DNA of 57,981 nucleotides, from assembly GCA_017545185.1 (NCBI GenBank), contig JAFWQJ010000048.1, positions 1 through 57,981 of the forward strand, read 5' to 3'. The position numbers and the translations under genes are program-made. The notes under the pieces were generated by a model, which made no database searches, was not told the origin of the DNA, and was given only the letters and a program-made list of their open reading frames with translations. Below, piece by piece: positions 1 through 57,981 of this stretch. Each line of letters starts with the position of its first letter. Within the stretch, counting starts at the first letter, position 1. The DNA comes from Oscillospiraceae bacterium (GTDB taxonomy: Bacteria; Bacillota; Clostridia; Oscillospirales; Ruminococcaceae).

Positions 1-430
1 AAAGGACGCTGATGCTGAAATCGGCGTCCTTTTCGCATCCAGTCGGGCGGTAGGCTAACCGTTTGCAGCCTCACAAAAGTTTTGATCAAACTTTTTCAAA
101 AGTTTGCGGAGTCCAGAGGCAGAGCCTCTGGTCGCCGTCCGCAGACGGCGAAACTCTCCCACATGCGAAGGAGCTCCGAAAGGGGGAATCGAGCAAAACG
201 CTCCGGGGGAGCGTTTTGCCGAGGGGGGAGCCCTGCGATAGAGGGCTCCCCCAAGCGAATCGCAAAGCGATTCGCAGTCGCGCTGAAAGCGTCAGGCTGA
301 CGAAAGTCAGCCGCAAGCTTTCTGCGTGTACAGGTTTCCAAAGGGCGGCAGCCCTTTGGAGTCAGCGGGCAGCGCACGGACGGCAGAGCCTGTAAACAAA
401 AAAATCCGCCGGTATGCATTGGCACACCGG
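1..430. repeat. Left arm of ~400-base inverted repeat made of chained palindromes
   Basis: This gene-free stretch starts with a hairpin (4-29, ggacgctgat/tcggcgtcc) followed by Ts, then a run of short palindromes: one around 75-105, one around 118-134 (agag..ctct), one around 134-150, one around 199-219 (aaacgctcc/ggagcgttt), one around 254-275 (gcgaatcgc/gcgattcgc) and one around 339-360 (ccaaaggg/ccctttgg). The same blocks recur in reverse order and orientation at about 2480-2915, on the other side of the sigma/PASTA gene pair. Short open frames inside it are byproducts of the palindromes, not genes. Confidence 0.8.
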
Positions 431-463
431 CGGATTATATGTTATGAGGATTATGTTTCCGGC

Positions 464-1798
464 TTATTCTTCGGTATCCGGATTCATTGCGCCGAGGCTG
501 ACCATCACCATGACCATGCTGCCGGTCTCGTCGCCGGGTTCCTGCTTGGTGAACACCACTGCCCCCTCCGGCACTTCATCATCGTATACATGGCGGCAAT
601 CGACCGTAAATCCCGCATCCTGCAGAATTTCCTTTGCAGCCTCATATTCCATGCCGGTCACATCCGGAAAATCAACTTTCTGCCCTAAGCTGACCGTCAC
701 ATACACCGTGCTGCCGATCGCAGCCTCCGTACCCGGTTCCGGGTCGATTGAGAGCGGCTGACCGGACGGCACTTCATCGTCATAGCGGGTGCGCTTGTCA
801 ATGACAAGACCGTGATCCATAAGTGTCTTTTTGGCAGCTTCCCAGTCCATGCCCATAATATCCGGCACAGTCGTCGGGTCGCCCTTTCCGCCGATGTTCA
901 CAAACAGTTTGATCTCATCGCCCGGATTGACCCAGTAGCCCTCGCCGTCAGAGTAGCTGTATTCCCTCGCGCCCCCGTCAACATATTCCGTGTTATACGG
1001 CGGCACAAGCTCAAACGTGACAGCTCCGGTGTCAACGTCTGCGTCAGAACCGAGGATCTGCCCCTCCATAACGACGCTGACGCCCTTGTCTGCGAGCATT
1101 GCCGCTGCTTCCTCATACTGCATCCCATAAACATCCGGGATCCAGATCATGCTGTCAAACACATCCGAAATTTCAAAATCGAGATGCCCGAGGATGCCCT
1201 CTGATTCGCCGTCCTCTGCAAGATTCACCAGCGTATAGCTGCCGGCCGGGAGCTGTTCAAAGCAGAGCTGCTGAATACCGGTGCCCTTTGCAATGTCATC
1301 GAAAAACACCGTATAGGGCTCGCAGTCCGCGACCTTTTCGCCGTTCTGCGTCACAATATACATCGGATTGTACGGGATATGATCCTGTTCTGTACGATTG
1401 ATAATATTGATCCGGATGCCGGTCGGCAGGGGAGCGGTTACATCTGTATTGAGCTCCATATAAGGCTTTGCAATATCCTGCACCTCCGGCTCCGCGGAGA
1501 CCGACGCGCCCGGCGTCACGCTGTCGGACGCTTTCATTCTGCTGATGCCGTAGATCAGCGCGCCGTTCAGCCCGAGGCAAAGCGCGACTGCCGCAGCAAT
1601 GCCGGCTCTGCCGATGCGGATCGGTGCCTGCTTTGCGGTATCTGCACGCTGTTCCTTCATTGTATGCGCTCCTTTCGTCATGCGGATTGCCTGGCCGCGC
1701 TGTTCCTGCGGAGATCCGGCATCCGCCGTCAGGAAGGCGCAGTCCACAAGGTCCTCCGGCAGATCGCCGAGCAGCTCCATATAGTTCATCGGCTTCAA
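464..1798 (-). CDS. Membrane protein with extracellular PASTA repeats, probable anti-sigma partner of the adjacent sigma factor
   Basis: The 444-residue protein has a cytoplasmic segment of about 60 residues, one membrane helix at about 64-84 and a large outside part. Outside, residues ~90-215 form a domain I cannot name, and three PASTA-type repeats follow at about 217-300, 310-375 and 377-440, recognised by IPDVYGM, VPDIMGM and FPDVTGM openings and the (Y)DDEVP pattern. PASTA domains in known proteins bind peptidoglycan fragments or beta-lactams. The start is a TTG overlapping the sigma-factor stop (TTGA), seven bases after GGAGG, so translation is coupled to the sigma gene. ATG codons three and six residues later are alternatives. 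Position and topology suggest an anti-sigma role, but no classical zinc anti-sigma motif is visible in the cytoplasmic part. Confidence 0.8.
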   Translation of the reverse strand: MKPMNYMELLGDLPEDLVDCAFLTADAGSPQEQRGQAIRMTKGAHTMKEQRADTAKQAPIRIGRAGIAAAVALCLGLNGALIYGISRMKASDSVTPGASVSAEPEVQDIAKPYMELNTDVTAPLPTGIRINIINRTEQDHIPYNPMYIVTQNGEKVADCEPYTVFFDDIAKGTGIQQLCFEQLPAGSYTLVNLAEDGESEGILGHLDFEISDVFDSMIWIPDVYGMQYEEAAAMLADKGVSVVMEGQILGSDADVDTGAVTFELVPPYNTEYVDGGAREYSYSDGEGYWVNPGDEIKLFVNIGGKGDPTTVPDIMGMDWEAAKKTLMDHGLVIDKRTRYDDEVPSGQPLSIDPEPGTEAAIGSTVYVTVSLGQKVDFPDVTGMEYEAAKEILQDAGFTVDCRHVYDDEVPEGAVVFTKQEPGDETGSMVMVMVSLGAMNPDTEE

Positions 1799-2355
1799 AG
1801 CAATCCCTCCTTTTCAAAAGCTTCTTTCAGTTTTTTGCGGGTACGCCGCAGCGAAAGCTTGACGGCGTTCTGGGTGATGCCGAACTGTGCCGCGATGCTC
1901 TGCACAGAAGCGGCGAGGTAATACCGCTGCAGAAAGATCGCCTTTTCCCTGTCAGGGAGGGTGCGCAGAAGCGCGGCGGTCTGATCGAGCAGCTCGCGGC
2001 GTTCCAGCTCCGTTTCGACCGTTTCCGCTGCCGGAACGATCTCTGCGATCTCGTCAAGCGCAGCAGCAAACTGGGAACCGCCGCGTTTCAGTCTGCGCTC
2101 ATGCTGATAGCGGCTGATCGCGTTGCGGCGTGTCAGTGCCGCGAGGTAGGCGCGGAGACTTGCCGGTTCATTCGGCGGAATGCTGCGCCAGACCTCCATA
2201 AGTGTATCACTGACGCATTCCTCTGCATCCTCACGGCTCCCCGTGATCTGAAATGCAAGCTGCCTGCACAGCTTTCCGTAGCCGGAACGGATCATCTCCA
2301 AAGCAGCCTCATCGCGCTTCTGCAGCAGCGCAATGATCTCGCTGTCGTGATGCAT
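1795..2355 (-). CDS. RNA polymerase sigma factor, ECF/sigma-70 family
   Basis: The 186-residue protein has the two-domain layout of extracytoplasmic-function sigma factors: region 2 at about 20-90 (AEECVSDTLMEVW, then LTRRNAISRY) and region 4 at about 125-180 (LPDREKAIFLQRYY, then a helix-turn-helix GITQNAVKLSLRRTRKKL). It would direct RNA polymerase to a small regulon, probably a cell-envelope stress response given the PASTA-domain partner encoded directly downstream. The ATG is preceded by GAGGAGGT. An ECF-like promoter lies just upstream, suggesting autoregulation. The function is inferred from family and context, and the regulon cannot be read here. Confidence 0.9.
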   Translation of the reverse strand: MHHDSEIIALLQKRDEAALEMIRSGYGKLCRQLAFQITGSREDAEECVSDTLMEVWRSIPPNEPASLRAYLAALTRRNAISRYQHERRLKRGGSQFAAALDEIAEIVPAAETVETELERRELLDQTAALLRTLPDREKAIFLQRYYLAASVQSIAAQFGITQNAVKLSLRRTRKKLKEAFEKEGLL

Positions 2356-2375
2356 CGCCTCACCTCCTCACCTAT

Positions 2376-2404
2376 TTAGACCGCAAGCAGGAGAAAAGGT
2401 GTCC
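2376..2404 (-). promoter_or_regulatory. Candidate ECF-type promoter of the sigma/PASTA operon
   Basis: On the minus strand GGACAC (2404-2399) is followed after 16 bases by GGTCTAA (2382-2376), resembling ECF promoters (GGAAC-type -35, GTCTAA-type -10). It overlaps an inverted repeat, AGCAGGA/TCCTGCT. No good sigma-A promoter is visible here, so autoregulation by the ECF factor is likely but unproven. Confidence 0.45.
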
Positions 2405-2479
2405 TGCTATTTTGAAATTTTGCACAGCATGGGTGCATGGCAAAGCTTAGAGTTTCCAGAACTAAGAACCCGGAACGCC

Positions 2480-2915
2480 TGTTCACCAACACTGACTGGC
2501 GTCAGTGTTTACGCGGCTGACGCCGCTCCTGCGTACTGCGGGCGGCTGCCCGCTGACCCCCAAGGGCTTCCGCCCTTTGGAAACCTGTACGCGCTGAAAG
2601 CTAACGGCTGACTGTCGTCAGCCTGACGCTTTCAGCGCGGCTGCGAATCTCTTTGAGATTCGCTTAGGGATGCCCTCTCTTACAGGGCGTCCCTCTTCCA
2701 AAAACGCTCCCCCGGAGCGTTTTTGAAATTCACCCTTGCGGTGCGCCTGACGCTGGGGGATTCCGCTCACTGCGGTGAGCGGCTTAGGGCTCCGCCCTAA
2801 GAACCTGCAAACTTTTGAAAAAGTTTGATCAAAACTTTTATGAGGTTGCAGACCTTTCGCGAAGTGCCTGACCGGCAGCGAAAAGGACGCCGATTGTTCG
2901 TCAGCGTCCTTTTAT
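2480..2915. repeat. Right arm of the ~400-base inverted repeat
   Basis: This is the reverse-complement counterpart of 1-430: the ccctttgg block (about 2570), the gcgaatctc/gagattcgc block (about 2644), the aaaacgctcc/ggagcgtttt block (about 2700), a ttagggctccgccctaa palindrome (about 2785), the aaacttttgaaaaagtttgatcaaa block (2808-2835) and a terminal hairpin (2885-2910) with the same ggacgcc/gcgtcc stem. Identity is partial rather than perfect. No gene was found between 2356 and 3085. Confidence 0.78.
2881..2914. terminator. Bidirectional intrinsic terminator hairpin
   Basis: The stem GGACGCCGA/TCAGCGTCC has an A-run before it and a T-run after it. It belongs to a family of near-identical hairpins found about ten times in this window (see findings). 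Confidence 0.7.
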
Positions 2916-2935
2916 TGTTATGCTATTCTTCCGGC

Positions 2936-3085
2936 AGGCTTCAGCATCGGGAGAAGCTGCCTTCAAAAGCCGCCCTGCGGCGTGCGCTGCGAAAATCGGG
3001 AGAACTTCGCTAACCGCACCCGGAGGAAAATGCCGGCGCGGGCTTGGGGGGAGCGCCCCCATTTTGGATGCATCGCAGATACCTC
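2936..3085. repeat. Dispersed intergenic repeat (family R) plus post-stop element
   Basis: The stretch contains the order ccggcaggcttcagcat, a small gccgccctgcggc hairpin, cttcgctaaccgc, cggaggaaaatgccggcg and, immediately next to the histidine kinase stop, gagcgcccccatttt followed by ggatgcatcgcagatacc. Related copies lie at 5951-6056, 11398-11600, 26165-26405 (reversed) and 26681-26860 (reversed). Confidence 0.75.
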
Positions 3086-4846
3086 TCACCACTTCAGCTC
3101 TGCGATGAAGTCTTTGTCGGTGCAGGAGAGGGTCAGCTTCCAGCCGTTTGCGAGTGCGGCGCGCTCTGCGATTGCCAGACCGAGCCCAGTCCCCTCCGTA
3201 TTGCTGCGGGCTTCATCGCCGCGCACGAACGGCTGTTTCAGGTTCCCGACCGCGATCTTTTTCTCCACGCTGTTCGCCAGCGTCAGACGCTTTTTGTCGA
3301 GCTGCGCCCGGATCCTGCCGTCATTCGGCGTATACTTCACCGCATTGGAGACCAGATTCTCGATGACCGTTTCCAGCGCACTTCGGTCAGCCGTGACCGC
3401 GGCACTGCCCTGTACGCTGTACCCGATGCCGCGTTCCGAGAGCATCAGCTCATACTTTTTGAGCATCTCCTCGGTGATCTGTTCGGCCTGCAGCTTTTCG
3501 GGCTTCGGCTTCTGCGCGGCGTCCATGCCGTTCAGGAATAGCGTCCGGCTGATGATCTGATCGGTAAAGGCAACATTGTCGAGAATGGATCTCAGATACT
3601 GCTGCTGTTCATCCTCGGAGAGCTTGCCGTCCAGAATGTTCTCCGCATAGCCGCCGATCGCGGTCAGCGGGGTCTTGATGTCATGCGCCAGATGATTGGT
3701 CAGGTCGCGCTGGAGATCGTCGAATGCGTATTTTGCCTTGTTGACGACATTCTTCCGCCAGATCCACAGCAGTGCGATCGCAATGAGCAGCAGTGTGACT
3801 ATAATCAGTGCTTTCCGGTAGATTCGCATCACCGCGGGGGCATTGGGGTTGACATAGAAGTGCATTGCAAGATAATATGGCTTACCTTCAATCGTCATCG
3901 CCGCACTGCGGATGTATTCGATATTTTCCTCATGAACCGTCGTGTTATTATAGATGTAGGTATTTTCTGACAAAAAAATCCAGTCCTTTGTCAGTTCATG
4001 GAAAACCTTGCTGTCCGTTCCCTGAATACCCGGTTGAAGCGCATGGGGATATACATCATTCGAGCCGTAATGCACCTCGATCAGCTCATAAGCATCATCA
4101 TCGACATTGATCTCAAATGTTTCAACCGTTTTGTCCGCGCTCACCATCGGGTTATTTTTGTCAGGCTCATCCGTTCGCACGGTAACAGAACCGGTATGCG
4201 GGATCATGCTTCGGGTCTCCCGGTCAACATAGACACTGTCGATATGAATTTCCGGATAGCCGTTATCTTCCCAGAACGCCGGATCATCAACCGTCTGTGA
4301 AGCGTAGTATTGCTTTTCCAGCTCTGCGTATGTCTCGTACAGCTTCGTGACTTCAGGAATATTGAGTGCTTCATGGTCACAGGTGTACCAGCCCTTGTCC
4401 GGGTCTTTTCCGTTCTGAAATACGATCAGCATCGCTAAAAGCTCCCGGTTCGAGGCAACGATGTTTTCATCCCAGTCGAGCAGAGCTGAAACTGCGTAGC
4501 AGTCTTTGGATATCCCCGGTGATAGCAACGTCAGGTTATCGTAAAACGAATTCTGCAAAAAAAACACCGGAAGATCAATCCAGTAATAGGTCTGCATGGA
4601 CATATAATTATCAATGTGCTGCATCAGATTCCGGACCTCCGGGTCGTTTTCTGCTCTGCTGATCTCATATTGCATTGTCATAAAGCGTTCGTCCAGCATC
4701 TTCTCTGTCTGGCTTCGTATCTGCTCATTCAGATATTCATAGTACCCGAACCCGAACGCCGCGGACAGCGCAGCGGCTACACAAAGCGATTTCGCGAGCA
4801 GCTTCGGCAGTGTTTCTCTCTTCTTCATTTTGCGCTGTTTTTTCAT
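3086..4846 (-). CDS. Sensor histidine kinase
   Basis: This 586-residue membrane kinase has a first membrane helix at about 17-37, a large extracellular sensor region to about 340, a second helix at about 343-363 (ending in IWRK) and a cytoplasmic kinase core. The phospho-acceptor histidine is in HLAHDIKTPLTA, the N box is ENLVSNAVKYTP and the G2 box is GTGLGLAIAE. The sensor domain is unusually long and I do not recognise its fold. Its gene follows the response regulator 35 bases downstream in the same direction, so the two form one operon. GGAGGGG precedes the ATG. The signal sensed is unknown. Confidence 0.93.
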   Translation of the reverse strand: MKKQRKMKKRETLPKLLAKSLCVAAALSAAFGFGYYEYLNEQIRSQTEKMLDERFMTMQYEISRAENDPEVRNLMQHIDNYMSMQTYYWIDLPVFFLQNSFYDNLTLLSPGISKDCYAVSALLDWDENIVASNRELLAMLIVFQNGKDPDKGWYTCDHEALNIPEVTKLYETYAELEKQYYASQTVDDPAFWEDNGYPEIHIDSVYVDRETRSMIPHTGSVTVRTDEPDKNNPMVSADKTVETFEINVDDDAYELIEVHYGSNDVYPHALQPGIQGTDSKVFHELTKDWIFLSENTYIYNNTTVHEENIEYIRSAAMTIEGKPYYLAMHFYVNPNAPAVMRIYRKALIIVTLLLIAIALLWIWRKNVVNKAKYAFDDLQRDLTNHLAHDIKTPLTAIGGYAENILDGKLSEDEQQQYLRSILDNVAFTDQIISRTLFLNGMDAAQKPKPEKLQAEQITEEMLKKYELMLSERGIGYSVQGSAAVTADRSALETVIENLVSNAVKYTPNDGRIRAQLDKKRLTLANSVEKKIAVGNLKQPFVRGDEARSNTEGTGLGLAIAERAALANGWKLTLSCTDKDFIAELKW

Positions 4847-4881
4847 GATATACCCCTCCTTCGTTTTGTAAACCGGTGATG

Positions 4882-5550
4882 TTATTTTTCCGTCAGCTTA
4901 TAGCCTCTGCCGACCGCGGTATGGATCTGCTTTCCGGCATGACCGAGTGCTTTCCGGAGCCGCTTGATGTGGTTATCGACCACGCGGTCAGCCCCGAAAT
5001 AATCGCTGCCCCAGACATTGTTCAGCAGCGTGTCGCGGTCCACGATCCAGCCCGGATGCTCCATGAGATACCGGAGAATCGCAAAGCCCTTCGGCGGCAG
5101 CTCGACCTCGTTGCCGTCCACGGTGCAGGTCAGGCGTCTGGTGTCCAGCCGGATCGCGCCGCAGCGCAGCACGCTTTCATGGACGCCGCCCGTCCGCTTG
5201 ACGACGGCTGCGCATTTCGCATAGAGCGCAGAAAGCAGAAACGGCTTGATGATATAATCGTCGCAGCCGAGCTCATAGCCGCGAAGAATATCCTCCTCCA
5301 GTCCGCGTGCGGTGATGAACAGCACGGGGATGTCACTTTTCCGGCGGATGCTGCGGCAGACCGTAAAGCCGTCCGCGCCGGGCAGCATGATGTCCAGCAG
5401 GACAAGGTCAAAGCCGTCCAGACCGCCGTCAATGATCTCCAGCGCGTCGCTGCCGTTCATGACGACAGTGACCGCCGCACCCTGATTCGTAAAATAACGC
5501 TTGGTGACCTCGCAGATCTGTCTGTCATCCTCGATCATCAGGATTTTCAT
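4882..5550 (-). CDS. Response regulator, OmpR/PhoB family
   Basis: The 222-residue protein has a receiver domain (1-~120) with acidic pocket EDD at 7-9, phospho-acceptor D53 in LLDIMLPG and the conserved lysine in the YIIKPF segment, followed by a winged-helix DNA-binding domain (~130-220, ending GRGYKL). It is phosphorylated by the kinase encoded just downstream and then binds DNA. A TATAAT-like -10 lies upstream in reverse at about 5581-5586. No target sites could be identified. Confidence 0.95.
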   Translation of the reverse strand: MKILMIEDDRQICEVTKRYFTNQGAAVTVVMNGSDALEIIDGGLDGFDLVLLDIMLPGADGFTVCRSIRRKSDIPVLFITARGLEEDILRGYELGCDDYIIKPFLLSALYAKCAAVVKRTGGVHESVLRCGAIRLDTRRLTCTVDGNEVELPPKGFAILRYLMEHPGWIVDRDTLLNNVWGSDYFGADRVVDNHIKRLRKALGHAGKQIHTAVGRGYKLTEK

Positions 5551-5697
5551 GTTCGTGTTCCCCTTTCCTGTTCTGTGCTTATTATAGTACAGCGGTGTGT
5601 CATTTGTGTATCATTTCCGGTACAATTTGATATGATTTTGCGGAGGCGGGATATCAAAAGAACCGGACTGAAAACAGCCCGGTTCCGGAGGGTATAA

Positions 5698-5781
5698 TGC
5701 TGCTGACCGGACTTGAACCGGTACGGTGTATCCACCGAGAGATTTTAAGTCTCTTGCGTCTGCCGATTTCGCCACAGCAGC
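5698..5781 (-). tRNA. tRNA-Leu (anticodon UAA)
   Basis: The minus strand gives a 7-base-pair acceptor stem GCTGCTG/CAGCAGC with discriminator A, a D arm containing GGCGAAATCGGCAGACGC, an anticodon loop with TAA (AGACTTAAAATCTCT), a long variable arm typical of leucine tRNA and a T arm GGTTCAAGTCC. The 3' CCA is not encoded, so it must be added by a CCA-adding enzyme such as the one at 30450-31793. Confidence 0.95.
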
Positions 5782-5904
5782 ATATTTGTTATTATAGCAT
5801 AACTCTGCGAAAATGTCAAGAAAAACGCTGCAAAAAGCGGAAACTGCGAAATAATCTGAAACGCTGCTCCGCCTGAAACTGATTATTCTCCCCGCAGGCA
5901 ATCA

Positions 5905-5944
5905 CAAAAAGGGTGCCGACTGTTGCGTCAGCACCCTCTTTTCG
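5905..5944. terminator. Intrinsic terminator hairpin
   Basis: GGGTGCCGAC/GTCAGCACCC stem, with As before it and CTTTT after it. It is a member of the recurrent hairpin family. Confidence 0.7.
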
Positions 5945-5950
5945 TTTTCA

Positions 5951-6056
5951 GTTATGCCTCCGGCGAGCTTCCGCATTGGGAGAAGGGGAGCCAAAGAAGC
6001 CGCCCCGCGGCGTGTGCTGCCCGCCGGAGCCCCATTTTGGATGCATCGCAGATACC
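5951..6056. repeat. Dispersed repeat family R plus post-stop element
   Basis: A shorter copy of the 2936-3085 repeat: ccggcgagcttccgcat, gccgccccgcggc and gccggagccccatttt, then ggatgcatcgcagatacc directly beside the mreD stop codon. Confidence 0.75.
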
Positions 6057-6635
6057 TTATAAATCGCGGCGGATTGCGGCGGCGTCCATGGAGCGGACCT
6101 GCTTGGTCAGCAGCCGGGAGAGCGGCAGGAACAGCAGATACACCGGAACTGCCGCAAGCACTGTGCGCAGCGAGACCGGGATCAGAAGATCCGTCCAGAG
6201 CAGTTCACGCCCCGGTGTCCGGAAGATGCCGGCGGTCAGCACCCAGCGCAGAATACTGTGCAGGAATGCACACGCCGCCGTCAGTACCATATAATGCAAA
6301 AATGTTCTGCGCAGGATCTGCTCAAACAGCAGGCAGACCAGCGTACAGAAGCATACCATATAGATTGCGTTTGTGCCGAGCGCATTTCCGCACGCAAGAT
6401 CAATGCAGAAGCCTGCGATCACACCGGCCGCCATGCAGAAATACAGATCCTCATTCATGCAGATGCAGATCGCTGCGGGGATCACCCAGAGCGCGTGCGT
6501 GCCGCCGCCGAGCATCGGAACGGCGCACAGCAGCAGGATCAGCAGGCTCAGGATCTTCCGCACCCGGTTCCGCCGCAGCGTCCGCTGCTCGGAGCCTGTT
6601 CTGCGCTGCCGGTGCTGCTTTTGCCTGTTACTCAC
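6057..6635 (-). CDS. mreD: Rod shape-determining protein MreD
   Basis: This is an integral membrane protein of about 192 residues, with about five hydrophobic segments after a basic N-terminus, encoded immediately after mreC. That matches MreD, the small partner of MreC in the elongation machinery that guides sidewall peptidoglycan synthesis. The sequence is poorly conserved, so context carries much of the call. I place the start at a GTG overlapping the end of mreC by eight bases, 11 bases after AAGGAAAGG. A TTG at 6659 would overlap more and would place the ribosome site inside the gene. Confidence 0.82.
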   Translation of the reverse strand: MSNRQKQHRQRRTGSEQRTLRRNRVRKILSLLILLLCAVPMLGGGTHALWVIPAAICICMNEDLYFCMAAGVIAGFCIDLACGNALGTNAIYMVCFCTLVCLLFEQILRRTFLHYMVLTAACAFLHSILRWVLTAGIFRTPGRELLWTDLLIPVSLRTVLAAVPVYLLFLPLSRLLTKQVRSMDAAAIRRDL

Positions 6636-7491
6636 CGAAGGACTCACCCTTTCCTTCAAAATCCAGCAGCACGGTCACCGCTTCCAGCGAAGCGTAATCG
6701 ACCGACGGCGCAACGATCGCGTATTTTGCAAGCCCTGTATCCTCGATGCCCGTTTCCGTGACATTGCCGACCGGCAGCCCGTAAGGGAACAGACCGGTCG
6801 TGCCTGCCGTGATGATGAGATCACCGGCATCGGCGGTGCTTTTTTCGTCCAGATACATCATTTTCGCCTGATCCTTGGCAGCGGCGCGGAGATCGCCCTC
6901 CACAATGCCGCTGTCGCCCGTCCGCAGCACGACGGCGCCGACGGAAAGCTCCGGCGAAAGGATCGTCGTGACCGTGGAATAATGCGGGCTGATCTCGGTG
7001 ATGACACCGATCAGGCCGTCCGCGCAGACGACCGGCGAATTGAGCGTGATGCCGTCCTCCTCGCCGCGGTCGATCAGAAAGCCGCGGGTCATATCATTCG
7101 TCAGCGGCATCAGTACCTTGCACGGCTCGGAAAGCTCGAAATCACTGTGCTTTTCCTTGATCGAAAGCTGATCGCGCAGAGCCTCCAGCTCCTGCATGGC
7201 GTCGTCGAAGCCGATGAGCTGATTGTTCAGGTCTGCGATCTCCTGCCGCAGACGGGCATTTTCGTCGCGGTAGGCCTTGGACTGATAATACGTATCCAGC
7301 TTCTCGCTGACACTGCCGGATACGGACGCAGAAAAGCGGCGCACCGGAGCGGTCACGCCGCGGAGCGCGCGCGTCAGATAATCTGTATGTGCGCCGGATT
7401 TCAGCGAGTAAAGCATGATGCCGGTCAGCACAGCCAGTACGCAAAGCAGCACGCGGAATTTGGTGCTGCGGAAAAATGCGTTGAGGTTCAT
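6628..7491 (-). CDS. mreC: Rod shape-determining protein MreC
   Basis: The 287-residue protein has a short cytoplasmic end, one membrane helix (about 12-30), a coiled coil (about 60-110, rich in DENARLRQEIADL) and the beta-barrel extracellular domain of MreC (GFLIDRGEEDGI, PVVCADGLIGVI, LFPYGLPVGNV). It scaffolds the cell-elongation complex. The ATG follows AAAGGAG. mreD overlaps its end. mreB is not in this window. Confidence 0.95.
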   Translation of the reverse strand: MNLNAFFRSTKFRVLLCVLAVLTGIMLYSLKSGAHTDYLTRALRGVTAPVRRFSASVSGSVSEKLDTYYQSKAYRDENARLRQEIADLNNQLIGFDDAMQELEALRDQLSIKEKHSDFELSEPCKVLMPLTNDMTRGFLIDRGEEDGITLNSPVVCADGLIGVITEISPHYSTVTTILSPELSVGAVVLRTGDSGIVEGDLRAAAKDQAKMMYLDEKSTADAGDLIITAGTTGLFPYGLPVGNVTETGIEDTGLAKYAIVAPSVDYASLEAVTVLLDFEGKGESFGE

Positions 7492-7541
7492 GGATGCTGC
7501 TCCTTTTGTGTTCTCTGGTTCTCTTTATTATTTTCTGCGGA

Positions 7542-7940
7542 TCATTTCTTCTTTTTCAGATCCACGTTCGGATGCTCCTTTTTCAGATGCTTTTTCAGGC
7601 ATTTGAAGGATTCCGCGCTGATGACATGCTCCATTCTGCACGCATCCTCCGCGGCGGTCTCCGGCTTGACGCCGAGGTCGATCAGCCACTGGGACAGGAC
7701 ACAGTGCCGCTCGTAGATCCGCTCTGCGACCTCCGTGCCGCTTTCCGTCAGGGTGATGTTGCCGTCCTCTGCAATATTGATGAAGCCGCCGTCCCGCAGG
7801 ATGCCCATTGCACGGCTGACGCTCGGCTTGGAGACATCCATTTCATGTGCGATATCGACTGCGCGCACGAAGTTATCGTGCAGGTGCAGGATCAAAATCG
7901 TTTCCAGATAATTTTCGCCGGATTCATAAAGCTTCGCCAT
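7542..7940 (-). CDS. DtxR/MntR-family metal-dependent transcriptional regulator
   Basis: The 132-residue protein has an N-terminal winged helix (about 1-65: MAKLYESGENYLETIL, then VDIAHEMDVSKPSVSRAMGIL) and a dimerisation/metal-binding domain (about 70-130) with metal-ligand patterns H..C (ERHCVLSQW) and E..CR.EH (AAEDACRMEHVIS). It lacks the SH3-like third domain, as MntR does, so manganese or iron sensing is likely. The ATG follows AAAGGAG. The gene overlaps the end of trmO by 17 bases. Its targets are not visible. Confidence 0.9.
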   Translation of the reverse strand: MAKLYESGENYLETILILHLHDNFVRAVDIAHEMDVSKPSVSRAMGILRDGGFINIAEDGNITLTESGTEVAERIYERHCVLSQWLIDLGVKPETAAEDACRMEHVISAESFKCLKKHLKKEHPNVDLKKKK

Positions 7941-8658
7941 TCGTTATATACTCCTTTCCGTCGGCCGTGCGGACCGAACAGACAGTCAGCGTATCCGCTG
8001 CGGCGCGGAACCGGATATCGAATCCGGAAAAGTTCACGCCGTAAATGCGCTGCGGATCATCCGCATAGCCGGGGCGGGGATCCTGAGCCAGCAGCGCAGC
8101 TGCTGCATCCCGTTTTTCGGCCGGGAGCAGCGCCAGCAGCTCTGCCGGAAAGATGACCTGCATCCGGTGCTGACGGGTCGCCGCGGTGTAGCCCTCCGCT
8201 GCCTCCGGTCTGCAGTCCGCGACCGGAATATAGGGCTTGATATCGTAGATCGGGGTGCCGTCCAGCAGATCAATGCCGGAGACAAGCAGCCGCACCGGCT
8301 GCGTATCCGTGATGACGGCATCGAGCCTGACACAGGACATCCCGAGCGGGTTCGGGCGGAACGGCGCGCGTGAGGCGAACACCCCGACGCGTACATTGCC
8401 GCCGAGCCGCGGCGGGCGCACCGTCGCAGACCAGCCCTTGCCCGGCTGCTTTTCTGCGGCGTGAAAGCCCCAGATCAGCCAGATATGCGAAAATGCTTCC
8501 AGACCGCGCACGGCGTCCGGGGTGCCGTATGCCGGCTGAAAGATGATCTCGCCCTTCAGCTCCGGCACCAGACCGCTCTGCCGCGGCAGGCCGAATTTCT
8601 CTGCAAAATCCGTCCGGATATATGCGACCGGTTCGATCTGCAGAATGCCGTCAGTCAT
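7924..8658 (-). CDS. trmO: tRNA N6-methyltransferase TrmO (YaeB/TsaA family)
   Basis: The 244-residue protein shows the TrmO signature blocks: EPVAYIRTDFAEKFGLPRQS near the N-terminus, LEAFSHIWLIWGFH, RPPRLGGNVRVGVFASRAPFRPNPLGMS, and the C-terminal DPRPGY and IYGVNFSGFDIRF. TrmO methylates threonylcarbamoyladenosine at position 37 of certain tRNAs using S-adenosylmethionine. The start overlaps the upstream gene (ATGACTGA). The length matches the two-domain family form. Confidence 0.93.
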   Translation of the reverse strand: MTDGILQIEPVAYIRTDFAEKFGLPRQSGLVPELKGEIIFQPAYGTPDAVRGLEAFSHIWLIWGFHAAEKQPGKGWSATVRPPRLGGNVRVGVFASRAPFRPNPLGMSCVRLDAVITDTQPVRLLVSGIDLLDGTPIYDIKPYIPVADCRPEAAEGYTAATRQHRMQVIFPAELLALLPAEKRDAAAALLAQDPRPGYADDPQRIYGVNFSGFDIRFRAAADTLTVCSVRTADGKEYITNGEAL

Positions 8659-9622
8659 AGATCACATCGCTCTTTTTATAGTAAGCATTAAGCTTCTCGC
8701 TTGTGGAGAGCGTGAAGGTCACGATCAGACATCCGACGATCGCGAAGATATAGGCACCGAGCGATACGCCGAAGCCGTCTGCGCCGCGCCGGACGGAGAG
8801 CAGCTCGACAATGCCGGGGACGATCAGCAGGATCGACGAAATGATGAACGTGAACGAGGTCAGTCCGCGGAGCTTCTTGACGCGCAGGACGATCGTGAAG
8901 GCAAGCAGGAACAGCGCAATGCCGAGGATCATATAGAACTTGTCGAAGAAGCCGAAAATGCCGTCCTTCATGTTCGGGTCGTTGTATTCGCCCATGGAGT
9001 AGATCGCCGTGCAGATGCCTGCGAGTGCGCCGAGGATCGTCATGATGATCGAGGTGATAAAGCCCTTCTGCGCAAGATCCTCCTGCTGCTGCAGACGAAG
9101 CAGTGCCATTTCCTCGCGGGCGCGCTTCTGCTGCTCGGCGGTCTGCTCCGGCACATTTTTCAGGCTGTCGCTGGCACGCTTGGCCGCTGCGCGCTTCGCC
9201 GCTTCGAGATCCTCCTGATTGAACATCGGTGCACGCGGCGCCTCCGGTGCGGGCTCCTCGAGCAGCGCGCCGGCATCGACCTGCGGCAGCGCCTCATGCT
9301 GCGGACGCTTCTCCGGAGCGCTGTAATCCTCCGGCTCCGAGAGCAGCGCCGCGGCCGCCGCCTGCTGCTGGGCAGCCTGTGCGGCGATCGCAGCCTCCTG
9401 TGCCGCGATGCGCTGACGGTTCACAAATTCTGCCTTCAGATCCGCGATCTCCTCCTCCGTATAGGGCGGCTGACCTGCGGCGGCGCGCTGCTGCTGCAGG
9501 ATCGCGATCTGTTCCTCGCTCAGCTCCTGATACTGCGGCTGCGCCGGTGCATTCTGACGGCGCGGATCGGTATATGTCATATCGCCGAGCAACTGTGCTT
9601 CCAAGCTCTTCGGATCTTCCAT
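8651..9622 (-). CDS. Membrane protein with Gln/Ala-rich cytoplasmic region, unknown function
   Basis: About 323 residues. The first ~185 are hydrophilic and rich in Gln, Ala and Glu, with a probable coiled coil (EQIAILQQQRAAAG, then EAAKRAAAKRASDSLKNVPEQ). The last ~135 hold four predicted membrane helices (about 190-215, 235-255, 265-285 and 295-315). I do not recognise the family. The open frame extends further upstream, but AAAGGAG lies directly before the ATG at 9622 and a promoter sits just beyond, so I chose that start. It leads an operon with trmO, the DtxR regulator and perhaps mreCD. Confidence 0.75.
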   Translation of the reverse strand: MEDPKSLEAQLLGDMTYTDPRRQNAPAQPQYQELSEEQIAILQQQRAAAGQPPYTEEEIADLKAEFVNRQRIAAQEAAIAAQAAQQQAAAAALLSEPEDYSAPEKRPQHEALPQVDAGALLEEPAPEAPRAPMFNQEDLEAAKRAAAKRASDSLKNVPEQTAEQQKRAREEMALLRLQQQEDLAQKGFITSIIMTILGALAGICTAIYSMGEYNDPNMKDGIFGFFDKFYMILGIALFLLAFTIVLRVKKLRGLTSFTFIISSILLIVPGIVELLSVRRGADGFGVSLGAYIFAIVGCLIVTFTLSTSEKLNAYYKKSDVIYD

Positions 9623-9686
9623 GGTAGTATCTCCTTTTGGTTCAATTTCCTGTAAATCGCGGCAGGATATACAGCCGCATGATACT

Positions 9687-9715
9687 ATTATACCAGAATC
9701 ATCCCGAAATTGCAA
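9687..9715 (-). promoter_or_regulatory. Sigma-A promoter for the 9622 leftward operon
   Basis: TTGCAA (9715-9710), 17-base spacer, TATAAT (9692-9687) on the minus strand. Confidence 0.75.
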
Positions 9716-9804
9716 TAGAAATATGAAAATTCTTCCGAATCCTGCCGTGCGGTGCAAATTGTACAATTATCTTGCGGTCTGTGCGGATGATTTTACAAAA
9801 TCCC

Positions 9805-9833
9805 TTGACCGCACCGGGAATTTGTGTTATAAT
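9805..9833 (+). promoter_or_regulatory. Sigma-A promoter for glmU
   Basis: TTGACC, 17-base spacer, TATAAT; the likely transcript start is about 50 bases before the glmU ATG. Confidence 0.8.
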
Positions 9834-9890
9834 ACGAATGGTGCGGCTTGCCGCATTCGGTGAAAAATACAGAAAGGAAACAATCATACT

Positions 9891-11270
9891 ATGAATCAGG
9901 CTGTTATTCTGGCCGGCGGACAGGGCAAGCGGATGCACGCACCGAAGCCGAAGCCGATGTTTGAGGTGCTCGGTGAGCCGATGCTCGAATGGGTGCTCGG
10001 TGCATGTGAGGCAGCAGAACTGACCCGGATCTGCGTGGTGACGGGCTATGAGTCAGAGCAGATTCTTGCATATCTCGGCGACCGCTGCGAAACTGCCTAT
10101 CAGGCGGAGCGCAAGGGCACCGGCCATGCGGTGATGCAGGCAAAGGATTTCCTCAATGCGGACACGGACGGCAATACGCTCGTGCTCTGCGGCGACGCGC
10201 CGTTCATTGATGCAGATACGATCAAGGGCTCGCTTGCGCGCCATATCGAGGAGAAAAATACCGTGACGGTCATTACGGCGGATGTTGCGGAGCCGACCGG
10301 CTACGGCAGAATCCTCCGCACGGACAGCGGCATCAAGGGCATTGTCGAGGAAAAGGACGCGACCGACGCACAGCGCACGATCAAGGAGATCAACTCCGGC
10401 TGCTACTGGTTCCGCACGACCGACCTGATCGGTCTGCTCGGCAGGATCAAAAACAACAACAAGCAGGGCGAATATTATCTGACCGATACCGTTGCGATCG
10501 CGCTGGACAGCGGGATGCGCGCGGGTGCATACAAATCCGCGAACCCCGATGTGGTGCTCGGCGCGAATGACCGGAAGGGCCTGCTGATGCTGAATGAGAC
10601 TGCGCGGCAGCGTATTCTCGATCGCCTTATGGCGGCGGGTGTCGGCTTTGTCTGCACGGACGGCATCATCATTGAGCGGAATGTCCAGATCGGCAGAGGC
10701 ACGGAGATCCTGCCCAACACGATCATCCGCGGAAAGACCGTCATCGGCGAAAACTGCAAGATCGGCCCGAACTGCGTGCTCGAAAACACGGTCATCGGCG
10801 ACAATGTCACGCTGAACACCGTGCAGGCTTATGATTCGCAAATCGACAGCGGCGTGCGCATCGGTCCGTATGTGCATATCCGTCCGGACAGCCACATCTG
10901 CTCCGCCGTCAAGATCGGCGACTTTGTGGAGATCAAGAACAGCGAGATCGGCGAGGGCACGATGATCGCGCACCTTGCGTATCTCGGCGACAGCGATATC
11001 GGAAAGCATGTGAACATCGGATGCGGTACTGTGACGGTCAACTTTGACGGCCTGAAAAAGTCCCGCTGCGAGATCGGCGACCATGCGTTTATCGGCTGCA
11101 ACAACAATCTGATCGCGCCGGTTTCGCTCGGCAAGGACTGCTATACGGCAGCAGGCGCGACCATTACGGCGGATGTGCCGGATTATGCGCTGGCAATCGA
11201 CCGCGGCACGCTCCACATCAAGGAGGGCTACACGCTGCGCAAGTTCGCCAAGAAGAAGGAAGAGAAATAA
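9891..11270 (+). CDS. glmU: Bifunctional UDP-GlcNAc pyrophosphorylase / glucosamine-1-phosphate acetyltransferase
   Basis: The 459-residue protein has the usual GlmU length and layout. The N-terminal uridylyltransferase domain (about 1-230) has LAGGQGKRM and KGTGHAVMQA. The C-terminal left-handed beta-helix acetyltransferase (about 250-455) is built from hexapeptide repeats and contains HLAYLGDSDIGKHVNIGCGT. It makes UDP-N-acetylglucosamine for peptidoglycan. AGAAAGGAAAC precedes the ATG. It is transcribed alone from its own promoter, and its 3' side carries an intergenic repeat and a terminator. Confidence 0.97.
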   Translation: MNQAVILAGGQGKRMHAPKPKPMFEVLGEPMLEWVLGACEAAELTRICVVTGYESEQILAYLGDRCETAYQAERKGTGHAVMQAKDFLNADTDGNTLVLCGDAPFIDADTIKGSLARHIEEKNTVTVITADVAEPTGYGRILRTDSGIKGIVEEKDATDAQRTIKEINSGCYWFRTTDLIGLLGRIKNNNKQGEYYLTDTVAIALDSGMRAGAYKSANPDVVLGANDRKGLLMLNETARQRILDRLMAAGVGFVCTDGIIIERNVQIGRGTEILPNTIIRGKTVIGENCKIGPNCVLENTVIGDNVTLNTVQAYDSQIDSGVRIGPYVHIRPDSHICSAVKIGDFVEIKNSEIGEGTMIAHLAYLGDSDIGKHVNIGCGTVTVNFDGLKKSRCEIGDHAFIGCNNNLIAPVSLGKDCYTAAGATITADVPDYALAIDRGTLHIKEGYTLRKFAKKKEEK

Positions 11271-11350
11271 GACGCGCTTTGCGATGATTTAGAATGGGGC
11301 TCCGCCCCATTCCCTGCTGGGGACTAGTCCCCAGACCCCGTTATGTGTAA
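11271..11350 (+). repeat. Post-gene palindromic repeat (GGGGCTCCGCCCC type)
   Basis: Directly after the glmU stop: gcgatgatttagaatggggctccgcccc, then tggggactagtccccagaccccgttatg. The same arrangement occurs at 12933-13012, 38352-38436 and 49022-49100, and in reverse beside thiD. Confidence 0.8.
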
Positions 11351-11355
11351 CAAAT

Positions 11356-11388
11356 GGGTGCTGACGTTGCAGTCGGCACCCGTTTTTA
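11356..11388 (+). terminator. Intrinsic terminator after glmU
   Basis: GGGTGCTGAC-gttgca-GTCGGCACCC followed by GTTTTTATTT; a member of the recurrent hairpin family. Confidence 0.8.
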
Positions 11389-11397
11389 TTTTCAATC

Positions 11398-11600
11398 GTC
11401 GAAGGTTATTCACGCTTCACTATTCGTCATTCACTCTTCACTAAAATAAAGATTACCGGTATGCTGCCGGCGAGCTTTAGAGCGGGGAGCAGCAACGCCA
11501 AAGAAGCCGCCCTGCGGCGTATACCGCGATTGTTGGGAGCGCTTCGCCAACCGCCCCCGGAGGGAAATGCCAGCGGGGGCTCCCCGCCGGGCACTGCCCG
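11398..11600. repeat. Dispersed intergenic repeat family R, long copy
   Basis: Begins with a ttcactattcgtcattcactcttcactaaa tract, then ccggtatgctgccggcgagc, gccaaagaagccgccctgcggcgt, cttcgccaaccgcccccggag and gggggctccccgccgggcactgcccg. It fills the otherwise gene-free interval between glmU and the next promoter. Confidence 0.8.
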
Positions 11601-11629
11601 TTGACTTTTTTGGGGATTTGTGGTATGAT
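11601..11629 (+). promoter_or_regulatory. Sigma-A promoter
   Basis: TTGACT, 17-base spacer, TATGAT, abutting the end of the family R repeat and about 70 bases before the next start codon. Confidence 0.7.
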
Positions 11630-11700
11630 ATATCATAGGCTTTCTGTATGCCGGATTTCCGTCACAGAACCTGAATCTGACAGAACGGAGTCTGCGAAAC

Positions 11701-12243
11701 ATGGCAGGTACCAAACGGACAAGCGACCGCGTCGCCCTCGGCGGGATCGTCGCGGCACTTTGCATCGTCATCATGTTTCTGACCGGTGTCGTACCGGCAC
11801 TTTATATCGTCTCGCCCATGGCGGCAGGACTGCTCATGGTGATCCTCGCCGAGGAGGTCTCCGTCGGCTGGGCGTGGCTGACCTATCTGGCCGTCAGCCT
11901 GCTGGCACTGATCGTCACCTTTGACAAGGACGCCGCCCTGATGTTCATTCTGTTTTTCGGCTACTATCCGATCCTGCGGCGCAGGCTTGAGCGGATCAGG
12001 CCGAAGATCCTGAAAACACTCTGCAAGTATCTGCTGTTCAATGTGTTTCTCGTGATCGACTGGTTCCTGACGGTTTACCTGCTCGGGCTGCCGACCTTCG
12101 AGGACACGGGGCCTGTGATGTATGCGGTGCTGATCATCGCGTTCAATGTGATCTTTCATTTTTACGATAACATCCTCTCCAAAATGGACTGGATCTATCG
12201 GCAGATCTTCGTAAAAAGAGTGCTCGGACGGCGCGGAAGGTGA
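11701..12243 (+). CDS. Polytopic membrane protein, unknown function
   Basis: The 180-residue protein is predicted to have five membrane helices (about 12-32, 36-55, 57-76, 80-92 and 105-150), with a basic C-terminus (KRVLGRRGR) and a basic loop RRRLERIRPK. I do not recognise a family. It superficially resembles small ECF-type substrate-binding membrane proteins, but no defining motif is visible. GGAG lies 11 bases before the ATG. It has its own promoter and may be co-transcribed with the zinc-ribbon gene that follows. Confidence 0.75.
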   Translation: MAGTKRTSDRVALGGIVAALCIVIMFLTGVVPALYIVSPMAAGLLMVILAEEVSVGWAWLTYLAVSLLALIVTFDKDAALMFILFFGYYPILRRRLERIRPKILKTLCKYLLFNVFLVIDWFLTVYLLGLPTFEDTGPVMYAVLIIAFNVIFHFYDNILSKMDWIYRQIFVKRVLGRRGR

Positions 12244-12320
12244 GGGGAACCCATGCCGCCGGCTGAACGGAGCACCGCACAGAATCTGACATTTTATATT
12301 TGATACCCGGAGGATTTCTC

Positions 12321-12932
12321 ATGGCATTTGTAACGATCACCTGCCCGCAGTGCGGCGGACAGGCACTGATAGAAGCAGGCAGGAGCGTGATGTGCCCCTA
12401 CTGCGGCAAGGAAATCTCTGCACCGGCCGCGGACGGCGGCTTTGCCTATGCGCCCGTGGATGCGCAGCAGAGCGCGGTACAGTTCGCGCCGCCGCCCGTG
12501 CAGACGGACATGCAGGATCCGACTGTGTTCGGAAATCAGCCTGCCGTCATGCCTGCGCAGCCGTATCAGCAGCAGTATGTGATGCCGCAGTATACGCAGG
12601 AGCAGCTGCTTGCCGCACAGCAGAAGCGCACGAACTGGTATTATACCAATGCGGCGATGATCGGCGGCCAGACTCTGCTGTTTGCATTCGGTGTCTTTTA
12701 TGCGATCCTCGGCTTCAACGTCGGCGCGGCTTTGATCCTGACTTGGGTCCTTTCGATTCCCGGCTGCGGTCTGCTTTCCGCGCTGCTGCGTCCGGATGAC
12801 GCCTATATTGACAAGAAACCGATGTTTAAAAGCAAGATCGCACATGGCTTTGCACAGCTGATTCTCGGTGCTGCGACCTCATCAGCCGTCGGCGCGATCA
12901 TCGGCGCGATCCTGAACGCTTTGTTTGGTTAA
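12321..12932 (+). CDS. Zinc-ribbon membrane protein, unknown function
   Basis: The 203-residue protein opens with a zinc ribbon (CPQCG ... CPYCG, residues 8-33), continues with a Gln/Pro-rich linker (about 45-105) and ends with three or four membrane helices including a Gly/Ala-rich last segment (VGAIIGAILNALFG). CGGAGG lies before the ATG at 12321; an in-frame ATG 21 bases earlier lacks a ribosome site. It is one of three zinc-ribbon membrane proteins clustered around aspS. Function unknown. Confidence 0.78.
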   Translation: MAFVTITCPQCGGQALIEAGRSVMCPYCGKEISAPAADGGFAYAPVDAQQSAVQFAPPPVQTDMQDPTVFGNQPAVMPAQPYQQQYVMPQYTQEQLLAAQQKRTNWYYTNAAMIGGQTLLFAFGVFYAILGFNVGAALILTWVLSIPGCGLLSALLRPDDAYIDKKPMFKSKIAHGFAQLILGAATSSAVGAIIGAILNALFG

Positions 12933-13012
12933 GAATGCGCGATGATCTTTTATGGGGCTCCGCCCCAACCCCCGCTTAAGGGACATTGTCCCTTAAGAAT
13001 CCCATTATTATG
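12933..13012 (+). repeat. Post-gene palindromic repeat (GGGGCTCCGCCCC type)
   Basis: gcgatgatcttttatggggctccgcccc followed by cttaagggacattgtcccttaag, directly after the stop codon. The second palindrome differs in sequence from the 11271 copy (ttaaggga/tccctta instead of tgggga/tcccca) but keeps its pairing. Confidence 0.8.
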
Positions 13013-13032
13013 TAATAATGGAGGTGTGATGT

Positions 13033-13551
13033 ATGGAACTGAAATCTCTGAATTGCCCCAATTGCGGCGCTTCGGTTCAGATTCCGGAAGGGAAGAATCT
13101 GTTTTTCTGCACTTACTGCGGTTCGCAGATTCAGATTGACGACGGCAAGATCACCATTGACCTCAATGCGAATATCAATCTCAATCATCAGTATTCTGAC
13201 GTTGCTCGCTTGAAGGAACTGGAATTGCAGGAACAGGAACGGAAACGGCAGGAATTAGCAGCGAAAAAGGAAAAACTTAAACCGCTCTGGTGGCTTGGTG
13301 GTGTACTTGTTTGGCTTATAATTTGTGCCGCCATTATTCTTTTCAATTCAGGTGCACTTTCGGTGCTGTTTATCGTGTTATGGTTAGGTGGAACAGCTGT
13401 TTTTGCGATAACCTTTCCAAAAAAAAGTAATAGTCCATCGAATATCTTTGGATGTATTATCGCTTTTTTAGTGCTTTTCGGCAGTTTAACTTTAATCAAA
13501 GCGTTTACAGTTTTAATTGCATCTTTATTGGGTATTTCTTTGGCTACATAA
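13033..13551 (+). CDS. Small zinc-ribbon membrane protein, AT-rich
   Basis: The 172-residue protein has an N-terminal zinc ribbon (CPNCG ... CTYCG, residues 8-31), a charged helix (about 60-85, KELELQEQERKRQELAAKKE) and three hydrophobic segments (about 90-112, 115-132 and 140-170). From about 13200 the gene and its 3' flank are clearly richer in A and T than the neighbours, suggesting later arrival. GGAGGTG precedes the ATG. Function unknown; other zinc-ribbon membrane proteins sit at 12321 and 15502. Confidence 0.75.
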   Translation: MELKSLNCPNCGASVQIPEGKNLFFCTYCGSQIQIDDGKITIDLNANINLNHQYSDVARLKELELQEQERKRQELAAKKEKLKPLWWLGGVLVWLIICAAIILFNSGALSVLFIVLWLGGTAVFAITFPKKSNSPSNIFGCIIAFLVLFGSLTLIKAFTVLIASLLGISLAT

Positions 13552-13645
13552 GTAAATGCAAGGAAGATAAATTGACTTGCAGCATTTTTTATGATCTTTC
13601 CGCGAAGCGGATACATCTATATATCACAAAGGAGTAATGAAAACA

Positions 13646-15418
13646 ATGGACAACATGCAAGGTATGAAGCGCACCTGCTACTGCGGCGAGGTGCTCGAAG
13701 CGGGCAAGACCGTCACGGTCGGCGGCTTTGTCGATACCGTCCGCGACAAGGGCGGCATCCTTTTCATCGTCCTGCGCGACCGCACGGGCGTGGTGCAGCT
13801 GACCTTCGACGATACCACGGACAAGGCACTGTTTGAGAAGGCCGCGTCCTGCAAGAGCGAGTACGTCATCATGGCGAAGGGCGAGGTGCGCGAGCGCGAG
13901 AGCAAGACCGACAAGATCGCGACGGGTCATGTGGAGATCTACGTGACCGAGCTGCGCATTCTTGCAAAGGCCAAGACGCCCCCGTTCGAGATCACCGCGC
14001 AGACCAAGGTCAACGAGGAGCTGCGCCTGAAATACCGCTATCTCGATCTTCGCAGAGCACCGCTGCAGCAGAATCTGATCCTGCGTCATAAAATTGCGCA
14101 GTGCGCACGGCAGTATTTCTACGAAAACGGCTTCCTCGAGATCGAAACGCCGATGATGATGAAGTCCACGCCGGAGGGCGCAAGAGACTATCTTGTCCCG
14201 TCCAGAGTGCACCACGGCGAGTTCTACGCGCTGCCGCAGTCCCCGCAGATCTACAAGCAGCTGCTCATGGTCGCGGGCTATGACCGCTACATCCAGCTGG
14301 CAAGATGCTTCCGCGACGAGGATCTCCGCGCAGACCGTCAGCCGGAGTTCACGCAGATCGACCTCGAAATGAGCTTTGTCGATGTGGACGATATCCTCGA
14401 TCTGACCGAGGGTTTCCTGATCCGTCTTTTCAAGGACGTCATGCACCGCGAGCTGAAAACGCCGCTGCCCAGACTGACCTATACCGAAGCGATGAACCGT
14501 TTTGGCTCCGATAAGCCTGACCTGCGCTTCGGCATGGAGCTGACCGACCTCTCCGAGACCGTGAAGGACTGCGAATTTGCGGTATTTTCCGGCGCACTGG
14601 CAGCAGGCGGAACCGTCCGCTGCATTACGGCCAAGAATGCGGCAGGTACGCTGACCCGCAAGGAGATCGACAAGCTGACCGAAATGGTCAAAGGCATCGG
14701 CGCAAAGGGTCTTGCATATATCCGCTGGGTCGATGCGGAGCCGAACTGCTCCTTCGGCAAGTTCCTGAAGGACGGCGAGCTTGACGCGATCCTGAAAGCG
14801 GCAGGCGCAGAGCAGGGCGACGTCGTGCTGATCGTCGCAGACAGGACCTCTGTGACGCTGCCGGTTCTCGGTGCGCTGCGCAATCACCTTGCAAGAAAGC
14901 TTGACCTGATCCCGGAAAACGAATTTAACTTCCTGTGGATCACGCAGTTCCCGTTCTTCGAGAAGGACGAGGAGACCGGCGAATGGCTTGCCATGCATCA
15001 TCCGTTCACGATGCCGATGGACGAGTGCCTGCAGTATCTCGACACCGCACCGGAGAAGGTCTTTGCAAAGGCATACGACCTTGTGCTGAACGGCACGGAG
15101 CTCTGCTCCGGTTCGATCCGCATCACGGATTACGAGCTGCAGCAGAAAATGTTTGAATCGCTCGGCCTGACCGACGAGGAGATCGAAGCGAAGTTCGGCT
15201 TCCTTGTCGAGGCTTACAAGTACGGCGCACCGCCCCACGGCGGACTCGGCATCGGTCTTGACAGACTGACGATGACCCTTGCACAGTGCGATTCTCTGCG
15301 TGACGTCGTCGCCTTCCCGAAGGTGCAGAACGCCCGTGAGCTGATGAGCGGCTGCCCGTCTCCGGTGGACAAGGAAAGCCTTGATATTCTCGGCATCGCG
15401 GCGATCGCAGAGGACTGA
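13646..15418 (+). CDS. aspS: Aspartyl-tRNA synthetase
   Basis: The roughly 590-residue protein matches the bacterial-type AspRS in length and order: an OB-fold anticodon-binding domain (1-~105), class II catalytic core with motif 2 (RCFRDEDLRADRQPEF) and motif 3 (GIGLDRLTM), and the inserted GAD domain (about 290-400). It charges tRNA-Asp. Three ATGs open the frame. AAAGGAG ends two bases before the first (13637) and 11 bases before the second (13646), so I chose the second. No T-box leader was seen upstream. Confidence 0.97.
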   Translation: MDNMQGMKRTCYCGEVLEAGKTVTVGGFVDTVRDKGGILFIVLRDRTGVVQLTFDDTTDKALFEKAASCKSEYVIMAKGEVRERESKTDKIATGHVEIYVTELRILAKAKTPPFEITAQTKVNEELRLKYRYLDLRRAPLQQNLILRHKIAQCARQYFYENGFLEIETPMMMKSTPEGARDYLVPSRVHHGEFYALPQSPQIYKQLLMVAGYDRYIQLARCFRDEDLRADRQPEFTQIDLEMSFVDVDDILDLTEGFLIRLFKDVMHRELKTPLPRLTYTEAMNRFGSDKPDLRFGMELTDLSETVKDCEFAVFSGALAAGGTVRCITAKNAAGTLTRKEIDKLTEMVKGIGAKGLAYIRWVDAEPNCSFGKFLKDGELDAILKAAGAEQGDVVLIVADRTSVTLPVLGALRNHLARKLDLIPENEFNFLWITQFPFFEKDEETGEWLAMHHPFTMPMDECLQYLDTAPEKVFAKAYDLVLNGTELCSGSIRITDYELQQKMFESLGLTDEEIEAKFGFLVEAYKYGAPPHGGLGIGLDRLTMTLAQCDSLRDVVAFPKVQNARELMSGCPSPVDKESLDILGIAAIAED

Positions 15419-15501
15419 CCGCATCCGACAGCATCCGATAACAATTGACAATGACCGCTGAAGAAGAAACAATGTGAACCAGTTATAAGGAGGTATGTAC
15501 C

Positions 15502-16776
15502 GTGATTTGCAAACGCTGCGGCTCTCAGATTTTCAACAATGCAAAAACCTGTCCGTTCTGTGCCGCCGTGATCGGCGCAGAGAATGAAACCGACCCGACC
15601 CAGAACGTCATCCCGCCGCTGGAGGAGATCGAAAACCCCGGCAATCAGATGCTGGATCTGACCAATCCGGTACAGCCCCCTGCTGCGCCGGTGACACCGC
15701 CCGCGCAGCCGAATCTGTCTGATACACCGGTGACACCGCCGGTACAGCAAAATCCGTTCGGCACGCCGGCAGTCCAGCCGCCCGCGCAGAACAATGCGTT
15801 CGGTGCTCCGACGGTTCAGCCGCCCGCGCAGAACAATGCGTTTGGTACGCCGGGTGTCCAGCCGCCCGCGCAGAACAATGCGTTCGGTGATCCGGCAGTT
15901 CAGCCGCCCGCGCAGAATAATGCGTTCGGTACCCCGGCGCAGCAAAACCCGTTCGGCAATCAGCCTGCGCAGACGCCTTCGCAGCAAAATGCATTCGGCG
16001 TGCCGCAGCAGTCCGCCGCGTTTTCGCAGAACAGTCAGCAGGGCGCATTTGCGCCGCTTCCGCCGCTCGGCGGTTCCGGTGCGACAGGCAGCGCGATCGC
16101 GGGCGTCCCGATCCGTCTGATCACCAAGATCGTGATCGTTCTGGCGCTGCTCGGATTTGCACTGCCGTTCGTGACGATCTCCTGTTCCATGGGCGAATAC
16201 GGCGGCGATCAGGAGATCGCGACCTACTCCGGCTTTGCTCTCATGGCGGGCAATCTGGAATACGAGGATCCGGCCAAACAGATGAACGATTCGCTGAGCG
16301 GCATGTTCGGCGAGGAATTTGTCAACAATCAGGATGAGGACGAGATCAGCGACTTTGACGCGATCTTCAACCAGGGCGACGATGACAGTCTGATCGGCTA
16401 TCACGATATCGACGAAAACGACGATGCAGCCGCAGTAACGGAAGCGGAAGCCGAGGCCGAGGAGGACACCCAGCGCAAGAACTATTATCTGATCGGCGCA
16501 TTTATCTGCGGCGTGATCGGACTGGTGCTGTTCTTCATCAGGGGCAAGAAGCTGGAGCTGTTCACGATGCTGCTCTGCATGGTCTCTGCCCTGCTGACGC
16601 TGCTGTCCTCGATCACGTTCAGCTCCTTCTATCATGTGACGGACGACGCGCAGATGGCGCAGCTTATCAAGGTCAAGACACGGTTCGGCCTGTTCACGGT
16701 CGTTGTATTGTTTGTCATCGGCGCCATAGGCGCTTTGAAGGAGCATATCGACGTCAACCGGAACAGCGGGTACTGA
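15502..16776 (+). CDS. Zinc-ribbon membrane protein with Pro/Gln/Asn repeats
   Basis: The 424-residue protein starts with a zinc ribbon (CKRCG ... CPFCA, residues 3-20). Residues ~55-185 form an imperfect tandem repeat whose unit is close to PPAQNNAFGTP (about six copies), encoded by direct DNA repeats at about 15770-15940. A membrane helix follows at ~208-228, then an acidic loop (~260-320) and three further helices (~330-350, 357-378 and 395-415). The start is GTG after AAGGAGG. It resembles proteins in which a zinc ribbon and low-complexity linker precede a membrane domain. No function can be assigned. Confidence 0.82.
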   Translation: MICKRCGSQIFNNAKTCPFCAAVIGAENETDPTQNVIPPLEEIENPGNQMLDLTNPVQPPAAPVTPPAQPNLSDTPVTPPVQQNPFGTPAVQPPAQNNAFGAPTVQPPAQNNAFGTPGVQPPAQNNAFGDPAVQPPAQNNAFGTPAQQNPFGNQPAQTPSQQNAFGVPQQSAAFSQNSQQGAFAPLPPLGGSGATGSAIAGVPIRLITKIVIVLALLGFALPFVTISCSMGEYGGDQEIATYSGFALMAGNLEYEDPAKQMNDSLSGMFGEEFVNNQDEDEISDFDAIFNQGDDDSLIGYHDIDENDDAAAVTEAEAEAEEDTQRKNYYLIGAFICGVIGLVLFFIRGKKLELFTMLLCMVSALLTLLSSITFSSFYHVTDDAQMAQLIKVKTRFGLFTVVVLFVIGAIGALKEHIDVNRNSGY

Positions 16777-16815
16777 CGGGGACATATCAATCAAAAAAAC
16801 GAGAGGGATTTCCAA

Positions 16816-17853
16816 ATGAATGTAAATCAACTGATGGCAAGGATCCATACCGAAATGACCGGCGATCCGCAGAAGGATATCCGGCATCTGCAGGACATCG
16901 CAACCGATCTGCGTAAGGAGGAAAACGCAGTCGAGCTGCTGGAAGCACTGACCGAATACGCATTCAATCTGATGCCGGACAGCGCCAAGGAGCAGATGAT
17001 CGAAAAGACCTTTGTGGACGGCAAGCGCATGGATCAGATATTCGGCGAGGCGCTTGAGATGGTCAATGCCCGCGATCTGGACGGAGCCGAGCAGAAGCTG
17101 AAGGCGCTCTCCGACAAGATCGAGGAGCAGTTTGAGGACAAGGATCCGAAATGGGTCAGCTTCCGCAATCCGTTTGAATACCATGTTTACCGGTATCTCA
17201 ATCCGGAGGACACGGTCTTTGAGCGCGCACCGTTTGACTTTGCGCATTATCTGGCGCTTTACAGCTTTGTGCTGCTGGAGCAGAAGCATGTTCCGGCAGC
17301 GGACAAGGCAATCCGCCGTGCGATCAAATTCAACCCGGTCGCTGCGGATATCCGCTTTGAGCTGGCGGAGATCTGCAAGTTCGCGCACAATCAGGAGCAG
17401 CTCCTGCGCGTGAATCAGGAGACGCTGCCGCTCTGCACGAATGCCGCGGCTTATGCGCGCGTGCTGGCGAACATGGGCTTTTACTGCTATGTCGCGCAGG
17501 AGTTCAATGATGCCGCGGTTTTTTACTTCGAGAGCCTGCGCTTTGAGAAGTCGGAGCCGGTCGAGTTTGAGCTGCAGGATGTGCTCCGCCGCATGAAGAC
17601 CTTCGGCATCAAGTTTGCGCCGCCGACCCGCGGTCAGACGATCGACACCTTTGACAAGTACGGTGTAAAAATGCCGCCGAACAGCGAGCTGGTGAATCTT
17701 GCGCTGACGCTGGCAGACAGTGCCCGCGCACACGGCAGACTTGATCTGGAAAGCCACTTCCTGCACACGGCATACACCATGACGAACAACGAGGAGATCT
17801 ACGCAAGACTGGAGCGCGTCGCCGACGAGATGAAGGCGCAGCGCAGCGAATAA
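16816..17853 (+). CDS. Helical-repeat (TPR-like) protein, unknown function
   Basis: The 345-residue, soluble, acidic protein is predicted almost entirely helical, with TPR-like stretches (about 60-100, 135-170 and 190-235: VPAADKAIRRAIKFNPVAADIRFELAEI). No signal peptide or catalytic motif is evident. It lies 40 bases after the zinc-ribbon gene and is probably in the same operon. A hairpin terminator follows it. A scaffolding role is plausible but is inference. Confidence 0.8.
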   Translation: MNVNQLMARIHTEMTGDPQKDIRHLQDIATDLRKEENAVELLEALTEYAFNLMPDSAKEQMIEKTFVDGKRMDQIFGEALEMVNARDLDGAEQKLKALSDKIEEQFEDKDPKWVSFRNPFEYHVYRYLNPEDTVFERAPFDFAHYLALYSFVLLEQKHVPAADKAIRRAIKFNPVAADIRFELAEICKFAHNQEQLLRVNQETLPLCTNAAAYARVLANMGFYCYVAQEFNDAAVFYFESLRFEKSEPVEFELQDVLRRMKTFGIKFAPPTRGQTIDTFDKYGVKMPPNSELVNLALTLADSARAHGRLDLESHFLHTAYTMTNNEEIYARLERVADEMKAQRSE

Positions 17854-17868
17854 ACAACAGGATGAAAC

Positions 17869-17917
17869 GGGCGGTGTATCCGCAGTGAGGATGCTCGCTG
17901 CGGTACGCCGCCCTTTC
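17869..17917 (+). terminator. Hairpin terminator
   Basis: A long stem GGGCGG...CCGCAGTGAG / CTCGCTGCGG...CCGCCC followed by a short TTT run. Confidence 0.55.
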
Positions 17918-17938
17918 TGATTCAGAACGGAGGCACTG

Positions 17939-18961
17939 ATGAAGCATATTTCACCCTCTGACCCCCGCCTGCAGTATATGGGGCGCATTGACCGGCAGGA
18001 TCCGGACGCACCGGATTTCATCTGGGCGGGCTCACTGGTGCAGTTCCGCTTTACGGGCAGTCAGCTTGTGCTGATGATCGAAAACCACGCCTGCTTTGCG
18101 GGAATGCAGCTCGGCTGCATCATTGACGGCACGGAGCGGCAGATCGAGCTCGGCGACGAGGACGGCCGCTATGATATCCCGGTCGGCGGTGCGGGCACGC
18201 ACAGCTTTATTCTGTTCAAGCGGCAGGACGCGACGCATCATTTTATTCTGCATGAGATCCTGCTCTCGGACAGCGGAGAGCTGCTGGAATCCCCGCCGCT
18301 GCCGGAATTAAAGCTTGAATGCTACGGCGACAGCGTGACGGCGGGCTCTGCCGTTGAAATGCTTGACCGTATCGCGCAGAATGATCCGGATTATTACAAC
18401 GCGCAGGACGACAATGCTTGGCACAGCTACGCGATGCAGACGGCAAGGCTGCTCGGCGCGCAGGTGCATCTGGTCGCACAGGGCGGCATCGCACTGTTTG
18501 ACGGCACCGGCTGGTATGCCTGCGGCATGGAAACGGCATACGACAAGCTCTGCTATCTGACATGGACAGAGCAGATGACGGACTGGGATTTTTCGCGCTA
18601 TACGCCGGATTTCGTGACGGTCGCGATCGGCCAGAACGACGCGCATCTCAGCGAGGACGAGAACCGTCTGCTGACGGAGGAGGAGCGCGAATGCTGGCTT
18701 GACCGCTACTGCCGCATGATCGAAGATCTGATGCGGAAATATCCGAAGGCGATGTTCATCGTGTTCCTAACGTTGATGATGCATGATCCCTACTGGGAAA
18801 CGCTGCTGGACGACGCCTGTGCAAGGCTCGGCAGTCCGCGTGTCAGACGCTTCCGGTTCACGCGCAGCGGAACGGGAACGCCGGGGCATCCGCGCATTCC
18901 GGAACAGTGCGAAATGGCATGCGAGCTGACGGAATACATCCGCGGGCTGATGCAGGCGTGA
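17939..18961 (+). CDS. SGNH-hydrolase esterase, CE2-like
   Basis: The 340-residue protein has the two-domain plan of family CE2 esterases: an N-terminal beta-sandwich (about 1-115) and an SGNH hydrolase domain (about 120-335) with the nucleophile S132 in YGDSVTAG, an IGQND block (about 220) and a late catalytic histidine at about 317 in GTPGHP. CE2 enzymes remove acetyl groups from plant polysaccharides. There is no signal peptide, so this copy probably acts in the cytoplasm on imported acetylated oligosaccharides, consistent with the cytoplasmic GH3 nearby. The ATG follows AACGGAGG. Confidence 0.85.
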   Translation: MKHISPSDPRLQYMGRIDRQDPDAPDFIWAGSLVQFRFTGSQLVLMIENHACFAGMQLGCIIDGTERQIELGDEDGRYDIPVGGAGTHSFILFKRQDATHHFILHEILLSDSGELLESPPLPELKLECYGDSVTAGSAVEMLDRIAQNDPDYYNAQDDNAWHSYAMQTARLLGAQVHLVAQGGIALFDGTGWYACGMETAYDKLCYLTWTEQMTDWDFSRYTPDFVTVAIGQNDAHLSEDENRLLTEEERECWLDRYCRMIEDLMRKYPKAMFIVFLTLMMHDPYWETLLDDACARLGSPRVRRFRFTRSGTGTPGHPRIPEQCEMACELTEYIRGLMQA

Positions 18962-18975
18962 TCTCCGAAATATCA

Positions 18976-19467
18976 TCAGCTTATGCCTCCCCTGAAAGGG
19001 GAGGTGTCAGCATCCGCTGACGGAGGGGTCAAACCTGCGGGCAGCTTACATATCTGCCCTTCCGCCGCTTCGCGGTATCGTGCCCGCTCCCACCTTCTGC
19101 GGAACAGCCTGCAGATCCCGCAGGCCGGAAAGCAGAGCAGGAACCACAGCGCCGAAAACAGCGGACAGATCTGTCCGGAGAGGTTATATGCGCGGTCGGT
19201 GTAATCCCAGACCGCCCAGCCCATGATGAGATTATCGAACACTCCGACGGCAAATTCCGCCGCCGTAACGAATACGGCTCCGAGCAGCGCCCGCATGTAC
19301 ACCGGTTCATGCAGGCGCTGCTCCATGCTGTAGAGGTAAACAAGTGCCGCACCGCCTAAAAGCCCCATGGTCCAGTGCGTGCGCCCTCTGCCTGCGATCT
19401 CCAGCATCGCGTAGAGAAAGAATCCGAACAGGAATACGCAGGCGTATTCCCCGGCCTGCTTCTGCAT
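18976..19467 (-). CDS. Polytopic membrane protein, possibly CmpB-like permease family
   Basis: About 163 residues with four predicted helices (about 8-28, 37-55, 65-90 and 105-125). The block AVGVFDNLIMGWAVWDYTDR followed by NLSGQICPLFSALWF resembles the putative ABC-transporter type IV (CmpB-like) family, where a W..WDY motif precedes a conserved region. The start is chosen at 19467, where AAAAAGGGGG precedes the ATG; the frame continues upstream without a good site. The last ~20 residues (GLTPPSADADTSPFRGG) are encoded by an intergenic palindromic repeat, so the original C-terminus was probably shorter. Confidence 0.7.
   Translation of the reverse strand: MQKQAGEYACVFLFGFFLYAMLEIAGRGRTHWTMGLLGGAALVYLYSMEQRLHEPVYMRALLGAVFVTAAEFAVGVFDNLIMGWAVWDYTDRAYNLSGQICPLFSALWFLLCFPACGICRLFRRRWERARYREAAEGQICKLPAGLTPPSADADTSPFRGGIS
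18983..19030. repeat. Intergenic palindromic repeat read into by the 18976 gene
   Basis: cctcccctgaaaggggagg followed by gtcagcatccgctgac and ggaggggtc: three nested palindromes. Read on the minus strand they encode LTPPSADADTSPFRGG. The end of the membrane-protein gene lies inside it. Confidence 0.6.
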
Positions 19468-19567
19468 ACTGCCGCCCCCTTTTTGTTCTTTCTGTATTAT
19501 CGGCAGCCTGCTGCGGATTATGCACAGCCGGCACGGTATCTGCGCATCAACAGAGTGCATAGTTTAT

Positions 19568-19596
19568 TTGACATTTTTGCGCGTTTGTGGTATAAT
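19568..19596 (+). promoter_or_regulatory. Sigma-A promoter for the GH3 gene
   Basis: TTGACA, 17-base spacer, TATAAT; about 75 bases before the start codon. Confidence 0.85.
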
Positions 19597-19670
19597 ACAA
19601 ATAAACGTATGAACGATACGTACCAAATATCCGCGTACAGCAAACCGGAATATCCGGGGAGGGCACGAAT

Positions 19671-22478
19671 ATGAAACGCACACTTGACTGGAATGAATAT
19701 CTGGCACGCGCCGCAGAAGCCGTCGCAGAAGGCATCGTCATGCTGAAAAACGACAATGCCGCACTCCCGCTGCCGGCAGGGGAGGAGATCGCCGTTTTCG
19801 GACGCATCCAGCTGCATTATTACAAGAGCGGCACCGGTTCGGGCGGCATGGTGAATGTCTCAAAGGTGACCGGCATCACGGACGGCCTGCTGGAAGCGGG
19901 CGTAAAGCTGAACGAAAAGCTGCTCGATACCTACAGAAAATGGGACGAAGCCAATCCCTATGACCTCGGCGCGGGCTGGGGCGGCGAGCCGTGGTCGCAG
20001 GCGGAAATGCCGCTGGACGAAGCACTTGTTGCAGAGACCGCGGCGGTCTGTCAGCGGGCGGTCGTCATCATCGGACGCACCGCCGGCGAGGAGCAGGATA
20101 ACCGCATAGAGCCGGGCTCCTATCTGCTGACAAGCGAGGAACAGGAAATGCTCCGCCTTTGCAGAAAGCATTTTGCAAAGGTGATCGTTCTGCTGAACAC
20201 CGGCAACATCATGGACATGCATTTTGTTGATGATTATGCCCCGGACGCCGTGCTTTATGTCTGGCAGGGCGGCATGACGGGCGGGACCGGCACCGCGCAG
20301 GTGCTGACCGGTGCGGTATCGCCGTCGGGCAAGCTGCCGGATACGGTCGCGTATGAGATCACGGATTATCCGTCCGATGCGAATTTCCACGGACAGGATG
20401 CGGATATCTATGCCGAGGATATCTATGTCGGCTACCGCTATTTCGAGACATTCGCAAAGGACCGCGTGCGGTATCCGTTCGGGTTCGGCCTTTCGTATAC
20501 GACCTTTGACATTGCCTGCGGCATCCGGTTCCGGAACCGCGACATGTGGTTCGTGCCGGTCACGGTGACGAATACGGGCAATGTCCCCGGCAAGGAGGTC
20601 GTGCAGCTTTATGCCGAATGCCCGCAGGGAACGCTCGGACAGCCTGCGCGGCAGCTGCTGATCTTCTACAAGACGAATCTGCTGCAGCCGGGTGAATCGG
20701 AAACGGTACACCTTGAGCTGATGATCCCGGAATCCTATGACGACAGCGGCGTGACCGGTCACGCACACTGCTGGGTCAAGGAAGCGGGCGAATATAAATT
20801 CTATGTCGGCAGCGATGTCAGAAGCGCACAGTACGCGGCATCGCGGGAGCTGGACGAAACGATCGTGCTGAAGGAATGCAGACAGGCACTCGCGCCGGTC
20901 AGGGCGTTCCGGCGGATGAAGCCGCTGCCGGACGGAAACGGCGGCTATACCGTGACGGAGGAGGTCACGCCGCTTTCGGGCGTCGATGAGGCAAAACGCC
21001 GCGAGGATGCGCTCCCTGCGGAGATGCGCCCGTCCGGAGAAGCGTCAAAGCTCAGCGATGTGCTGCTCGGCAAGGTGAGCATGGAGCATTTTATCGCGCA
21101 GCTCAGCAATGAGGAACTCGCGCAGATCGTCCGCGGCGAGGGCATGGGCAGCCCGCGTGTGACTGCCGGTACGGCCTCGGCCTTCGGCGGCGTCTCCGAT
21201 GCGCTGACCGCATACGGCATCCCGGCGGCCTGCTGCTCGGACGGCCCCTCGGGAATGCGGCTTGACTGCGGCACCAAGGCGTTCAGCCTGCCGAACGGTA
21301 CGCTGCTCGCATCGACGTTCAACTTAAAGCTGATCCGGGAGCTGTTCTCCTGCGTCGGACTGGAAATGACCGCGAACCGCGTGGACTGCCTGCTCGGCCC
21401 CGGCATGAATATTCACCGGCACCCGCTGAACGGCAGAAACTTCGAGTATTTCTCCGAGGATCCGAAGCTGACCGGCCTGATCGCCTGCGCAGAGCTCTCC
21501 GGCCTGCAGACCGCGGGCGTCACGGGCACGGTCAAGCACTGCTGCGCGAACAATCAGGAGACGAACCGGCATTTCATCGACTCGGTCGTGTCCGAGCGCG
21601 CACTCCGGGAGATCTATCTGCGCGGCTTTGAACTGGCCGTCAAAGAGGGCGGCGCATCGTCGGTCATGACGACCTACGGCTCCGTCAACGGACTGTGGAC
21701 AGCCGGCAATTACGACCTCTGCACGGAGATCATCCGGAAGGAGTGGGGCTATACCGGCTTCCTGATGACGGACTGGTGGGCGAATATCAACGAGCGCGGC
21801 ATGGAGCCCGACAAGCGCGATCTGGCCGCGATGGTGCGCGCACAGAACGATGTATACATGGTCTGCGCTAGCTGCACGGAGCATGACGACAACATTGCGG
21901 AGGCACTTGCGGACGGCACGCTGACCCGCGCCGAGCTGCAGCGCTCCGCGGCGAATATCTGCCGCTTCCTGCTGCATACGAATGCGATGAAGCGGCTGCT
22001 CGGCGAGGAAACGGAGGCAGAGATCCGGAACCGTCCGGCGGACGAAACGGATGACGGCAGCCCCGTCGTGTTCTACGAGCTGGACAGAGACCTGACGCTC
22101 CCGCTGGACGGCATCTGCACGGACAAGGGCACGAATTACGCCTTTGCGCTGACGGTCAATCAGCCGGGCTGGTATCAGGTCACGCTGACGGCGTCCTCGG
22201 AGCAGGGTGATCTTGCGCAGATCCCGGTCACGCTGTTCAGCATGGGAACCGCGACCGGAACCTTCACATGGAACGGCACGGGCGGCAGGCCGGTCTCGTT
22301 CACCAAGCGGATCCCGCTGTTCTCGCATTTCACCGCGAACCGGCTGTATTTTGCACAGAGCGGTCTGAATATGCTGAGCATCCGCTTTGAGCTGCTGACA
22401 ACCGAATTTGATTTTGCTGCAATGGGCGACACCGATCCGGGTGCGCCGGATGCAGCGGAGGGCACTGCCGGTGCCTGA
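19671..22478 (+). CDS. GH3 family beta-glucosidase, domain-permuted
   Basis: The 935-residue protein holds GH3 domains in permuted order: the alpha/beta sandwich comes first (about 1-270, starting EGIVMLKNDNAALPLP), then an FnIII-like domain (about 290-400, VTVTNTGNVPGKEVVQLY), then the TIM-barrel domain (about 470-780), then a C-terminal beta-sandwich (about 800-925). The catalytic aspartate is D701 in GFLMTDWW, and the sugar-binding KHCCANNQE block precedes it. A similar order is known in some Ruminococcus beta-glucosidases. Without a signal peptide it should hydrolyse oligosaccharides inside the cell. GGGGAGGG precedes the ATG. Confidence 0.93.
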   Translation: MKRTLDWNEYLARAAEAVAEGIVMLKNDNAALPLPAGEEIAVFGRIQLHYYKSGTGSGGMVNVSKVTGITDGLLEAGVKLNEKLLDTYRKWDEANPYDLGAGWGGEPWSQAEMPLDEALVAETAAVCQRAVVIIGRTAGEEQDNRIEPGSYLLTSEEQEMLRLCRKHFAKVIVLLNTGNIMDMHFVDDYAPDAVLYVWQGGMTGGTGTAQVLTGAVSPSGKLPDTVAYEITDYPSDANFHGQDADIYAEDIYVGYRYFETFAKDRVRYPFGFGLSYTTFDIACGIRFRNRDMWFVPVTVTNTGNVPGKEVVQLYAECPQGTLGQPARQLLIFYKTNLLQPGESETVHLELMIPESYDDSGVTGHAHCWVKEAGEYKFYVGSDVRSAQYAASRELDETIVLKECRQALAPVRAFRRMKPLPDGNGGYTVTEEVTPLSGVDEAKRREDALPAEMRPSGEASKLSDVLLGKVSMEHFIAQLSNEELAQIVRGEGMGSPRVTAGTASAFGGVSDALTAYGIPAACCSDGPSGMRLDCGTKAFSLPNGTLLASTFNLKLIRELFSCVGLEMTANRVDCLLGPGMNIHRHPLNGRNFEYFSEDPKLTGLIACAELSGLQTAGVTGTVKHCCANNQETNRHFIDSVVSERALREIYLRGFELAVKEGGASSVMTTYGSVNGLWTAGNYDLCTEIIRKEWGYTGFLMTDWWANINERGMEPDKRDLAAMVRAQNDVYMVCASCTEHDDNIAEALADGTLTRAELQRSAANICRFLLHTNAMKRLLGEETEAEIRNRPADETDDGSPVVFYELDRDLTLPLDGICTDKGTNYAFALTVNQPGWYQVTLTASSEQGDLAQIPVTLFSMGTATGTFTWNGTGGRPVSFTKRIPLFSHFTANRLYFAQSGLNMLSIRFELLTTEFDFAAMGDTDPGAPDAAEGTAGA

Positions 22479-22500
22479 ACCGGAAGGAGGTGCATACGCA

Positions 22501-22869
22501 ATGGCATCCGCCAGAAACATGGTGATCGCCGGCGATTATCAGGGCTGCCGCGTTTTTTGCATGACGGGCAAGCTCGCCTATATCTCCGGCACAATGAAAA
22601 AAATGGACGATATCTTCCTCACGCCGGAATTTGTCTCGCGCTATGAGCTGATGACGGAGGAGATCATCCGGTCGGGCAATTCGCTGCTGCTGACCGGCGT
22701 ACTGGACCCGGGCAATCTGCTGAAGCTCCGGATCCATGCATCGCCTGCGATGCAGAAAAAGGGCATCTATACGGTCGCGCTGAAATTCGAGGACGACAAG
22801 CGCTCGCTGCTCGAGATCGACGAAAAGACCTTCCGCGCGATCGAGCGCAGGATGCAGACGGCGGAATAA
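22501..22869 (+). CDS. Small unknown protein downstream of GH3
   Basis: The 122-residue soluble protein has a probable alpha/beta fold (MVIAGDYQGCRVFCMTGKLAYI, then SLLLTGVLDPGNLLKLRI). I do not recognise it. GGAAGGAGGT precedes the ATG at 22501; the frame extends upstream into the GH3 gene without another plausible start. The 22-base gap places it in the GH3 operon. Confidence 0.75.
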   Translation: MASARNMVIAGDYQGCRVFCMTGKLAYISGTMKKMDDIFLTPEFVSRYELMTEEIIRSGNSLLLTGVLDPGNLLKLRIHASPAMQKKGIYTVALKFEDDKRSLLEIDEKTFRAIERRMQTAE

Positions 22870-22954
22870 CGCCGCGGCACGGAAACGGCTGCGTTTTACA
22901 CAAAAATAGTGCAGGAATTTCTACAGAACGGATACTGAATTTTCAGCAGAATTG

Positions 22955-22983
22955 TTGACTTTTTTACACAGCTGTGCTATAAT
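22955..22983 (+). promoter_or_regulatory. Sigma-A promoter upstream of sigI
   Basis: TTGACT, 17-base spacer, TATAAT. The leader to the sigI start is about 150 bases and holds two hairpins: CTGCTG/CAGCAG (22992-23013) and ACCGCCC/GGGCGGT (23028-23054). Confidence 0.75.
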
Positions 22984-23086
22984 GAAATGAAAGACTGCTG
23001 CGGTTTTATCAGCAGACCCGAAAGCCAGACCGCCCGGCAGACTGTCAGGGCGGTTTGCTGCTTTGATCCGGTTTTTTTCTGCAAAT

Positions 23087-23114
23087 ACCCCGGTTTTCCG
23101 CGGGCTGCTGCGTA
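23087..23114 (+). promoter_or_regulatory. Candidate SigI-type promoter of sigI (autoregulation)
   Basis: ACCCCG, then exactly 18 bases, then CGTA, with a T-rich tract (23071-23078) just upstream. SigI promoters in Bacillus and Clostridium have an ACCCC-type -35 and a CGWA-type -10. The same layout precedes the secreted repeat protein at 25148-25175. The predicted transcript would begin about 20 bases before the sigI start. Confidence 0.55.
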
Positions 23115-23141
23115 TTCTTACAATGATATGGGGGTGAGGGA

Positions 23142-23858
23142 TTGAAAAGCGATTCGCATCAGATCATAGCCCAGGTATACAAAGCGAAAACAGACGGCCG
23201 TGCTGCTGATGAACTGATCTCATCCTACATGCCGTTTATCAAGTCCGAAACTGCGAAATTTCTGAAGCGACCGCCCGATCCCAGCGATGACGAACTGAGC
23301 ATCGCAATGTTTGCATTTTACGAAGCCGTCCGCAGCTATACGAAATCCAGAGGCGCATTTCTGAATTTTGCCGCACTGCAGATCCGCAGCCGCCTGATCG
23401 ACAACTACCGCAAAGAGAAGAGGAACAAGGGTCAGATCTCGCTGGACAGCTCCGACGAGGAGCAGGCCGATCTGCTGGAGACGATCCCGGACGGTCACGA
23501 TGAATATGAAGCAACGGAAATGCGCGAGGCGACCCGGCAGGAGATCGAGGAGCTGACCGCGCAGATGACCGATTTCGGTGTTTCCATGACGGATGTCGCG
23601 GACAATTCCCCGCGGCAGAGCAGAACTATGGAAAGCTGCCGGAGGGCGATCGCCTATGCGAGAAGCCATCCGGACATTCTGGAGGACTTTCTCCGAACCA
23701 AGCGTGTTCCGATCGCAAGGCTTGCAGAGGGCGCAGCCGTAGACCGGAAATCGCTGGAGCGGCACAGACGGTATCTCGTCGCCGTGCTGCTGATCTGTAC
23801 AAACGGGTATGAGATCCTGCGCGGGCATATTATGCAGGTTCTGAAAGGAGGGTGCTGA
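23142..23858 (+). CDS. sigI: RNA polymerase sigma factor SigI
   Basis: The 238-residue protein matches the SigI family: a sigma region 2 (about 1-100: SSYMPFIKSETAKFLKRP, DELSIAMFAFYEAVRSY, FLNFAALQIRSRLIDNYRKEKR) and the SigI-specific C-terminal domain (about 160-235) with LRTKRVPIARLAEGAAVDRKSLERHRRYLVA as its recognition helix region. The start is TTG after GGGGGTGAGGGA. The RsgI-like anti-sigma gene begins one base after the stop. In cellulolytic clostridia SigI factors switch on polysaccharide-degradation genes; in Bacillus, heat and wall-related genes. Confidence 0.92.
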   Translation: MKSDSHQIIAQVYKAKTDGRAADELISSYMPFIKSETAKFLKRPPDPSDDELSIAMFAFYEAVRSYTKSRGAFLNFAALQIRSRLIDNYRKEKRNKGQISLDSSDEEQADLLETIPDGHDEYEATEMREATRQEIEELTAQMTDFGVSMTDVADNSPRQSRTMESCRRAIAYARSHPDILEDFLRTKRVPIARLAEGAAVDRKSLERHRRYLVAVLLICTNGYEILRGHIMQVLKGGC

Positions 23859-23859
23859 G

Positions 23860-25035
23860 ATGAAATATGTTGTCACGGAATGCCATGACGGCTATGCCGT
23901 GCTCATGGATGAAGGCGCAGGTTTTGTTCACGCGGCAAACCTGCATTATACAGTCGGGCAGACTGTCACAAATCCGATCCTGATGCAGGAAGCGGAACCG
24001 GCAGGAAAGAGCATCACGGTCAGGCGCATCCTTCCTGTTCTTGCAGCTGCGGCATGTCTTGCAGTCGTATCAGCCGCCGGATTCTCCTATTATTCCGGCA
24101 AATACAAGACGCATTCGGTCGTTGTCATGTCGTCGGATGCCAATATCAAGATGTATCTCAACAAGCAGGGCGAGGTATTGAGCGTACAGGCTGAGGACGA
24201 TTACGCCGAGGAGATCCTCAGGGATTACGATACCAAAAACAAGAGCAAGACCGATGTCGCAAACGATCTTCTTGCAAAGCAGATCGAAAGCGGGCATCTG
24301 ACCAGCGGGGATACGGTTGACTTCTATATCTCCGCGGATACGAATGCCGCATACGATACCTATAAAACGGAGTTTGAAACGGAGATCCAGCAGGTCAGGG
24401 TGAGCGTTCAGGAGCTCGGCGCGCCGGAGCCGCCGAAGCCGGATAAGGCAGAAGCGCCGGTCAAGCCCGAAGCACCGGTCAAACCGGATCCGAAGGCTGA
24501 TCCTAAGAATGATCCGAAGGCCGAGCCGGCAAAGCCCGATCCCGCAAAGGATCAGCCGCTGCAGCCGGAGGCACCGAAGGAGAAGCCTGCACAGGCCGTC
24601 AAGCCTGCGGAGAAGCCGTGGAAGAATGTAACGCCCGTGCAGCCGGCGAATCCGCCTGCACCGCCTGTGAATCCGAAGGATCCGCCGACGATCGGCAAGG
24701 AGCAGACACCGCCTGTGCCGCCGACGGAACCGGAGGAAAAGCCCGAGCTTCTGCCGGACGAGCCGAAGAAGCCGGAAGAAATCGAAAAAACTGATACGGA
24801 GGAAAAACCGGAAGATGGTATTCCTGCGCCGGAAAAACCGGAGGAGCAGGAAGGGGGGAAGCCGGTGCTGCCTGATCCTGATACGGAGCAGCCCGGAGAA
24901 AAAGACAAAGAAGAAAAGAAACCGGCAGAGGTTCATCCTCCTCTGCCCCGGCCGGAACCTGCAAACGGATTGCTCCCGAAGCAGGATCCGCTGCAAATCT
25001 CGGAACCTCCGGAACTATTTGCTGTACTCGTTTGA
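23860..25035 (+). CDS. rsgI: Anti-sigma-I factor RsgI-like, Pro-rich ectodomain
   Basis: The 391-residue protein has the RsgI plan: a cytoplasmic SigI-binding domain (1-~45, MKYVVTECHDGYAVLMDEG), a membrane helix (~57-77), the conserved periplasmic domain (~84-185) and a tail. The segment usually reading D-[IV]-N-P is here SSDANIKMYLN, so the Asn-Pro pair associated with autocleavage is missing. Residues ~187-380 are a Pro/Lys/Glu/Ala linker (VKPEAPVKPDPKADPK and similar) without a recognisable carbohydrate-binding module, unlike many clostridial RsgI proteins. It follows sigI by one base, so they are co-translated. The tail suggests wall spanning or interaction with the neighbouring secreted protein. 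Confidence 0.87.
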   Translation: MKYVVTECHDGYAVLMDEGAGFVHAANLHYTVGQTVTNPILMQEAEPAGKSITVRRILPVLAAAACLAVVSAAGFSYYSGKYKTHSVVVMSSDANIKMYLNKQGEVLSVQAEDDYAEEILRDYDTKNKSKTDVANDLLAKQIESGHLTSGDTVDFYISADTNAAYDTYKTEFETEIQQVRVSVQELGAPEPPKPDKAEAPVKPEAPVKPDPKADPKNDPKAEPAKPDPAKDQPLQPEAPKEKPAQAVKPAEKPWKNVTPVQPANPPAPPVNPKDPPTIGKEQTPPVPPTEPEEKPELLPDEPKKPEEIEKTDTEEKPEDGIPAPEKPEEQEGGKPVLPDPDTEQPGEKDKEEKKPAEVHPPLPRPEPANGLLPKQDPLQISEPPELFAVLV

Positions 25036-25052
25036 TCTGAAAATGATGTTTC

Positions 25053-25088
25053 GGGACTGCTGCACATCCTGCAGCGGTCCTTTTTTTC
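25053..25088 (+). terminator. Intrinsic terminator after rsgI
   Basis: GGGACTGCTGCA-catcc-TGCAGCGGTCC followed by TTTTTTT. Confidence 0.88.
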
Positions 25089-25147
25089 TTCGTAAATACG
25101 TGCCGAATACTGCAGACTGTAATTTTTTTCAAAAAATTTTTCGGGAA

Positions 25148-25175
25148 ACCCCGTTTTTTGCGATCCGATTTCGTA
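25148..25175 (+). promoter_or_regulatory. Candidate SigI-type promoter of the secreted repeat protein
   Basis: ACCCCG, 18 bases, CGTA, with T7 and A6/T5 tracts immediately upstream (25122-25141). It matches the architecture upstream of sigI. No sigma-A promoter is apparent in this interval, which supports SigI control. Confidence 0.55.
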
Positions 25176-25255
25176 AGCTGATAACAGAAAGCAAAACGCA
25201 GCTTTCGCTCCCGATCAAACGGAGCAACATGAAAAAAGGAAAAGGAGTCCTGATT

Positions 25256-26083
25256 ATGAAACTGAAGTCCAGAAAGCAGATCCTGTCCGCTCTCGCAGCA
25301 CTTGCAGTCCTGTCCGCAGCGACCGGCGCTACCGCATTTGCAGCAAGCATCGCTGACAAGGAAGACACCGCTCCGGCCGTCACTGAGGAAGTGGCAGCAG
25401 AGGCTGAGGCTGAGGCTGAAGCACCGGCAGCAGAGGCAGAAGCTCCTGCAGCTGAGGCAGAGGCACCTGCAGCTGAGGCAGAGGCACCGGCAGCAGAGGC
25501 AGAAGCTCCTGCAGCTGAGGCTGAGGCACCGGCAGTTGAAGAAGAAGCACCGGCTCCCGTTGAGGAAGCTGAGAAGCCGGCAAAGCCGATCGGCAAGAAG
25601 GAGATCATCTCCATGATCAACAAGACCTTCGATCTCGAGACCTTCGAGTTCAAGGATGCCGATGCAAAGGCTGAGTGGATCGATTTCTGCCAGAACACCC
25701 TGAAGCCGGAGATCGAGAAGGAGATCGCAAAGGCTGCTGAAGAGGCTGAGAAGCCGGAGCCGCCGAAGCCGGTCGAGGAAGACGGCGAGAAGCCGGAGCC
25801 TCCGAAGCCGATCGAGGAAGACGGCGAGAAGCCGGAGCCCCCGAAGCCGGTCGAGGAAGACGGCGAGAAGCCGGAGCCCCCGAAGCCGATCGAGGAAGAC
25901 GGCGAGAAGCCGGAGCCCCCGAAGCCGCACGAGAACGGCGAGAAGCCGGTTCCGCCGCAGCCGCCTGTTCCGGGCGAGGGTCCTGCGGGTCCGCATCATG
26001 AGCCCCCGAAGCCGGTCGTCGAGGAGACTGCCGCTGAGGAAACCGCTGCTGAGACCGTTGCCGAGGAAGAAGCAGCTGAGTAA
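25256..26083 (+). CDS. Secreted Ala/Glu- and Pro-repeat protein
   Basis: The 275-residue protein has a signal peptide (1-~28, basic start then LSALAALAVLSAATGATAFAAS). Two repeat blocks flank a short helical segment: about six copies of a hexapeptide near EAEAPA (about 50-95), a unique region (about 105-160, IISMINKTFDLETFEFKDAD), and a 13-residue unit near EKPEPPKPVEEDG in about five copies (about 165-225). The end is again Glu/Ala-rich, with no LPXTG or membrane anchor. AAAGGAG lies seven bases before the ATG at 25256; an ATG 27 bases earlier is less well placed. A SigI-like promoter precedes it. It could be a wall-associated or spacer protein; I do not recognise the family. Confidence 0.85.
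   Translation: MKLKSRKQILSALAALAVLSAATGATAFAASIADKEDTAPAVTEEVAAEAEAEAEAPAAEAEAPAAEAEAPAAEAEAPAAEAEAPAAEAEAPAVEEEAPAPVEEAEKPAKPIGKKEIISMINKTFDLETFEFKDADAKAEWIDFCQNTLKPEIEKEIAKAAEEAEKPEPPKPVEEDGEKPEPPKPIEEDGEKPEPPKPVEEDGEKPEPPKPIEEDGEKPEPPKPHENGEKPVPPQPPVPGEGPAGPHHEPPKPVVEETAAEETAAETVAEEEAAE
25419..25540 (+). repeat. In-gene tandem repeat, 18-base unit
   Basis: About six copies of a unit close to gcaccggcagcagaggca, encoding the Ala/Glu/Pro hexapeptides. The copies differ only at synonymous positions, suggesting expansion by slippage or recombination. Confidence 0.85.
25750..25930 (+). repeat. In-gene tandem repeat, 39-base unit
   Basis: About four and a half nearly identical 39-base units encoding EKPEPPKP[VI]EEDG, with alternating Val and Ile (gtc/atc) in successive units. 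This alternation points to duplication of a two-unit block. Confidence 0.88.
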
Positions 26084-26164
26084 TCTTAGGTGAATTGTTT
26101 GGTATTCCCCCCAAACTTTCATATACTTCCCTAAATTTCCCCAATTCCCTTCCCAAACGTAAGC

Positions 26165-26405
26165 TTTTTGCTCCAAATGAAAGCCGTCCTCGTTCGCCGT
26201 GGCAGAATGAGGGCGGCTTTTGCGGTCGGCAGGGCCGACAGCCGTTTTCCTCCGGGCGGGCAGCGCCCGCTGGCATTTCCCTTCGGAGACGGTAAGCGAA
26301 GCTCCCCCAATTTTCTTTATTGCACGCCGCTGATCGCGGCTTCTGTTAGGCATCTTCTCCCAGTGCTGAAGCCCGCCGGAAGCGTACCGTTTTTAGTGAA
26401 TAGTG
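26165..26405. repeat. Dispersed repeat family R (reverse orientation)
   Basis: The reverse complement reads ttcactattcactaaaaacggtacgcttccggcgggcttcagcac, then agaagccgcgatcagcggcgtgc, gcttcgcttaccg, gaagggaaatgccagcgggcgctgcccgcc: the same order as 2936-3060 and 11398-11600. Confidence 0.8.
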
Positions 26406-26472
26406 AATAAAGAATAATGAAAAGTGAATGGTGTTTTCGGGAGATGTCCGCGTATAAGCACAGGGAGCCCAT

Positions 26473-26680
26473 TCGGGAGATGACCCCATTCACAGCGCAA
26501 AGACGAAACGATACGCTGAGACTGAAACCCGCCATACAGATAAAGGTATGCGGTGCGCCCCAAGAGAGGGGAGGAATAAGGAAAGAGAGTCTGAGAGAAA
26601 ACCTTAAGGGAGGGGAGAGAATAAGCGACGAAGGAGCGCTCTCTCCTCTCCCTTGTGGTTTCCTCTCAGGAACCGCGCCC
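26473..26680 (+). repeat. Dispersed element family P, copy 1
   Basis: Starts cgggagatgaccccattcacagcgca and contains gaaacgatacgctgagactgaaa, ccgccatacag and gcggtgcgcc, then a hairpin with arms AAGGGAGGGGAGAG (26606-26619) and CTCTCCTCTCCCTT (26641-26654) around agcgacgaaggagcgct. A second copy is at 38475-38692 with different arm sequence. Confidence 0.75.
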
Positions 26681-26860
26681 AGCGGCGGGGAGCCCCCGCC
26701 GGCATTTTCCTCCGGGGGGCGGTTGGCGAACCACTCCCAATCAGACGAGCACACGCCGCTGATCGCGGCTTCTTTGGCTTTTCTGCTCCCAATGCTGAAG
26801 CCCGCCGGAAGCGTACCGATAATCATTTTTAGTGAAAAGTGAATGGTGAATAGCGAATAA
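26681..26860. repeat. Dispersed repeat family R (reverse orientation), second copy
   Basis: The reverse complement carries cggtacgcttccggcgggcttcagcattgggag, aagccaaagaagccgcgatcagcggcgtg, ttcgccaaccgcccc, cggaggaaaatgccggcgggggctcc. Confidence 0.8.
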
Positions 26861-26938
26861 TGAATAGTTTTTTCGGGAGATGACCCCATTCGCCGCCCGT
26901 GAACGATTCCGGTACGCCTATACATCCAATGATACAAA

Positions 26939-26970
26939 ACGGACGCCGACTTGTTTGTCAGCGTCCGTTT
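26939..26970. terminator. Hairpin of the recurrent terminator family
   Basis: ACGGACGCCGAC-ttgttt-GTCAGCGTCCGT followed by TTG. It is not adjacent to a gene 3' end. Confidence 0.5.
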
Positions 26971-27048
26971 GTGCATTTCAGTTGTATACATCAGCATCGG
27001 GAGCCGTCACCTTCCGGATGCCGCGATCAGCGGCGGACGCTCCCTGCC

Positions 27049-27077
27049 TTGACAAATAAATTGTGAAATGGTATAAT
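27049..27077 (+). promoter_or_regulatory. Strong sigma-A promoter without an obvious gene
   Basis: TTGACA, 17-base spacer, TATAAT on the plus strand. The next plus-strand gene starts at 27449 and the intervening DUF896 gene is on the other strand, so the promoter probably serves a short RNA or a long leader. Confidence 0.8.
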
Positions 27078-27082
27078 ACAGG

Positions 27083-27153
27083 CAGATGATGCTGTGTAAC
27101 CGTCATCGCAAAGCAGCGCACCTGACTTGCACAGGCGCGTTATTTTTCTTTCT
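27083..27153 (+). ncRNA. Candidate small RNA, antisense to the DUF896 3' end
   Basis: About 70 bases between a perfect sigma-A promoter and an imperfect hairpin (27116-27139, GCGCACCTG/CAGGCGCG) followed by TTATTTTTCTTTC. It overlaps the last codons of the minus-strand DUF896 gene. No ribosome site with a worthwhile frame was seen. It could instead be the leader of fabG. Confidence 0.4.
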
Positions 27154-27355
27154 TCGCATCGGCAACGCGGCGGATGACATTGCCGTCCTTGTCCACGATG
27201 ACCGTGTGCTCCAGTGTGCCGACCAGATTGCGGCGGAACAGCTCCCGGTACTGATTGCGGAGCACCTCACGCTCTGCGATCTCGGCCTCGTCCAGCCCGA
27301 CGGTCTTGGCCTTGTGTGCCAGCTCGTTGATACGGTCAAGCAGCCCCTGATCCAT
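27140..27355 (-). CDS. DUF896 (YnzC-like) small protein
   Basis: The roughly 71-residue protein matches DUF896: LLDRINELAHKAKTVGLDEAE, REVLRNQYRELFRRN, LVGTLEHTVIVDKDGNVI. Bacillus relatives (YnzC family) are small helical proteins of unclear role, some linked to the SOS response. The ATG at 27355 lies about 10 bases after AAAGGA; a GTG three codons earlier is too close to that site. A perfect sigma-A promoter is present upstream on the same strand. Confidence 0.88.
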   Translation of the reverse strand: MDQGLLDRINELAHKAKTVGLDEAEIAEREVLRNQYRELFRRNLVGTLEHTVIVDKDGNVIRRVADAKKEK

Positions 27356-27388
27356 GCGGATCACATCCTTTCATATTTTCATACGCCT

Positions 27389-27417
27389 ATTATAACACAG
27401 ATCCGCGCAGTTTGCAA
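27389..27417 (-). promoter_or_regulatory. Sigma-A promoter of the DUF896 gene with overlapping inverted repeat
   Basis: TTGCAA (27417-27412), 17 bases, TATAAT (27394-27389). An 8-base-pair perfect inverted repeat, CCGCGCAG/CTGCGCGG (27403-27426), covers the -35 region and could be an operator or a hairpin in the fabG leader. Confidence 0.7.
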
Positions 27418-27448
27418 GTCTGCGCGGCAATTTAACGGAGAATGCCAT

Positions 27449-28162
27449 ATGATCGCACTTGTGACCGGCGCGTCCCGCGGGATCGGCGCAGCGGCAGCAA
27501 AACGTCTTGCTGCGGACGGATATACCGTGATCGTGCACTGCAACCGGAATACAAAACAGGCGCAGGCCGTCGCCGATGAGACCGGCGGCATCGTGATGCA
27601 GGCCGACCTCGCGGATTTTGCGCAGATCGACAAAATGGTCGATGCCGTGATCCGGCAGTTCGGCCGTATTGATGTGCTCGTCAACAACGCGGGCATCGCG
27701 CTGACAGGCCTGTTTCAGGATATTTCCGATGAAGATGCCGTGCGGCTTTTCACGGTCGATGTCGGCGGCACGATGCATACTGCAAAGCGCGTCCTGCCGT
27801 ATATGCTGCGGGCGCATCAAGGCAGCATCGTGAATGTCGCGTCCGTCTGGGGCGAGACCGGTGCCGCCTGTGAGGTGCATTATTCCGCAGCAAAGGCGGC
27901 GGTCATCGGGTTTACGAAGGCACTCGCAAAGGAGACCGGACTTTCCGGCGTCCGCGTGAACTGTGTCTCTCCGGGCGTCATTGACACGGACATGAACCGG
28001 ATGCACGGAGAAGAAACGATGCAGGCACTCGCGGAGGAGACCGCGCTCGGCCGGATCGGTACGCCGGAGGAGGTCGCGGAGGCGATCGCATTTCTCGCAT
28101 CGGAAAAATCAGGCTTTATCACCGGACAGATCATTCCGGTCAACGGAGGGTTCCATATATGA
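27449..28162 (+). CDS. Short-chain dehydrogenase, FabG-like
   Basis: The 237-residue protein has the SDR cofactor motif TGASRGIG (6-13), the NNAG block (about 84), the catalytic Ser and Y..K (HYSAAKAA, about 147-154) and the C-terminal PGVIDTDM and GFITGQIIPVNGG segments. It resembles 3-oxoacyl-ACP reductases, but no other fatty-acid genes are near, so the substrate is uncertain. The ATG at 27449 follows AACGGAG; the longer frame upstream overlaps DUF896 on the other strand. Its stop overlaps the next start (ATGA). Confidence 0.88.
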   Translation: MIALVTGASRGIGAAAAKRLAADGYTVIVHCNRNTKQAQAVADETGGIVMQADLADFAQIDKMVDAVIRQFGRIDVLVNNAGIALTGLFQDISDEDAVRLFTVDVGGTMHTAKRVLPYMLRAHQGSIVNVASVWGETGAACEVHYSAAKAAVIGFTKALAKETGLSGVRVNCVSPGVIDTDMNRMHGEETMQALAEETALGRIGTPEEVAEAIAFLASEKSGFITGQIIPVNGGFHI

Positions 28163-28755
28163 AAGAGGCAGACAGAGAACGCTTCACCAGACAGATCCGG
28201 TTTCTGGTCGAGATGGATAAGATGAAGAATATCTACCGGCAGACGCGCGTGCTTCATGAGGACCGCGCGGAAAATGACGCCGAGCATGCGTGGCATCTGG
28301 CGATGCTGGCACTGGTGCTCAGCGAGTATTCCAATGAGCCGGTCGATCTGAAAAAGGTGCTGGCGACCGTGCTGATCCACGATGTTGTGGAGATCGACGC
28401 GGGCGACACCTACGCCTACGACGAGGCAGGCAACGCGACGAAAGCCGAGCGCGAGCAGAAGGCCGCAGACCGCCTGTTCGGGCTGCTGCCGGAGGATCAG
28501 GCGCAGGAGATGCGGCAGCTCTGGGATGAGTTTGAAGCAAACGAGACCCCGGAAGCGAAATTCGCGAACGCGCTTGACCGCGTACAGCCGCTGATGCTCA
28601 ATTACTGCAAGCACGGAGAATCGTGGAAAACGCACGGGACAAAGCGGGAGCAGGTCGAGAACCGGAACCGGATCGTCCGGGAGGGCTCCGAGGTGCTCAG
28701 TGATTTTGTCTATGAGCTGATCCGGCGCGCCGCGGAGGAAGGCCTGCTGAAATAA
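28159..28755 (+). CDS. HD-domain hydrolase, YfbR/HDDC2-like
   Basis: The 198-residue protein has an HD metal site: H in AEHAWHLAMLALVL, HD in VLIHDVVEIDAGD and a later D in NALDRVQPLML. This spacing fits the 5'-nucleotidase-like HDDC2/YfbR group, which removes phosphate from deoxynucleoside monophosphates. It overlaps the fabG-like gene by four bases. The precise substrate is inference. Confidence 0.87.
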   Translation: MKEADRERFTRQIRFLVEMDKMKNIYRQTRVLHEDRAENDAEHAWHLAMLALVLSEYSNEPVDLKKVLATVLIHDVVEIDAGDTYAYDEAGNATKAEREQKAADRLFGLLPEDQAQEMRQLWDEFEANETPEAKFANALDRVQPLMLNYCKHGESWKTHGTKREQVENRNRIVREGSEVLSDFVYELIRRAAEEGLLK

Positions 28756-28776
28756 GCATACAGAAAAGGAGATACA

Positions 28777-29685
28777 ATGCTGGACGTTGCATTGCTCGGC
28801 ACGGGCGGGACCATGCCGATGAAGAACCGCTGGCTGACCAGCTGCCTGATCCGGAATGAGGGTCAGGGTGTGCTGATCGACTGCGGCGAAGGCACACAGA
28901 TCGCGCTGAAATGCGCCGGACGCTCGGTGCAGAAGGTCGATCTGCTCTGCTTTACGCATTATCATGCTGACCATATCAGCGGACTGCCGGGGCTGCTGCT
29001 CTCCATGGGACTGGAAGGCCGCACCGAGCCGCTGATGCTGGCGGGGCCGCGGGGTCTGCGCAGAACGGTCGAGGGACTGCGCGTGATCGCGCCGGAGCTG
29101 CCGTTTGAGATCGAATACACCGAATTTGACGCGGAGCCGTTCACGTTTCCGGCGGCCGGACTGGAGATCACGGCGTTTGCGGTGCAGCATACGATGCACT
29201 GTGTCGGCTACCGGCTGCATCTGCCGCGCATCGGCAAATTTGACCCCGAACGCGCAAAGGCAGCGGGCATCCCGCTGAAAGCATGGGGGCTGCTGCAGAA
29301 GCAGGAATCCGTCGAAATGGACGGCGTGACCTATTATCAGTCGCAGGTGCTCGGCGCACCGCGGCGGGGTCTGACCGTCACCTACTGCACGGATACCCGA
29401 CCCGTTCCGGAGATCATGAAATATGCCGACGACGCCGACCTGCTGATTTTAGAGGGGATGTACGGCGAGCCGGAAAAGCTCGGCAAGGCGATCGAGACAA
29501 AGCACATGATGTTCACCGAGGCCGCGGAGATCGCAAGAGACTGCAATGCGCACCGGCTCTGGCTGACCCATTTTTCGCCGTCGCTGCCGAACCCGAAGGA
29601 CTATCTGCCGCTTGCGCAGGAGATTTTCCCGGACACGGTCATCCCCGATGACGGCAGAGAGATTAATCTGCAATTTACGGAGTGA
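28777..29685 (+). CDS. rnz: Ribonuclease Z
   Basis: The 302-residue metallo-beta-lactamase-fold protein has the THYHADH zinc motif (about 63-69), an N-terminal LLGTGGTMP and LIDCGEGTQIAL, an exosite-like middle region, a TYCTDTRP block (about 205) and a late LTHFSP (about 265). RNase Z trims the 3' end of tRNA precursors. This is consistent with the CCA-adding gene two genes downstream and with the tRNA here that lacks an encoded CCA. GGAG precedes the ATG. Confidence 0.94.
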   Translation: MLDVALLGTGGTMPMKNRWLTSCLIRNEGQGVLIDCGEGTQIALKCAGRSVQKVDLLCFTHYHADHISGLPGLLLSMGLEGRTEPLMLAGPRGLRRTVEGLRVIAPELPFEIEYTEFDAEPFTFPAAGLEITAFAVQHTMHCVGYRLHLPRIGKFDPERAKAAGIPLKAWGLLQKQESVEMDGVTYYQSQVLGAPRRGLTVTYCTDTRPVPEIMKYADDADLLILEGMYGEPEKLGKAIETKHMMFTEAAEIARDCNAHRLWLTHFSPSLPNPKDYLPLAQEIFPDTVIPDDGREINLQFTE

Positions 29686-29691
29686 CCCATC

Positions 29692-30438
29692 ATGAAAAAA
29701 AGACTCGGATGCTTCGGAACAGTCGTGCTCTGCTTTGTGCTGTTTGCCGCCGGAACAACAGGCTGCACCATGCTGAAAACAGAGGGCGAATTTCAGGAAA
29801 CGGTGCAGATCAATGCGCAGAATGTGCCGGACGGGACATACTATGCCGATCTGCTCGTGAAGCTGCCGAAGAAGGATAAACTGCGCGTACCGGATACCGG
29901 CCTGCGGTTAGACGGTGCCGATATCACGGAGGACAGCGAGATTTTTCGTTATGACACGGATCATTATGTCAGCGCGTCGCTGCATTACGGCTACGCGGAC
30001 AGCTTTTCGTTCCCGGAGAAGCAGGAGCCGGAGGCGGTTCGCACTGTGCTGCAACTGCGCGGCAATACGGCGGAAAACCGGTTCAGCAAAGGCAAGCAGT
30101 TCCTGCGGATCCCGTCGTTCCGCATCGCTTATGTCAGTCAGGACGGCAAGGTGCTCGGCGTGACCGGCTCCGCTGCCGCAAACCCGTGCATGACACCGTT
30201 ATACGGGATCCCGTTTGAGGCGGACGGCTCCGCTGCGCGGTACAGCTATATCTCCGGCTCAAAAGCGAATCCCGCGGGCATTTTGCTGCTCGCGGAACTG
30301 TTCCTGTTTGCGGTACTGGCGCTTCCGCTGTATGCAGTCATTTCGGCGATCCGCAAGCACCGCGAAACGAAAGCGATGATCGCGCAGATTCAGCAGAATG
30401 CCGCGCAGGACGAAGAAACATCACAATCAGACGATTGA
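29692..30438 (+). CDS. Membrane-anchored extracytoplasmic protein, unknown
   Basis: The 248-residue protein has an N-terminal hydrophobic segment (about 8-25) ending AAGTTGCTML, which could be a lipobox-like cysteine or a simple anchor. An outside domain follows (about 30-195) with a long stretch of beta structure, then a second helix (about 202-225) and a charged cytoplasmic tail (KHRETKAMIAQIQQNAAQDEE). I recognise no family. It lies between rnz and cca in one operon. Confidence 0.75.
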   Translation: MKKRLGCFGTVVLCFVLFAAGTTGCTMLKTEGEFQETVQINAQNVPDGTYYADLLVKLPKKDKLRVPDTGLRLDGADITEDSEIFRYDTDHYVSASLHYGYADSFSFPEKQEPEAVRTVLQLRGNTAENRFSKGKQFLRIPSFRIAYVSQDGKVLGVTGSAAANPCMTPLYGIPFEADGSAARYSYISGSKANPAGILLLAELFLFAVLALPLYAVISAIRKHRETKAMIAQIQQNAAQDEETSQSDD

Positions 30439-30449
30439 GGGAGTCTGTT

Positions 30450-31793
30450 ATGACACAGTTCAGCATTACGCCGCCCGCACCGGTGCAGACCGCACTGGAT
30501 ATGCTCTGCGCTGCGGGCTTTGAAGCCTATATCGTCGGCGGCTGCGTGCGCGATGCGTTAAGGGACACCGCGCCGCACGACTGGGACTGCACGACCAATG
30601 CAAAGCCGCAGGAGATCTGCGAATGCTTCCGCGGCTTTCATGTGATCGAAACGGGGCTGCAGCACGGAACGGTCACGGTCGTGATCGAGCACAACCCGAT
30701 CGAGATCACGACCTTCCGCATCGACGGCGTTTATGCCGATCACCGGCGGCCGGATTCGGTCACGTTCACCGATTCGCTGACCGACGATCTTGCACGGCGG
30801 GATTTCACGGTCAATGCCATGGCCTATCACCCGGCGCGCGGGCTGATCGACCCGTTTCACGGCGCGGACGATCTGCAATGCAGCCTGATCCGCTGCGTCG
30901 GTGATCCGAAGGACCGCTTTGACGAGGACGGCCTGCGCATCCTGCGGGCGATGCGGTTTGCGTCGGTGCTGGATTTTGCGGTCGATCCGCAGACCGCTGA
31001 CGCGATCCGCGCGCAGAAGCATCTGCTGCACCACATCTCCGCGGAGCGCATTGATACGGAGCTGACAAAGCTGCTCTGCGGAACCGCCGCGGAGCGCGTG
31101 CTCACGGATTTTGCCGATGTGCTCTTTACCGTACTGCCGGAGCTGGAGCCGATGCACGGCTTTGACCAGCGGAATCCGCATCACGATTACGACGTCTATA
31201 CGCATACACTGAAAGCGGTCGCGGCATGTCCGCCGGAGCCGGTTCTCCGCTGGGCGGCACTGCTGCACGATACCGGCAAGCCACACACCTTCACCGAGGA
31301 CGAACGCGGCGGACATTTTTACGGTCACGCAGCGGTCTCTGCTGAGATCGCGAAGCGCGCCCTGAAAGCGATGAAATGCGACCGCAAACGCTATGACCGC
31401 GTACTGCTGCTGGTCGAGAAGCATGACATGGTCATGAACGGCACGGAAAAGCAGCTCAAGCGTCTGGTGCGGCAGATCGGCGAGGAGGCGGCGGAGCAGC
31501 TTTTGCTGCTGCACAAGGCCGATGTGACGGCACAGGCGGCATGTCACCGCGCCGAACGGATCGAAGAATCCGACAGGCTGCTCGGCGTACTCGCGGCACT
31601 GCGGGAAGCGGATGCCTGCATGAGCCTGAAACAGCTTGCGGTCTCCGGCGGCGATCTGCTCGCGCTCGGCATTCCGCAGGGAAAAGCGGTCGGGCAGATG
31701 CTGAACCGTCTGCTGGAAGCGGTCATGGACGGCAGCCTGCCGAATGAACGGGACGCGTTGCTTGCGTATATTCAACGGGAGCACGAACCGTGA
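30450..31793 (+). CDS. cca: CCA-adding tRNA nucleotidyltransferase
   Basis: The 447-residue class II nucleotidyltransferase has VGGCVRDALRD (about 26-36), the catalytic DWD carboxylates (about 41-43), RRDFTVNAMAY (about 114) and RFDEDGLRILRAMRFA (about 154). A C-terminal HD domain (HDTGKPHTF, about 273) is present. It adds or repairs the CCA end of tRNA; the tRNA-Leu in this window needs it. GAGGGAG precedes the ATG at 30450; an earlier in-frame start lies on that site. Confidence 0.94.
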   Translation: MTQFSITPPAPVQTALDMLCAAGFEAYIVGGCVRDALRDTAPHDWDCTTNAKPQEICECFRGFHVIETGLQHGTVTVVIEHNPIEITTFRIDGVYADHRRPDSVTFTDSLTDDLARRDFTVNAMAYHPARGLIDPFHGADDLQCSLIRCVGDPKDRFDEDGLRILRAMRFASVLDFAVDPQTADAIRAQKHLLHHISAERIDTELTKLLCGTAAERVLTDFADVLFTVLPELEPMHGFDQRNPHHDYDVYTHTLKAVAACPPEPVLRWAALLHDTGKPHTFTEDERGGHFYGHAAVSAEIAKRALKAMKCDRKRYDRVLLLVEKHDMVMNGTEKQLKRLVRQIGEEAAEQLLLLHKADVTAQAACHRAERIEESDRLLGVLAALREADACMSLKQLAVSGGDLLALGIPQGKAVGQMLNRLLEAVMDGSLPNERDALLAYIQREHEP

Positions 31794-31829
31794 GCGGTTC
31801 GGCATACCGTTTTCATTGGAGGGCTTTGT

Positions 31830-32699
31830 TTGACTGAACCGAAACGCAGCGAACGCACGCAGGGCATCCTGTTCATTACTGCCTCGGCGTTCTGCTTCGC
31901 GCTGATGAATCTGTTTATCCGGCTGACGGGTGACGTCCCGACGCTGCAGAAATGCTTTTTCCGGAACTTCTTTGCGCTGCTGGTCGCGGGCGGCACGCTG
32001 CTGAAAAGCAGAACGCCGCTGAAAATCGGCAAGGGCAATCTGAAATATCTGCTGATCCGCTCGGTTGCGGGCGGGCTCGGCATGGTCTGCAATTTTTACG
32101 CGGTCGATCATATCCCGATCTCGGATGCCTCCATGCTGAACAAGCTGTCGCCGTTCTTCGCGATCATCTTCTCGTATTTTATCCTGAATGAGCGCGCCTC
32201 TGCTTTTGAGTGGGGCGCCGTTGCGGTCGCGTTTACCGGTGCGCTGTTCGTCGTGAAGCCGCATTTTGATTTCACCGTGATCCCCGCGCTCGCGGGCGTC
32301 CTCGGCGGACTGGGCGCCGGTCTTGCGTATACGAATGTACGAAAGCTCGGGCTGCGCGGCGAAAACAGCATGATCATCGTTGCGTTTTTCTCCGGCTTTA
32401 CGACGCTTTGTCTGCTGCCGGTGCTGCTCCTTTGCTATGCGCCGATGACCGGCAGACAGTGGATGTTCCTCGTGCTGACCGGCGTTGCGGCGGCGGGCGG
32501 ACAGATCTTTATTACGAAAGCGTATGCCAAAGCCGCGGCAAAGGAGATCTCCGTCTTTGATTTTTCCATTGTGATCTTTGCCGCGCTGCTCGGATTCTGC
32601 TTCCTCGGGCAGCGGCCTGACCGGCTCAGCGTTGTCGGATACGTCATCATTATCGGGACGGCGGTCGTCAAGTGGAAGCATACCGTCCGGCAAGCTTGA
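31830..32699 (+). CDS. DMT-superfamily transporter, EamA family
   Basis: The 289-residue protein has about ten predicted membrane helices in two EamA halves (about 10-140 and 150-285). The first half has FALMNLFIRLTGDVP and SDASMLNKLSPFFAIIFSY; the second has the mirrored SVFDFSIVIFAALLGF. Substrates of this family are diverse metabolites, and none can be assigned here. The start is TTG after TTGGAGGG. Confidence 0.9.
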   Translation: MTEPKRSERTQGILFITASAFCFALMNLFIRLTGDVPTLQKCFFRNFFALLVAGGTLLKSRTPLKIGKGNLKYLLIRSVAGGLGMVCNFYAVDHIPISDASMLNKLSPFFAIIFSYFILNERASAFEWGAVAVAFTGALFVVKPHFDFTVIPALAGVLGGLGAGLAYTNVRKLGLRGENSMIIVAFFSGFTTLCLLPVLLLCYAPMTGRQWMFLVLTGVAAAGGQIFITKAYAKAAAKEISVFDFSIVIFAALLGFCFLGQRPDRLSVVGYVIIIGTAVVKWKHTVRQA

Positions 32700-32745
32700 C
32701 AGCGAATCACCAAAATAACAGAAAAAACATAAAGACATGAAACCG

Positions 32746-32779
32746 ATTCCCGCACGGAGCGATCTGTGCGGGAATTTTT
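32746..32779 (+). terminator. Intrinsic terminator
   Basis: ATTCCCGCAC/GTGCGGGAAT stem followed by TTTTTG, after the transporter gene. Confidence 0.85.
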
Positions 32780-32798
32780 GTATCTCCGGAAAAAGTGC

Positions 32799-32827
32799 TT
32801 GACATTTCCGCGCCGTTCTGATATAAT
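32799..32827 (+). promoter_or_regulatory. Sigma-A promoter
   Basis: TTGACA, 17-base spacer, TATAAT, about 45 bases before the AAA ATPase start. Confidence 0.88.
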
Positions 32828-32871
32828 AGAAATACAAGAACAGATGTTCGATAACAGGAAAGGAGCCTGCC

Positions 32872-33600
32872 ATGCTGACAGAGGAACAATCGCTGTTTAT
32901 CCGCGCACTGCGGATTGACCGGACGCAGATCGCGCCGGACAGCTATCTGCGGAACATTCCCGCGCTTGCAGAGCTGAACGAGCTGACCTTCCGGAAACCG
33001 GTCACCTTTCTGACCGGCGAAAACGGCAGCGGAAAATCAACGCTGCTGGAAGCCATTGCCGTCGCATACGGGTTCAATCCGGAGGGCGGCACGCGGAATT
33101 ACAGCTTTTCGACCTATGATTCCCATTCGGAGCTGTACCGCGCAGTACAGCTGGTCAAGGGGTACGAGCGCCCGAAGTGGGGCTACTTCCTGCGCGCCGA
33201 AAGCTTTTACAATGTCGCGACCGCGGAGGAGGAATACGGCAAGCTGGCAAACAGCGGGCCGGAGTATTATCACCGCTGCTCGCACGGGGAGAGCTTTCTC
33301 CGGCTGGTGCAGCGCAATTTCACGGGCGGCGGCATCTATCTGCTCGACGAACCGGAGGCGGCGCTCTCCCCGCAGCGGCAGCTGACGCTGCTGATCGAAA
33401 TTGCACGGTGCGTCCGCGAACATGCGCAGTTCATCATCGCGACGCATTCTCCGATCCTGCTGGGTCTGCCGGATGCCGAGATATGGAGCATGGACGGCGC
33501 GCTGCATCCCTGCACCTACGAGGAAACGGAGAGCTATCAGATCACAAAGCTGTTTCTCAGCAGCCGCGAGCAGCTCCTGCGGCAGCTTGGGATCCTGTGA
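32872..33600 (+). CDS. AAA/ABC-type ATPase (P-loop), unknown role
   Basis: The 242-residue protein has a P-loop GENGSGKST (about 48-56), an ABC-like signature region CSHGESFLRLV (about 135), Walker B IYLLDEPEAALSP (about 158-170) and a switch histidine in IATHSPILLG. It belongs to the soluble ATPases that resemble RecF/SMC or ABC heads with the coiled coil missing. It has no membrane partner nearby. The YolD-like gene follows 15 bases later. Function unknown. Confidence 0.85.
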   Translation: MLTEEQSLFIRALRIDRTQIAPDSYLRNIPALAELNELTFRKPVTFLTGENGSGKSTLLEAIAVAYGFNPEGGTRNYSFSTYDSHSELYRAVQLVKGYERPKWGYFLRAESFYNVATAEEEYGKLANSGPEYYHRCSHGESFLRLVQRNFTGGGIYLLDEPEAALSPQRQLTLLIEIARCVREHAQFIIATHSPILLGLPDAEIWSMDGALHPCTYEETESYQITKLFLSSREQLLRQLGIL

Positions 33601-33614
33601 GGGGAGGGGACTGC

Positions 33615-34151
33615 ATGGACGAGCTGCTTTATCAGCCGCATTACCGGCTCCGGCATCACCGGCCGATGGCAATGGCCTCCAGAGCGGCACAGTTTTCGGC
33701 ATTTGCCGCGCTGACCGGCTATGACGAGGACATTGCAGAAGCCGGGCGCCTGACCGACCCGCGCGCGGAAATGTCCGAGGATGCGCTTGCCGAGCTGGAT
33801 GCCGCTTTTCAGTGGATGCTCCGGCACGCCGGCGAGCAGCCCTATGTGATCCTGACCTGTTTCCGGCAGGATGCACGAAAACAGGGCGGACAGTATGTGC
33901 AGTATGCCGGGAATTTCCGCTTCTATGAACAGGAAACGAACAGGGTCTATCTGACGGACGGCACGGTCATTCCGGCGGATACCATTTCATATATCAGGAC
34001 AGCGTGCGGGCAGCGCCCGCCGGCACTCAGATCAGCGCCAGTGCGGGCTCCGCGCCGTGCTGCCGGACGCAGAGCTGCCTTGCGCCGCGCTGCTCCCGCA
34101 GCAGACTGTCTGCCAGCAGCGGCTCGGCATACTGCGTCAACGCCGTTCTGA
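33615..34151 (+). CDS. YolD-like protein with read-through C-terminus
   Basis: The first ~130 residues look like the YolD family (MASRAAQFSAFAALTGYDEDIAEA; then WMLRHAGEQPYVILTCFRQDARKQGGQYVQYAGNFR split by short loops), which in Firmicutes is often linked to Y-family repair polymerases. The last ~45 residues are Arg/Ala/Pro-rich and are encoded by DNA antisense to the end of the Clp ATPase gene, with which the frame overlaps by 125 bases. The native protein probably ended near ISYIRTA; the tail may be junk or real. GGGGAGGGGA precedes the ATG. No repair polymerase lies in this window. Confidence 0.75.
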   Translation: MDELLYQPHYRLRHHRPMAMASRAAQFSAFAALTGYDEDIAEAGRLTDPRAEMSEDALAELDAAFQWMLRHAGEQPYVILTCFRQDARKQGGQYVQYAGNFRFYEQETNRVYLTDGTVIPADTISYIRTACGQRPPALRSAPVRAPRRAAGRRAALRRAAPAADCLPAAARHTASTPF

Positions 34152-36258
34152 TCGCGCGGGCTCCGCCGTGTGCGGTATCCGCCTGCCGGATCAGGAGCTG
34201 CTCGGCCTCCGGCGTCCATGTCAGGACCGTTCCGCAGGCCGCTGCACGCGCGGCGAGGTCATGCAGCTGCAGCCGCACGATCTGCGTCAGGTCGGAGCTG
34301 TTCAGCTTCCGGAACACGATCGCCGCGTCCAGACGGTTCAGCAGCTCCGGCTTCATCGTCCGGCGGAGCACCGACAAAAGCTGCGCCTTCTGCACGGACT
34401 CCGACGTCTCCGCATCCGCAAAGCCGATGACCCCGTTCTGCAGCACCTCCGCGCCGGCATTCGAGGTCAGGATCAGCAGGCATTCCGAGAAATCCGCGGT
34501 CACACCGCTGCCGTCCGTCAGGCGGCCGTCCTCTAAGATCTGCAGCAGGAGCGAGAGCACATCCGGATGCGCCTTCTCCATTTCATCGAACAAAATCAGG
34601 CTGTACGGCGCGCGCCGCACCCGTTCGCAGAGCGTTTTGCTCTCGCCGTAGCCGACATAACCGGGCGGTGAACCGATCAGGCGTGCTGCTGCGTGCTTTT
34701 CCATATATTCGCTCATGTCGATGCGGATGCAGCTCCCGCCGTATAATTCGTCTGCGATGCACTGCGCCAGTGCCGTTTTGCCGATGCCGGTCGCGCCGAG
34801 GAACAGGAATGCCCCGACGGGTCTGCCCGGCCGGCGCAGTCCCGCACGGCTCCGGCGGATCGCCTGCGACACTGCACGGACGGCCTCGTCCTGCCCGATG
34901 ACACGGCGGCGCAGGCTTTCCTCCAGATGCAGCAGACGCTGTGTTTCCGGCTCGGTCAGCGTTTCTGCGGGGATGCCGGTCTTTTCCGAGACGGCGTGCT
35001 CAATATCCAGTCTGCAGACCGCCGGCAGCGAGCGGTTTTCGCCGTCCGCAAGACGTTTTGACGCACAGGCCTCGTCGAGCAGGTCGAGTGCCTTATCCGG
35101 CAGCGCACGGTCATGCAGATACCGCACGGAATATTCCACGGCCGCACGGATCGCCTCCGGCCGGATCTCCACATGATGATAGTGCTCGTAATTCTCCCGC
35201 AGACCGTACAGCATTTCGGTCGCGTCGGCGGCGGTCGGTTCAGGGATGTGCACGGGCTGGAAGCGTCTTGCAAGCGCCGCATCCTTTTCGATCTGTCTGC
35301 GGTATTCATCCTCGGTCGTCGCGCCGATGATCTGCAGCTCCCCGCGTGCAAGGCGCGGCTTCAGGACATTTGCCGCGTCGATCGCGCCCTCCGCGGCACC
35401 GGTTCCCGCAATGATATGCAGCTCGTCGATGAACAGCAGCAGCGAGGGGTCTGCGGCGGCCTCGTCCATGCAGGCTTTCAGACGCTCCTCAAAATCGCCG
35501 CGGTATTTCGCTCCCGCCAACAGCGCGGTCAGATCAAGCGAGAGGATCACCTTGCCGGAGAGCGCCGGCGGCACCGTCCCGTTCAGGATCTGCTGCGCGA
35601 GCCCCTCGACGATCGCGGTCTTGCCGACGCCTGCCGTCCCGATCAGAACGGGGTTGTTTTTGGTGCGCCGCAGCAAAATCTGCATGACCTGCCGCATCTC
35701 GTTCTCCCGCCCGATCAGAGGGTCAAAGCGCGCCGCCGTTACAGGGTCGGTCAGGTTGCGCGCGTATTTGGACAGCGCCGGACAGGCCTTGCCGTCAAAA
35801 ACGGGGCTGTCTGTCACCTCCGCCGGGATATCCGGTGCCTGCTGTCCGCACGCATTGCGCAGCAAAGAGAGCGAGATCCCCATGCCGCGCAGCAGAACTG
35901 CCGCTCCGCACTGCGGATCCTCCAGAACGGCACGGAGCAGTCCCTCCGAGCTGACCGGCTGTGCCGTACAGGAATGCCGCTCCGCCCGCTGCAGGATCCG
36001 GAGCAGGGCGGGCGTCATCGCATCGTCACGCAGGGTTGACGGTTCCCCGCCGCCGAGCGCATCCAGTACCGCCTGCCGGAACCGCTGATGCGGAACACGG
36101 TGCGTCCGCAAAATGGCGGCGCCGACATTGCTGCCGTCCGCGAGCATGGCGAGGATCAGGTGCTCGCTGCCCACAAAGCTGTGGCCGAGTGCCTCCGCCT
36201 CCTGCTTTGTCCGCGCAAGGATCGCCTCCGCTTTTTGTGTATATGCTTCGTTCTGCAA
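34027..36258 (-). CDS. ClpC-type AAA+ ATPase (Clp protease regulatory subunit)
   Basis: The 743-residue protein has an N-terminal Clp repeat domain (1-~145, GHSFVGSEHLILAML) and two AAA modules: the first with GTAGVGKT (207-214) and the second with GATGIGKTAL (about 485) and the DEMEKAHPDV Walker B block. The linker between them is short, so it is ClpC-like rather than ClpB-like, and slightly shorter than typical ClpC (~810). It unfolds proteins, presumably for ClpP. The start is TTG seven bases after GGAGGG. The usual ctsR-mcsA-mcsB partners are absent. Confidence 0.92.
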   Translation of the reverse strand: MQNEAYTQKAEAILARTKQEAEALGHSFVGSEHLILAMLADGSNVGAAILRTHRVPHQRFRQAVLDALGGGEPSTLRDDAMTPALLRILQRAERHSCTAQPVSSEGLLRAVLEDPQCGAAVLLRGMGISLSLLRNACGQQAPDIPAEVTDSPVFDGKACPALSKYARNLTDPVTAARFDPLIGRENEMRQVMQILLRRTKNNPVLIGTAGVGKTAIVEGLAQQILNGTVPPALSGKVILSLDLTALLAGAKYRGDFEERLKACMDEAAADPSLLLFIDELHIIAGTGAAEGAIDAANVLKPRLARGELQIIGATTEDEYRRQIEKDAALARRFQPVHIPEPTAADATEMLYGLRENYEHYHHVEIRPEAIRAAVEYSVRYLHDRALPDKALDLLDEACASKRLADGENRSLPAVCRLDIEHAVSEKTGIPAETLTEPETQRLLHLEESLRRRVIGQDEAVRAVSQAIRRSRAGLRRPGRPVGAFLFLGATGIGKTALAQCIADELYGGSCIRIDMSEYMEKHAAARLIGSPPGYVGYGESKTLCERVRRAPYSLILFDEMEKAHPDVLSLLLQILEDGRLTDGSGVTADFSECLLILTSNAGAEVLQNGVIGFADAETSESVQKAQLLSVLRRTMKPELLNRLDAAIVFRKLNSSDLTQIVRLQLHDLAARAAACGTVLTWTPEAEQLLIRQADTAHGGARAIRTALTQYAEPLLADSLLREQRGARQLCVRQHGAEPALALI

Positions 36259-36414
36259 AACTCATCCCTCCGAAAGCTTCTTCTGCTGATACTATATGCA
36301 AACGGATGCTGCAATAAACGCGCTGTCACACAATCCCGCATCCGGCATATCATAAGACCAGAAGCGGCAAGCACCGCTTCCCACGCGCGCTGCGGTCCGG
36401 ACGCGGCGCACCGC

Positions 36415-37236
36415 CTACATGCGATGAAAAGGAGTGCTGACTATGTGCGGTAACGATTGCGGCAACAACATCTGGTGGATCATTATTCTGATTCTTCTGT
36501 TCTCCTGCTGCGGCAGCGGCTGCGGATGCGGCTGCAATAACGGCGGCTGCAACAACGGCTGCGGCTGCTGATCCGTCTCCGTTTCGCCCGCTTCTCCCTC
36601 CGGAGAGGCGGGCGTTTCCGTTTTCCGGAGCTGTGCGCGCAGTTTGTCCGCCGCCGCGATGCAGAGATCGGCGCATTTCAGACGCAGCTCGAATTTTGCA
36701 GGATGCGCCGCAAGCGCGCAGGCATCCGCGGGCAGGATACCGGAGACGGTCTGCGCTGCCGCATCGGATGCAGCCGGGATGCAGAGCGACGGATACATGA
36801 CGCACCACCAGTTCTGTCCTTTTCCGCTGCCGATCTCAATGCGCAGCGCCTGATAGTCACCGGCGGGCAGCGTGAGATCGCCGTAGGTACGTGCCGGGAA
36901 CGCATTTTCCCCGAAGGAGACCGTCACGGCATCCGTGCAGCCGGAGCCCCGGAGCGTCTGCTCCGCAAGTGCGCGTATCTCCGGCAGCGCTGCGGAGATC
37001 AGTGCACAGCCTGTCTCATAATCCGTATCTGCCGGAAGCCGCTTTTCCGCAAATGCGAGCACCGCATCCCGGACAAGCAGCTTTTCCGTCTGGTCTGCCG
37101 TGCTGTCCGAATCCGCCAGAATATGCAGCCGGATGACGTTCTGCTCCAGCTCCCGTACCGCCGCGGCCGTTTCATGCACCGAGGCCGCCGCGATCGCCAG
37201 AAGCATCCACAGCAGCATTCCGATCGCCTGTTTCAT
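36415..37236 (-). CDS. spoIIR: Stage II sporulation protein R (SpoIIR)
   Basis: The first ~205 residues fit SpoIIR: a signal/anchor (about 5-22), VIRLHILADSDSTADQ, KLLVRDAVL, VSFGENAFPARTYGDLTLPAGDYQALRIEIGSGKGQNWWCVMYPSLC. SpoIIR is made in the forespore, exported, and triggers SpoIIGA to activate sigma-E in the mother cell. The last ~65 residues are Pro/Gln-rich and lie opposite a Cys-rich mini-gene and its terminator (36443-36625), so the reading frame may have extended through it. The ATG follows AGGAGGT. Confidence 0.9.
   Translation of the reverse strand: MKQAIGMLLWMLLAIAAASVHETAAAVRELEQNVIRLHILADSDSTADQTEKLLVRDAVLAFAEKRLPADTDYETGCALISAALPEIRALAEQTLRGSGCTDAVTVSFGENAFPARTYGDLTLPAGDYQALRIEIGSGKGQNWWCVMYPSLCIPAASDAAAQTVSGILPADACALAAHPAKFELRLKCADLCIAAADKLRAQLRKTETPASPEGEAGETETDQQPQPLLQPPLLQPHPQPLPQQENRRIRIMIHQMLLPQSLPHIVSTPFHRM
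36443..36571 (+). CDS. 42-residue Cys/Gly/Asn-rich protein, nested antisense to spoIIR
   Basis: The frame encodes MCGNDCGNN, then the hydrophobic run IWWIIILILLFSCC, then GSGCGCGCNNGGCNNGCGC; 11 of 42 residues are cysteine. AAAAGGAG lies nine bases before the ATG and a strong terminator follows the stop, so it looks like a real gene. The form (hydrophobic segment plus Cys/Gly/Asn tail) recalls small Firmicute sporulation or coat proteins such as the YjcZ type, but I cannot assign a family. It lies wholly within the 3' part of the opposite-strand spoIIR frame. It is too short for common gene-calling cut-offs. Confidence 0.72.
   Translation: MCGNDCGNNIWWIIILILLFSCCGSGCGCGCNNGGCNNGCGC
36585..36625 (+). 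terminator. Intrinsic terminator of the Cys-rich mini-gene
   Basis: CGCCCGCTTCTCC/GGAGAGGCGGGCG with a ctc loop, then TTTCCGTTTT, beginning 14 bases after the stop codon and lying inside spoIIR coding sequence on the other strand. Confidence 0.75.
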
Positions 37237-37376
37237 AGATGTACCTCCTGAATTGTAAGTGATCAGAGTATGCGCCGGCGCAGCGGTTTTTATACAGCAT
37301 CATGCCTGTTTTTTCGGATTGTCCATTGCATACAGAGCTTTATTTCGGATGTTTGATAATATATTCACAATGCCTA

Positions 37377-37405
37377 TTGCAATTTGCGCCGAAATCGTGT
37401 ATAAT
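37377..37405 (+). promoter_or_regulatory. Sigma-A promoter for fba
   Basis: TTGCAA, 17-base spacer, TATAAT; about 80 bases before the start codon. Confidence 0.85.
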
Positions 37406-37487
37406 GGTATGTGGTGAAATATGCGGCTGCATATCCCGCTGAATGTGCCGGGCATCCGGCAGAAAAGGTTTTTAGGAGGAATTATCA

Positions 37488-38351
37488 ATGCTGGTATCTG
37501 CAAAAGACATGCTGAACAAGGCAAGAGACGGCAAGTACGCTGTCGGTCAGTTCAACATCAACAACCTCGAATGGACAAAGGCGATCCTGCTCACCGCGCA
37601 GGAGCTGCAGTCTCCTGTCATCCTCGGTGTCTCTGAGGGCGCAGGCAAGTATATGTGCGGCTATACCACCGTCGTCGGTATGGTCAAGGGCATGATTAAC
37701 GAGCTGGGCATCACTGTTCCGGTCGCGCTGCACCTCGACCACGGTACCTTTGAGGGCGCAAAGGCCTGCATCAACGCAGGTTTCTCGTCCATCATGTTCG
37801 ACGGCTCCCACTATCCGATCGAGGAGAACATTGCAAAGACCACCGCTCTCGTCAACACCTGCGACGTGCTCGGCATCTCTCTGGAGGCTGAGGTCGGCGC
37901 GATCGGCGGCGAGGAGGACGGCGTCATCGGCAAGGGCGAGTGCGCAAATCCCGATGAGTGCAAGGCTGTTGCAGATCTCGGCGTGACCATGCTCGCAGCA
38001 GGCACCGGCAATATCCACGGCAAGTATCCGGAGAACTGGGAAGGCCTCAGCTTCGAGACCCTCGCAGCGATCAAGGAGAAGGTCGGCGATATGCCGCTCG
38101 TTCTGCACGGCGGTACCGGCATCCCGGACGATATGATCAAGAAGGCGATCTCCCTCGGCGTTGCAAAGATCAACGTCAATACCGAGTGCCAGTGGGCATT
38201 CCAGAAGGCTGTCAGAAAGTACATCGAAGAAGGCAAGGATCTGGTCGGCAAGGGCTTTGACCCGCGCAAGCTGCTCGCACCGGGCTTCGAGGCGATCAAG
38301 GCAACCGTCAAGGAGAAGATGGAGCTCTTCGGTTCCGTCGGCAAGGCCTAA
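37488..38351 (+). CDS. fba: Class II fructose-bisphosphate aldolase
   Basis: The 287-residue protein matches class II aldolases: AVGQFNINNLEW, the zinc ligand region HLDHGTFE (about 83), SIMFDGSHYP, EAEVGAIGGEEDG, GNIHGKY (His ligand about 178), LHGGTGIPD (His about 208) and KINVNTE. It cleaves fructose-1,6-bisphosphate in glycolysis. TTAGGAGGAA precedes the ATG. Regular codon use and a strong promoter fit high expression. Confidence 0.97.
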   Translation: MLVSAKDMLNKARDGKYAVGQFNINNLEWTKAILLTAQELQSPVILGVSEGAGKYMCGYTTVVGMVKGMINELGITVPVALHLDHGTFEGAKACINAGFSSIMFDGSHYPIEENIAKTTALVNTCDVLGISLEAEVGAIGGEEDGVIGKGECANPDECKAVADLGVTMLAAGTGNIHGKYPENWEGLSFETLAAIKEKVGDMPLVLHGGTGIPDDMIKKAISLGVAKINVNTECQWAFQKAVRKYIEEGKDLVGKGFDPRKLLAPGFEAIKATVKEKMELFGSVGKA

Positions 38352-38436
38352 GTTGTATCGCTTCGCGATGATCTGAAATGGGGCGCTGCCCCAAACCCCG
38401 CTGGGGACTTGTCCCCAGACCCCGTTATGAATCGCA
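38352..38436 (+). repeat. Post-gene palindromic repeat (GGGGCTCCGCCCC type)
   Basis: tatcgcttcgcgatgatctgaaatggggcgctgcccc then ctggggacttgtccccagaccccgttatga, directly after the fba stop. Confidence 0.8.
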
Positions 38437-38440
38437 AAAA

Positions 38441-38472
38441 GGGACGCTGATGAATCATCGGCGTCCTTTTTT
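38441..38472 (+). terminator. Intrinsic terminator after fba
   Basis: GGGACGCTGATGA-atcATCGGCGTCC-type stem followed by TTTTTT; a member of the recurrent hairpin family. Confidence 0.85.
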
Positions 38473-38474
38473 AT

Positions 38475-38692
38475 CGGGAGATGCCCCCATTCACAGCGCA
38501 GCAGCAAAACGATACACAGAAACTGAAAACGCCATACAGCCAAAAGCAAGCGGTGCGCCTCAAAGGGGTCAAGGGGTCAGGAAAGCGGGGGCTCGGGGGC
38601 GAAAACCTAGGGGGATAGGGGGAATTAGCGACGCAGTCGCGCTTTCCCCCTGTCCCCCTGGGTTGTCACCCCGAAATCGCACGCTGCGCCCA
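38475..38692 (+). repeat. Dispersed element family P, copy 2
   Basis: Shares cgggagatg.ccccattcacagcgca, aaacgatacacagaaactgaaaac, gccatacag and gcggtgcgcc with 26473-26680. Its hairpin arms are AACCTAGGGGGATAGGGGG (38604-38622) and CCCCCTGTCCCCCTGGGTT (38646-38664), flanking ttagcgacgcagtcgcgc. The arm sequence differs from copy 1 but pairing is kept. Confidence 0.75.
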
Positions 38693-38851
38693 GCTTAATC
38701 ATACATTCGGACAAAGGATAAAGCGAGGATGCCATACGGCCTGAAAATACAGCAATTCCATATTATTTCTGAATGCGTACATAATGGCAATATGTTCTAT
38801 GCGAAAGAATCTCCGCTTTGTGTGAGATGCATTCTTTTTTCTGCAATTCTC

Positions 38852-38880
38852 TTGACATTTACCCTTAAATATGTTATAAT
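38852..38880 (+). promoter_or_regulatory. Sigma-A promoter of the queuosine operon
   Basis: TTGACA, 17-base spacer, TATAAT. Confidence 0.9.
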
Positions 38881-38886
38881 AACGGC

Positions 38887-39006
38887 GGTGTTCCAAAACA
38901 CCCGACAGTTCGTTTGCGCCATCCTGTCGTTAAACAAAACCAGGGCAGTAGAGAGGTTTGTATGCTCCTGTCCGCACTGCGGGCAGGAGCATCTTTGTTT
39001 TTGAGG
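38887..39006 (+). promoter_or_regulatory. Structured leader with attenuator, probable preQ1-type riboswitch
   Basis: The ~125-base leader contains GGTGTT/AACACC (38889-38904), CGACAG/CTGTCG (38906-38930) and, just before the queD ribosome site, a strong hairpin GCTCCTGTCCGC/GCGGGCAGGAGC (38965-38993) followed by ATCTTTGTTTTT. A competing pairing of GGGCAG (38943-38948) with CTGTCC could open the terminator. The genes downstream make preQ0, so a preQ1 (or preQ0) sensing leader is the natural reading. I cannot assign it to a specific preQ1 class. Confidence 0.6.
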
Positions 39007-39013
39007 TGATCGC

Positions 39014-39433
39014 TTGTATATTCTGAAAACCGCCGCAAGCTTCGACAGCGCCCACTTCCTTGCGGGCTACAACGGAAAATGTGCGAATCTGCACGGGCAT
39101 CACTGGGTCATTGAGGTCGAGGCCGGGCAGGAGACGCTTCAGGCCGAAGGCGAAAAGCGCGGCATGGTCATCGACTTCGGCGACCTGAAAAAAGCCGTCC
39201 GCGCGCTTGCGGATTCCTTTGACCACGCGCTGATCTATGAAGCCGGTTCGCTGAAAGCGGCAACGCTTGCGGCTCTCAGCGACGAAAACTTCCGGATGAT
39301 CGAAGTGCCGTACCGCCCGACTGCCGAGAACTTCGCAAAGGCTTTTTACGAAGCACTTTCCGCGGATGGTCTGCCTGTCCTGCGCGTGACGGTCTACGAA
39401 ACGCCGGACAACAGCGCCCGCTATGAGGTGTAA
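39014..39433 (+). CDS. queD: 6-carboxy-tetrahydropterin synthase QueD
   Basis: The 139-residue protein has the zinc-binding histidines of QueD: SAHFLAGY (His about 14) and LHGHHW (about 27-30), followed by GMVIDFGDLKKAV and the catalytic DHALI and PTAENFA segments. It makes 6-carboxy-tetrahydropterin from dihydroneopterin triphosphate, the second step toward preQ0. The start is TTG after GAGGTGA. It heads the operon. Confidence 0.94.
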   Translation: MYILKTAASFDSAHFLAGYNGKCANLHGHHWVIEVEAGQETLQAEGEKRGMVIDFGDLKKAVRALADSFDHALIYEAGSLKAATLAALSDENFRMIEVPYRPTAENFAKAFYEALSADGLPVLRVTVYETPDNSARYEV

Positions 39434-39434
39434 C

Positions 39435-40100
39435 ATGGAGCAGACATACAAGCTTGCTGAGCATTTCATCAGCATCAACGGCGAGGGACAGTGCGCCGGA
39501 GAGCTTGCGCTGTTCCTGCGGTTTGCGGGCTGCAATCTTCGCTGTGACTGGTGCGATACCGCATGGGCCTGCGGCAAGGACGCGCCGCATACGGTCGTCT
39601 CGCTGTCTGATCTTGCGAAAATCGCGGAGGATGCGGCCGCGGACGGCGTGCGGAATGTTACGCTGACCGGCGGCGAGCCGCTCCTGCAAGAGAACATCCG
39701 CACGGTCATGGAGCAGCTCTGCGGCATGGGGCTGCGCGTCGAGATCGAGACAAACGGCGCTGTTCCGCTGGAGCCGTTCATCGGCTGCGGCGCGGTCTTT
39801 ACCATGGATTATAAGCTGCCGTCCAGTAACATGGAACGCTTTATGCAAACGGAGAATTTTGCGCTTCTGCATCCGCAGGATACCGTGAAATTTGTGTGCG
39901 GCTCCAAAGAGGATGTGCTCCGCGCAAAGGAGATCGCGGCGCAGTACAAGCCGGAATGTCCGCTGTATCTGAGCCCGGTGTTCGGGCGGATCGAGCCTGC
40001 GGAGATCGTGGAGATCATGAAGTCGGAGCGTATGGGCAATTTCCGGCTGCAGTTACAGCTTCACAAGTTTATCTGGGATCCCATGGCAAGGGGCGTATAA
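39435..40100 (+). CDS. queE: 7-carboxy-7-deazaguanine synthase QueE (radical SAM)
   Basis: The 221-residue radical SAM protein has the iron-sulfur cysteines in CNLRCDWCD (CX3CX2C), the substrate-site SINGEGQCAGE near the N-terminus and TLTGGEPLLQ (about 74). It converts carboxy-tetrahydropterin to carboxy-deazaguanine. GAGGTG, the end of queD, serves as ribosome site for the ATG at 39435; an ATG four codons earlier overlaps queD. Confidence 0.94.
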   Translation: MEQTYKLAEHFISINGEGQCAGELALFLRFAGCNLRCDWCDTAWACGKDAPHTVVSLSDLAKIAEDAAADGVRNVTLTGGEPLLQENIRTVMEQLCGMGLRVEIETNGAVPLEPFIGCGAVFTMDYKLPSSNMERFMQTENFALLHPQDTVKFVCGSKEDVLRAKEIAAQYKPECPLYLSPVFGRIEPAEIVEIMKSERMGNFRLQLQLHKFIWDPMARGV

Positions 40101-40117
40101 GCGGGGAGAAATCTGAA

Positions 40118-40501
40118 ATGGAGTTTGTCTATTTTAATCCGACGGATGAATCGCGAAGCTGCGTTGTCCGGACAATGACCAGACTGACCGGAAAACCGTA
40201 TGAAGCGGTCAAAAAAGAGCTGACAGAGCTTGCCGCGGAAATGGGATACCCCGATTACAATGAAACGGCAGTATTTGAAAAGTATATGGCAGCGCACCGC
40301 ATATTCCGTTGCATGGATGACTGCGGAATGCAGGTGAAGGAGCTTGATCTGAACAGCGGTACATTCTGTGTGTTCGGCACAAACCGCGCGGACTATTATC
40401 ATCTGTTCCCGGTGATCGACGGTGTCATTTTTGACCGCCGGGATGACAGCCGGGAGCTTTATGTGCTGGCTGTTTACAAAAAAGAGAACCATGTCATTTG
40501 A
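40118..40501 (+). CDS. Papain-like/C39-like small protein inside the queuosine operon
   Basis: The 127-residue protein begins FVYFNPTDESRSCVVRTMTRL, where the Cys at 15 starts a helix as in papain-like folds. A late His appears in DYYHLFPVIDGVIFDRRDDS (about 100-115), so a Cys-His-Asp site is possible. Similar small proteins occur in Firmicutes and their phages, usually without known function. GGGGAGA precedes the ATG. It lies 17 bases after queE and 9 before folE, so it is co-transcribed with preQ0 synthesis. It is not one of the known pathway enzymes. Confidence 0.75.
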   Translation: MEFVYFNPTDESRSCVVRTMTRLTGKPYEAVKKELTELAAEMGYPDYNETAVFEKYMAAHRIFRCMDDCGMQVKELDLNSGTFCVFGTNRADYYHLFPVIDGVIFDRRDDSRELYVLAVYKKENHVI

Positions 40502-40510
40502 GGTGAAAGC

Positions 40511-41080
40511 ATGATCGACCAGAAGGCAATCGAAGAACATGTCCGCGGCATTCTGATCGCGCTCGGCGAGGACCCCGACAGAGAGGGGCTGCTCGAAACG
40601 CCGGAGCGCGTCGCCAGAATGTACGCAGAGGTGTTCGACGGCATCAACTATACGAATCACGAAATTGCCGAGATGTTCGGCAAGACCTTTGAGGCGCCCG
40701 CGAACGCAGGCCCCGTCGTCGTGCGGGATATCGAGGTGTTCTCCTACTGCGAGCATCACCTTGCGCTGATGTACGATATGACGGTCAATGTGGCCTATGT
40801 GCCGCAGGGCAAGGTCATCGGGCTGTCGAAGATCGCGCGGATATGCGATATGGCCGCAAAGCGTCTGCAATTGCAGGAGCGGCTCGGCTCCGATATCGCG
40901 GAGATCATGATGGACGCCGCCGGGACGCCGGATGTCGGTGTCGTGATCACGGGGACGCACAGCTGCATGACGGCACGCGGCATCCGCAATGCTTCCGCGA
41001 GAACGGTCACGCAGACCTTCTGCGGACGGTTCGGCGAGGAATGGAACCTGCAGCGGCTGATCACGGAGGGGGTCAAATAA
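40511..41080 (+). CDS. folE: GTP cyclohydrolase I (FolE)
   Basis: The 189-residue protein has the GTP cyclohydrolase I signature: [31 protein letters not shown] (zinc Cys and His, about 77-80), [12 protein letters not shown] and [12 protein letters not shown] with the second zinc Cys. It produces dihydroneopterin triphosphate, the starting point for QueD as well as for folate. Here it is dedicated to queuosine by its operon. GAGGTGA precedes the ATG; the stop overlaps queC (TAATG). Confidence 0.95.
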
Positions 41081-41757
41081 TGAAGGCACTGGTGTTATTC
41101 AGCGGCGGTCTGGACAGCACGACCTGTCTGGCGCTTGCGGTCGAACAGTACGGCGCGGACGAGGTGCTTGCGCTTTCGGTCAGCTACGGCCAGAAGCATA
41201 CCAAGGAAATTGAAGCGGCGAAGGCAGTTGCCGCGTATTACGGCGTCAGACTGAAAACGCTCGATCTTGCTGCGATTTTCGCGGATTCAGACTGCTCGCT
41301 GCTCAAAGGCAGCACACAGGAGATCCCGAAGGAAAGCTATGCGGAGCAGCTCACCGAAACCGACGGCAAGCCGGTCTCGACCTACGTGCCGTTCCGGAAC
41401 GGACTGTTTTTGTCCTCCGCGGCGAGCATTGCGCTCTCGAACGGCTGTGAGGTGATCCTCTACGGCGCCCATGCCGACGACGCTGCGGGCAATGCGTACC
41501 CTGACTGCTCGCAGGATTTCAATGACGCGATCAACCGCGCGATTTTCCTCGGCAGCGGACAGCAGCTCCGTGTCGAGGCGCCGTTCGTCGGGAAAACCAA
41601 GGCGGATGTCGTCGCAGAGGGTCTGCGCCTGAAAGCGCCGTATCACCTGACATGGAGCTGCTATGAGGGCGGCGAGAAGCCCTGCGGTCTCTGCGGTACC
41701 TGCCGTGACCGCGCCGCAGCCTTTGCCGCAAACGGTGTGCCTGACCCGGCTGTATAA
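41080..41757 (+). CDS. queC: 7-cyano-7-deazaguanine synthase QueC
   Basis: The 225-residue protein has the PP-loop SGGLDSTT (8-15), YVPFRNGLFLS (about 103), GAHADDAAGNAYPDC (about 128) and zinc cysteines CYEGGEKPCGLCGTC near the end. It makes preQ0 from carboxy-deazaguanine with ATP and ammonia. It overlaps folE by one base. QueF, which would make preQ1, is not in this window. Confidence 0.95.
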   Translation: MKALVLFSGGLDSTTCLALAVEQYGADEVLALSVSYGQKHTKEIEAAKAVAAYYGVRLKTLDLAAIFADSDCSLLKGSTQEIPKESYAEQLTETDGKPVSTYVPFRNGLFLSSAASIALSNGCEVILYGAHADDAAGNAYPDCSQDFNDAINRAIFLGSGQQLRVEAPFVGKTKADVVAEGLRLKAPYHLTWSCYEGGEKPCGLCGTCRDRAAAFAANGVPDPAV

Positions 41758-41787
41758 GAGCTGCCGGATCCCATGATACATACAAAG

Positions 41788-41822
41788 CGGGCGCTGACAT
41801 ACAAGTCGGCGCCTGTTTTTTT
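41788..41822 (+). terminator. Intrinsic terminator of the queuosine operon
   Basis: CGGGCGCTGAC-atacaa-GTCGGCGCCTG followed by TTTTTTT; a member of the recurrent hairpin family. Confidence 0.88.
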
Positions 41823-41930
41823 GGCGAGATGTACGGTCGAGTGTCGGTTCTGTTCCGGTGCGGGCATACAAGAGGTGCTTTATCCTAGTATCACGGCATA
41901 ACATTTCAAACTTTTTAGTTAAAAATACCC

Positions 41931-41959
41931 TTGACAAAAATGCAATGATATGCTAAAAT
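41931..41959 (+). promoter_or_regulatory. Sigma-A promoter
   Basis: TTGACA, 17-base spacer, TAAAAT, with an A/T-rich region upstream, about 100 bases before the VanZ-like gene. The gap 41823-42061 holds nothing else I can support. Confidence 0.78.
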
Positions 41960-42061
41960 AAACAATGTGCATTTCCAGTAAAAAGCAAAAACATTTTGCT
42001 CGCGCAGATGCATTCCGATGTTGCTAAAACAAACGCATCTGCTGACTTTTGAATTGCTGAG

Positions 42062-42481
42062 ATGAAAAGAAAACACTATTTGATACTGGCAGCGTCCGCG
42101 CTGGCAGCCGGAACTTTGGTGTATGTTTTTTACAATCAGTCCCCCGTTGTATTTGCTGTATTATTTCAGAATATACATGTGCCGAAGCTTACGGTTCGTA
42201 ATCCAATTCTCGCTTGCTTTCTGAAGTGTTACTGTGCCGATCTGTGCTGGGCGATCTCATTTTCGTTTCTGGTGCAGAGCATTCTGATGCTGAACCGAAA
42301 GCAGGCGCATTGGCTGCTGCTGACCTCCGCACTGGGGATCATCGCAGAGTTGTTACAATTGTTTCATATTATGAAGGGGGTGTTTGATGTAAACGATATC
42401 ATCGTTTACCTGATCGGAACGATCATTACGGCCATTATTGTCAGATTAGGAGGAAAACAATATGAAAGCAATGCCGAATAA
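42062..42481 (+). CDS. VanZ-like membrane protein
   Basis: The 139-residue protein has about four membrane helices. The C-terminal block GIIAELLQLF...GVFDVNDIIVYLIGTII fits the VanZ family pattern (G..xExxQ, then D..D....N/L.G). VanZ proteins are small membrane proteins, one of which raises teicoplanin resistance; most have no known role. The gene is more AT-rich than its surroundings. It overlaps the next gene by 20 bases and shares its operon. Confidence 0.83.
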   Translation: MKRKHYLILAASALAAGTLVYVFYNQSPVVFAVLFQNIHVPKLTVRNPILACFLKCYCADLCWAISFSFLVQSILMLNRKQAHWLLLTSALGIIAELLQLFHIMKGVFDVNDIIVYLIGTIITAIIVRLGGKQYESNAE

Positions 42482-43196
42482 GGGCAAAACACTCGGGATC
42501 TGTGCAGCTGCACTGGCATTCCTGCTGATGGCAGCCGGCAGTACTCCCGACAACGAGAACACCGCGTCAACGCCTGATGAGAGCAGTCAGACGACTGCAG
42601 TGACAGCCGGTACCGAGGCAGCGCCCGTCACCGAGGTGACGACTGCCGTCACAGAGGCAGCTCCCGTTGAAACGGAAGCTCCGGCCACCACGGAACCGGA
42701 ACCGCGTACCGAAGCAGATGAGTACTACGAGAACACTTCCGAGAAGATCACTGCAACGGCACATGCGAATGCAGAGAACACGCTCTCCGAGAAGGAAGTG
42801 ACAGCACTGTTCGCGGAAAGAGGCTTTGAGGAAATCGAGATCACCTACGAATACGATCTGGACGGCAAGGCTGTCGATGAGGCAGAGGCTGATAAGGATT
42901 CCGACGCAAAGCACCCGATGTATCAGGCTATGTATCAGGCCGCAGAGGGTGATATCTGGGCGGTCTGCGTTGTCGGCAAGGCGCTCTACGCACGCCCGCT
43001 TTCCTATAACTTTGAATCCGACACTGAGATCGAATATATCTTCGGCGAGGACGACGAGCTGATCTGCTATGCGGATGAGAACAACAAGCTCTATACGACC
43101 GTTCCGAAGGATACCGCTGTTTCGTATCATGTTGTGGAAAAGATCAATGCCGAAGCGCTTGACAAACTTACATTTGAGGAGATCGAGAAATTATGA
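42462..43196 (+). CDS. Secreted/anchored protein with Thr/Glu-rich linker and C-terminal domain
   Basis: The 244-residue protein has a hydrophobic signal (about 8-27, ICAAALAFLLMAAG). It looks like a lipoprotein signal in which the expected Cys is missing (AAG-S-T where AAC-G-S would be usual), so lipidation is not expected. A Thr/Glu/Pro linker (about 30-85) is followed by a domain (about 95-244, EVTALFAERGFEEIEITYEYD and DAKHPMYQAMYQAAEG). I do not recognise it. TAGGAGG precedes the ATG, and the stop overlaps the SGNH hydrolase start. Confidence 0.78.
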   Translation: MKAMPNKGKTLGICAAALAFLLMAAGSTPDNENTASTPDESSQTTAVTAGTEAAPVTEVTTAVTEAAPVETEAPATTEPEPRTEADEYYENTSEKITATAHANAENTLSEKEVTALFAERGFEEIEITYEYDLDGKAVDEAEADKDSDAKHPMYQAMYQAAEGDIWAVCVVGKALYARPLSYNFESDTEIEYIFGEDDELICYADENNKLYTTVPKDTAVSYHVVEKINAEALDKLTFEEIEKL

Positions 43197-45304
43197 AAAA
43201 GATGAGAAAATTTTTATCGGCAGCGCTTGCTGCGGTCATTTCGTCTTCCATGCTTCTGTCCGCATCTCCGGTCAGCGTTTCTGCTGCTGACGGCCCGGAT
43301 CCGGTCGTCGTTGTTTCGCTGGGTGATTCCTATTCCTCCGGTGAGGGCATCCCGCCGTTCTATAATCAGAGTATGCCGATTGAGCAAAGAGTTGTTGATT
43401 TAGACTGGGTTGCACACAGATCTGAGGACAGCTGGCCGTCTCAGATTGTGATTCCCGGAGTGAGCGGTACCATGAAAGACTATGACCAGAAGGACGCGGA
43501 CAAACAGGGCTCCGGTGCCTGCAGATGGTATTTTACTGCTGTTTCCGGTGCTGAAACAAAGCATTTTGACAAGGAAGAACAGGAAAAAGCAGGTAAGGAC
43601 AATGACGGAAATTGGAATATTTATAAGAAAAAGGAAAGCGGCGGTGGGTATTGGTATGTTGAGAGCTTGAAAATGCCGCTGCAGCTGTCTGTTTTCAACG
43701 ATATTCCGGAAGGCACCGTGGATTTTGTTACAATGTCCGTCGGCGGAAATGATGTCAATTTTGTTGATATCGTAACGACCTGCGCAAAAGCAAGTACGCA
43801 TATTCACTTTATCAATGATGACAACAAGAAGATCAAGCAGAAAATGAATGAGCTTTGGGCAAATTTCGATGATTCCAGTAAGACAACTGATACTAAAAGG
43901 AATATAAAGAGAGTTTACAAGGCTGTCGCAGAAAAGGCCGGTCCGCAGGCAACCGTCATTGTTGCGGGTTATCCGAAGCTGTTTGACAAAACCGGCAAGG
44001 GCTTTCTGATCAGCGAGGAAGAAGCAACAATAGTCAACAACAATGTGGTGAAGTTCAACGGCAAGCTGCAGAGCCTTGTTGAGGAGTGCCGAAAAGAAGG
44101 CTATAACATGTACTTCGTCGATGTGGTCGATGAATTTGAAGGACATGAGGCATACACACATTCCAAGAAGAAAAGCGAAGACGGCCAATGGATCAATCAT
44201 ATCATGCTCGGCGCTGAACCTCAGGATCTGAGCGATAAGGCAGGTGTATCTGCTTACTCCATGCATCCGAATGAGTACGGTGCAAAGCACTATGCAAAGC
44301 GCGTGAACGAAGAAATCGCAGCACTGGGCACGCTGTCCGGCAAGGTCGTAAAGGCCGAAGACCGCACCACGCCGATCAAGAACGCAAATGTCACGATCTA
44401 TAAGGACGGCAGCAAGTATACGACTGCAAAGACGAACGAATACGGTCAGTATCAGCTGCGCCTGCCTGAGGGCGATTACAAGGTCGAGATCACGGCTGAG
44501 GGCTATCTTGATTTTGAGGCATACGCTTCCATTACCCGCCAGACGGTCAACTACATGGAAACCTTCCTGCTGATCGACGGAACCGAGGAGGGCACCGGCA
44601 CCGCAAAGGGTACGGTTCTGGACGGCCTGACCGGCAGAGGCGTTGCAGATGTTTCCCTGACGATCCGCAAGGGCTGGAACACGCCTGACAGCAATACCGT
44701 CGTCAAGACGCTCAAGACCAATTCCGACGGTACCTATTCCGTTGATCTGCCCTACGGCAACTACACCGTTTACGCAAGCAAGGACGGCTATATCGCAACC
44801 TCCTTCAACATCATCAGCAAGAAGACCCTGACCTCCGGACAGAACGGCACGATCTCCTCTGCGGTTCTCGGCGACGGCTACCGCATGATCCTGACCTGGG
44901 GCGAATATCCGGAGGATCTGGATTCTCATGTGAGAGGCCTGACTTCCGACGGCTACACGTTCCATGTTTACTTCAATGATATGTATGCGTATGACGGCAA
45001 TGCGAAGCTCTGCGACCTGGACGTTGACGATGTCACGAGCTACGGTCCGGAGACGATCACGCTTCAGCCGACATCGACCTCTGCGTACTACTACTACGTC
45101 TACAAGTACTACGGCACGCAGGGCACGGTTGCATCGTCCGGCGCAAAGATTAAGGTCTACAAGGGCGACAGCCTGATCAGAACCTTCAATGTGCCGACCA
45201 ACCTCGGCGACGGCGATTACTGGAACGTCTTTGCAATCAAGAACGGCCAGCTGATCGTGAGAAACACCATTACAGATTATGCTGAAACCAGCTACGCTGA
45301 CTAA
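43193..45304 (+). CDS. Secreted SGNH hydrolase with two carboxypeptidase-regulatory-like domains and a DUF2135-like C-terminus
   Basis: The 703-residue protein has a signal peptide (1-~31), an SGNH/GDSL esterase domain (about 35-375; Ser46 in SLGDSYSSGEG, a GGNDVNF block at about 183, and a late HPNEYGAKHYA), two beta-sandwich domains of carboxypeptidase-regulatory type (about 380-460 and 470-560, each with TN.YG.Y and G.Y.V), and a final domain (about 563-690) with LTWGEYPEDLDSHV, a DUF2135/YfaP-like signature. The substrate is unknown; the layout suggests extracellular ester cleavage on a glycan or lipid. Codon use is partly AT-richer around 43590-44060. Confidence 0.88.
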   Translation: MKKMRKFLSAALAAVISSSMLLSASPVSVSAADGPDPVVVVSLGDSYSSGEGIPPFYNQSMPIEQRVVDLDWVAHRSEDSWPSQIVIPGVSGTMKDYDQKDADKQGSGACRWYFTAVSGAETKHFDKEEQEKAGKDNDGNWNIYKKKESGGGYWYVESLKMPLQLSVFNDIPEGTVDFVTMSVGGNDVNFVDIVTTCAKASTHIHFINDDNKKIKQKMNELWANFDDSSKTTDTKRNIKRVYKAVAEKAGPQATVIVAGYPKLFDKTGKGFLISEEEATIVNNNVVKFNGKLQSLVEECRKEGYNMYFVDVVDEFEGHEAYTHSKKKSEDGQWINHIMLGAEPQDLSDKAGVSAYSMHPNEYGAKHYAKRVNEEIAALGTLSGKVVKAEDRTTPIKNANVTIYKDGSKYTTAKTNEYGQYQLRLPEGDYKVEITAEGYLDFEAYASITRQTVNYMETFLLIDGTEEGTGTAKGTVLDGLTGRGVADVSLTIRKGWNTPDSNTVVKTLKTNSDGTYSVDLPYGNYTVYASKDGYIATSFNIISKKTLTSGQNGTISSAVLGDGYRMILTWGEYPEDLDSHVRGLTSDGYTFHVYFNDMYAYDGNAKLCDLDVDDVTSYGPETITLQPTSTSAYYYYVYKYYGTQGTVASSGAKIKVYKGDSLIRTFNVPTNLGDGDYWNVFAIKNGQLIVRNTITDYAETSYAD

Positions 45305-45314
45305 GCACTGACAG

Positions 45315-45355
45315 GCATTACCCATGGCTTTCTTCGCAAAGTCGTGGGTAATTGC
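45315..45355 (+). other. Long hairpin between genes
   Basis: GCATTACCCATGGCTTT-cttcgc-AAAGTCGTGGGTAATTGC: a long nearly perfect stem just after the SGNH hydrolase stop, with no T-run, in the leader of the next gene. It could be an RNA-stability or processing element. Confidence 0.55.
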
Positions 45356-45383
45356 TTATATCCATGCCGGAAAGGAGACTGTC

Positions 45384-45812
45384 ATGAAGTATAAACGGCA
45401 AATGATATTCGGGCTGCTGGCAAGCCTGTTCGCATGGGCGGTGTTCGCCGCGGCTGATTTCACGGAGGAGATTATTCTGCACAGAGGGCTGTCTCTCACG
45501 GCACTCTATCTGAAGGTCATGCCGTTTGTGATGCTGGTCTGCTATATCCGGCACTATCTGAAAGAGAAGCCCGCCGGAAAGAAGCTGGCTGTCTGGTACG
45601 GGAGCTATACTGTCACGTATCTGGTTCTGTGGTATGTGATCTTCTATCTCAAGGATATGGATCTGTTCATTCCGCAGAGACACCAGAGCGGGCATATTGA
45701 TCTGAACGGCGTTGAGTATACGTTTGCCGGATTCTCGACCCTGTTCCTCTTTCTGGGGCTCTGTCTCCTGTTTCATCTGTTTTATTTTCTCACGCACAGA
45801 AAACGCAAATAA
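45384..45812 (+). CDS. Polytopic membrane protein, unknown function
   Basis: The 142-residue protein has four predicted membrane helices (about 8-26, 39-58, 70-90 and 112-136) with a basic end (THRKRK). I recognise no family. AAAGGAG lies eight bases before the ATG at 45384; an earlier in-frame ATG lacks a site and lies inside the hairpin. Confidence 0.75.
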   Translation: MKYKRQMIFGLLASLFAWAVFAAADFTEEIILHRGLSLTALYLKVMPFVMLVCYIRHYLKEKPAGKKLAVWYGSYTVTYLVLWYVIFYLKDMDLFIPQRHQSGHIDLNGVEYTFAGFSTLFLFLGLCLLFHLFYFLTHRKRK

Positions 45813-45881
45813 GATGATACGGCAGCGGCCGCTGATGCAGCAATCAGCGGCCGTTGTTTTTTATACGGAAAACGATGCAGA

Positions 45882-45908
45882 AGAAAGGACGCCGGCTTGC
45901 CTGCCGGC
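45882..45908. terminator. Hairpin of the recurrent terminator family
   Basis: GGACGCCGGC-ttgcct-GCCGGCGTCC. There is no T-run on the plus side and TTTCTTCTGC on the minus side, so its strength is uncertain. Confidence 0.5.
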
Positions 45909-45989
45909 GTCCAAGCTTGCAGAATAAGGGATCGCTTCACAATTGTATAAAGGGCTCTGCCTAAACAGGAAGAACGTCATTTTTTCATT

Positions 45990-46065
45990 GTAACGGAGTC
46001 CGGGGATTATATCCCCGGGAGGGGCTTGGGGACGGAGTCCCCATTTCGGATGCATCGCAGATACC
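45990..46065 (-). repeat. Post-gene palindromic repeat, next to thiD
   Basis: Read on the minus strand: ggtatctgcgatgcatccgaaatggggactccgtcccc, then cccggggatataatccccggactccgttac, directly after the thiD stop. It is the same family as 11271-11350 in the other orientation. Confidence 0.75.
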
Positions 46066-46854
46066 TTACACCGTCAGGTTGAAATTGTGGAGCAGCGGGC
46101 CGCTGCCTTCGCCGATATCGAAGCCCGCCCGCAGCGCGGAATAAAGATAGCCCTTTGCCGCGCAGGTACTGACCATAATTGACATGCCTTTCGAGAGATT
46201 TGAGGCGATCGCCGCGGAAAGCGTGCAGCCGGTCCCGTGTGTATTGGACGTATTCACGCGGACGGCAGGCAGCTCCGTGACCTTGCCGTTTTCGCAGAGC
46301 ACATCGGTCGCGGTGTCGGTCAGGTGTCCGCCCTTGACGAGCACCGCCGCGTCAAATTTCTCCGCGAGCAGTCCGGCGGCCTCCCGCATCGCCGGGATAT
46401 CGCGGATCGTCATGCCGGTCAGCTCCTCGGCCTCGGGGAGATTCGGCGTCAGCACATCCGCAAGCGGGAGCAGCTCGGCAGTCAGCGCGTCCATGGCGTC
46501 CTGCCGGAGCAGCCGGTGTCCGCTGGTCGAGATCATGACCGGGTCAACGACCAGATGCTGCGGGCGGTATTCCTTCAGCTTTTCCGCAATGATATGCGCA
46601 AGCGCCGCGCTCGAGACCATGCCGATCTTGACCGCCTCCGGCTTCAGATCGGGAAAAACCGCGTCCATCTGCTTTGCGACGAACTCCGGCGGCACTTCCA
46701 AAATACCGGTGACGCCGAGCGTATTCTGTGCGGTCAGTGCGGTGATGACGCTCATTGCGTAGCATCCGTGCATGGTGATCGTTTTGATATCCGCCTGGAT
46801 CCCGGCACCGCCGCCGGAATCAGAGCCTGCGATCGTCAGTACCCGTCCGATCAT
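46066..46854 (-). CDS. thiD: Hydroxymethylpyrimidine/phosphomethylpyrimidine kinase
   Basis: The 262-residue ribokinase-fold protein has the ThiD signature: [47 protein letters not shown] and [18 protein letters not shown] (catalytic Cys/loop). It phosphorylates the thiamine pyrimidine precursor twice. The ATG is one base after the thiE stop (TAACATG), so thiE-thiD are co-translated. The frame extends upstream into thiE without a start signal. Confidence 0.95.
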
Positions 46855-46855
46855 G

Positions 46856-47488
46856 TTACAATTCCTCCGATATGGTTCGTAATTGGACAGCCGCCGCTTC
46901 CGGGTCAGGCTGTGCGAAAATGGCAGAAACAACTGCGATCCCGGCAATGCCGGAGCCTTGAAGCACCGGAGCATTTTCCGCGGTGATGCCGCCGATCGCG
47001 ACGACCGGCACCGCCGATGCTTCACAGACTGCGCGCAGCCTTGCCGCATCGACCGGCCGTGTATTCGTTTTCGTGCCGGTCGCAAAGACCGCGCCGCACC
47101 CGAGATAATCCGCGCCGTCCTTCGCCGCCTGTACCGCCTCGTCAACGGTCGCGGCAGAGACGCCGACGATCTTTTCCGGGCCGAGCATCGCCCTTAAAAT
47201 GCGCGGGGACATATCCTGCTGCCCGACATGAACGCCGTCCGCACCGCAGGCAAGCGCGATCTGCGGGTCGTCGTTGATGATGAGCGGCACATGATATTTC
47301 CGGCAGACCGCAAGCACCTGCTTTGCTTCATTCAGCAGATCGCCGCCGTCCAGCGATTTTTCGCGCAGCTGCACGCAGGTCACGCCGCCGCGGATCGCGG
47401 AATCGACCGCATCGGCGAGCGTTCTGCCGTTCAGCCAGCGGCGGTCGGTCACGGCATAAAGCCGCAGCATATCAGCGGAAAATTTCAT
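46856..47488 (-). CDS. thiE: Thiamine-phosphate synthase
   Basis: The ~210-residue TIM-barrel protein shows [74 protein letters not shown] and [10 protein letters not shown]. It joins the pyrimidine and thiazole halves. GAGGAGGG lies nine bases before the ATG at 47488, overlapping the end of thiM by 17 bases; a TTG at 47506 would sit before that site. Confidence 0.95.
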
Positions 47489-48290
47489 AGCGTGCGCCCT
47501 CCTCAAGCTGCTGTTCCGTCATGTTGAACACCGCATCGGTCAGGTACCGCCGGAACGATGCGTTCCCGTCCTGCGCGGTCATGCGTTCTGCGGCTGTTTC
47601 GCCGGCAAGTCCGTTTGCGCAGAGTACGGTCAGGCAGGCATCAAGCGGCTGTTCCGGTCTGACGGCATGATATGCCGCCGTCATTGCGGAGAGCATACAC
47701 CCGCTGCCCGTGATGCGGGACATCAGCGGATGCCCGTTTTTGACTGTATAAGCGGTATTGCCGTCCGTCACCAGATCGACTTCACCGGTCATCATGATGA
47801 CGGCACCGGTCTTTTCCGCAAGCTGCTTCGCGATTGTGCAGGACGTCTGCAGCGTTTCCAGCGCGTCCTCTGCGGAAACATCCGCACCGCTGCAGACCGC
47901 ATGTGCGCCTGCCAGATACCGGATCTCGGACGCATTGCCCCTGACCGCGGAAAATCGGACAGACTGCAGCAGCGCTGCCGCAGTCTCCCGCCGGAAGGCC
48001 GTTGCACCGGCTCCGACCGGATCGAGCACGACCGGGATGCCGTGGCGGTTCGCTTCCTGACCCGCTTTCAGCATTGCTGCTGCGCGGGCAGGGTTCAGCG
48101 TCCCGAGATTGATCGTCAGTGCAGCGGCGTTTGCGGTGATCTCCGCAGCCTCCTCCGGCGCATCCGCCATGATCGGCAAAGCACCGCAGGCATGGAGCAT
48201 GTCCGCGCATGCACCTGCCGTCACATAGTTCGTAATGCAGTGCACACGCGGTTTTTGCTGCCTGATCGCAGATAAAATGCTGCTGTCCGT
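47472..48290 (-). CDS. thiM: Hydroxyethylthiazole kinase, apparent ACG start
   Basis: The ThiM family blocks are plain: RVHCITNYVTAGACADMLHACG, PIMADAPEEAAEI, LDPVGAGATAFRR, NASEIRYLAG, VMMTGEVDLV and TGSGCMLSAM. The first canonical start in frame (GTG at 48245) would begin inside HCITNYV. In-frame codons upstream encode DSSILSAIRQQKPRV, which is how ThiM proteins normally begin, and at 48290 an ACG sits nine bases after AAAGGAG where an ATG would be expected. I use it as start, giving 272 residues, the normal length. It lies seven bases downstream of the thiW stop. Confidence 0.82.
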   Translation of the reverse strand, partial: TDSSILSAIRQQKPRVHCITNYVTAGACADMLHACGALPIMADAPEEAAEITANAAALTINLGTLNPARAAAMLKAGQEANRHGIPVVLDPVGAGATAFRRETAAALLQSVRFSAVRGNASEIRYLAGAHAVCSGADVSAEDALETLQTSCTIAKQLAEKTGAVIMMTGEVDLVTDGNTAYTVKNGHPLMSRITGSGCMLSAMTAAYHAVRPEQPLDACLTVLCANGLAGETAAERMTAQDGNASFRRYLTDAVFNMTEQQLEEGARYEIFR

Positions 48291-48296
48291 GCGGGT

Positions 48297-48842
48297 TCAC
48301 TCCTTTGCAAGGGTATCGTCTGCGGCCTTCTGAACGGGCTTGGTATCTTCCGCGAAGAAACGGTCAATGCCTGCTTTTTTCAGCGCGGGGATCAGGATCG
48401 CCGCAAGGATCGTGCCGCTCAAACTGCTGAGGAAAAACGGCGGCACATAGGTAAACAGCGCGGCTTCCTTGCCCATGAACTGTGTCGCAAGGACAAATGC
48501 GATCATGCCGCCGATGACCGCCGTGCCGAACAGCTCTCCTGCGTATGCGAAGGGGAGCTTTTTCAGCTTCCGGAACAGCATACCGGACAAAAATGCGCCG
48601 ATCATGCTGCCGGGGAATGCCATGACCGTACCGGTGCCCATGAGGACGCGGCAGAGGCTCGTGACGAAGGCCGCCGCCATTGCGTACCACGGCCCGAGAA
48701 AGACGCCGCCGATGATGTTGACGAAATGCTGTGCCGGGAAGCATTTGGAGATGCCGACCGGGATCGACAGCGGCGAGCAGACGACGGCGAGTGCCGCCAG
48801 CAGCGCGGTCATAACGAGCTTTTTGAGTGTGATCTGTTTCAT
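48297..48842 (-). CDS. thiW: ThiW-family ECF transporter substrate-binding component
   Basis: The 181-residue protein has about six membrane helices and conserved blocks LALLAALAVVCSPLSIPVGISKCFPAQHF... in shorter runs: IPVGISKCFPAQH, NIIGGVFLGPWYAMAAAF, MGTGTVMAFPGSMIGAFLSG and GELFGTAVIGG. ThiW binds a thiazole precursor of thiamine (hydroxyethylthiazole) for energy-coupling-factor uptake, which fits the following thiM kinase. AGGAGGA precedes the ATG. The ECF energising module is not here. Confidence 0.87.
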   Translation of the reverse strand: MKQITLKKLVMTALLAALAVVCSPLSIPVGISKCFPAQHFVNIIGGVFLGPWYAMAAAFVTSLCRVLMGTGTVMAFPGSMIGAFLSGMLFRKLKKLPFAYAGELFGTAVIGGMIAFVLATQFMGKEAALFTYVPPFFLSSLSGTILAAILIPALKKAGIDRFFAEDTKPVQKAADDTLAKE

Positions 48843-48889
48843 AGGAAATCCTCCTGCATAAAATGATTTATCAGCAGTCCGCAGCGTCG

Positions 48890-48926
48890 TGAAAAGCAAC
48901 CGCAGACAGTGATGCTGTCCTGCGGT
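48890..48926 (-). terminator. Attenuator-like terminator in the thiW leader
   Basis: On the minus strand ACCGCAGGACAG-catca-CTGTCTGCGGT followed by TGCTTTTC, placed 50 bases before the thiW start. It probably governs read-through into the thiamine operon. Confidence 0.6.
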
Positions 48927-48963
48927 CGGTGCTCGATTGCACCCTCTCACTCCGAAACACGGA

Positions 48964-49009
48964 TTCCCTCGCTTTTCAGGCTGTTCCCAGCCCGGCCGCG
49001 GCGCTCCCC
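48964..49009 (-). promoter_or_regulatory. Possible degenerate TPP-riboswitch remnant
   Basis: The minus strand reads GGGGAGC..GGCTGGGAA...GCCTGAAAAGCGAGGGAA, echoing GGGGAGC..GGCTGAGA..CCTG...GCGTAGGAA of TPP riboswitches, but the middle segment that holds the pyrophosphate helix is missing. It is weak evidence and could be chance. Confidence 0.3.
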
Positions 49010-49021
49010 ACGGCTGAAATA

Positions 49022-49100
49022 TGTATCGCTTCGCGATGATCAAAAATGGGGCTCCGCCCCAAACCCCGCTGGGGACATTGTCCCCAGACCCCGTTATGAA
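49022..49100 (+). repeat. Palindromic repeat (GGGGCTCCGCCCC type)
   Basis: tatcgcttcgcgatgatcaaaaatggggctccgcccc, then ctggggacattgtccccagaccccgttatga. Unlike the other copies it lies opposite the flanking gene orientation, between the methyltransferase and thiW. Confidence 0.8.
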
Positions 49101-49182
49101 ATCTTAATGAAGTTCTGTGTGCATATTTATAAAAACTCCCATTTCAGAAAGGTGTTCCTGCGGGAAATCAGAATTTGCCGGA

Positions 49183-49830
49183 TTATTTTCTGCATAAACA
49201 ATGCAGAATCGTTCCGTCCTCCGGCTTATAAATGTTTCCTTTTTCACAAAGGAGAACCTCAAGGCCCGCCAGCTCTGCAAACTGTATCAGATCAGCCGCT
49301 TCAAATGCCTCCCAGTATATTACGGAATCGGCAAAAGGATAGAACCTGTGATCATCCAGACAATTTGGATAATGCTCCGTCAGAAACCTGTAATCATGTG
49401 CTGAAAAACTACATAATCCGCCTTTTTTAAGGACTCTTTTACATTCTGACAAATAGTCCTTCCTGAATTTGTTTCCATACAGCAATCCAAATGTCTGCGC
49501 CCACATAATTATGACATCGAATGCTTCTGCATCGAAATTCAGATGTTCCCCATCATATTCCTGAAATGAAATATGATATCCTTTATCTGCGGACAACTGT
49601 TTTACCTGTGTGATTACTTCATTTGAAATGTCAATTCCGACTACATTATATCCCAAATCGGATAATGCAAATGCTTCTCGTCCCAAACCGCAGCCAATAT
49701 CCAATATTCTGGCGCCTGGTGGAAAAAAACTGATAACCGACCGTTCCCATTCTTTCAGTGCAGGATTCCAATTTCGCATTTCATCAACATTCTTTTTTTC
49801 TTCATACCACTCTGAAACAATGCTGTTCAT
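49183..49830 (-). CDS. SAM-dependent methyltransferase, AT-rich
   Basis: The 215-residue class I methyltransferase has a SAM site ILDIGCGLGREA (about 50-61), VGIDIS (about 73), an acidic QEYDGEHLNFD and DVIIMWAQTFGLLYG. The gene and its flanks are clearly AT-rich compared with the neighbouring thi genes, and it splits thiC from thiW, so recent insertion is likely. The start at 49830 follows a weak AAAGTGAT site; the frame extends upstream without a better one. The substrate is unknown. Confidence 0.83.
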   Translation of the reverse strand: MNSIVSEWYEEKKNVDEMRNWNPALKEWERSVISFFPPGARILDIGCGLGREAFALSDLGYNVVGIDISNEVITQVKQLSADKGYHISFQEYDGEHLNFDAEAFDVIIMWAQTFGLLYGNKFRKDYLSECKRVLKKGGLCSFSAHDYRFLTEHYPNCLDDHRFYPFADSVIYWEAFEAADLIQFAELAGLEVLLCEKGNIYKPEDGTILHCLCRK

Positions 49831-49958
49831 ATCACTTTCTACCCCCGTCAAATTCCGATTTATTTCAGCAACACAATTCCTGAAAGGGATTATAAAAAGG
49901 GGATTCCAAAGGGACTTGACCCTTTGGCAGAGCCCATGATCCATCCGTTGGAGACACC

Positions 49959-51272
49959 TTATTTCTCCGTGCAGAACTCGACGGTTTTGCCTTCCAGGAT
50001 CATGTTGGTCGTGCGGACGGCGCACATCTTGCCGCACATGGAGCAGGTGTGGCGGTCGGCAGGCGGCGTGCTCTCAAAATAAGCCTTTGCCTTTTCGGGG
50101 TCGATCGCATATTTGAACATTTCGTCCCAGTCCACCTTATGGCGCGCCTCTGCCATTTTGTTGTCGATATCGCGTGCGTGCGGGATGCCCTTTGCGATAT
50201 CCGCAGCATGTGCTGCAATTTTGCTTGCGACGATACCCTCCTTGACGTCAGAGAGATCGGGCAGCCGCAGATGCTCCGCGGGCGTGACATAGCAGAGGAA
50301 GTCCGCGCCGTTTGCAGCGGCAATGGCACCGCCGATCGCAGAGGTGATGTGGTCATAGCCCGGTGCGATATCGGTCACGAGCGGGCCGAGCACATAGAAC
50401 GGTGCATTGTGGCAGATGCGCTTCTGCAGCTTCATGTTCGCGGCGATCTCGTCCATTGCCATGTGGCCGGGGCCCTCGACCATGACCTGCACATCATGCT
50501 CCCATGCACGCTTGGTCAGGTTCCCGAGCTCGATCAGCTCGGAGATCTGTCCGGCGTCGGTGCTGTCGTCAATGCAGCCCGGACGCAGCGCGTCACCGAG
50601 GCTGATCGTGACGTCAAACTCGCGCAGGATCGCGAGCACATCGTCGTAATACTCATAAAACGGGTTCTCGTTGCCGGTCATCATCATCCATGCGAACAGC
50701 AGCGAGCCGCCGCGGGAGACAATGTTCATTTTTCTGCCCTCGCGCATGAACGCTTCGACGGCGCGGCGGTTGATGCCGGCGTGGATCGTCATGAAATCGA
50801 CGCCCTCCTCGGCATGTGCGCGGACGACCCGCAGGAAGTCCTGCGCGGAGATCTCAAGCAGATCCTTTTCGAGGTAGCCGATCGCGTCATACATCGGTAC
50901 CGTGCCGATCATGGCCGGTGACTTCTCGACGAGCGCTCTGCGGAAGGTATTGGTCTTGCCGTAATTGCTGAGATCCATGATCGCTTCCGCGCCGAATTTC
51001 AGTGCCATATCGACCTTTTCCATTTCAAGGTCATAGTCCTTCGCATCGCCGGAAATACCGAGATTGACGTTGATCTTGGTTTTCAGCCCCATGCCGATGC
51101 CCTCGGCCGAGAGCGAAGTATGGCGGATGTTCGCGGGGATCGCGACGGTACCCTCCGCGACGCGCTGCCGGATGACTTCGGCGGAAACGCCTTCCTTCTC
51201 CGCGACGATCTGCATCTGCGGGGTGATGATCCCGCGCTTTGCGGCATCCATTTGGGTTGCGTATTGCTGCAT
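49959..51272 (-). CDS. thiC: Phosphomethylpyrimidine synthase ThiC
   Basis: The 437-residue protein matches the shorter ThiC form: [81 protein letters not shown] and a C-terminal iron-sulfur motif [10 protein letters not shown]. It converts aminoimidazole ribotide to the thiamine pyrimidine by radical chemistry. The Cys spacing is CX2CX3C, as I recall for short-form ThiC, rather than CX2CX4C. AGGAGGAA precedes the ATG. A TPP riboswitch controls it. Confidence 0.95.
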
Positions 51273-51283
51273 ACTGTTCCTCC

Positions 51284-51316
51284 TCAAAAAAACGGAGCCT
51301 CCGCAAGGAAGCTCCG
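51284..51316 (-). terminator. Expression-platform terminator of thiC leader
   Basis: On the minus strand CGGAGCTTCCTTGCGGAGGCTCCG followed by TTTTTTT, located between the riboswitch and the thiC start. Confidence 0.88.
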
Positions 51317-51337
51317 CTGTGAACCGTATGCGGGGAT

Positions 51338-51421
51338 ACTTCCTACGCAGGCATTATCCTGACAGGTGAAAAGGGTCGGAGCGCACAGCTCCCTCTCAGC
51401 CTTTCTGAAAGCTCCCCTGTA
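51338..51421 (-). ncRNA. TPP riboswitch controlling thiC
   Basis: The minus strand carries the conserved TPP aptamer: CAGGGGAGC...AGGCTGAGAGGGA...GACCCTTTTCACCTGTCAGGATAATGCCTGCGTAGGAA (in pieces). A terminator follows. Binding of thiamine pyrophosphate would favour termination and shut off thiC. Confidence 0.95.
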
Positions 51422-51592
51422 TTCCAAACGGTATTGTAACATATTTCGCGGCATTTGTCAAGCATTTCTTTTATCTCGCGCGTAATATTGCGGGGCGCCG
51501 CTGCGGGAGCCGTGCGGATTCGTGTAAAGAACGCCTCCGGAATGATGCGCGGAGAAAGGAATACGAAACCGCGTAAAACAAACAGATAAAAA

Positions 51593-51625
51593 GGGACGCC
51601 GGCTTGTTTGTCGGCGTCCCTGTTT
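51593..51625. terminator. Intrinsic terminator hairpin after the synthetase
   Basis: AAGGGACGCCGGC-ttgttt-GTCGGCGTCCC followed by TGTTTTT, with As before it; bidirectional and a member of the recurrent family. Confidence 0.75.
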
Positions 51626-51644
51626 TTGATGCTTTGCAGATACC

Positions 51645-53321
51645 TTATTTTGCGGCGTTTTCCTCGTCGGTGTGGCGGATCTGCGCGCGCTTGATCTTGC
51701 CGCCGAGCGTCTTGGGCAGCTCGTCCACATACTCGATCACACGCGGATACTTATACGGCGCAGTCTCCTTCTTGACATGATTCTGCAGCTCCTTCGTCAG
51801 CTCCGGAGACGGCGTATAGCCCTTTGCCAGCACGACCGTCGCCTTGACGACCTGACCGCGGATCGGGTCCGGTGCGCCCGTGATCGCAGATTCCACGACC
51901 GCCGGATGCGTCAGCAGCGCACTCTCGACCTCGAACGGGCCGATGCGGTAGCCGGAACATTTGATGACGTCGTCGTTTCTGCCGACGAACCAGTAGTAGC
52001 CCTTGGAATCGCGCCATGCAACGTCGCCGGTATCGTAATTCTTGCCGCCGAGCACAGCCTTTGTCAGCTCCGGATTCTTATAGTAGCCGCAGAACAGACC
52101 CGTCGGGTGCTGCTTGTCAATGCCGCAGGCCATGATGCTGCCTTCCTCGCCGTCCTCGCATTCGGTGCCGTCCGGACGGAGCAGGTGAATGTTATACAGC
52201 GGCGACGGCTTTCCGGTAGAGCCCGGCTTCGGGTCGATCCACGGGAAGTTTGCGATCAGCACGGTGCCCTCGGTCTGGCCGAAGCCCTCACGCATCTTCT
52301 TGCCGGTCAGCTCGTAAATGCGGTTAAAGACCTCCGGATTCAGCGGCTCGCCCGCGTTGCAGAAGTTCTGGATCGACGACAGGTCGAACTGCGTCATATC
52401 CTCCTGCAGCATGAAGCGATACATGGTCGGCGGTGCGCAGAAGGTCGTCAGCTTGTACTTGCTGATGACGGACAGCATATCCTTTGCATCGAATCTGCCG
52501 GTGAAGTCGTACACGAACTGCACCGCGCCGCAGATCCACTGGCCGTAGATCTTGCCCCAGCCGAACTTTGCCCAGCCGGAATCCGAGATCGACATGTGCA
52601 GCTTGTTCTCCTGCACCTGATGCCAGTATTTTGCGGTAACGATATGACCGAGCGGATGCGCAAAGTTGTGGCAGACCATTTTCGGCATACCGGTCGAGCC
52701 GGATGTGAAGTAGATCAGCATGGTATCGGTCGCTTTGGTCGCCTGATCGCCGGTCGGACGCTCGAACGTATCCGGATACTTTGCGATCTCGTCCTCGAAG
52801 TAATCCCAGCCCTCGCGCGGCTCTGCAACGGCGATCAGCTTGCGCAGCGTCTTGATCTGCGGTGCGGCGCCGTCGATTTGGCCGCGGATGTATTCGTCGT
52901 CGCAGGCAATGATCGCGGAGATCTCCGCCATATTGCCGCGGTATGCGATATCGTGCGTCGTGAACAGCAGATTGCCCGGGATCAGGATGACGCCGAGCTT
53001 GTGCAGCGCAGTCGCGATGACCCAGTATTCCCAGCGGCGGCGCAGGATCAGCAGGACGACGTCGCCCTTTTTCAGGCCGAGGCTGCGGAAATAATGACAT
53101 GTCTGATTGGACAGCTTCGAGATCTCGGTAAAGGTAAAGGTGCGCTCCTTCTTGTCATGGCTGAGCCAGACCATTGCTTTCTTCTCCGGCTCCTGCTTTG
53201 CCCATTCATCGACAATGTCCCAGCCGAAGTTGAAATCCTCCGGCACATTGACGCGGTAATTCGTCACGAAGTCCTCGTAGGAATCAAAGTCGATCCTGGG
53301 CAGATATCGGTCAAGCAGCAT
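51645..53321 (-). CDS. Acyl-CoA synthetase (AMP-forming)
   Basis: The 558-residue ANL-superfamily enzyme has a nucleotide motif YFTSGSTGMPKMV (about 202), GEPLNPEVF and GFGQTEGT, the YDTGDVAW core, a lower-hinge region GRNDDVIKCSGYRIGPFEVE and the catalytic lysine region KTLGGKIKRAQIR near the end. It resembles acetyl/medium-chain acyl-CoA synthetases and activates a carboxylic acid. The XRE-cupin regulator gene directly upstream (57 bases) is the common partner arrangement in Clostridia. Confidence 0.93.
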   Translation of the reverse strand: MLLDRYLPRIDFDSYEDFVTNYRVNVPEDFNFGWDIVDEWAKQEPEKKAMVWLSHDKKERTFTFTEISKLSNQTCHYFRSLGLKKGDVVLLILRRRWEYWVIATALHKLGVILIPGNLLFTTHDIAYRGNMAEISAIIACDDEYIRGQIDGAAPQIKTLRKLIAVAEPREGWDYFEDEIAKYPDTFERPTGDQATKATDTMLIYFTSGSTGMPKMVCHNFAHPLGHIVTAKYWHQVQENKLHMSISDSGWAKFGWGKIYGQWICGAVQFVYDFTGRFDAKDMLSVISKYKLTTFCAPPTMYRFMLQEDMTQFDLSSIQNFCNAGEPLNPEVFNRIYELTGKKMREGFGQTEGTVLIANFPWIDPKPGSTGKPSPLYNIHLLRPDGTECEDGEEGSIMACGIDKQHPTGLFCGYYKNPELTKAVLGGKNYDTGDVAWRDSKGYYWFVGRNDDVIKCSGYRIGPFEVESALLTHPAVVESAITGAPDPIRGQVVKATVVLAKGYTPSPELTKELQNHVKKETAPYKYPRVIEYVDELPKTLGGKIKRAQIRHTDEENAAK

Positions 53322-53377
53322 GATAAATCAAATCTCCTTTATATGATGTAAATGCTTATTTTTTCACGATCATTCGC

Positions 53378-53923
53378 TTATTCCGCGATCATGGTCAGGA
53401 AGCGCGCCTTGGTATCGCCGTGGCAGCGCTGACCGTGCGGATAGGTCGGGTTGAAGTAGATCGAATCGCCCTCATTGAGGATGATCTCCTGATCCTCGAA
53501 CACAACGGCAATGCTGCCCTTCAGAACGAGGTTGAACTCCTGACCGGAATGCGAAACGAGCTTTGCCGGCTCATCGGACGGCTCCAGCGTGACCAGCAGC
53601 GGCTGCATGACCTTGTCCGCATAGCGGAAGGCGAGGTCCTTAAAGCGGTAGCCGGGGAAGCGGCTGATGCTCTTGCCGTGGCCGCGGCGCACGACCTGAT
53701 AGGTGTCGATACGGCTCGGCTCGCCGGTGACAAGCTCGTTGAAATCGACCTTGAATTTGTTGGCGATCTCATAGATCACGCTGATCGGGAAATCGCCGTT
53801 CTGCTCATAGCCTGCATACTGCTCCGCCGTCAGGCCGAGCTCCTCTGCAAGCTGTTCCTGCGTATAATCGCATACCTCGCGCAGCTCACGGATGCGTGCG
53901 GTGATCTCACTGATTTGTTCCAT
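53378..53923 (-). CDS. XRE-family regulator with cupin sensor domain
   Basis: The 181-residue protein has an N-terminal helix-turn-helix (about 5-60, TQEQLAEELGLTAEQYAGYEQNGDFP) and a C-terminal cupin (about 105-178, HSGQEFNLVLKGSIAVVFEDQEIILNEGDSIYFNP). Such proteins bind a small metabolite in the cupin and repress or activate an adjacent operon, here the synthetase downstream. A promoter and a palindromic operator candidate lie upstream. Confidence 0.92.
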   Translation of the reverse strand: MEQISEITARIRELREVCDYTQEQLAEELGLTAEQYAGYEQNGDFPISVIYEIANKFKVDFNELVTGEPSRIDTYQVVRRGHGKSISRFPGYRFKDLAFRYADKVMQPLLVTLEPSDEPAKLVSHSGQEFNLVLKGSIAVVFEDQEIILNEGDSIYFNPTYPHGQRCHGDTKARFLTMIAE

Positions 53924-54001
53924 CGTGTAAACCTCCGTTTATCTCCATAGTTTTCGGTTCTGTCAGGCGGGAATTTTTCCGCATATTTCCTTACTGAATC
54001 C

Positions 54002-54048
54002 GTTACGTCCGTAACCTCCATTATATACTGATTTCCGGTATTTGTCAA
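54002..54048 (-). promoter_or_regulatory. Promoter and candidate autoregulatory operator of the XRE-cupin gene
   Basis: TTGACA (54048-54043), 17-base spacer, TATAAT (54025-54020) on the minus strand. The palindrome GTTACG-TC-CGTAAC (54002-54015) lies over the expected transcript start, a natural place for autoregulation. Confidence 0.65.
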
Positions 54049-54078
54049 GTGGTAAATCTGCCGATTTCGGCGCAGCAG

Positions 54079-54107
54079 TTGACAATTACAGCGGCTTTTG
54101 CTATAAT
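54079..54107 (+). promoter_or_regulatory. Sigma-A promoter for the methyltransferase gene
   Basis: TTGACA, 17-base spacer, TATAAT; divergent to the XRE-cupin promoter. Confidence 0.87.
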
Positions 54108-54160
54108 GGATGTATTCTTGCAGGAACCGCGGGGATCCCCCGCAGGAAACGGAGTGCATC

Positions 54161-54988
54161 ATGCCTGTATTTCACGATATTCAAGCGCTGTCGGAATCCC
54201 CGTGGCAGGACTGGCTCTCCTGCTCGGAAACGCAGCTGTACCATTATTATGAACCGGAGCCGGGGCTTTTTCTTGCGGAAAGCCCGAATGTGATCGAACG
54301 TGCGCTGCGGGGCGGTTATCAGCCGGTCTCGTTTCTGATCGACGGAAAGCAGCTGACCGCGCAGGTGCAGGCGATCCTTGCGGAATGCGGGGATATCCCC
54401 GTTTATCTTGCGGAGGCGGAGACGCTGAACACGATCCCGGGCATTCACCTGACCCGCGGGGTGCTCTGCGCGATGCGGCGGAAAAAGCCCGTATTTGCGA
54501 CAGAAGCACTGGCAGGATACAGCCGCGTTGCGGTACTGGAAAACATCATGAACCCGACGAATCTCGGGGCGATCTTTCGCTCTGCGGCGGCACTCGGCAC
54601 GGACGCCGTCCTGCTGACAGCGGGCTGCACGGATCCGCTCTACCGGCGGGCGGCGCGGGTCAGCATGGGCACCGTGTTCCAGATCCCGTGGATGGTTCTG
54701 CCGGATGCGCCGGACGCCGCGGATGCGGTCAGGCTGCTGCGGGACTTCGGATTCCGCGCTGCTGCAATGGCGCTCTGTGATGATTCCGTCAGCATTGACG
54801 ACCCGGCCGTCATCCGTGCAGAAAAGCTGGCTGTCGTGCTCGGAACAGAAGGGGAGGGGCTCTCTCCCGCAACGATCGCGGCATGTGATTTCACCGTCCG
54901 CATCCCGATGCAGCACGGTGTCGATTCGCTGAATGTCGCCGCCGCAAGTGCGGTCGCATTCTGGGAGCTGAGAAAGAGGGAACAATGA
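54161..54988 (+). CDS. TrmH/SpoU-family RNA methyltransferase
   Basis: The 275-residue protein has an N-terminal substrate-binding domain (about 1-110, YEPEPGLFLAES) and a SpoU-type knot domain (about 118-275) with NIMNPTNLGAIFRSAAALG, GCTDPLYRRAARVSMG, VVLGTEGEGLS and PMQHGVDSLNVAAASAVAF. It adds a 2'-O-methyl group to tRNA or rRNA; the target base is unknown. The start at 54161 follows AACGGAG; it overlaps the acetyltransferase by four bases. Confidence 0.92.
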   Translation: MPVFHDIQALSESPWQDWLSCSETQLYHYYEPEPGLFLAESPNVIERALRGGYQPVSFLIDGKQLTAQVQAILAECGDIPVYLAEAETLNTIPGIHLTRGVLCAMRRKKPVFATEALAGYSRVAVLENIMNPTNLGAIFRSAAALGTDAVLLTAGCTDPLYRRAARVSMGTVFQIPWMVLPDAPDAADAVRLLRDFGFRAAAMALCDDSVSIDDPAVIRAEKLAVVLGTEGEGLSPATIAACDFTVRIPMQHGVDSLNVAAASAVAFWELRKREQ

Positions 54989-55467
54989 ATATGAATACGA
55001 ATACGAATATCAATGTCCGGCAGGTCACGGCGCCTGCGGAAAAACAGCAGATCGTCCGGCAGATCCTTGAAGCGCTGCCGGAATGGTTCGAGATCGAGGA
55101 AAGCAGGGAAAAGTATATTGCAGAATGTGCGGAGCAGCCTGTTTTTGCGGCCTTTGACGGCACGGAGGCAGTCGGCTTTCTCTGCTTAAAGGAGACCGGT
55201 TCCGCGACCGTCGAGCTTGCGGTCACGGGCATCCTGAAGCGGATGCACCGGCAGGGCATCGGCAGAATGCTCTTTGAACAGGCAAGGGCATCCGCCGCGG
55301 CTGCGGGCTATTCGTTCATGCAGGTGAAAACGGTGAAAATGGGCGTGTATCCGGAATACGACGCGACAAACCGCTTTTATCTCGCCTGCGGATTTCAGGA
55401 GTTCGAGGTGCTCCCGCTCTGGGATGAAGCGAACCCCTGTCAGATCTATGTGATGTATCTGAAATAA
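54985..55467 (+). CDS. GNAT-family N-acetyltransferase
   Basis: The 160-residue protein has the acetyl-CoA motif A (RMHRQGIGRMLFEQA, about 90-104) and motif B with NRFYLACGFQEFE. It opens with an Asn/Thr run MNMNTNTNINV, probably a flexible start. The substrate cannot be read; the linkage with the methyltransferase may be coincidental. The start overlaps the preceding gene (ATGA). Confidence 0.9.
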   Translation: MNMNTNTNINVRQVTAPAEKQQIVRQILEALPEWFEIEESREKYIAECAEQPVFAAFDGTEAVGFLCLKETGSATVELAVTGILKRMHRQGIGRMLFEQARASAAAAGYSFMQVKTVKMGVYPEYDATNRFYLACGFQEFEVLPLWDEANPCQIYVMYLK

Positions 55468-55487
55468 TGTGCACGTTCATACAGAAA

Positions 55488-55518
55488 GGACGCCGACTGT
55501 TTGTCAGCGTCCTTTTTC
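55488..55518. terminator. Bidirectional intrinsic terminator between convergent genes
   Basis: GGACGCCGAC-tgttt-GTCAGCGTCC with AGAAA before it and TTTTT after it, between the acetyltransferase and dockerin-esterase 3' ends. Confidence 0.82.
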
Positions 55519-55533
55519 GTTTCCAGTTGTGCC

Positions 55534-57468
55534 TTAGCTGATCTCGTCGATCAGGCGGGCGATGTATTTCAGGATCATCGTCGCATCGTCCATGGTGATG
55601 CTGCCGTCCTTGTCGCAGTCCGCATTCGCTCTGCCGGTATCGGTGATGTTTGCGCTCTGGTCAGCGACCACAAAGCGGCAGATCAGAACGGCATCCGAAA
55701 CATCGACCTTGCCGTCGCAGGTCGCGTCGCCGCGCTTTGTGACCTGTGCCGGTGCCGGGGTCGTGACCGGCTCGGTCGTGGTGGTGGTCGTCGTGGTCGT
55801 AGTGACCGGCTCAGTGGTCGTTGTCGTCGTCGTGGTGGTGGTTGTGGTCGTGACAACGGTCGTAACGGCCGGTGCCTGTGCGCTCAGATACTCATCCACA
55901 AGACCTGCGAAATATTTGCCCATTTTCTCGTAGCCGCGTGCATTCGGGTGAACGCCGTCGCCGAGATCGTTCGTGCCGTCCAGACAGCCGTGGATATCCG
56001 CAAAGGTGACGTTCTTGCCCGCGCCCTTGTACTCATTTGCCACATTCTTGACGATATCGTTGTAGCTTGCGATCTTCTGGGCAGTATTTCCGCCGCCGCC
56101 GAAGAATCCGCCGCCGAGCTCCGGAATGCTGGAGAGGAAGATCATGCAGCCGGACGGCATTTCCTTGATCAGATAGTCCATGAGCTCGCGCAGGTCGCTT
56201 TCGCACTCCTGCATGGAGCGGTTCGAGTTCATGTCATTCGTGCCGATGATGAGCAAAATCACATCCGGCTGACCGGATTTCAGTGCATTCTTCTTCTGCA
56301 GCGTCTCCATGAGGCCGTCGCCGTAGCCGCCCTGATGATACTTGATCGTATAGCCGCTGTAACCGGCGTGGTTATTGTCGTAGGTGACGCTCTTGCCGTT
56401 ATAGTTGAAGGACGCGGTATCGGGTCCCTCCGGGCCGACCATGTCGATCTTAGAGTAGCCTTTTTCCTTCATGAAGTAGTCGAAATATTTTCTGTAGCCG
56501 CCGTCATCGCCCATGCCGAAGGTGATCGAGTCGCCGGCCGGCATGATCTTATATGCCTTATCCTTGCCGCCGCCGGAAGAAGGCGTGGAAGGATTGGCAG
56601 GCGCTGCGGTCGTGGTCTGCCCGGAAGGACCCCACGGGTTCCACGGATTTTCAGGTGCGGTCGTGGTCTGCGGCTGCTCCGGCTGGCTGCTGCTGCCGCC
56701 GAGATAATCTGCGATCGTCTCTGCCCAGAACTTGCCCATTTTGGAATAGCCTGAGCCGTTCGGGTGGAGCTGGTCGCTGCCGAGATCGGCGGTGCCGTTC
56801 ATGGAGCCGTGTACATCGGCAAACTTGACGTTCTTGCCGGAACTTGCATAGGACTCCGCGACCTGCTTCACGGTGTTGTTGTAGTTGGCGACTCGCTGTG
56901 CGTTTCCGCCGTAAGCGGTGAACTCCGGGATCGAGCCCATAAAGACCACGCCGCCGGACGGCATATCCGCGAGCATGTAGTCAACGAGCGCGCGCAGATC
57001 GCTTGCGCAGGCATCCATGGAGCGGTTCGCGGTCATATCGTTCGTGCCGATGATCAGCAGGATGATGTCCGGCTGATATTTCTTGACCGCATTGTTGTTT
57101 TTCAGCTTGTTGTACAGGCTGCCGGAAGTGCCCTGCTGCTGTGCCCAGCTCGGCTCCTCCTTGATCTGGAAGCCGCTGTAGCCTGCATGGTTGTTGTCGT
57201 AGGTGACGCGCCGGCCGTTGTAGTTGAAGGACGCAGTGTCGGATCCCTCCGGGCCGACCATGTCAAAGTTGATGTTCTCCTCCTTGAGGGCAACGTCCAG
57301 ATATTTCCGGTAGCCGCCGTCCTCGCCCATGCCGTAGGTGATCGAGTCGCCGACCGGCATGATCCTGACCGTATCTGCCGCGGCGGCAGGCCGCTTGGCA
57401 GCACCGATCTGCGGAATGGCAGCCGCCGCAAGCACGCCGGATGCCAGAAGTGCGAATAGCTTTTTCAT
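55534..57468 (-). CDS. Cellulosomal tandem SGNH (CE3-like) esterase with dockerin
   Basis: The 644-residue secreted protein has a signal peptide (1-~24), two similar SGNH domains (about 32-255, GDSITYGMGEDGG; about 298-520, GDSITFGMGDDGG), each with a DNNHAGYSG block, a GTNDM block and a DxLHPNG/DGVHPNA catalytic Asp-His segment, a Thr-rich linker (about 535-575) and a C-terminal dockerin (about 580-640) with two Ca-binding repeats DATCDGKVDVSDAV and DCDKDGSITMDDAT. The pattern is that of acetylxylan esterases attached to a scaffoldin. The linker between domains is Pro/Thr/Gly-rich. The ATG follows AGGAGGA. Confidence 0.92.
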   Translation of the reverse strand: MKKLFALLASGVLAAAAIPQIGAAKRPAAAADTVRIMPVGDSITYGMGEDGGYRKYLDVALKEENINFDMVGPEGSDTASFNYNGRRVTYDNNHAGYSGFQIKEEPSWAQQQGTSGSLYNKLKNNNAVKKYQPDIILLIIGTNDMTANRSMDACASDLRALVDYMLADMPSGGVVFMGSIPEFTAYGGNAQRVANYNNTVKQVAESYASSGKNVKFADVHGSMNGTADLGSDQLHPNGSGYSKMGKFWAETIADYLGGSSSQPEQPQTTTAPENPWNPWGPSGQTTTAAPANPSTPSSGGGKDKAYKIMPAGDSITFGMGDDGGYRKYFDYFMKEKGYSKIDMVGPEGPDTASFNYNGKSVTYDNNHAGYSGYTIKYHQGGYGDGLMETLQKKNALKSGQPDVILLIIGTNDMNSNRSMQECESDLRELMDYLIKEMPSGCMIFLSSIPELGGGFFGGGGNTAQKIASYNDIVKNVANEYKGAGKNVTFADIHGCLDGTNDLGDGVHPNARGYEKMGKYFAGLVDEYLSAQAPAVTTVVTTTTTTTTTTTTTEPVTTTTTTTTTTEPVTTPAPAQVTKRGDATCDGKVDVSDAVLICRFVVADQSANITDTGRANADCDKDGSITMDDATMILKYIARLIDEIS

Positions 57469-57583
57469 AGTACCAATCCTCCTATGTTTTGCTTATGAAA
57501 AGCAGTCGTAAAGCTATTCCCCTGAAATCAGATCAATTCATTCACTTTTTCGGCAGTTCTTTCTCTAGTTAACAGTATAGGCC

Positions 57584-57612
57584 AAAAAAACTGCTGATGC
57601 AAATCAGCAGTT
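57584..57612 (-). terminator. Intrinsic terminator (minus strand)
   Basis: On the minus strand AACTGCTGAT-ttgc-ATCAGCAGTT followed by TTTTTTT, between the partial esterase and the dockerin esterase; probably terminates the former. Confidence 0.85.
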
Positions 57613-57682
57613 GCGGGAATATCGCCAGAAATTGCGGCAGGACGGGCCGTTTTCTGCGTAATCTGAAAAAAACAATAAGAAA

Positions 57683-57714
57683 GGCGGAGAACCGCTCGGG
57701 TCCTCCGCCTTTTT
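57683..57714. terminator. Second hairpin terminator after the partial esterase
   Basis: GGCGGAGGAC/GTTCTCCGCC-type stem (57683-57709) with a T-run on the plus side and TTTCTTATTG on the minus side, just past the esterase stop. Confidence 0.75.
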
Positions 57715-57728
57715 GGTATGCTGTGTGC

Positions 57729-57981
57729 TTATGCCTTAAAGACCATGCGCACGAATGCGTAGATATGCGAGTGGATGGAGTCGTCACCGTGGTGACCGCC
57801 CTGAACAACGTGCCAGAGATGCGGCACACCGTTCTTGTCGAAGTTGTTGTGATAGCCCTCCGGGGTGTTCAGGCCGACGACGTCGTCCTGCGTACCGCCC
57901 GTGATCATCACGAGGGAAGGCGTATCCTCTTCCTTGTTCCACTTCCATGCGCCGTTTGCGCCCGGTGCCGGGCAGATCGCG
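57729..57981 (-). CDS. C-terminal part of an alpha/beta-hydrolase esterase (runs off the window)
   Basis: The last 84 codons are visible: ICPAPGANGAWKWNKEED, LVMMITGGTQDDVVGLNTPE, GYHNNFDKNGVPHLWHVV, then QGGHHGDDSIHSHIYAFV. The H in GGHHGDD is the likely catalytic histidine and the D in GTQDDVVG the likely acid, as in feruloyl/enterochelin-type esterases of family CE1. The N-terminus is beyond 57981. With the dockerin esterase it suggests a hemicellulose-deacylation locus, though no dockerin or signal peptide of this gene can be seen. Confidence 0.8.
   Translation of the reverse strand, partial: AICPAPGANGAWKWNKEEDTPSLVMITGGTQDDVVGLNTPEGYHNNFDKNGVPHLWHVVQGGHHGDDSIHSHIYAFVRMVFKA

Follow-up and report, generated by a model that had tools for sequence, protein, structure and literature searches.

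Two promoter-like sites of the same layout, here termed P1 and P2, are present in a 57,981 nucleotide stretch of DNA from an Oscillospiraceae bacterium (referred to throughout as the window) and are very probably promoters recognized by the sigma factor SigI. P1 would autoregulate the sigI-rsgI operon, probably acting atop a basal sigma-A promoter, and P2 would drive the gene for an exported low-complexity protein as a separate transcript. The features of the locus are listed below.

Table 1. Features of the sigI-rsgI locus and of the adjoining gene for a secreted protein, with positions in the window.
Feature	Position	Strand	Remarks
Sigma-A-like promoter, TTGACT-17-TATAAT, TG before the -10	22955-22983	+	11 of 12 matches; 2 sites in the scanned region, 1.3 expected
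P1, putative sigma-I promoter: ACCCCG 23087-23092, TTTT 23094-23097, CGTA 23111-23114	23087-23114	+	Conserved before sigI orthologues
sigI, TTG start, sigma factor SigI	23142-23858	+	NF006178, TIGR02895, phmmer to 8i24_F
rsgI, anti-sigma factor: N-terminal domain, hydrophobic segment, RsgI_M-like domain without Asn-Pro, Pro/Glu/Lys-rich tail	23860-25035	+	
Intrinsic terminator, 12 pairs, loop of 5, T-run	25053-25081	+	3' of rsgI
AAAAAATTTTT tract 5' of P2	25131-25141	+	A like tract recurs there in the P2 alignment
P2, putative sigma-I promoter of the secreted gene: ACCCCG 25148-25153, TTTTTT 25154-25159, CGTA 25172-25175	25148-25175	+	
Possible leader hairpin, GAAAGC...GCTTTC	25187-25206	+	Just past the predicted P2 transcript start
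Secreted protein, 275 aa: signal peptide (by eye), Ala/Glu repeats, short conserved domain, Glu/Pro/Lys repeats	25256-26083	+	
Conserved 50-residue domain of the secreted protein	25571-25720	+	Helix, beta bridge, helix in the AF2 model

By its sequence matches, the product of sigI is SigI, a group V sigma-70 factor. It is recognized by the family models NF006178 (E 7e-52) and TIGR02895 (E 7e-45), with both scores below the curated cut-offs, and phmmer aligns it with the solved SigI6 structure (8i24_F) at E 7e-22 over residues 17-229. The nearest named record is that of Ruminococcus sp. Phil11, at 97%, with ten R. flavefaciens strains at 71-80%, and the window is taken to belong to a Ruminococcus of rumen type. 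The following gene, which starts one base past the sigI stop codon, encodes RsgI, as judged from its position after sigI, its membrane segment, and a Pfam match to RsgI_M (PF23750, E 9e-9). The N-terminal domain and the membrane segment were read by eye; Pfam gives no match to the RsgI N-terminal domain at E values up to 1 and no recognized carbohydrate-binding sensor in this protein.

The sigma-A-like site 5' of P1 may be a basal promoter of sigI-rsgI, which would mean that P1 need not be the sole promoter of sigI. Between the two there is a hairpin with a T-rich tail (23044-23067), which could attenuate basal sigI transcription. On the other side of the operon, the 12-pair hairpin and T-run confirm the strong terminator that the original prediction placed between rsgI and the secreted gene. 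Its claim that the secreted gene has no visible sigma-A promoter also stands, there being no sigma-70-type site in a scan from rsgI to this gene. Elsewhere in the window are a TPP riboswitch (51323-51428) and a tRNA (5698-5781), on the - strand.

The pattern from which the two sites were first recognized, ACCCCG-N18-CGTA, has two matches in the window, both on the + strand and both at the positions originally given. This is beyond chance for the window, as shuffled versions have a mean of 0.07 matches and at least two matches are seen in none of 100 shuffles. The T-rich tracts said to lie 5' of both sites are there as well (GGTTTTTTTC at 23070-23079, TTTTTTTCAAAAAATTTTT at 25123-25141). The proposal that a genome-wide scan for this pattern would define the regulon fails: the window's own genome has seven sites against six in reversed controls, so the bare pattern is not enriched and is unable to serve as a definition. 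Three of the seven matches (L001, L003, L006) are copies of one repeat-like sequence, in which ACCCCGTTATGTGGATA...CGTAACCGGTCG recurs with the look of a dispersed repeat. A further bare match without the T-tract, L002 on contig C28, is shortly 5' of a gene whose exported product has a stretch that by eye resembles a dockerin, and no counterpart is found by exact pattern in G002 and G006, whose SigI proteins are closest to that of the window. The match L007 has a likely counterpart in G006.

Alignment of the relatives gives a longer arrangement of ACCCCG, one base, TTT, 14 nt, CGTA, two bases, and CT. None of the other five matches in the window's own genome has TTT at the position at which P1 and P2 carry it (ACCCCGNTTT). 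When the T-tract is added to the pattern (CCCCGNTTTN14CGTA), there are exactly two sites in this genome, P1 and P2, and no control sites. Allowing up to two mismatches to ACCCCNNTTTN14CGTANNCT gives 14 sites against 23 controls, made up of two that are exact, none with one mismatch, and 12 with two, so there is nothing between P1 and P2 and the background.

Clear orthologues of sigI (E 1e-98 or better) are present in 20 of 30 genomes of the window's genus, the raw tally of 27 including other sigma factors that match weakly, with about 25-33% identity. P1 is found by the first pattern before sigI in 18 of the 19 that have upstream DNA, the exception being G014, with CACC for CCCC. In a wider contig set of 80 sigI loci, P1 is present in 62 of the 77 that have 140 nt or more of upstream sequence and in none of 522 control windows; because the two sets share assemblies, these counts are not independent. 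Most of the 15 that miss the pattern have variants of it, such as CGCA or an A-tract, although this is a reading by eye and not a count. The comparison supports both the SigI-type layout that was claimed and the autoregulation of sigI.

Published sigma-I promoters read CCCYYAAA, 13-14 nt, and CGWA, with ACCCCC--AA, 15 nt, and CGAA in the Bacillales (PMC4711584). The C-run, the spacing, and the CGTA of the window sites agree with this layout, and a T-tract is present in place of the A-tract. Across 197 genomes of the family, sigI is found at 1e-30 in 24, and the extended motif is found at 29 places in 18 genomes, against 2 control places; at 27 of the 29 places the gene that follows is sigI, one for a lipoprotein, or, in the window, that of the secreted protein. 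It might be supposed that the motif is instead the operator of another regulator that coevolves with the locus, with transcription starting from sigma-A promoters that have escaped recognition, and by eye part of the P1 spacer does resemble an inverted repeat, CCGnTTTnCGG, in several relatives. This is improbable, since that repeat is absent from the P2 consensus, the layout and spacing are those described for sigma-I promoters, 17 of the 18 motif-bearing genomes of the family have sigI, and the scan before the secreted gene has no sigma-A-like site.

A profile of the secreted domain finds it in 18 of the 30 genus genomes, these being 18 of the 20 with sigI and none of the 10 without it (Fisher p 2e-6, uncorrected for relatedness). 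The two genomes with sigI and without the target are G025, which is fragmented, and G029, in which the contig ends after rsgI. There is a promoter before all 18 copies of the target, 15 by the stricter pattern and those of G016, G019, and G027 by the looser one. In five of the 18 (G016, G017, G019, G023, G027) the target is on a different contig from sigI and yet has kept its promoter, and in each of these genomes the sigI contig continues past rsgI without the target. The copy in G028 is at a contig end, where its placement relative to sigI is indeterminable.

Within the 80-locus set, 36 loci have the secreted domain, and P2 is matched by script in 34 of them; of the remaining two, L097 has P2 and L172 has a near match. 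The domain is not found by profile at the other 44 loci, some of which are from R. flavefaciens. At 17 of these P2 precedes the gene for an exported repeat-type protein, at two P2 is at a contig end, at L099 the target is inverted, and for L138 the target is elsewhere in the genome. The adjacency of the secreted gene to rsgI, seen in the window and also in the majority of relatives where the two are linked, might suggest that the P2 match is due to chance, or to hitch-hiking from the neighbouring sigI promoter, as through a duplicated upstream region. This can be given hardly any credence, as the T-tract pattern has its two sites against no controls in the window's own genome, the promoter has been kept before the unlinked copies, and the P1 and P2 consensus sequences differ outside the promoter elements. 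The unlinked retention and the co-occurrence with sigI support the dedicated secreted SigI target of the original prediction, and it appears that the relatives keep this pairing even where the genes have been separated.

In the 30 genomes of the genus, CCCCGNTTTN14CGTA has 33 sites against 8 control sites, with sigI or the secreted gene following 29 of the 33. When viewed by eye, one of the other four falls within coding DNA (G004:C58), one is unexplained (G017:C20), one is part of a terminator-like hairpin (G019:C134), and one is 5' of a gene for an exported enzyme-like protein, where a sigma-A-like sequence of its own is nearer the start (G028:C456). In ten strains of R. flavefaciens there are 18 exact sites, 17 of which are before sigI or the secreted gene, and 28 sites against 4 controls when one mismatch is allowed. 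Both exact sites are present in 8 of the 10 strains, with strain 007c having P2 and a longer-spaced P1 and strain XPD3002 having neither exactly. The sigI of XPD3002 (L118, G517) has a 15-nt-spaced P1, and no target was found in this strain.

Six of the ten one-mismatch sites in R. flavefaciens were viewed. Three of these represent a single sequence that recurs, in antisense orientation within a gene whose product looks dockerin-like, two are in or against reading frames, and one is beyond the end of a presumed uvrC, which is also the location of the extra exact site, G513:C5; the viewed sites and G513:C5 are taken as chance. No exact site was found before a cellulosome gene in the ten strains; among the 6 of 10 one-mismatch sites viewed are the three antisense to the gene with the dockerin-like product. 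The sigma-I regulon appears to be near-private, with two promoters by pattern scan, from which weaker or differently built targets could escape. A 2024 survey links dedicated RsgI suites with cellulosomes of the Acetivibrio type alone (PMC11557425), in keeping with some other role in Ruminococcus.

In other genera of the family, sigI stretches were examined from 20 of the 23 other genomes that have sigI, with G070, G142, and G155 left out. A linked lipoprotein gene with a promoter is present in 16 of the 20, 15 found by script together with G187. As for the exceptions, the lipoprotein gene of G177 is without a recognized promoter, that of G140 is unlinked and has a promoter (L209), G110 yielded no lipoprotein, and the contig ends in G162. 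RsgI_M is present in all three of the lipoproteins that were run against Pfam, and the remaining ones are alike by eye, which would make the sigma-I target in these genera a free copy of the domain from the anti-sigma ectodomain, on a lipid anchor. In the window's genus, the secreted target has no RsgI_M match in Pfam (window and G009). Two of the lipoprotein genes, at L248 (G120) and L245 (G179), are preceded by tandem putative sigma-I promoters about 91-94 bp apart.

The RsgI proteins also differ between the genera in the Asn-Pro of the RsgI_M domain, which we take to be the site of self-cleavage. All 20 RsgI from other genera of the family have it, and none of the 20 from the window's genus does. 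In the 80-locus set it is flagged in one of 79, at another place (L173), with RsgI not found at L157 and cut short at L175. RsgI8 of C. thermocellum is also without a self-cleavage motif (PMC12203970), and loss of Asn-Pro does not therefore exclude a protein from the RsgI family.

The low-complexity tails of RsgI and the target are similar in composition, with a cosine over 31 pairs of 0.85 within genomes against 0.65 when re-paired, although neither relatedness nor base composition is corrected for in this test. Within the window's genus the values are 0.92 against 0.89, reached in 0 of 10,000 re-pairings, and within the other genera they are 0.78 against 0.73 (p 0.0025), the 16 tails from the latter including false ones (G089 and G113, cut at the end of a stretch or contig, and G102, with a longer reading frame). 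This matching, and the lipoproteins that themselves carry RsgI_M, would suit a target that serves chiefly as decoy or partner to the RsgI ectodomain, shutting off the switch or setting its threshold, rather than as an effector. Such a role is compatible with P1 and P2 being sigma-I promoters and is a possibility to be held tentatively, given that the target in the window's genus has no RsgI_M match, that the tail test is uncorrected, and that some tails are not true ones.

Where P1 and P2 have the T-tract, the published promoters of C. thermocellum carry an A-tract. A sigma-I3 promoter was abolished when one of its best-conserved -35 or -10 bases was altered by transversion (PMC6056542), and in SigI6 a histidine, H171, reads the -35 minor groove and is called conserved (PMC10575876). 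Replacement of this residue by Tyr, Phe, Asn, Ser, or Ala gave a dead protein and by Lys or Arg a weak one, with Gln unmentioned in that account (PMC10575876). It is Gln that is found at this position in the window, in 18 of 19 sequences from the genus, in 20 of 20 from other genera, and in 78 of 79 from the 80-locus set, the others being Arg; these counts leave out the partial G025 and L171, and the numbering was inferred from K170-H171-R172 and S174.

Among 50 sequences from other Clostridia the position is H, K, Q, S, A, or T, so that His is no strict criterion for SigI. From these 50 sigI stretches 15 gave a promoter, with 7 A-tracts and 1 T-tract for His or Lys, 3 T-tracts and 1 A-tract for Gln, and 2 T-tracts and 1 A-tract for Ser or Thr. 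A strict code between residue 171 and the orientation of the tract is not supported, as the link is loose in these 15, which were counted with no chance control. An A-tract is also present in three Ruminococcus P1 sites (L151, L158, L172), from a set in which every residue at this position but one, an Arg, is Gln. We read the T-tract as a variation on the established mode of recognition, such that an A:T minor groove would be required and could be formed with the A-tract on either strand.

The leader hairpin following P2 may possibly stabilize the mRNA. Its arms vary and pairing is kept in several relatives (GAAAGC/GCTTTC, GAAACC/GGTTTC, GAAGCC/GGCTTC). Full 6-pair arms are present in 16 of 49 anchored leaders against 2.7% of shuffles, with near-identical relatives counted separately; the mean number of pairs is 4.6 in leaders against 4.2 in shuffles, and 12 of 61 leaders are without the anchor. 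RNAalifold on a gappy alignment of 15 P2 leaders gave no pairs. The secreted protein itself has no LPXTG and no Pfam match. Its 50-residue domain has invariant K, F, D, F, K, and W across 15 sequences and is present in two copies in some relatives. The model of this domain has a mean pLDDT of 77 and a single Foldseek match (E 8.9), and the best PDB sequence match is at E 0.49.

In the mechanism that is proposed for this locus, RsgI would hold SigI at the membrane, and a signal at the envelope or surface would lead to RsgI cleavage. The freed SigI would raise its own operon, giving both gain and new anti-sigma factor for switching off, and would raise the secreted protein, which would be a component of the envelope, acting in the space that the RsgI ectodomain occupies, and might feed back on the sensor. 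A wider reading, put forward as speculation and somewhat doubtful, is of a closed sigma-I circuit across the family, consisting of its own operon and essentially one exported product built like the RsgI ectodomain, which would act on the sensor externally, setting or resetting it. In other genera this product would be the lipoprotein with RsgI_M and a matching tail; in Ruminococcus RsgI would have lost Asn-Pro, the product has no RsgI_M match, and both have Pro/Glu-rich tails. The inverted A-tract would be read by a changed minor-groove reader.

Sigma-I is otherwise met in the control of the many genes of the cellulosome and in stress in Bacillus. In B. subtilis, RsgI has a disordered region in its ectodomain and is linked to cell-wall homeostasis, and the targets of SigI include lytE and mreBH, whereas the only target detected here is a low-complexity exported protein. 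Like B. subtilis, the window has a single SigI/RsgI pair, the promoter there being of the ACCCCC/CGAA type (PMC4711584). The SigI1-SigI8/RsgI systems of C. thermocellum share the sigI-rsgI operon, the autoregulation proposed here, the C-run in the -35 (of sigma-I3), an A:T tract 13-14 nt before CGWA, and an RsgI with a transmembrane helix and a periplasmic domain (PMC4711584, PMC6056542, PMC12203970). Unlike C. thermocellum, with its eight sigI and A-tract, there is one sigI here and mostly a T-tract; Gln replaces the His171 described for SigI6 (PMC10575876), RsgI is without a recognized carbohydrate-binding sensor, and the detected regulon is one secreted protein with no Pfam match. The self-cleaving RsgI_M/SEAL domain (PF23750; PDB 8t9n) is matched by the RsgI of the window and by the three lipoproteins run, but Asn-Pro is lacking from the RsgI of the genus and the lipoprotein domain is separate from any anti-sigma part.

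This pairing of sigma-I with the secreted target was not seen described in the literature on SigI/RsgI promoters, on sigma-I in Ruminococcus, and on RsgI in R. flavefaciens, with no paper at all on RsgI in Faecalibacterium, and no description of external feedback by a target on the sensor of a sigma/anti-sigma pair was found in the literature searched, subscription papers being mostly outside both searches. With its detectable regulon limited to two promoters, and retained in many Ruminococcus as well as, with another product, in other genera, this sigma-I pair would provide a small and tractable system for studying what RsgI senses. The likeness of the target to the RsgI ectodomain would make external feedback on the anti-sigma factor directly testable, and the T-tract and Gln variant would provide a test of the published model for how sigma-I reads the -35.
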